Positions 1 through 20,187 of a DNA stretch of 20,187 nucleotides are shown in pieces. A program made the translations under genes and the position numbers. The first letter of the stretch is position 1, and each line of letters starts with the position of its first letter. Below the pieces are notes generated by a model, which did not search any database, was not told where the DNA came from, and was given only the letters and a program-made list of their open reading frames with translations. The DNA comes from a virus, in the IMG/VR virus record IMGVR_UViG_3300042391_001807, positions 1-20,187 of that record; one strand, written 5' to 3'.

Positions 1-102
1 TTCTGATAATACAACTATACTATCTTTCTTCTGAGTATCTATCTGTGAAAAACTTTTGCAACCCACTAATAGTAAGACTATCAATAACTTTAATTTGTAC
101 AT
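1..102 (-). CDS. Outer-membrane spanin lipoprotein (Rz1-like), partial, embedded in the inner spanin gene
   Basis: An ATG at 102 opens a frame that stays open to the left edge (34 codons visible). It begins MYKLKLLIVLLLVGCKS: a short basic start, a hydrophobic stretch and a lipobox (LVGC) with Cys15 as the expected lipidation site, followed by a polar region. The frame lies inside the 3' end of the inner spanin gene in another reading frame, the classic nested Rz/Rz1 arrangement. Known role of the family: the outer-membrane partner that joins the inner spanin across the periplasm and fuses the membranes at the last step of lysis of a Gram-negative host. The C-terminus is outside the window. 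The call rests on signal peptide, position and overlap, not on sequence identity. Confidence 0.75.
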   Translation of the reverse strand, partial: MYKLKLLIVLLLVGCKSFSQIDTQKKDSIVVLSE

Positions 103-352
103 ACTCTTTTTCTTTTATTTTTTTTATCCTTGTTACTATAACTGTATCTATTTTTCTAAGTTCTTCTTCTTCCTTTTTGTAAGTTGTGGCTTTTTTTTCT
201 AGCCTCTCTATCTTAACTTTTAGAACTTCTGACTCTTTTATTAGTTGATCTCTTTTAGTTTGGTACAGTACTGTTGAGAGTACCCATACAACAATTAATG
301 CCGACCCTAGCCATTGCTCTTTAAAAAAATTTAATATCTTAATAGTGTTCAT
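20..352 (-). CDS. Inner-membrane spanin (Rz-like)
   Basis: This 110-aa protein has one N-terminal membrane segment (about residues 14-31) and then a charged, Lys/Glu-rich helix (about 33-85) likely to form a coiled coil. That is the usual build of an inner spanin: anchored in the cytoplasmic membrane with a periplasmic rod. It is the last complete gene of the lysis cassette (holin, M15 peptidase, spanin) and starts 2 bp after the peptidase stop codon. A lipoprotein frame with a lipobox is nested in its 3' end, which strongly supports the call. Inner spanins are poorly conserved, so the assignment comes from topology and context. Confidence 0.75.
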   Translation of the reverse strand: MNTIKILNFFKEQWLGSALIVVWVLSTVLYQTKRDQLIKESEVLKVKIERLEKKATTYKKEEEELRKIDTVIVTRIKKIKEKEYVQIKVIDSLTISGLQKFFTDRYSEER

Positions 353-354
353 CT

Positions 355-819
355 TTAATTTTTAATTTGGAAATGCATCCAATCATAATTCTTTTCTCTC
401 CCTAAGGATTCAAAACCATGTTTATAAAATATATCAATCATTTTTTTGTATTCCGGTCTTGCAAATCTTGCAGTCTTTGATGTCTCTTTTAATGTATTTC
501 TTGCCGGGTCTAAATCTATTGCTATCCCCCAAGAGTGTGTTGACCAAGCTGACCCACCTCTCATTTTTCTGTAGTTAAAACATCCTCCGAAAAGGTCTAT
601 GCCTAATTCTACTATTTTTTCATAGCCGTATTCTTTTAATAATTCGTTAAAAACTGCTATAAAATTATCTGCTACTAGACTATGGCACATCATTATCTTA
701 ACTTTAGTGTCTGTGTCCCAAGCTAATCTCATTGGATAAGGTAAAGTTATCTTTACTAAATATCCTTTTCCTGTTTCGTTTGGTGTACCGTACTTTTTTG
801 TTATTTGTGCTGTTGTCAT
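355..819 (-). CDS. M15-family peptidoglycan peptidase, endolysin
   Basis: This 154-aa protein carries the zinc-peptidase signature of family M15 (VanY / L-Ala-D-Glu or D-Ala-D-Ala peptidases): [10 protein letters not shown] around residues 93-102, giving His95 and Asp102 as metal ligands, and DWMHF at 146-150, giving His149 as third ligand and Asp146 as likely catalytic base. The family cuts peptide bonds in peptidoglycan. There is no signal peptide, so release through the upstream holin is expected. It lies 2 bp after the holin gene and 2 bp before the inner spanin, forming a compact lysis cassette. The exact bond cleaved cannot be told from the sequence. Confidence 0.88.
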
Positions 820-821
820 TT

Positions 822-1250
822 TTATTTTAATTCGTCTATATCGTCTTTTAGTTCTTTTGATCTCCTTAATAAAACTTTAAGTTTTTGGAAAATATCAATT
901 TTAAAAGCCGCTTCAAAATTTTCTTTCATACTAGTTAGCTCAATAAATATTATTACTATTGCTATAACTTTTGTAAAAAAGAAAGGTATGCTAAACCATA
1001 TTTTAAAAAATTCACCTAATAAAAACTTATCTATTGTATACAGTAGTAGTATAGCAGATTGATATAACACAAACTTTGATACAATATTACTTAATTTTCT
1101 TGATGTAACTTTATCTTTTATCATAATAGCTTTTGCTATTCCAAGAATTGTATCTAAGGCGATAGCTACACCAACTGCAATTAGTATTCCTGAAACAGGT
1201 GCAAAAAATACCAATAGTGATGTAATTACATATGTTATATAAATTTTCAT
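822..1250 (-). CDS. Holin, toxin-secretion/holin-like membrane protein
   Basis: This 142-aa protein is mostly hydrophobic, with likely membrane segments near residues 5-20, 21-38, 60-78 and 86-105, and a basic then acidic C-terminal tail (about 118-142). The segment [11 protein letters not shown], the following short Lys/Ser-rich loop and the late hydrophobic segment ending in [10 protein letters not shown] resemble the Phage_holin_4 (toxin secretion/phage lysis holin) type. It sits directly before the M15 peptidase and the spanins. Its ATG lies 37 bp beyond a strong terminator that follows the 558-aa gene, and I see no Bacteroidota-type promoter in between, so expression may depend on read-through. 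Confidence 0.75.
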
Positions 1251-1287
1251 TATTTTTTAATTATTCTACTATGTAGGGTTAGATTAT

Positions 1288-1316
1288 AAAAAAAAGGGAG
1301 GAGTATTCTCCTCCCT
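1288..1316 (-). terminator. Rho-independent terminator after the 558-aa virion gene
   Basis: On the minus strand a perfect 9-bp GC-rich stem (AGGGAGGAG / CTCCTCCCT, 1295-1303 with 1308-1316) closes a 4-nt loop and is followed at once by eight T (complement of 1288-1295). It lies 13 bp after the stop codon of the 558-aa gene and before the holin gene. It is the strongest terminator in the window. Confidence 0.9.
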
Positions 1317-1329
1317 AATTAATTTTAGT

Positions 1330-3006
1330 TTATGCTCTTACTGGATAAGCTTCCACTGTAGGCAAGCTTGCCGCTGTAGCTAATGCGTTAACTAACGCTT
1401 CAACTCCTGCATATTTACATGCATCTACAAGTACGTGGTAGTCGATGTTCTCTACTACTTCTCCTGAGAATGATTGTGCAAATCTATTTGTTCTAATTCT
1501 AATAGAATAGTCTACGTATTGTATTGTAGGTTTTAAGTGTGACTCTTGACCTAACACTAATTTACCGTAGTTATTTCCTGCTAATCTTTGACGATTTTCA
1601 AAATATACTCTAGTACGCTCTTCTAAATCGTAAAATTGACCTCCCATTGCTTCTGGCTCAGTTCCAATAGAAAGTGCTTTTACTGCAAATCTACCGTTAC
1701 TTCCTGCACTGAAAGATTCTGAAACCATTCCAGGTGCTGCGTTTGCAACAGATATTCTTGTAGAAGAATATACGAATGGTAAATCATCTCTGTATTCTTC
1801 TGATCCTGCAAGTATATTAACTTTAGATTTTAAGTGAATACCCATTTTTGCTACACCAGAATAACTTACTGCCGCTGCTTCCCAATTTACTCCATTGAAT
1901 GGTGTTGGTGCTTCTGCTGTAAATAAGTCTCTTAATAGTGGAGAACACTCTTCACATACAACAGTTGATAACACTGTAGTAGTGTAAACTGTTTGGCATG
2001 CTGCAGATGTTCCTGTTACAATTGTTAATTCTGGATATGCTGCTACAATTTCTGCAGTTTTAGGGTCTCCACAGTTATCATCTGCTAATTGAATAGTAAA
2101 TGTTTTTTCAACTGCGTTGCAAGTTCCTGATTCTGCCCATACAATAGCTGTAGTTGTTCCAGTACAATCTGGATCCCCAGCACAATCATGCCCTTGGATC
2201 GAAATTGTTTGTGAAAAATTTGCCAATACTGTAGTAGCTGGTGCTAAGATTACATATGTAGAAGCTCCTCCTGCATAAGATTCTCTTTTTACTAAATGTG
2301 CTGGGTACTGTGCTTGTACTAAAGCCAATGCACTAGAATTTCCTGTATCTTGTACTGTTAAGCTGAAGAATGAAAACTCATTACCTATTGCTACAGTTGT
2401 TACGTTTGTGCTGTTTACTGGAGTAATATCAATATATTCAGTAATTGGAACTCCTCCTACTAAAGTGATTTCTTTTAATCTTTCTACTCCTTTTTCAACA
2501 ATTTCATGCATTGTAAAAGTACCTGTATTTGGTGCCTCTAAGTAAAGTTTTACTGTAACTTTAGCTTCTGGGTAACCTAACATACCGATAGCGTCTCCAG
2601 ATAATGTAATATCAATTACTTCATTATCTCCATTGCTTAATACGATTGCTGTATCATTATTGATACCATCGTAACCAATGATAAACTCATCTACAGAAAC
2701 CCCTAATTTTGGAGCGTTTACTCTAATGTCTACAATCTCTGAAAGTTTGAAAGGCATTGAAGAATATGCTTTGTTAGATTGAGAACGAGTTGGTGTTAAA
2801 GGTGCGATACCTAATTTTAACTCGAATAATCTGTCTTTTGGAGTTGCTGGGAAAGTGTTTACTACCGCCATACCTAATGCAGATGGTGTAGCTCCTTTAT
2901 CAACAATACCAAACTGTCCTTTTGCTAATCTTGTAGAATAGCCATTATTCATTACTAAACCTTCGTTAGTTACAAATAAGATTGTTTGTGGTGCGTGACT
3001 TGCCAT
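1330..3006 (-). CDS. Probable abundant virion protein (558 aa), family not recognised
   Basis: I do not recognise a family. The protein begins MASHAPQTILFVTNEG and is rich in Thr, Ala, Val and Gly with alternating beta-type patterns, as in tail-tube, sheath or decoration proteins. Residues 275-354 hold seven Cys (275, 281, 296, 312, 337, 351, 354), ending in a CEEC motif, which could be an inserted disulfide or metal-binding domain. The last 150 residues look like a conserved core. Context: downstream of MCP and the connector candidate, with an almost G/C-free leader like that of the MCP gene and a strong terminator directly after it, both fitting high expression. Best guess is a major tail or capsid-surface protein; the exact role is open. 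Confidence 0.55.
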   Translation of the reverse strand: MASHAPQTILFVTNEGLVMNNGYSTRLAKGQFGIVDKGATPSALGMAVVNTFPATPKDRLFELKLGIAPLTPTRSQSNKAYSSMPFKLSEIVDIRVNAPKLGVSVDEFIIGYDGINNDTAIVLSNGDNEVIDITLSGDAIGMLGYPEAKVTVKLYLEAPNTGTFTMHEIVEKGVERLKEITLVGGVPITEYIDITPVNSTNVTTVAIGNEFSFFSLTVQDTGNSSALALVQAQYPAHLVKRESYAGGASTYVILAPATTVLANFSQTISIQGHDCAGDPDCTGTTTAIVWAESGTCNAVEKTFTIQLADDNCGDPKTAEIVAAYPELTIVTGTSAACQTVYTTTVLSTVVCEECSPLLRDLFTAEAPTPFNGVNWEAAAVSYSGVAKMGIHLKSKVNILAGSEEYRDDLPFVYSSTRISVANAAPGMVSESFSAGSNGRFAVKALSIGTEPEAMGGQFYDLEERTRVYFENRQRLAGNNYGKLVLGQESHLKPTIQYVDYSIRIRTNRFAQSFSGEVVENIDYHVLVDACKYAGVEALVNALATAASLPTVEAYPVRA

Positions 3007-3044
3007 TTTTAATTTTAATTTTAGTTATTATTTATTTATTGTTA

Positions 3045-3710
3045 TTATACTTTTTGTAGTGCTCTTTGCATATCTATTTGATATTTTGCATCTCCACTAT
3101 TCCCTTCAAATAAGCTCGCTGCCATTGATATAATTCTATCTAAGAATTTGTTATCAAACTCTGGTGCAAACTGTTCATTAAACGGGCTTTCGGGATCATC
3201 TTCAACTATTGTTTTTATTTGTACTGGGTATCTGTAGTAAGTTAAGTATAACTCATCATTTGAAAAACAGTCTTTATAAACATATAAGTTGTTTGAAGAT
3301 ATTGAGAATGGTGCTTCTCTAGCTATAAAAGAGGGCTTATTAAATTCATCTTGTAGTATCTCTATCTTATTGTCATCTTTTATTTCGTAAAGGTTAATTT
3401 TTTGTCCTTTACATGTGCTATTAGATGCTTTTGTATAAGCAGAGGAAAGATCGAAATAATTTTTTGGTAGTTCAAAAGTGTCTGCATATTCAACAGAGTC
3501 TTTCTTTTGTATTTTAAAATTAGTTACTAGTACTTGTTGTATATATCTAATTTCATCATTTTTTTTGTTGTCTAAGATGTATTCTATCATCTTATTTTGA
3601 GCTTCATTGAATACAACTACAAATCTACCTCTATCTCCTGCAACATTTGAATTTTCAAAGTTGTCGTTTACTTTTAGTAAAAATTTTATATAAGCTTGTT
3701 CTGTAGTCAT
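3045..3710 (-). CDS. Head-tail connector/adaptor candidate
   Basis: This 221-aa protein has a helical N-terminus (MTTEQAYIKFLLKVNDNF), a central beta-rich part and a C-terminal helix near FDNKFLDRIISMAASLFEG. A helical start, a beta middle and a final FxxxFLDxIIxxA type helix are seen in small connector/ring proteins that sit under the portal (gp4/gp6-like adaptors) and in related proteins of Bacteroidota phages. Position two genes after MCP fits. There is no recognisable Shine-Dalgarno; the start lies 9 bp after the T-run of an upstream terminator hairpin, so its leader is A/T only. The function is inferred from fold-like features and order and is unproven. Confidence 0.5.
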   Translation of the reverse strand: MTTEQAYIKFLLKVNDNFENSNVAGDRGRFVVVFNEAQNKMIEYILDNKKNDEIRYIQQVLVTNFKIQKKDSVEYADTFELPKNYFDLSSAYTKASNSTCKGQKINLYEIKDDNKIEILQDEFNKPSFIAREAPFSISSNNLYVYKDCFSNDELYLTYYRYPVQIKTIVEDDPESPFNEQFAPEFDNKFLDRIISMAASLFEGNSGDAKYQIDMQRALQKV

Positions 3711-3719
3711 TTTTGTTTT

Positions 3720-3746
3720 AAAAAAAGGGGATAATTAAATACCCCC
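3720..3746 (-). terminator. Terminator-like hairpin between the 323-aa and 221-aa genes
   Basis: The minus strand reads GGGGGTA, six-nt loop, TATCCCC (7-bp stem with one G-T wobble; 3740-3746 with 3727-3733), followed by seven T (complement of 3720-3726). It is 9 bp after the 323-aa stop codon and its T-run ends 9 bp before the next start codon. It may attenuate rather than stop transcription, since the downstream genes have no visible promoter of their own. Confidence 0.7.
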
Positions 3747-3755
3747 GTATTTATG

Positions 3756-4727
3756 TTACTCAAGAAGTCCTGTGAAAATCTGTTTTAATTCCTTGTCGTC
3801 TTTTACTTTTCTAGCAGCATTTTTCCAGCCACTTTCTACAAAGACATCATCTATCCAGATTTCTCCTTTTTTATTTTTTACTTTACCTTTAATATAAAGT
3901 TCTTTTAATTTTGAATGGATATAAATTTCTTCTCCTCCATCTTCTGTTTGATATTTCTCTACTGTTTCAATAAAGACTTTATCATTTTGAAACTTGTCTT
4001 CTTTAGATTTTATGAAGTTTCCAAATACTGTATACAGTACTCCGTCTTCTGTTGCTTTATTAGCACTTATTCCTAAGTAATCTAATACTCTAATTAATCC
4101 TTCTCTATCTGAACCTAATAAGTTATAGAATAAGGCAGATGCTTTAGCTTGTCTCATTTCTTTTTCGGCCTCAACAGATATAGAACTGTCTTTGTCAACA
4201 ATACAATACATTGAAATAGGTTGTTTAAACTCTGGATGAGATTCCATATGCTTAGGTGTAACTCTTCTGTGTATTAGTAATAAATATAATCTAAGTAAAT
4301 CTTCAGCTTTAGATGTGTCAAATACTTTTCCTCTTTGTAAATCAATTCTAAAAGAATCCCAAAAAAGATTATTTTTTGAATTTTGGTCAAGGACATCTAC
4401 TCCTTTTTCTGCTTCAATAGGTTTTATGATATTCTCCCTTATTGATTTTAATGCTTCTACTCTAAAGTCTGAATGAATAGCTCTCATAAAAGAGCTTGAA
4501 GTAGGGTATAACCCAGTGTCCCAGATACCTCTTTCTCTGTCAAATACTGCTCCAGGGAATGTATCTACTATAGTGTCACTTAATACTTTTGTTGTATTAA
4601 ATTCTTTAAATCCATCTGGTGCAGATGTATCTAACTTTTCTTTTATTTCATACAGTGTATCTTTTTTAATCTCGAAGTCGTAGATTTTAAGAATTACATT
4701 ACCTGTATCCTTGCTTTTTACTGCCAT
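3756..4727 (-). CDS. Hypothetical protein of the head module (323 aa)
   Basis: I do not recognise this 323-aa protein. It is soluble, highly charged and mostly helical in appearance, without signal peptide, membrane segment or known catalytic motif. The middle (residues about 140-165, DLLRLYLLLIHRRVTPKHM) is helical, and the C-terminus (about 260-323) is Lys/Glu-rich. It lies between MCP and the connector candidate, has its own Bacteroidota-type promoter (4795-4826) with a roughly 60-nt leader, and is followed by a terminator, so it can be made separately from the capsid gene. A virion or assembly role is likely only from position. Confidence 0.75.
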   Translation of the reverse strand: MAVKSKDTGNVILKIYDFEIKKDTLYEIKEKLDTSAPDGFKEFNTTKVLSDTIVDTFPGAVFDRERGIWDTGLYPTSSSFMRAIHSDFRVEALKSIRENIIKPIEAEKGVDVLDQNSKNNLFWDSFRIDLQRGKVFDTSKAEDLLRLYLLLIHRRVTPKHMESHPEFKQPISMYCIVDKDSSISVEAEKEMRQAKASALFYNLLGSDREGLIRVLDYLGISANKATEDGVLYTVFGNFIKSKEDKFQNDKVFIETVEKYQTEDGGEEIYIHSKLKELYIKGKVKNKKGEIWIDDVFVESGWKNAARKVKDDKELKQIFTGLLE

Positions 4728-4794
4728 GTTTTTTATTTTTGGTTACTTAACTTTTTTCTGTGTTGGGTTGTATTCTTTGGTTGGTTTGGTTATG

Positions 4795-4826
4795 CAAAAT
4801 TACAAATTTTATTTGGTTCTTGCAAA
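4795..4826 (-). promoter_or_regulatory. Bacteroidota-type promoter for the 323-aa gene
   Basis: On the minus strand TTTG (4823-4826), a 20-bp spacer and TAATTTTG (4795-4802) match the Bacteroidota housekeeping sigma pattern TTTG-N19-20-TAnnTTTG. Just upstream of the -33 box is TTTAACGAA, shared with other leftward promoters. The predicted leader to the ATG at 4727 is about 60 nt, the longest in the window. Confidence 0.75.
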
Positions 4827-4836
4827 TTCGTTAAAT

Positions 4837-4868
4837 ATCTTACCCCACCAATTTAGATAGGGTAAGAT
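4837..4868 (-). terminator. Hairpin after the major capsid gene
   Basis: A 9-bp perfect stem, ATCTTACCC (4837-4845) with GGGTAAGAT (4860-4868), and a 14-nt loop lie 19 bp after the capsid stop codon. The sequence that follows on the minus strand is only weakly T-rich (ATTTAA), so it may be a weak terminator or a 3'-end stabiliser for capsid mRNA. A promoter for the next gene follows directly. Confidence 0.55.
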
Positions 4869-4886
4869 TTATTTAACTATTTAATA

Positions 4887-6581
4887 TTAGTTGAAACCTT
4901 TTCTTCCAGCTTCGTCTAATTCAATCATTACGAAACGGGTTAAATCTCTAACGTGAATATCTGCGATATTAAATGCCCAGAACTCTTGTCCGATTTGTTT
5001 CATAGAAGACATTACATCTCCAGCTTTTCTGTAATCATAACGACCATTAGTAGTTCCCCAATAGCACATTTCGCCTTGTGGTTTTACTAAGTAGATGTTA
5101 GCTCCAGAATTACCACCGTCTACTAAAGTAGCACCTTTTGGTAAAGCTTTGTTATTAGAATACATTTGATCTTCTACATCCCAAATAACCATTGAGTAAG
5201 CTGTTGGTGATAAGTTTTCTGGGTGGAATCCACCTGCTAAACGGTCAACACCTTCCATCATGTTCAATGATGTATCTTCTTCAATTTCTACACTTCCAAT
5301 TCCTGGAATGAATACTTTTGTAAAACGGATTGGCACATACTCTAAGTTAAATGGATCATTTCCACGAACTGGGTTAGGTATAGTTCTTTCTGTTCCTAAG
5401 AATGTGTTCAATGATGCATTTTGAGAGTTTACTTCATCAGAGAAGATCTCTAAAATGTTTTGGTATGCATATTTACCACATTTGAATTTCAAACGTCTTT
5501 CAACGTCTTGTTTGAATGGGTTGATACGGAATACATATTCTGCAGCTTCTTTCAAGTGATCACGAGTGATTCCACCTGGACGACCATACTTAACAAGTTT
5601 TCCACGTCTCAATTGGTGCCATAAACCTTCGTTTAATCTAGCAACTCCATTTGAATCACGAACTGTAGCGGCACGTTGGAATAAAAGTTTTTGAGCAGTT
5701 AAACGCTCTAATTCTCTCATTGTCAAGAACTCCATTGTAGCTCCGATTTTTGCATTTTTCATATCTGGAACTTTCTTACCACCTTTAGTGATTAAGTTAG
5801 TCAATACTGCATAATCGTTACCACCAAATTCAGATTGTAATTTGTCTAAGTAAGATTTAGATTGTGCGTCTGCTCCAGAGAATGATTTAGAATCAGCCAT
5901 ACCTGTAATGTAAGCTTCAACTCCTGATGCAGATCCTAAACGGAACTCACATCTCATTGTACCTACTGTATCTGGCATATCAAAGTGCGAGAAGTTAGTA
6001 CCTCTTTCTCCTAAGATAGCATGTCCTACTTTAAAGTATTGAATACCTTTAGATAAGTTAGAAGCTAAGAACCAAGTGCTCTTATCATTGTCTGCTAATT
6101 TTACTGTGTGTTCGAATCCTTCACCTACAGCTACTACAGGCTCTTCACCAGAAACGATGATTTGTTGACCGTAGTATTTATCATTTGATAATACATCTCC
6201 TGTTGTAAAAGATCTGTTTAATACAATTTTAAAAGTACTTCCATCAACACCTGGGTAAGCTTGGCTAGATGTATCACGAGTTGTATAGCAACCTTTGTAC
6301 TCTTCTACAGCGATGTCGTATGTGAAACCTCCGTCCCATCCATTAACTTCAAGGATAGCTTTGTTTTGTAATAATTCTCTAAGAATACCGTAGCTTCTTA
6401 CTGCTTGTTTTCCCCACAAGTTCATCAAACCTAAGTGATGCTTGTTTGGGTCTTCTTTGTACCATGAGTAAAGTGAAGGTAAGTCTTGTGCACCACCGAT
6501 TGAAGAAACTGTTTTCTTGTCTGTGAACATTATTACTTGGTCTCCATTTACAACGAAGGGAATGTTTTGTTGTGTTACCAT
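4887..6581 (-). CDS. Major capsid protein candidate (564 aa)
   Basis: The assignment rests on order (TerL, portal, acidic scaffold, then this gene), on size and on signs of very high expression. The protein has mixed alpha/beta character, no signal peptide, and a long helical central part (about residues 230-360) flanked by beta-rich ends, which would suit an HK97-fold shell protein of a large phage, but no diagnostic motif was recognised. At least fourteen of its Arg codons are CGT, while neighbours mostly use AGA, and its 42-bp leader holds only two G/C pairs and ends TTAAAA before the ATG. A hairpin follows the gene. A different abundant head protein is the main alternative. Confidence 0.72.
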   Translation of the reverse strand: MVTQQNIPFVVNGDQVIMFTDKKTVSSIGGAQDLPSLYSWYKEDPNKHHLGLMNLWGKQAVRSYGILRELLQNKAILEVNGWDGGFTYDIAVEEYKGCYTTRDTSSQAYPGVDGSTFKIVLNRSFTTGDVLSNDKYYGQQIIVSGEEPVVAVGEGFEHTVKLADNDKSTWFLASNLSKGIQYFKVGHAILGERGTNFSHFDMPDTVGTMRCEFRLGSASGVEAYITGMADSKSFSGADAQSKSYLDKLQSEFGGNDYAVLTNLITKGGKKVPDMKNAKIGATMEFLTMRELERLTAQKLLFQRAATVRDSNGVARLNEGLWHQLRRGKLVKYGRPGGITRDHLKEAAEYVFRINPFKQDVERRLKFKCGKYAYQNILEIFSDEVNSQNASLNTFLGTERTIPNPVRGNDPFNLEYVPIRFTKVFIPGIGSVEIEEDTSLNMMEGVDRLAGGFHPENLSPTAYSMVIWDVEDQMYSNNKALPKGATLVDGGNSGANIYLVKPQGEMCYWGTTNGRYDYRKAGDVMSSMKQIGQEFWAFNIADIHVRDLTRFVMIELDEAGRKGFN

Positions 6582-6623
6582 TTTTAATTTAATTTAATTT
6601 AATTTATTGTTTATTATTGTTTA

Positions 6624-7763
6624 TTAATCGAAATTCAATGATTCAAGAGGAGATATTGGTGATGTCTCTTCTTGTTTTGTTCTTGATACTCTTGTAGTAT
6701 CTTGTACAATTTTTATCTTTTTTAAGTTTTCTAACTGTACGTTCTTTTTAGTTTCTGAAGTTACCCTCTTAATGTATGTCTCTTTATCTAACATAAATTG
6801 AATAAGCTCTTTTGCTTTTTTAGGATCGTTCATCCATTCTTCATATATGTTATCTATTTCAAAAGATCCATTTTCATCTTTCTTAGTAGCTACATCAACA
6901 AACTTTCTAGTTAGGTTTTCTGATACACCTTCTTGTTTAAATTCTGATGCTAAACCTTTTCTATACTCTTTTATTCTTTCTACTTCTTCTTTTTGCTCAG
7001 CTATAAGTTCTTGCTCTTTATTCTCAAGACCTTTGTAAAATTGTTGTCTTTGATAGTCAACTATTTTTTGAGCTTTTACATCAATTGTTAAGTCTTTTTT
7101 GGAAGATTCTACTAAAGCTCTTGTTTCAGAAGGGCTGTGTCCAATTATATTTTGGTAGTACCATGCTAATACTTCTGCATTATGCCCATCATTATCTTCA
7201 TCATATCCTTGAAAAGGCTCTTTTAAAGATTCTGGGTTTTGAAATAAAGCTTTTGCTAAATCGAGGTCTCCACTCTTAACTATATTGATAAGACGTTTTT
7301 TAACCTCATCTAACCCCTCAATATCAACATACTTAGATTTTAACTCTTCGTCTTTTTGATCTTTTATGGCTTTTTCAAGGTTTTTAAAAGTGTCCTTATC
7401 TATATTGTCTAATTCAGAAAGAAGTTTTTCTGTACCGTCTTCTGTTTCAATTAGTACGTCTTCCCATTCTCCTGAGTCTAATCTATCTTTTACAATATCA
7501 AAATATATTGCATCTGAATTATTAAAGACTATTTCTTCTTTGTTCTCTTTTTTAGAAGGTTCATTCTTTTCTACAACTACTTCTTCTTTTTCTTCTTTGT
7601 CGTCATTTTTTTCAGAATCGTCTGAGCTATCTTCCTTTTCGTCTGATAAGTCAATACTAACTTCTTCATCTTTTTTTGGATTAGCTCCCTCTTCTAATGA
7701 AAAATCGTTAAATTCTAGTAATTGTTCAAATGACAGTTCTTCTTGGTTTTGTTCTGTTCTCAT
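6624..7763 (-). CDS. Capsid scaffolding protein candidate, acidic coiled-coil
   Basis: This 379-aa protein is extremely acidic at the N-terminus (residues about 18-75 are nearly all Asp, Glu, Lys and Ser) and continues with long charged helices (about 100-150 and 235-350) likely to be coiled coil. No protease motif was seen. It lies between portal and the major capsid candidate, the normal place of a scaffold or prohead core protein that shapes the procapsid and is then lost. Its own promoter (7772-7802) is so close that the -7 box ends 9 bp before the ATG, which predicts a nearly leaderless mRNA. Function is inferred from composition and position. Confidence 0.65.
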   Translation of the reverse strand: MRTEQNQEELSFEQLLEFNDFSLEEGANPKKDEEVSIDLSDEKEDSSDDSEKNDDKEEKEEVVVEKNEPSKKENKEEIVFNNSDAIYFDIVKDRLDSGEWEDVLIETEDGTEKLLSELDNIDKDTFKNLEKAIKDQKDEELKSKYVDIEGLDEVKKRLINIVKSGDLDLAKALFQNPESLKEPFQGYDEDNDGHNAEVLAWYYQNIIGHSPSETRALVESSKKDLTIDVKAQKIVDYQRQQFYKGLENKEQELIAEQKEEVERIKEYRKGLASEFKQEGVSENLTRKFVDVATKKDENGSFEIDNIYEEWMNDPKKAKELIQFMLDKETYIKRVTSETKKNVQLENLKKIKIVQDTTRVSRTKQEETSPISPLESLNFD

Positions 7764-7771
7764 TTCTTGTG

Positions 7772-7802
7772 CAAAATTAGTGGTTTTTTTTGTAACTGCA
7801 AA
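7772..7802 (-). promoter_or_regulatory. Bacteroidota-type promoter for the scaffold-capsid genes
   Basis: On the minus strand TTTG (7799-7802), a 19-bp spacer and TAATTTTG (7772-7779). The -33 box is itself part of a second TAATTTTG copy (7799-7806) and is preceded by TTTTAAC. Transcription would begin only a few bases before the ATG at 7763. The same paired-box layout, 27 bp apart, occurs before the portal gene. Confidence 0.75.
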
Positions 7803-7816
7803 ATTAGTTAAAATTT
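7798..7816 (-). repeat. 19-bp repeat in late promoters, copy 1
   Basis: GCAAAATTAGTTAAAATTT (plus strand) is identical to 10662-10680; a 15-bp version lies at 10690-10704 and a 10-bp version at 7771-7780. On the minus strand each copy contains TTTTAACTAATTTTG, an upstream TTTAAC fused to a promoter box. In this copy it supplies the -33 box of the scaffold promoter. Confidence 0.8.
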
Positions 7817-7867
7817 GCCTTTCTTAAATTCCTGTTGTTAAATTATTTTTAATTAGTTAAATATTAT

Positions 7868-10645
7868 TTAATTTTTGTTAATCTCTGCTATGTATCTATC
7901 ATTCATCATAGATCTATCTTTTTGCTCTAGTTGTTTAATTTTAACCTCTAGATCTTTACTCATAGCGTCTGCCTTATCTGTTATTTGTTGTTCTTGTAGT
8001 CCTAGTCTTCTATCATTAATATCCATGTCGCTACTTGCCTTCATTTCTTTCAGTGCCATATCTGCTTGTAGGCTAATATTCTTGAAAGATTTTGCATCTG
8101 CGTCTTTGTCTGCGGCTCTACCTTGTGCTTGTATCTCCTCTTGCATAATTCTAGCTTCTCTATCTCTTTGATTTTGGTCAGCCAGCCAAGCCCTATCTGC
8201 ATTTTTCTCAGTAGCTGCACCTTGTATTTGTTTATCAGCAAGTTCTTGCTCGTGAGCTCTTTGTGCTTCAGTTTCTTTTTGTTTTTCGCCTCTTCCTTTT
8301 TTACCTATGGCTACAAGCTCTACTATTGTATCTGCTGAGAATAACTCTGCATAGTCAAGTAAATCGCTTCCTAAAGTGTTCATATTTAATAGGGCTTGTT
8401 TCATTGTTTCAAGCTCTCTACGTTTTTTAGGATCATTTACTGGGAATACTCCAATTCTTCTTAGTGGAAAATCTGGATCTGATAAGTGCATAAATATTTT
8501 ATCCCCATCAGAGTTTGAGAATACAAAATCAACATCTAGGTATTCTTTTTGACAATACTGTGCTATTGATAAATGTAGCTCCATAGCTTTTCTTCTAGCA
8601 ACTGCCATTGTATTAAATATATCAGCTGTTTGCATATAAGAAGCTTCTGTACCTTGTTTTACACCTGTGGCTGTCTCATACACGCTTGGTTGCCCTAATC
8701 TCTGTGGTGTTATACCAATTTGCTCTAAGGCTTTTCTTTGGTAGTATTCAGATAATTGTATTCTGCTATTTATTTGTTTGTCAAAAGATATGTCTTGGGT
8801 CATGAACGTGTTCATTTGTCCATTTGCCCCTGCCATGTTCTGCTTGGTGGTATCTAAAGGTACTAATCCAACATCTTTTGCTAAATCTCTAAGCTTGCTT
8901 AATGACTCTTCAATTGTACCATGGTCTTTGTACTCCGATGGTAAGAAGTTTATATCAAATAAGAAAAACATACCAATTTCTTTTTCGAGTAAGTTAAATA
9001 TCTGGTTTAAACAAATATTATACCCAATTTGGTATGGTCTAAGCTTTTGTGCTATTGAAGATGCTATAATACCACCAACTGGTATCTTTACATCAAATAT
9101 ATTAGATTCTCCTCTTATTTGGTAAGGTAGTGGCTCTACTCCTAAGTAAAGATTCTCTGTTAAGAAAGAGTTACCAGCATTTATTTTTGTACCTTGCCAA
9201 ATTTCAGGTACCCAAAACTCATACATACAGTTTGTTTCTAGATCTTTCTGTATATCTTTTAAAGCTTTTGTTGTAACCTTTTTTATATTATTTTCTTTTA
9301 CAAATTCAGGTAGTATGTCATCTGTTACAATTGCTGTGTCTTCATATCCTGCTTCTGTTGTATAGTTTATAAACCACATTCTTTTCCAGCTTCTCCAGTA
9401 TGATTCGGTAACTTGTAATAAATCTTTTCTTACATTTATATCGTCTCTTTGTATTCTGCTGTAGTTATATGAGAGGTTATTATTGTTTTGGAATGGGCTT
9501 AGCCAGTTTGGTATTCTTTGTTGTCCGTCTGGTGTGTCTACTAGTACTTCTCCCATTGGTATATCCAATGCGTCCTGTATTTGTAAACCCATGTCGTAAT
9601 TATAGTAGTTATGAAAAGGTAAAGTCTGAACTTGTCCAAACATCCCATTATTCATAGCATTTTTCCATGATTGTACTTGGGAACTAGCATTACCACCATC
9701 GGTTTCTGCATAGTTTATATTCAATTTTTTTATCTCATTAGAACTAAGTAAGTGTGAGTACCTTTTTATAATGTCTGATGGAGATATATAAAAAACTCTA
9801 CCAACATACTCACAGTCTTGTGGGTTTTCGGCAGTTACATCTTGTGAAAAGAATGTTTCTAAAGGTGACCATCTTTCTGGTTTATAATAGTCATACCCTA
9901 TATAATAGTTTCTAAAAAATCTTCCGGTAACTAAGTAATCTTCCATCTCTTGTTTGTCCAGCTTGTCCATATAGAATCTTTGCTGATCTTTCTCAATAAC
10001 ATGTTCTGCCCACTCTGCGGCTTTTGTTTTCCAGTCTTTCATTTCCTTCTCAATCTGAGATGGGGATACGATTTTTGCTTTCTCTTGCTCAAGCATTTGC
10101 ATATACTGCTGTTGCTCTTCTTCACTTTTGAAATCTTGCTTATTAGGGTTTATCCCCATTTTATTAAGCTCAATATCTAACTCTTTTTTGAATGTTTCTA
10201 GTGCATACTCTCTAACTCTATTTGTTCTTTCTCTTAGATATTCATTTTGAGAAATATCATCAATAGTGTCTACTTTAAAGTCATCTTTTTGTTCAAGCCA
10301 CTCTCCTACTAACTGTCTAGTAATAATACCTATAAAATCATAATGTTTTACAAATGTAGGTATTCCTACGCTGTCTCCTAAGTCTCTAACTCTATTTAAA
10401 ACTTGGTTATCAGTCTCATAGTCTGAATATGCAAGTCTACCTTCTAGCATCTTATAAAGATCTCTGAATTTAACATTCTCGCCTAGTTGAGATATTCCTA
10501 TGGACTCAAGTGCGTCCATATTTTTCTTCTTCCATGCTAGCTTTTCTTTTTGGCTATCAGGAACTGTTTGTGTTGGAAGAGAGTGGGTAGAAGAAACTGA
10601 TGTTCCAACCCCATTATAAAAAGAGTGTAAGTTATGACTGTCCAT
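7868..10645 (-). CDS. Portal protein (925 aa)
   Basis: This very large protein follows TerL and precedes the scaffold, the standard portal position. Its N-terminal half (residues about 95-115 HYDFIGIITRQLVGEWLEQK, then NEYLRERTNR) is of the type seen at the start of portal proteins of Bacteroidota phages, followed by long helices. The last 165 residues (about 760-925) are rich in Gln, Ala, Asp and Lys with heptad-like helices, forming a long coiled-coil tail that could extend into the capsid as a portal barrel. At 925 aa it is longer than most portals (about 450-800). Its role is the dodecameric ring for DNA entry and exit. It has its own promoter (10663-10693). Confidence 0.75.
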   Translation of the reverse strand: MDSHNLHSFYNGVGTSVSSTHSLPTQTVPDSQKEKLAWKKKNMDALESIGISQLGENVKFRDLYKMLEGRLAYSDYETDNQVLNRVRDLGDSVGIPTFVKHYDFIGIITRQLVGEWLEQKDDFKVDTIDDISQNEYLRERTNRVREYALETFKKELDIELNKMGINPNKQDFKSEEEQQQYMQMLEQEKAKIVSPSQIEKEMKDWKTKAAEWAEHVIEKDQQRFYMDKLDKQEMEDYLVTGRFFRNYYIGYDYYKPERWSPLETFFSQDVTAENPQDCEYVGRVFYISPSDIIKRYSHLLSSNEIKKLNINYAETDGGNASSQVQSWKNAMNNGMFGQVQTLPFHNYYNYDMGLQIQDALDIPMGEVLVDTPDGQQRIPNWLSPFQNNNNLSYNYSRIQRDDINVRKDLLQVTESYWRSWKRMWFINYTTEAGYEDTAIVTDDILPEFVKENNIKKVTTKALKDIQKDLETNCMYEFWVPEIWQGTKINAGNSFLTENLYLGVEPLPYQIRGESNIFDVKIPVGGIIASSIAQKLRPYQIGYNICLNQIFNLLEKEIGMFFLFDINFLPSEYKDHGTIEESLSKLRDLAKDVGLVPLDTTKQNMAGANGQMNTFMTQDISFDKQINSRIQLSEYYQRKALEQIGITPQRLGQPSVYETATGVKQGTEASYMQTADIFNTMAVARRKAMELHLSIAQYCQKEYLDVDFVFSNSDGDKIFMHLSDPDFPLRRIGVFPVNDPKKRRELETMKQALLNMNTLGSDLLDYAELFSADTIVELVAIGKKGRGEKQKETEAQRAHEQELADKQIQGAATEKNADRAWLADQNQRDREARIMQEEIQAQGRAADKDADAKSFKNISLQADMALKEMKASSDMDINDRRLGLQEQQITDKADAMSKDLEVKIKQLEQKDRSMMNDRYIAEINKN

Positions 10646-10661
10646 TATATATTTTTAAACC

Positions 10662-10680
10662 GCAAAATTAGTTAAAATTT
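10662..10680 (-). repeat. 19-bp repeat in late promoters, copy 2
   Basis: Identical to 7798-7816. Here its TAATTTTG forms the -7 box of the portal promoter. A shortened third copy (CAAAATTAGTTAAAA, 10690-10704) lies 27 bp further upstream and forms the -33 box. Confidence 0.8.
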
Positions 10681-10693
10681 TTGACAACACAAA
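10663..10693 (-). promoter_or_regulatory. Bacteroidota-type promoter for the portal gene
   Basis: On the minus strand TTTG (10690-10693), 19-bp spacer, TAATTTTG (10663-10670), with TTTTTAACTAA upstream of the -33 box. The -7 box ends 18 bp before the portal ATG, giving a short leader of about a dozen bases. Confidence 0.75.
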
Positions 10694-10705
10694 ATTAGTT
10701 AAAAA

Positions 10706-13471
10706 TTAGAAATACTTTTTTGGTCTACTTGAAGATCCATATAGTCTTTCTGCTAAACTTCTTTCTGGTTGTTTTTTTACATTTTCTTCTTTATTTGTCT
10801 TCCTACTATTTAGTACTGGAAGCATATAGTTATTGAATAAATAAAACTCATATCCTAAACATGACATAAATGATGTAATTCTATCTACGTTATTTTCTTT
10901 TTTATAGGTTATTATCTCATCTAATAATCCAATATCATTTATCATTTGTACACCTAATACGGTCTTTTCTTCACCGTTTTCATCTTGTATTATAAACTCC
11001 TGTCTCATATAGTTTTTTACTAGGCCTAATAAGAATCTCTTATTTTCTGGGCTTGGGTTCCAACCATATCTTCTTCTACCATTAGACTGTTGTGTCATAT
11101 CTGATTTAAAATCCATAGATTCAACAAGCCATAAATCTGTTGCTCTTTTTCTATCTAGGTATTCCTTAAACCCCATATCGGCATTCTCCATAAATGCTTT
11201 TGCGTTAAATGCCTGCATTAGTAAAAAAATCTGTCTATATAGTTTGTTATGTGGGTCCGGCCTTGATGCAACTGAGGCTACAATTCTACCACACCACTTA
11301 TCCATACCTATATTTACTTTGTATATGTGGAATGAACCAACAGAGTCTGTTCCAGACTCTTCCTGCTTGTAATCATCAAATCCCCCTACATACAAATATG
11401 ATACCGGTTTTGTTGTTGGTAGCTCTTCATACAATACAACTGGTGCATCTACAAATCCTCCATTATGTGGGTATTCTGCAAGCTCTTTGTTGTTCATCTC
11501 ATAGAATATCTTTCCTGTACCATCTTGCATGATAGTTACTTTTTTACCACAGTTCCCAGACTCTAGTAGGTATTCTTTATGTCTCTTGGCCTCTAATGCT
11601 GGGAATGGGTTTTCTTCAGAAGACATAAAACAATCTTCTGGGTCTAGTGGGTATTGAACTCTTTTCTGTTGTTCTAATAACTGTCCTTTTGATCCACCTA
11701 CCGCTCTTGATTCTTCTAATACTGTCTTAAGTAGCTTTGTATTGTTTTCCCAATTTGTAGTGTGTATCATTATTTTATCTAGCTCATCTGAGTCGTCTAT
11801 ATCAAGAAATCTAGAAAAAGCTTGTTGTTTCTTAATAAAACCTTCCTCATATGCCATCTGCCCTGGGAAAAAAGTTGCAAACTTTCTTCTTTTCCAAGTT
11901 ATATGTTCTGGGTCTATTTTATTTTCTAATAGGTCCCAATCCATAGGTAGTAAGTCATAGGCCTCTGGGTTTGAGAGTACATCAACTGCATCTCTTGATA
12001 GATCTGCTTCTCCACCTGTACCTGCTAATACTGTAACACACTTAAATCCATAAGGGGTCTTAAAAGATGGTAATGCAGCAAGATAAGGTTTTAAAAATGC
12101 GTACTTTCCTATCTCATCATATATAGATACTGATGGTGCTAGACCTGCTGTCTTTTGTGTTTTTGATTTTGCTCCAGATTCAAGATTCTGTACAATTAGT
12201 GTAGAAAACACTATTGGATTTGATGCATCTTCTTTTATACCAAAGGTGGTCTCTCCATTATCCCACTCTTGCTTTAAAATATCTATTTGTAATGGCTTAT
12301 CAATATAAGTCATTGAGGTTTTAATCTTACTTGTCAATGCATTTATATCTGATGAGCTACCGCCAATAACGGAGCCAAAAGAATTAAACTTTGTTATTGT
12401 TCTCCAGTGTGCTAATGATGCTAATATTACAGACTTACCAAAACGCCTAGTGCCATACATTAGTAATGCTTTGGAGTAGTAATTTTCATTTTCTGGATTG
12501 ATTGCTTTTTTTAAATTTTCTGCAAAAAACCACTCATTATCTCTAAGGTCAGGTTGTATGTTTGGCTCTGATCCGTTTGGTTGAGGTATTGGTGTTCTAA
12601 AGAAATTAAGGTGAAAGTATAACCATGGGTGTACAAAGTATCCAGATATTGTTACGCCATATGTTATTTTGTTTATCTCCTCTGACCAGAATTGTAAGAC
12701 AACAGGGTCTTGATCAAAAAAGTGTTTTTTACTATTCCATTTTGGAATATCTCTTGGATTCATATTTATAAACATCTCTTTTGATGTTCTCAAATGCCAA
12801 TCTACTGGGACTTTTTCTATTGCCTCTCTTGCGTCCTCCCTTAAAAGCATCAATGGTTCTCTCATAAGAAGAGATGCTTTTTCATCTTTAAAGAATTTTA
12901 TTACTGTATTGTCTGTGTCGTTTGATATATTAAGTTTTGAAAGCTTTTCCTGTATTTTTATTTTTTCATTAAATACTGTATCTTGGAAAACAATTTCGTA
13001 TGTCTTATAATCAATATCATTCTCTGTTTCAGCCTCTTGAGTAAGTACATCCATGTTATACTTTAAGTAGTCATCACACTTGCTAATATGCAAAGTGATT
13101 ATATCTACTGTTTCATCTATAAAATCCTGCGTTTTTTTTAGGCTCCTATCACCACTTGCTTCAGATATAAACACAGAAAGCCTACCAAGTATAGACGTGG
13201 TAAGCTCATTTTCCTGCTTAAATAAAGCCTCTTTAGTTTTTTTAGTGTAGTCAGATAAATCTTTTATCCTTTTCTCTACCTCTTTTAATTTTTTGCTTGT
13301 GCCTGAAGAATCACTATCCTGTGTTTGTAGGCTCAAAATCTCTTGCGAAAATTCTGTCATCCTTTCTTCATACTTTGAATTGTTGTTCCAAGTATTTGAC
13401 TCAATAACTTTTTTATTTCTCCTAAAGTATTCCTTATGGTTTTTTATAAAGTTGTCAATGTATTCAGACAT
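10706..13471 (-). CDS. Terminase large subunit (packaging ATPase-nuclease)
   Basis: This 921-aa protein has a Walker A type loop YGTRRFGKS (residues about 339-347) in the context LLMYGTRRFGKSVILASLAHW, a Walker B VSIYDEIGKY (about 448-457, Asp452-Glu453), and a C-terminal RNase H-like nuclease part with candidate acidic residues in GGFDDY (about 696-701), ENADMGFKEY (761-770) and Asp863. The role is to drive DNA into the prohead through the portal and cut the concatemer. It is much longer than typical TerL (450-700 aa): about 200 N-terminal residues are charged, helical and coiled-coil-like and precede the usual start. Its start overlaps the upstream stop codon by one base (TAATG), suggesting translational coupling. 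Confidence 0.9.
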   Translation of the reverse strand: MSEYIDNFIKNHKEYFRRNKKVIESNTWNNNSKYEERMTEFSQEILSLQTQDSDSSGTSKKLKEVEKRIKDLSDYTKKTKEALFKQENELTTSILGRLSVFISEASGDRSLKKTQDFIDETVDIITLHISKCDDYLKYNMDVLTQEAETENDIDYKTYEIVFQDTVFNEKIKIQEKLSKLNISNDTDNTVIKFFKDEKASLLMREPLMLLREDAREAIEKVPVDWHLRTSKEMFINMNPRDIPKWNSKKHFFDQDPVVLQFWSEEINKITYGVTISGYFVHPWLYFHLNFFRTPIPQPNGSEPNIQPDLRDNEWFFAENLKKAINPENENYYSKALLMYGTRRFGKSVILASLAHWRTITKFNSFGSVIGGSSSDINALTSKIKTSMTYIDKPLQIDILKQEWDNGETTFGIKEDASNPIVFSTLIVQNLESGAKSKTQKTAGLAPSVSIYDEIGKYAFLKPYLAALPSFKTPYGFKCVTVLAGTGGEADLSRDAVDVLSNPEAYDLLPMDWDLLENKIDPEHITWKRRKFATFFPGQMAYEEGFIKKQQAFSRFLDIDDSDELDKIMIHTTNWENNTKLLKTVLEESRAVGGSKGQLLEQQKRVQYPLDPEDCFMSSEENPFPALEAKRHKEYLLESGNCGKKVTIMQDGTGKIFYEMNNKELAEYPHNGGFVDAPVVLYEELPTTKPVSYLYVGGFDDYKQEESGTDSVGSFHIYKVNIGMDKWCGRIVASVASRPDPHNKLYRQIFLLMQAFNAKAFMENADMGFKEYLDRKRATDLWLVESMDFKSDMTQQSNGRRRYGWNPSPENKRFLLGLVKNYMRQEFIIQDENGEEKTVLGVQMINDIGLLDEIITYKKENNVDRITSFMSCLGYEFYLFNNYMLPVLNSRKTNKEENVKKQPERSLAERLYGSSSRPKKYF

Positions 13472-13911
13472 TATGTCGCTTGTGTTTTCTTTAATAAATC
13501 CTTGAAGAAATCGCTATCTAAGAATTTTGCTCTTTCTTCTTCTAGTAAGCCGGTTTCTGTCTCCACTAAATCATTTTTTTCAACTACAAATACTCTTTTT
13601 GGGGCCCAGTTTTTCATCTCTGTATAAAATACAGTAACTTCTTCTGGCAACTCTTCTGTAAAGAACTCTTTGTATAGCTCTATTGCATTTATAAGCTTTA
13701 AGAACATAAGTTGCAGATCTTTATTATACAATATTGTGTCTACATATACGTGCACAAGTATTTGTTGTAACTCTTCTACATTTTTTCCTGAAACTACATC
13801 TTTAAGATTGCCTTTATCTTTTGCTAACTTCTCATTTTTTAGCTTTACGATGCTTTCAAACTCTTTATACTCTACATATAAAGCAACTACTTTTTCTTTT
13901 ACTAATTCCAT
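13471..13911 (-). CDS. Hypothetical protein upstream of TerL (146 aa)
   Basis: I do not recognise this helical, Lys/Glu/Leu-rich protein. It has a coiled-coil-like N-terminal half, a Trp-Ala-Pro segment near residue 102 and an acidic C-terminal part. It overlaps the TerL start by one base and begins 2 bp after the preceding gene, so the three are likely cotranslated. Its place just before TerL would suit a small terminase subunit, but no DNA-binding motif is visible and this is only a guess. Confidence 0.7.
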   Translation of the reverse strand: MELVKEKVVALYVEYKEFESIVKLKNEKLAKDKGNLKDVVSGKNVEELQQILVHVYVDTILYNKDLQLMFLKLINAIELYKEFFTEELPEEVTVFYTEMKNWAPKRVFVVEKNDLVETETGLLEEERAKFLDSDFFKDLLKKTQAT

Positions 13912-13912
13912 A

Positions 13913-14107
13913 CTATACTTCTTTTTCTTCTTGTCTTGTTTTTTCTATAGCAGAAAATATATCTTCATCTGAAACTTTCATTATGTCAGATATTTTACTT
14001 GCCCCTGTAAGTCTCAATGCACTATACAATAATTCTCCTAGAGTATACTCTGGAAACTCTTTTGAAAAATCTTGTAACTCTCTTATTGCGTTATTTTTAA
14101 AATTCAT
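13913..14107 (-). CDS. Small acidic hypothetical protein (64 aa)
   Basis: A 64-aa protein with the sequence MNFKNNAIRELQDFSKEFPE at the start, probably two or three helices, and an acidic, charged end. No family recognised. It is packed between two genes with one base on each side, in the operon leading to TerL. The tight spacing is the main reason to believe it is real. Confidence 0.7.
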   Translation of the reverse strand: MNFKNNAIRELQDFSKEFPEYTLGELLYSALRLTGASKISDIMKVSDEDIFSAIEKTRQEEKEV

Positions 14108-14108
14108 A

Positions 14109-14426
14109 TTATTCTATTATATTTCCTTTTAGATTAAATATTACTACTTTTTGTGTCCCTGTAGAATCTGTACATCTTTCTGTAACTTTTTGGTTAATTG
14201 TTCCAAGCTTCTTATTGTCATAAGATACTGAAATCATAACACTATTTGGTTGTATTTCTACAGTTGGTGTTGTACACCCACATGTTTTAGACACAGATAC
14301 ATGCTCTACCTCTTCTAGCTTTATGTTTACTAGTGTGTTACCACCGTACTTTATCGTGCCGTATTCTATATTGTACTCTTGGTTTTTTACAACTTCTTTT
14401 AGTTGTGGACTTCCTGTGATTTTCAT
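14109..14426 (-). CDS. DUF1573-like Ig-fold protein
   Basis: This 105-aa protein contains VSKTCGCTTP (Cys49, Cys51), then a hydrophobic-strand pattern IQPNSVMISVSYD and a C-terminal strand VVIFNLKGNI. This fits DUF1573, an ASH/Hydin-type immunoglobulin-like domain common in Bacteroidota, whose hallmark is CGCT followed by a Pro/Gly turn and a final KG-I/V strand. Bacterial members usually have a lipoprotein or secretion signal; this one has none, so it probably acts in the cytoplasm or virion. The role is unknown. It lies in the small-protein operon before TerL. Confidence 0.7.
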   Translation of the reverse strand: MKITGSPQLKEVVKNQEYNIEYGTIKYGGNTLVNIKLEEVEHVSVSKTCGCTTPTVEIQPNSVMISVSYDNKKLGTINQKVTERCTDSTGTQKVVIFNLKGNIIE

Positions 14427-14440
14427 TTTTTTATTTTTGG

Positions 14441-14758
14441 TTATATATTATTCCATTTACCTTTAGGGCACATGTTTTCTGGGTCCTCTTGAGAGCTTTT
14501 AAATATTAAGTTGCAAGTACAAACTGTACATATAGCATCTTCTGTTACTTTTACTCCCATTATGAAGTTTAGTATTTTATTTGCTCTAAACATAAATGTC
14601 TCTACAAGACTTAAGTCTAACTTATTATCAGAGTTGTAGGAGCAAGGTTTGCAAATACTTAATCTATTTTTTTGAGTTTCTGTGAGTACTTCGTTGTATT
14701 CTCTTCTACTCTTAATTGCTAACTTAGCTTTTTTTAAAATATTTAGCATGTTCTTCAT
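14441..14758 (-). CDS. Small zinc-binding protein with CxxC motifs
   Basis: A 105-aa protein with CKPC (Cys36, Cys39), CTVCTC (Cys77, 80, 82) and a final MCPKGKW (Cys97). The pattern CxxC, then CxxCxC-L, then CP-GKW is frequent in small phage proteins and probably binds one zinc. The N-terminus is basic and the segment between the motifs is partly hydrophobic (residues about 51-69). The start overlaps the upstream gene by 35 bp. The function is unknown. Confidence 0.75.
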   Translation of the reverse strand: MKNMLNILKKAKLAIKSRREYNEVLTETQKNRLSICKPCSYNSDNKLDLSLVETFMFRANKILNFIMGVKVTEDAICTVCTCNLIFKSSQEDPENMCPKGKWNNI

Positions 14759-15194
14759 TGTGTATAGTTTCTAAAATTTTCCAGTACTTATAAAAAGAGG
14801 GTACTATGTTTCTTTCAACATCCTCTTCTTTTTTTCTTATTGATATGTACAGTAAGGGTTTATTAAAGTTTTTTATATCATTACCTTCTGGCTTCTTTAA
14901 AATAGCTTTTAGATAATTTATCTTATTTGTTATATACTTGTAATGTAACAAATTACTCTTTGTTGTCAATGTGCATAATCCAAGATAATAGTTAAACCTC
15001 ATTTTACCAAGGTTTGGGAAGTTTACTAAAACTAACTCATCATTTGTAGTTATTGACTTTTTTAAATAATTAATATTATTCTTTATAATGTCAGCCAAAA
15101 GTACTTTATCTTTTCCGGTTCTTAATGAAAGCTCCTCTAATATATCTTCAATAAAACAAATTGGTTTATCAGCTTTTTTTGAAGGCAAGGACAT
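14724..15194 (-). CDS. Hypothetical protein with a weakly HU/IHF-like segment
   Basis: This 156-aa basic protein includes LSLRTGKDKVLLADIIKNNI and then DELVLVNFPNLGKM (about residues 23-70). A TG-containing helix pair followed by a beta strand with F-N-L-G resembles the first part of HU/IHF DNA-binding proteins (TGL...DELVxIxGFGxF). The rest does not match well. IHF-like subunits do occur in the virion gene blocks of crAss-like phages, which makes the idea plausible. It overlaps both neighbours (26 and 35 bp). The call is tentative; a simple unknown is the alternative. Confidence 0.6.
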   Translation of the reverse strand: MSLPSKKADKPICFIEDILEELSLRTGKDKVLLADIIKNNINYLKKSITTNDELVLVNFPNLGKMRFNYYLGLCTLTTKSNLLHYKYITNKINYLKAILKKPEGNDIKNFNKPLLYISIRKKEEDVERNIVPSFYKYWKILETIHNEEHAKYFKKS

Positions 15195-15525
15195 ATATTT
15201 GCTTTTTGTTTTTTATAAAACTTTCTCTTACACTCTCCATATCTGGAGATAGTTTACTCATTCTCAAATTTTTCTCACTTGACATTAAATAGCCTTTCTC
15301 TCTTAAGTGTACATCTGCCACTCTAATATCACCATCTTTTTTTCCTGTATCTTCTTTTATAAACTCTTTGGTATCCTTACTATAACCACTTCTTATATAG
15401 TAAACAAGTATAAGCCTCTCAAAATTTCTTAGAGAGACTTCTTGTGATATTGAGTAAACACGTAAGATCTTATCTATAAGATCAATTTCGTTTTTGTATC
15501 TTGTTTTTAATGTTGGAAAACTCAC
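15169..15525 (-). CDS. Winged-helix-like protein, first gene of the TerL operon
   Basis: A 118-aa basic protein. The middle, LILVYYIRSGYSKDTKEFIKEDTG...VADVHLREKGYL (about residues 39-80), has the helix-turn-helix then wing rhythm and the ending LREKGYL typical of winged-helix domains. It could be a DNA-binding regulator or a small terminase subunit; no closer match was recognised. It is the first gene after its own promoter (15543-15573), with an 18-bp gap from the -7 box to the ATG. The genes downstream to TerL are tightly packed or overlapping. Confidence 0.7.
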   Translation of the reverse strand: MSFPTLKTRYKNEIDLIDKILRVYSISQEVSLRNFERLILVYYIRSGYSKDTKEFIKEDTGKKDGDIRVADVHLREKGYLMSSEKNLRMSKLSPDMESVRESFIKNKKQIYVLAFKKS

Positions 15526-15542
15526 TGCTTATATATTTTATG

Positions 15543-15574
15543 CAAAGATACAAACTATTTTTGAATAATACAAC
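15543..15574 (-). promoter_or_regulatory. Bacteroidota-type promoter for the small-protein/TerL operon
   Basis: On the minus strand GTTG (15571-15574), 20-bp spacer, TATCTTTG (15543-15550). The -7 box is of the TATCTTTGC type used by rightward genes rather than the TAATTTTGC type of the other leftward promoters. Confidence 0.7.
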
Positions 15575-15588
15575 TTTTTAACAAAAAA

Positions 15589-15876
15589 TTAACTATATTT
15601 ATCAACAATTTCTTTTATGTTTCTTGTCATGGGCTGTAACCTAAAGATGTTAAATAGAAAAGCTTCTGCGATTCTAGATAGAACTCTTATTGTTAAGGCC
15701 GGGTGCATTTGATACAATCTATATAAATCAAATGTTAGGTTGCTGATAAAATCTTCATTTTCATCAAGGTACGCTGTTGAAACTATCTTTTCAGATACAT
15801 CTTCCCAGAGTACATCGTAAAATTCCTCGTATGTTAACTCTTGGAACTCGCTATAGGTAAAATCTTTTACTGACAT
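15589..15876 (-). CDS. Hypothetical acidic protein (95 aa)
   Basis: I chose the ATG at 15876 (MSVKDFTYSEF). An in-frame ATG at 15912 lies between the -33 and -7 boxes of the promoter at 15895-15926 and would not be in the transcript. The protein is acidic at the N-terminus, then helical with many aromatic residues (FDLYRLYQMHP) and a basic end. No family recognised. It is the first leftward gene, back to back with the rightward block, and could be an early regulator, but nothing in the sequence proves that. Confidence 0.75.
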   Translation of the reverse strand: MSVKDFTYSEFQELTYEEFYDVLWEDVSEKIVSTAYLDENEDFISNLTFDLYRLYQMHPALTIRVLSRIAEAFLFNIFRLQPMTRNIKEIVDKYS

Positions 15877-15894
15877 ATTATATGGTTTTAGTTG

Positions 15895-15926
15895 CAAAAT
15901 TACAAAAACCATTTGTAAAAAACAAA
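15895..15926 (-). promoter_or_regulatory. Leftward Bacteroidota-type promoter at the divergent centre
   Basis: On the minus strand TTTG (15923-15926), 20-bp spacer, TAATTTTG (15895-15902), with TTTTTAACTTA before the -33 box. It faces away from the rightward promoter at 15951-15982; the two -33 boxes are 24 bp apart, and the space holds two AGTTAA direct repeats that could be a shared operator. Confidence 0.8.
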
Positions 15927-15950
15927 TAAGTTAAAAAAATAGTTAATCAA

Positions 15951-15982
15951 TTTGGAAATAAATATAATAATTTTTATCTTTG
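15951..15982 (+). promoter_or_regulatory. Rightward promoter 1 at the divergent centre
   Basis: TTTG (15951-15954), 20-bp spacer, TATCTTTG (15975-15982): an excellent match to the Bacteroidota promoter pattern. Transcription would start near 15989 and run into the hairpin-rich region. Confidence 0.8.
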
Positions 15983-15999
15983 CAAAAAGTTTTTTGATA

Positions 16000-16035
16000 T
16001 TTGTTTTTTTTATTCAAATATTATTATTACCTTTG
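16000..16035 (+). promoter_or_regulatory. Rightward promoter 2 before the structured region
   Basis: TACCTTTG (16028-16035) is a good -7 box. The nearest TTTG (16000-16003) is 24 bp away, slightly longer than usual, so this is weaker than promoter 1. The bases after the -7 box (GCAAAAAATAT) match those after the helicase promoter exactly. Confidence 0.55.
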
Positions 16036-16049
16036 CAAAAAATATTTTT

Positions 16050-16103
16050 ATGACGTGTGGCTATCTTAAAAGATTCACGTTGCGGTTTAACCACCTAAGC
16101 TAA
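16050..16103 (+). CDS. Possible mini-ORF (17 aa) behind promoter 2
   Basis: The frame MTCGYLKRFTLRFNHLS starts 15 bp after the -7 box, exactly the distance and nearly the leader sequence found before the helicase start. It ends TAA directly before the ATG of another mini-ORF. No family recognised. It overlaps the first hairpins of the RNA candidate, so it may be only a chance frame. Confidence 0.25.
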   Translation: MTCGYLKRFTLRFNHLS

Positions 16104-16190
16104 ATGGAAGAGGGCATTGCTATTGTAATGAAGACCGCCAGAGCATGGCTAGTTAAGGTTCTAGCCAATTTCACAAATGTAGACAGATAA
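16104..16190 (+). CDS. Possible mini-ORF (28 aa)
   Basis: The frame starts with the ATG directly after the previous TAA (TAAATG) and begins MEEGIAIVMKTARAW. The predicted peptide is short, amphipathic and basic in the middle. Coding is doubtful because the same bases form hairpins; the abutting stop/start is the only positive sign. Confidence 0.2.
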   Translation: MEEGIAIVMKTARAWLVKVLANFTNVDR

Positions 16191-16289
16191 ATAAAATACT
16201 CTGTCGAATAATCAATAAGGATTTCAGTGATAAATCAAAAAAACTTACAGCAGGCCTTTGGATTCGGTGTTTTTCCGCTGCTGGTCCTA

Positions 16290-16336
16290 CTTACTTCCTC
16301 TTTCTTTATTAAAAGAGGGGGTAAGGGGGTGTTTTT
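16290..16336 (+). terminator. Terminator-like stem ending the RNA candidate
   Basis: CTTACTTCCTCTTT (16290-16303) pairs with AAAGAGGGGGTAAG (16312-16325) over 14 bp with two G-T wobbles and an 8-nt loop. A T5 run (16332-16336) comes six bases later, so the U-run is not ideally placed. It would separate the RNA transcript from the helicase gene, which has its own promoter. Confidence 0.6.
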
Positions 16337-16410
16337 ACACATTGTAAAAAACATTTGTTGCGTTTTTACAGTTTGAACCACGTACATACAAAAACTGTAA
16401 TTACCGCAAC
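16330..16410. repeat. Two inverted repeats between the RNA candidate and the helicase promoter
   Basis: The first is TGTTTTTACA / TGTAAAAAACA (16330-16339 with 16343-16353, one bulged base, 3-nt loop). The second is a composite stem: GTTGCG/CGCAAC (16357-16362 with 16405-16410) outside and TTACAGTTT/AAACTGTAA (16366-16374 with 16392-16400) inside, with a small internal loop and a 17-nt apical loop. TTTTTACA occurs in both left arms. They could be RNA structures, protein-binding palindromes or part of a replication origin; the sequence alone does not decide. The rest of the gap up to 16443 is plain AT-rich DNA. Confidence 0.65.
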
Positions 16411-16443
16411 AGTAAATATTTATTAAAATAATAGTAATTATAT

Positions 16444-16474
16444 TTTGTAGTTTAATATTTTATTTGTATCTTTG
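16444..16474 (+). promoter_or_regulatory. Bacteroidota-type promoter for the helicase gene
   Basis: TTTG (16444-16447), 19-bp spacer, TATCTTTG (16467-16474). The -7 box ends 15 bp before the helicase ATG, giving a very short leader without a Shine-Dalgarno sequence. Confidence 0.8.
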
Positions 16475-16488
16475 CAAAAAATATAAGT

Positions 16489-17868
16489 ATGTATAAATTA
16501 AGGGATTACCAAAGTAAAGCTATTACAGAAGGATTAAATATACTAAACAATACTAAAGCATCTAGAGAGTTAATTGTACTTCCTACAGGTGCCGGTAAAT
16601 CTATTGTTATAGCAGAGATTGTAAAGCAGTTAGGTGAGCCTATCGTGATATTACAGCCCTCAAAAGAGTTGCTTGAACAGAACTATCAGAAATTTATTAA
16701 TGTTGGCGGTAACGCTTCAATTTACTCAGCTTCCGCTGGGTGTAAAGAATTAAGTAATGTTACTTTTGCAACAATAGGCTCGATAAAAAAGGCAGTCAAT
16801 GAATTAAAAAAGCTTAAAGTGACCAAAATAATTATTGATGAGTCACACATTGGAGTTAAGGGAGGTTCTCAACTAAGATTATTTTTAAATAGCCTTGGTA
16901 TAACTAATGTTTTAGGACTAACAGCAACACCCTTTATACTAGCTAGTACAATGAATGGTGCCGAACTAAAGATGCTTACAAAGATAAAGAGTAAACTTTT
17001 TACTAATATATCTTACGTTGAGCAAATACATAGTATGTTAGATAATAGGTATTGGACACCTTTAGAGTATAGAGTTGTAGAACAAGACGACACTTTTTTA
17101 AAAATAAACTCTTCTGGATCAGATTACACAGAGGATAGCATGCAGAGTTTTTACGAGAATAATGATTTACAATCACAAATAGTAGATAATGTTGAGCATT
17201 GTATTAGTGAGGGTTCAAAATCAATACTTGTATTTGTACCAACAATAGAAGAGGCTGATAGACTAGCTTCTAGAATAACTAATTCTAAGTCTGTAAGCTC
17301 TTTGACAAATAAAAAAGAAAGAGACGATATTATCAATGGTTTCAAGAATGGGCAAATAAATGTTGTGATAAACGTAGGTATTTTAACTACAGGCTTTGAT
17401 TACCCGGAATTAGAAACTATTATATTAGGTAGATCAACAATGTCTTTTGCTTTATACTATCAAATGATAGGTAGAGGTGTAAGAATACACGATAATAAGA
17501 ATAAAACTGTTGTTATTGACCTTAGTGAGAACTATAATAGATTTGGGAAGGTTGAAGATTTTACTGTTGATTTTGTAGAGGGTTATGGATGGGGGTTATT
17601 CAAAGGAGAGAGCTTAATAAGCAATTATCCAATAGAAGCTAAACACAGACCAACAAAAGCGAATCTAGTAAAAAAGAAAAATATAGCAGTGCCTGTACTA
17701 CAAGTAGGAAGCAATAAAATGCCTTTTGGTAAATATAAAGACTTTATGCTGCTTGATATTTTAAAGAAAGACAAAGGTTATTTAGTTTGGATGTACGAAA
17801 AGTTTACTTTTTACCCTAATCAAAAATGGCTTAAGCTAGAAATAGCCACTTTGTTAAATTTATCATAA
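16489..17868 (+). CDS. SF2 DNA helicase with C-terminal DUF3820-like module
   Basis: This 459-aa protein has the full superfamily 2 set: RDYQ (residues 5-8), motif I LPTGAGKS (31-38), motif II IDESH (116-120), motif III LTATP (144-148), VFVPT (248-252), motif V GILTTGFDYP (297-306) and motif VI QMIGRGVRI (325-333). This is the layout of RecG/UvsW/Rad25-type ATP-dependent branch-migration or duplex-unwinding helicases. The C-terminal part (about 409-440, MPFGKYKDFMLLDI then YLVWM) resembles DUF3820, a small module more often found beside exonuclease-type or unknown domains. Promoter and short leader lie directly upstream, RecA directly downstream. A UvsW-like role in recombination-dependent replication is an inference. 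Confidence 0.88.
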   Translation: MYKLRDYQSKAITEGLNILNNTKASRELIVLPTGAGKSIVIAEIVKQLGEPIVILQPSKELLEQNYQKFINVGGNASIYSASAGCKELSNVTFATIGSIKKAVNELKKLKVTKIIIDESHIGVKGGSQLRLFLNSLGITNVLGLTATPFILASTMNGAELKMLTKIKSKLFTNISYVEQIHSMLDNRYWTPLEYRVVEQDDTFLKINSSGSDYTEDSMQSFYENNDLQSQIVDNVEHCISEGSKSILVFVPTIEEADRLASRITNSKSVSSLTNKKERDDIINGFKNGQINVVINVGILTTGFDYPELETIILGRSTMSFALYYQMIGRGVRIHDNKNKTVVIDLSENYNRFGKVEDFTVDFVEGYGWGLFKGESLISNYPIEAKHRPTKANLVKKKNIAVPVLQVGSNKMPFGKYKDFMLLDILKKDKGYLVWMYEKFTFYPNQKWLKLEIATLLNLS

Positions 17869-17871
17869 AAA

Positions 17872-17903
17872 TTTGCATAATATAAAAGTTTTTTGTATCT
17901 TTG
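17872..17903 (+). promoter_or_regulatory. Bacteroidota-type promoter for recA
   Basis: TTTG (17872-17875), 20-bp spacer ending TTTTTTG, TATCTTTG (17896-17903). It lies just after the helicase stop codon; the ATG of recA is 26 bp downstream of the -7 box. AAAAATTTG at the -33 box is shared with the promoter at 19381. Confidence 0.85.
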
Positions 17904-17929
17904 CATATAATTTAAAAAGTAAGTAAGAA

Positions 17930-18913
17930 ATGGCAGAAGAAAAAGACCCTTTATTAGATGTTTTAGCTAGTATGGATAAAAGATTCGGAAAAGGTGCGGT
18001 TATTGTAGGAGACACTGTTATACAGACAGAAAGACAAAGTACTGGATCATTAGGTGTAGATATAATCACCGGAGGTGGTTGGGGAAAAGGGAGAATGGTT
18101 GAGATTTACGGCCCTGAAAGCTCAGGTAAAACTACACTATGTATCCATACAATGATACAAGCTCAGATAGATAGCCCAGATAAAAAAGTAGCTTTTATTG
18201 ATGCCGAACATGCTTTTGATAGAAATTATGCAGAGCACCTTGGATTAGATATGTCACAGGTAATTATATCACAACCAGATAGCGGAGAACAAGCTCTTGA
18301 AATAGCAGAGGCTTTGATTGCATCAGGTAAAATATCAGTTTGTGTTATTGACTCTGTTGCCGCATTGACACCAAGAGCAGAAATTGAAGGAGAAATGGGG
18401 GATTCTAAAATGGGGTTACATGCTAGACTAATGTCACAAGCTTGTAGAAAATTGACTGGAGTAGTAAGTAAAACAAACACAGTGCTTCTTTGGACAAACC
18501 AAATTAGGATGAAAATAGGTGTAATGTTTGGTAGCCCAGAAACAGTTCCTGGTGGAGAAGCTTTGAAATTTTATGCATCTACCCGAATTGACATTCGTAA
18601 AAGCAAAGGGGATGAAGATAAAGACGGAAATATTATCAACAGCCACGTAAAAGTAAAAACCATTAAGAATAAATTAGCACCCCCTTTCCAAGTAACTAAG
18701 TTTGATATTGTTTTTGGAGAAGGTATTGACAGATCTAGTGAGATTTTAGCTATTGGCGAAGATATTGGAATAATAGAGAAAAAAGGATCTTGGTTTAATT
18801 ACGGAGAAACTAAGTTAGGCCAAGGAGGAAACAATGTAAAACAGTTACTTTCTGATAACCCTGAGTTATCTGAGGAAATTGAAAATAAGATTAGAAAATA
18901 TTTTAATATCTAG
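17930..18913 (+). CDS. recA: RecA recombinase
   Basis: This 327-aa protein is RecA throughout: the N-terminal STGSLGVD segment, Walker A GPESSGKTT (residues 61-69), catalytic Glu in AEHAFD (Glu93), Walker B VCVIDSVAAL (137-146), the KMGLHARLMSQ helix, and loop L2 region NQIRMKIGVMFGSPET (190-205). It catalyses strand exchange on single-stranded DNA. It is somewhat shorter than cellular RecA (about 350) and lacks most of the acidic C-terminal tail that tempers DNA binding in cellular RecA. WTNQ replaces the usual INQ/FINQ. RecA beside an SF2 helicase in a phage points to recombination-dependent replication and repair. It has its own promoter. Confidence 0.97.
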   Translation: MAEEKDPLLDVLASMDKRFGKGAVIVGDTVIQTERQSTGSLGVDIITGGGWGKGRMVEIYGPESSGKTTLCIHTMIQAQIDSPDKKVAFIDAEHAFDRNYAEHLGLDMSQVIISQPDSGEQALEIAEALIASGKISVCVIDSVAALTPRAEIEGEMGDSKMGLHARLMSQACRKLTGVVSKTNTVLLWTNQIRMKIGVMFGSPETVPGGEALKFYASTRIDIRKSKGDEDKDGNIINSHVKVKTIKNKLAPPFQVTKFDIVFGEGIDRSSEILAIGEDIGIIEKKGSWFNYGETKLGQGGNNVKQLLSDNPELSEEIENKIRKYFNI

Positions 18914-18915
18914 AT

Positions 18916-19377
18916 ATGTCGGTACACAACTGGATCCATAACGGGTATGACATTAATAGTATAGCAGATATGCAAAGGCATTGCCCCAAAGTGTGGGGCT
19001 TTGTCTATAAGCTTACCCTATACAAGAAAGGTACAAAGTCTGTAGAGTTTGAGTACATAGGTAAAAAGAATGTATACTCTAAAAGAAAAAGAGTCTTTGG
19101 AAAAAAAGAAACAGAAGCATTAGGTGACAAACGTAAGAAAAATTATGAACACGTTATTAAAGAAGCCGATTGGAAACTATACGTATCGAGTAATAAGTTC
19201 ATAAAACTAAACAGTTCAAAATTTGATATTTCTAGAGAGATTTTATGTTTTTCTACAAACGATAATGATTTGACTTACCAAGAAGCAAAAGAAATAATCT
19301 GCTCAGGGGCACTAGAAGACTGTAGATTTCTAAATGATGGGGTATCAATTCGTAGATTTGGTAAAAAAACTTTATAA
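18916..19377 (+). CDS. SegE-like GIY-YIG endonuclease candidate
   Basis: This 153-aa basic protein has GFVYKLTL (residues 28-35) and EYIGKK (46-51) as the GIY and YIG elements, then Arg/Lys-rich SKRKR (55-59), WKLYVSS (86-92), ISREIL (105-110) with a candidate catalytic Glu108, and LTYQEAKE (119-126). This order matches phage SegE-type GIY-YIG proteins, small nucleases related to homing enzymes. It starts 2 bp after the recA stop codon and is probably in the same transcript. It may be a free-standing homing endonuclease or a domesticated nuclease for recombination or host DNA attack. Confidence 0.7.
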   Translation: MSVHNWIHNGYDINSIADMQRHCPKVWGFVYKLTLYKKGTKSVEFEYIGKKNVYSKRKRVFGKKETEALGDKRKKNYEHVIKEADWKLYVSSNKFIKLNSSKFDISREILCFSTNDNDLTYQEAKEIICSGALEDCRFLNDGVSIRRFGKKTL

Positions 19378-19380
19378 AAA

Positions 19381-19412
19381 TTTGGTAGTTTAAAATATTT
19401 TTTGTACCTTTG
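19381..19412 (+). promoter_or_regulatory. Bacteroidota-type promoter for the 60-aa gene
   Basis: TTTG (19381-19384), 20-bp spacer ending TTTTTTG, TACCTTTG (19405-19412). The ATG at 19433 is 20 bp beyond the -7 box. Very like the recA promoter, including AAAAATTTG at the -33 end. Confidence 0.85.
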
Positions 19413-19432
19413 CAAAGAATTAAAAAATAGAT

Positions 19433-19615
19433 ATGAGCGAAGAAGTAAAATTCACTTATTACTTAGACAGTAAAGAGGTAGAAAGACATTCTATAAACTG
19501 GGAGTCAAATATAACGGTTAAAGTAGTACTAGACAAAGTTTATATTACCCCACTAGCAGAGGGGCATTTATCTACTAGACACAAAGCAAGAAAAGAATAT
19601 TTAATTAAAAAGTAA
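19433..19615 (+). CDS. Hypothetical small protein (60 aa)
   Basis: No family recognised. The 60-aa protein starts MSEEVKFTYYLDSKEVERHS, has beta-strand-like alternation in the first 40 residues and a basic C-terminus (HKARKEYLIKK). It follows its own promoter and is 3 bp before the next gene, so it begins a new small operon in the rightward block. Confidence 0.7.
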   Translation: MSEEVKFTYYLDSKEVERHSINWESNITVKVVLDKVYITPLAEGHLSTRHKARKEYLIKK

Positions 19616-19618
19616 AGT

Positions 19619-20023
19619 ATGAGTGAATTTATAGACCTTACTGTTATTACAATGAGGCTAAAAAAAGAAGTAAAAGATAATATTACAAAATCTTTTATGA
19701 AAGGTATTGGTGGAGGAAGTCAATCTAAAGACTCCTATGGCAGAGATGCCGATTTTTATAGGGATCTTGGTATAGATCCACCAGAAGAATTTGAAGATGG
19801 GCCAGAAGCTTCTCAATTTAAAGTTGATGAAGATGATATGGAGAAGTTAGAAAGCCCTGCTAGATTTAGGCTAGATAGCTTAATATTCTTTGTGGCAGGA
19901 GAAAAAGAAGGCTCTACAATTTATTTAGATATAGACTACAGAGCATCTGTAAAAGAAACAGTAAAAGAGATTGAAGCAAAAATTAATAAGTTAAGTAAAA
20001 AAAGTAAAGATGGCGTTAAGTAA
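19619..20023 (+). CDS. Hypothetical protein (134 aa)
   Basis: No family recognised. The protein has a Gly/Ser-rich segment (residues about 29-37), an acidic middle (about 53-78) and a C-terminal part with two strands (LDSLIFFVAG, STIYLDID) and a basic Lys-rich helix at the end. It starts 3 bp after the 60-aa gene and overlaps the next frame by 14 bp, which supports it being translated as part of an operon. Confidence 0.7.
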   Translation: MSEFIDLTVITMRLKKEVKDNITKSFMKGIGGGSQSKDSYGRDADFYRDLGIDPPEEFEDGPEASQFKVDEDDMEKLESPARFRLDSLIFFVAGEKEGSTIYLDIDYRASVKETVKEIEAKINKLSKKSKDGVK

Positions 20024-20187
20024 AAATTATTTACAGTTAGAGTTTGGATCAGGTCATTTTTTTGACTATTCAAAAGAAGAAAAAGATGGATATGTAAAGC
20101 ACGTATCAACAAAAGGTAACACAAGTTACAGAAAGTATTACAAAGACGGAGTAGAAGGAGTATTAGACTCTATCTCTATTTATGATG
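20010..20187 (+). CDS. Hypothetical protein, 3' end outside the window
   Basis: An ATG at 20010 opens a frame that stays open to the right edge (59 codons): MALSKNYLQLEFGSGHFF, then a Lys/Tyr-rich stretch (HVSTKGNTSYRKYYKDGVEG) and DSISIYD. It overlaps the end of the 134-aa gene by 14 bp in another frame, in line with the tight spacing of this operon. No family recognised; the pattern is beta-rich. Confidence 0.65.
   Translation, partial: MALSKNYLQLEFGSGHFFDYSKEEKDGYVKHVSTKGNTSYRKYYKDGVEGVLDSISIYD

Follow-up and report, generated by a model that had tools for sequence, protein, structure and literature searches.

A candidate structured RNA gene conserved ahead of the RadD-like helicase in a group of crAss-like phages

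The DNA analysed here (the window, 20,187 nt of a viral record of IMG/VR) lies entirely within a longer contig, IMGVR_UViG_3300042322_000140 (128,227 bp), at about 61.3-81.4 kb, and this contig is probably complete, as it carries a 230-bp repeat at both ends. Two divergent blocks of genes make up the phage genome, the products of which include a DnaB-like helicase, a DNA polymerase of family A, a chaperonin and a ribonucleotide reductase. Its capsid and terminase are nearest to those of Cellulophaga phages phi4:1 and phi17:2 (47%, 35%) and of phage csAssE-Sib, with weaker links to the terminases of Crassvirales. The phage appears to be a relative of the crAss-like phages, and the group appears to infect Bacteroidota. 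The segment of interest is located between a gene coding for a 107-aa protein, on the minus strand, and that of a RadD-like SF2 helicase, its constant downstream neighbour (Table 1). The idea that this helicase would be of the R-loop-resolving UvsW type was not adopted, as its best matches are RadD proteins.

Table 1. Position in the window of the candidate RNA gene, its structural elements and its neighbours
Feature	Position	Strand	Details
107-aa protein, upstream neighbour in the core clade and L096	15589..15912	-	
Distal promoter	15951..15982	+	TTTG 15951-15954, 20-bp spacer, -7 box TATCTTTGC at 15975 (TATCTTTG, 15975-15982); from sequence
Proximal promoter, -7 box TACCTTTGC / TACCTTTG	16028..16035	+	From sequence; predicted start about 16042
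Structured RNA, conserved body, P1 to end of U-tract	16052..16336	+	Homologues and covariance models
P1	16052..16081	+	16052-16057 with 16076-16081; inner stem 16063-16066 with 16071-16074
P2, GGU/ACC hairpin	16084..16095	+	16084-16086 with 16093-16095; variable, missing in the two most divergent members
Unpaired conserved motif AAAUGGAAGAG	16102..16112	+	AAUGGAAGAG invariant in 15 of 15 aligned sequences
P3	16113..16136	+	16115-16120 with 16125-16130; flanking GG/CC 16113-16114 with 16135-16136; pairing analysis, MAFFT and model-based alignments
Invariant motif CGCCAGAG	16136..16143	+	First C pairs in P3
P4	16147..16166	+	16147-16152 with 16161-16166; pairing analysis, MAFFT and model-based alignments
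P5, closing over P6 and P7	16171..16230	+	16171-16174 with 16227-16230; 3 of 4 pairs changed on both sides; 92% of cells paired
Possible pseudoknot, over A-rich linker 16237-16243	16179..16248	+	GUAG 16179-16182 with UUAC 16245-16248; weak
P6	16183..16204	+	16183-16187 with 16200-16204; 5 of 5 pairs changed on both sides
P7, length-variable	16210..16223	+	16210-16213 with 16220-16223; 3 of 4 pairs changed on both sides
P8	16248..16283	+	CAGCAG 16248-16253 with CUGCUG 16278-16283; near-invariant 17-nt loop GGAUUCGGUGUUUUUCC 16260-16276
P9, intrinsic terminator	16286..16336	+	14-bp polypyrimidine/polypurine stem 16290-16303 with 16312-16325; outer pairs 16286-16288 with 16327-16329; U-tract 16332-16336; stem retained by 14 of 15 members
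Separate helicase promoter, -7 box TATCTTTGC	16467..16475	+	22-26 nt 5' of the ATG in 6 of 6 genomes
RadD-like SF2 helicase, constant downstream neighbour	16489..17868	+	

The original prediction had singled out 295 bp, flanked by the divergent promoters and the helicase, as devoid of a normal gene, and this is what we find: 3 to 10 stop codons interrupt each of the six frames, and no reading frame is conserved. A 17-codon frame of the window loses its ATG in the homologues L003 and L008, and a small protein gene was rejected because stops are present in every frame across six homologues. The region is also, as had been noticed, richer in G and C than its surroundings: GC content is 38% for 16042-16336, but 14% for the 110 bp that precede it and 22% for the spacer that leads to the helicase. 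The window as a whole has 32%, and 9.7% of its 295-bp segments are equally GC-rich. Folded as a single sequence it reaches -77.7 kcal/mol, compared with -67.0 kcal/mol for shuffled versions (z -2.2; 4 of 200 shuffles as stable). This stability is only moderately unusual, so that homologues were needed, and these put the structure far beyond chance. Identity to the window amounts to 66-91% in the RNA, 41-79% in the spacer behind it and 49-63% at the third codon positions of the helicase, and conservation tracks stems and unpaired motifs, with none of the dependence on codons that would have spoken for a protein. We therefore predict that a structured RNA of about 290 nt is encoded here by a stand-alone gene, the boundaries, strand, structure, conservation, lack of an open frame and constant position of which can all be read from the sequence.

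Homologues were collected with the helicase as a first bait in IMG/VR, the RNA being plainly recognisable upstream of the helicase homologues. Further contigs were added via the P8 loop GGATTCGGTGTTTTTCC and the pattern AAATGGAAGAGN{12,38}CGCCAGAGNA, and a covariance model of ten 5' domains (R1) found the divergent members L096 and L136; the E-values of such models are rough, and exact-pattern scans miss variants. The RNA is present upstream of the RadD-like helicase in all 20 IMG/VR contigs of the phage group, where the helicase is 44-100% identical, and its start is found 395-592 nt from the helicase ATG in every one of them. Separate models of the 5' and 3' halves, run on 80 loci, recovered it at none of the 60 more distant ones, where two 3'-half hits (E 0.8-0.9) are at chance level. 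A search based on RecA agrees: contigs with a RecA at least 87% identical carry the RNA, and none was found in those where this value falls to 48-57%. Among 84,980 GTDB genomes the pattern matched 22 times, with no match scored as a member by the covariance model; 395 Bacteroidota genomes, searched without a positive control, gave none; and blastn against 50,697 phage records returned weak short matches, none spanning the RNA. There was likewise no significant match in the whole genome of phi4:1 and in parts of phi17:2, phi14:2 and csAssE-Sib.

The six hairpins described at the outset all exist, as P1, P3, P4, P6, P8 and the terminator P9, and comparison of homologues adds P2, P5 and P7. P1 is paired in 100% of the cells, with 8 of its 10 pairs changed on both sides; its stem varies freely while its loop, UAAA in the window, is GAAA or GGAA, of the GNRA type, in most or nearly all homologues. 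At the base of P1, G-U pairs account for 9 of 13, and as the G-U pairs observed would be C-A on the opposite strand, it is the plus strand that is the RNA. The loop of P8 is near-invariant, with variants in L069, L085, L092 and L136. A long GCGGU/ACCGC helix, proposed by the minimum-energy fold, fails in L005, L009, L013 and L022 and is missing in L096 and L136; the local hairpin P2 is supported in its place.

Covariation in homologues, the absence of which had been named as a reason to abandon the idea of a structured RNA, is present in both domains. In plain MAFFT alignments, which were fitted to no structure, 89.5% of the cells of the 5' domain are paired, against 32-39% when the partners are slid, and 17 of its 24 pairs are changed on both sides; the 3' domain displays 81% against 29-53%, with 14 of 22 pairs changed on both sides, the 81% being an underestimate since one pseudoknot bracket was misplaced in that count. 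The covariation scores of both domains were reached by none of 500 shuffles, it being understood that shuffled and slid controls allow just partly for relatedness. Model-based alignments, which lean towards structure and the second of which includes two chance hits, raise pairing to 92.6% (5' domain) and 95.3% (3' domain). The GUAG/UUAC pseudoknot, almost invariant and paired in 95% of the cells, has a score reached by 36 of 500 shuffles; it is consistent with the alignment, if weakly.

Tandem promoters had been claimed ahead of the hairpin chain, and of five homologues checked, four do retain both -7 boxes (at 15975 and 16028). The distal box is conserved in L003, L004, L005 and L008, and L009, the most divergent, keeps only the proximal one; counted as TAnnTTTG boxes 5' of the RNA, there are two in five of six genomes checked and one in L009. 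TTTG and TAnnTTTG make up the sigma-A promoter consensus of Bacteroidota (PMC7366714). The -33 box of the proximal promoter is uncertain, as the TTTG at 16000-16003 leaves a long spacer of 24 bp. Placed at the head of a block of replication genes, tandem promoters would be compatible with early and abundant expression. At the other end of the gene, the long terminator-like stem that was thought to close the chain is recovered as P9, the 3' strand of which (G5-N1-3-G5) is conserved while its 5' strand drifts via G-U pairs; the T-rich tract that follows is weakest in L136, and L096 lacks the G-runs. Between this terminator and the promoter of the helicase, window 16360-16440 contains repeated TTACAGT/ACTGTAA-like motifs, also present in L005, which are possible operator sites.

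This arrangement invites the question of whether the RNA would act in cis, the nascent transcript governing read-through of P9 as an attenuator, or as a processive antiterminator of the put type, in an early helicase-recA operon. Such a role would account for the start of the RNA 395-592 nt ahead of the helicase ATG in 20 of 20 contigs, for the adjacency to the helicase retained in L136, where the divergent junction is 5.3 kb away, and for the upkeep of P9. Yet a conserved promoter of its own precedes the helicase, past the terminator, in all six genomes checked, so that read-through would not be needed, and about 290 nt is long when compared with known put or attenuator elements. We consider control in cis unlikely, and the separate promoter of the helicase beyond the terminator leads us to favour an RNA acting in trans, the site of which would be kept through synteny. 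What counts against action in trans is that the RNA is found directly before the helicase even where an array of 18 tRNAs separates it from the divergent junction, as a cis element would show likewise. This array (L136:365-4223) occupies the interval from the divergent junction to the RNA, its order being largely that of phi4:1. ARAGORN identified no tRNA in the window, and the core clade has no tRNAs near the RNA.

The original prediction held that the RNA could be assigned to no known class, and suggested a search of Rfam. No family of Rfam 15 was matched at gathering score in the window or in the whole 128 kb genome, lax thresholds on the window giving chance-level matches only, and the RNA was recognized neither by ARAGORN nor by Rfam as a tRNA or tmRNA. 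With its homologues, compensatory changes, kept promoters and terminator and lack of an open frame, a structured phage RNA outside the known classes is what the data describe. The closest parallels are perhaps ROOL and GOLLD, orphan structured RNAs of phages and prophages, some 600-800 nt long, able to assemble into RNA-only oligomers and often near tRNA islands (PMC12286853). The present RNA resembles them in being phage-encoded, highly structured, without an open frame and of unexplained function, and, in the divergent L136 but not in the core clade, in its siting behind 18 tRNAs. It differs in its length of about 290 nt from proximal promoter to terminator, in matching neither Rfam model and in lacking a large architecture with multiple pseudoknots. 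Like 6S RNA it would be a stand-alone structured RNA of a kind able to target a host machine, but its fold, a chain of separate helices, differs from the long hairpin opened by a central bubble, and there is no Rfam match. With HK022 put and other antiterminator RNAs it shares the position of a structured RNA heading an early phage operon; it is however much longer, is closed by a conserved terminator of its own and is followed by a gene with a separate promoter. No TROVE/Ro protein, as in the Ro60/Y RNA system, and no reverse transcriptase of a retron or DGR was found in five genomes. The open-licence papers searched name no structured RNA in crAss-like phages of Bacteroidota.

The phi29 pRNA is another structured RNA of a phage, of similar size class, and the presence of terminase and portal genes a few kb away might evoke an RNA involved in DNA packaging. 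There is however no match to pRNA in Rfam, the phage groups are unrelated and the structures differ; furthermore, TerL and portal belong to the crAss-like type, for which no RNA ring is known. A packaging role seems to us extremely improbable.

An origin transcript was first suggested by a nearby GC-skew minimum and by the G5-N1-3-G5 end. As in ColE1 RNA II or mitochondrial CSB II, a structured transcript with G-runs and a U-tract at its end would persist as an R-loop and prime replication. In three genomes the P8 loop and the cumulative skew minimum are 430-710 nt apart, so that the RNA of the core clade is near it, and the G-runs with their U-tract exist in 14 of 15 members, the U-tract being weak in L136; the GC skew of crAss-like phages has been read as a sign of bidirectional replication (PMC9523058). 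In the phage of L136, nevertheless, skew reaches its minimum at the divergent junction (14,428), 5.3 kb away from the RNA (19,718); phi4:1 again has the minimum at the junction, and its helicase is 5.7 kb from there. The RNA therefore stays with the helicase and not with the skew switch. Skew follows gene direction in these phages, L096 is without G-runs, and there is no match in Rfam. The skew positions in the phage of L136 and in phi4:1 weaken a role as origin or primer, which we regard as very unlikely.

Regulation by base pairing deserves consideration as well, since a near-invariant loop of 17 nt in P8, or another unpaired strand, could be the seed of an sRNA directed at host or phage mRNAs, and the G-rich 3' end matches C/U-rich stretches near some phage gene starts. 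The small RNAs treated in one review of phage sRNAs are largely antisense, trans-acting or sponge RNAs, in phages of other hosts (PMC12197685). Here, however, the best conserved match in the phage, near the gene for a 221-aa protein, coincides with the C-run and U-tract in an intergenic terminator; no complement of the P8 loop of at least 11 nt exists elsewhere in three phage genomes; and no antisense target in phage mRNAs stood above chance. Pairing with rRNA was not above chance either, the fit of the G-rich end to the 3' end of 16S rRNA being equalled by 10 of 60 shuffles. As neither a loop complement of that length nor rRNA pairing above chance was found, a simple antisense role is not indicated, and we hold a base-pairing sRNA to be quite unlikely.

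We are thus inclined, by a modest preference, to see in this locus a single RNA gene, the product of which would be a free structured RNA acting in trans as a scaffold or decoy. Transcription would begin at the tandem promoters, near 16042, and stop at the strong P9, releasing a molecule of about 290 nt. Its 5' domain would consist of the GNRA-capped P1, of P2, P3 and P4, and of the invariant strands AAUGGAAGAG and CGCCAGAG; its 3' domain, of P5, which encloses P6 and P7, then of an A-rich linker and of P8, the loop of which is near-invariant. Large invariant unpaired motifs of this kind are a feature of structured RNAs. Expression, its timing, action in trans and a partner are inferences: the RNA most likely acts in trans during infection, and the invariant unpaired strands and the P8 loop may present a surface to which a protein, a ribonucleoprotein or further copies of the RNA bind, as befits a scaffold or decoy rather than a regulator working by base pairing. 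A more adventurous reading, possible in our opinion though doubtful, is that of a new structural class, present in every known member of the group and forming a ribonucleoprotein or RNA-only particle which would seize or block a host machine early in infection by an undescribed mechanism.

The catalogue of structured RNAs in tailed phages is poor. For the present family the structure is supported, the ends are defined, candidate binding sites are invariant and the place in the genome is fixed, which allows a direct design of probing, pull-down and deletion experiments. It would join the few phage RNAs, such as ROOL, GOLLD and pRNA, the conservation of which implies an important role, here an unexplained one.

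Other non-coding elements were noticed in these phages. IMGVR_UViG_3300042322_000140 carries a permuted tmRNA (RF04321, 64 bits) at L144:12789-13051 (genome 112789-113051), and its relative G012 an ordinary one (93.7 bits) at L148:18445-18767. At L143:8623-9757 (genome 88623-89757), 1,135 nt without an open frame of at least 50 aa hold further candidate non-coding RNAs; this segment is conserved in G003, with 79% over 566 nt, while G012 retains blocks of it. Another conserved non-coding stretch (L143:12424-12762, L148:3923-4358), possibly a second family of structured RNAs, is preceded in G012 and G003 by a promoter of the TAT-TTTG type and contains G-runs, followed by GGAGTCTACCCTATGCGTGTG-AAAAAAACACGAACCCC. 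In phi4:1, about 1.3 kb between the tRNA array and the helicase (90930-92310; L160:9930-11310) is nearly gene-free and nearly identical in phi17:2; it contains hairpins and terminator-like elements, and homology to the RNA was not found there. Finally, window 3711-3755, between structural genes of 323 and 221 aa, forms a conserved terminator-like hairpin with a C-run and a U-tract.
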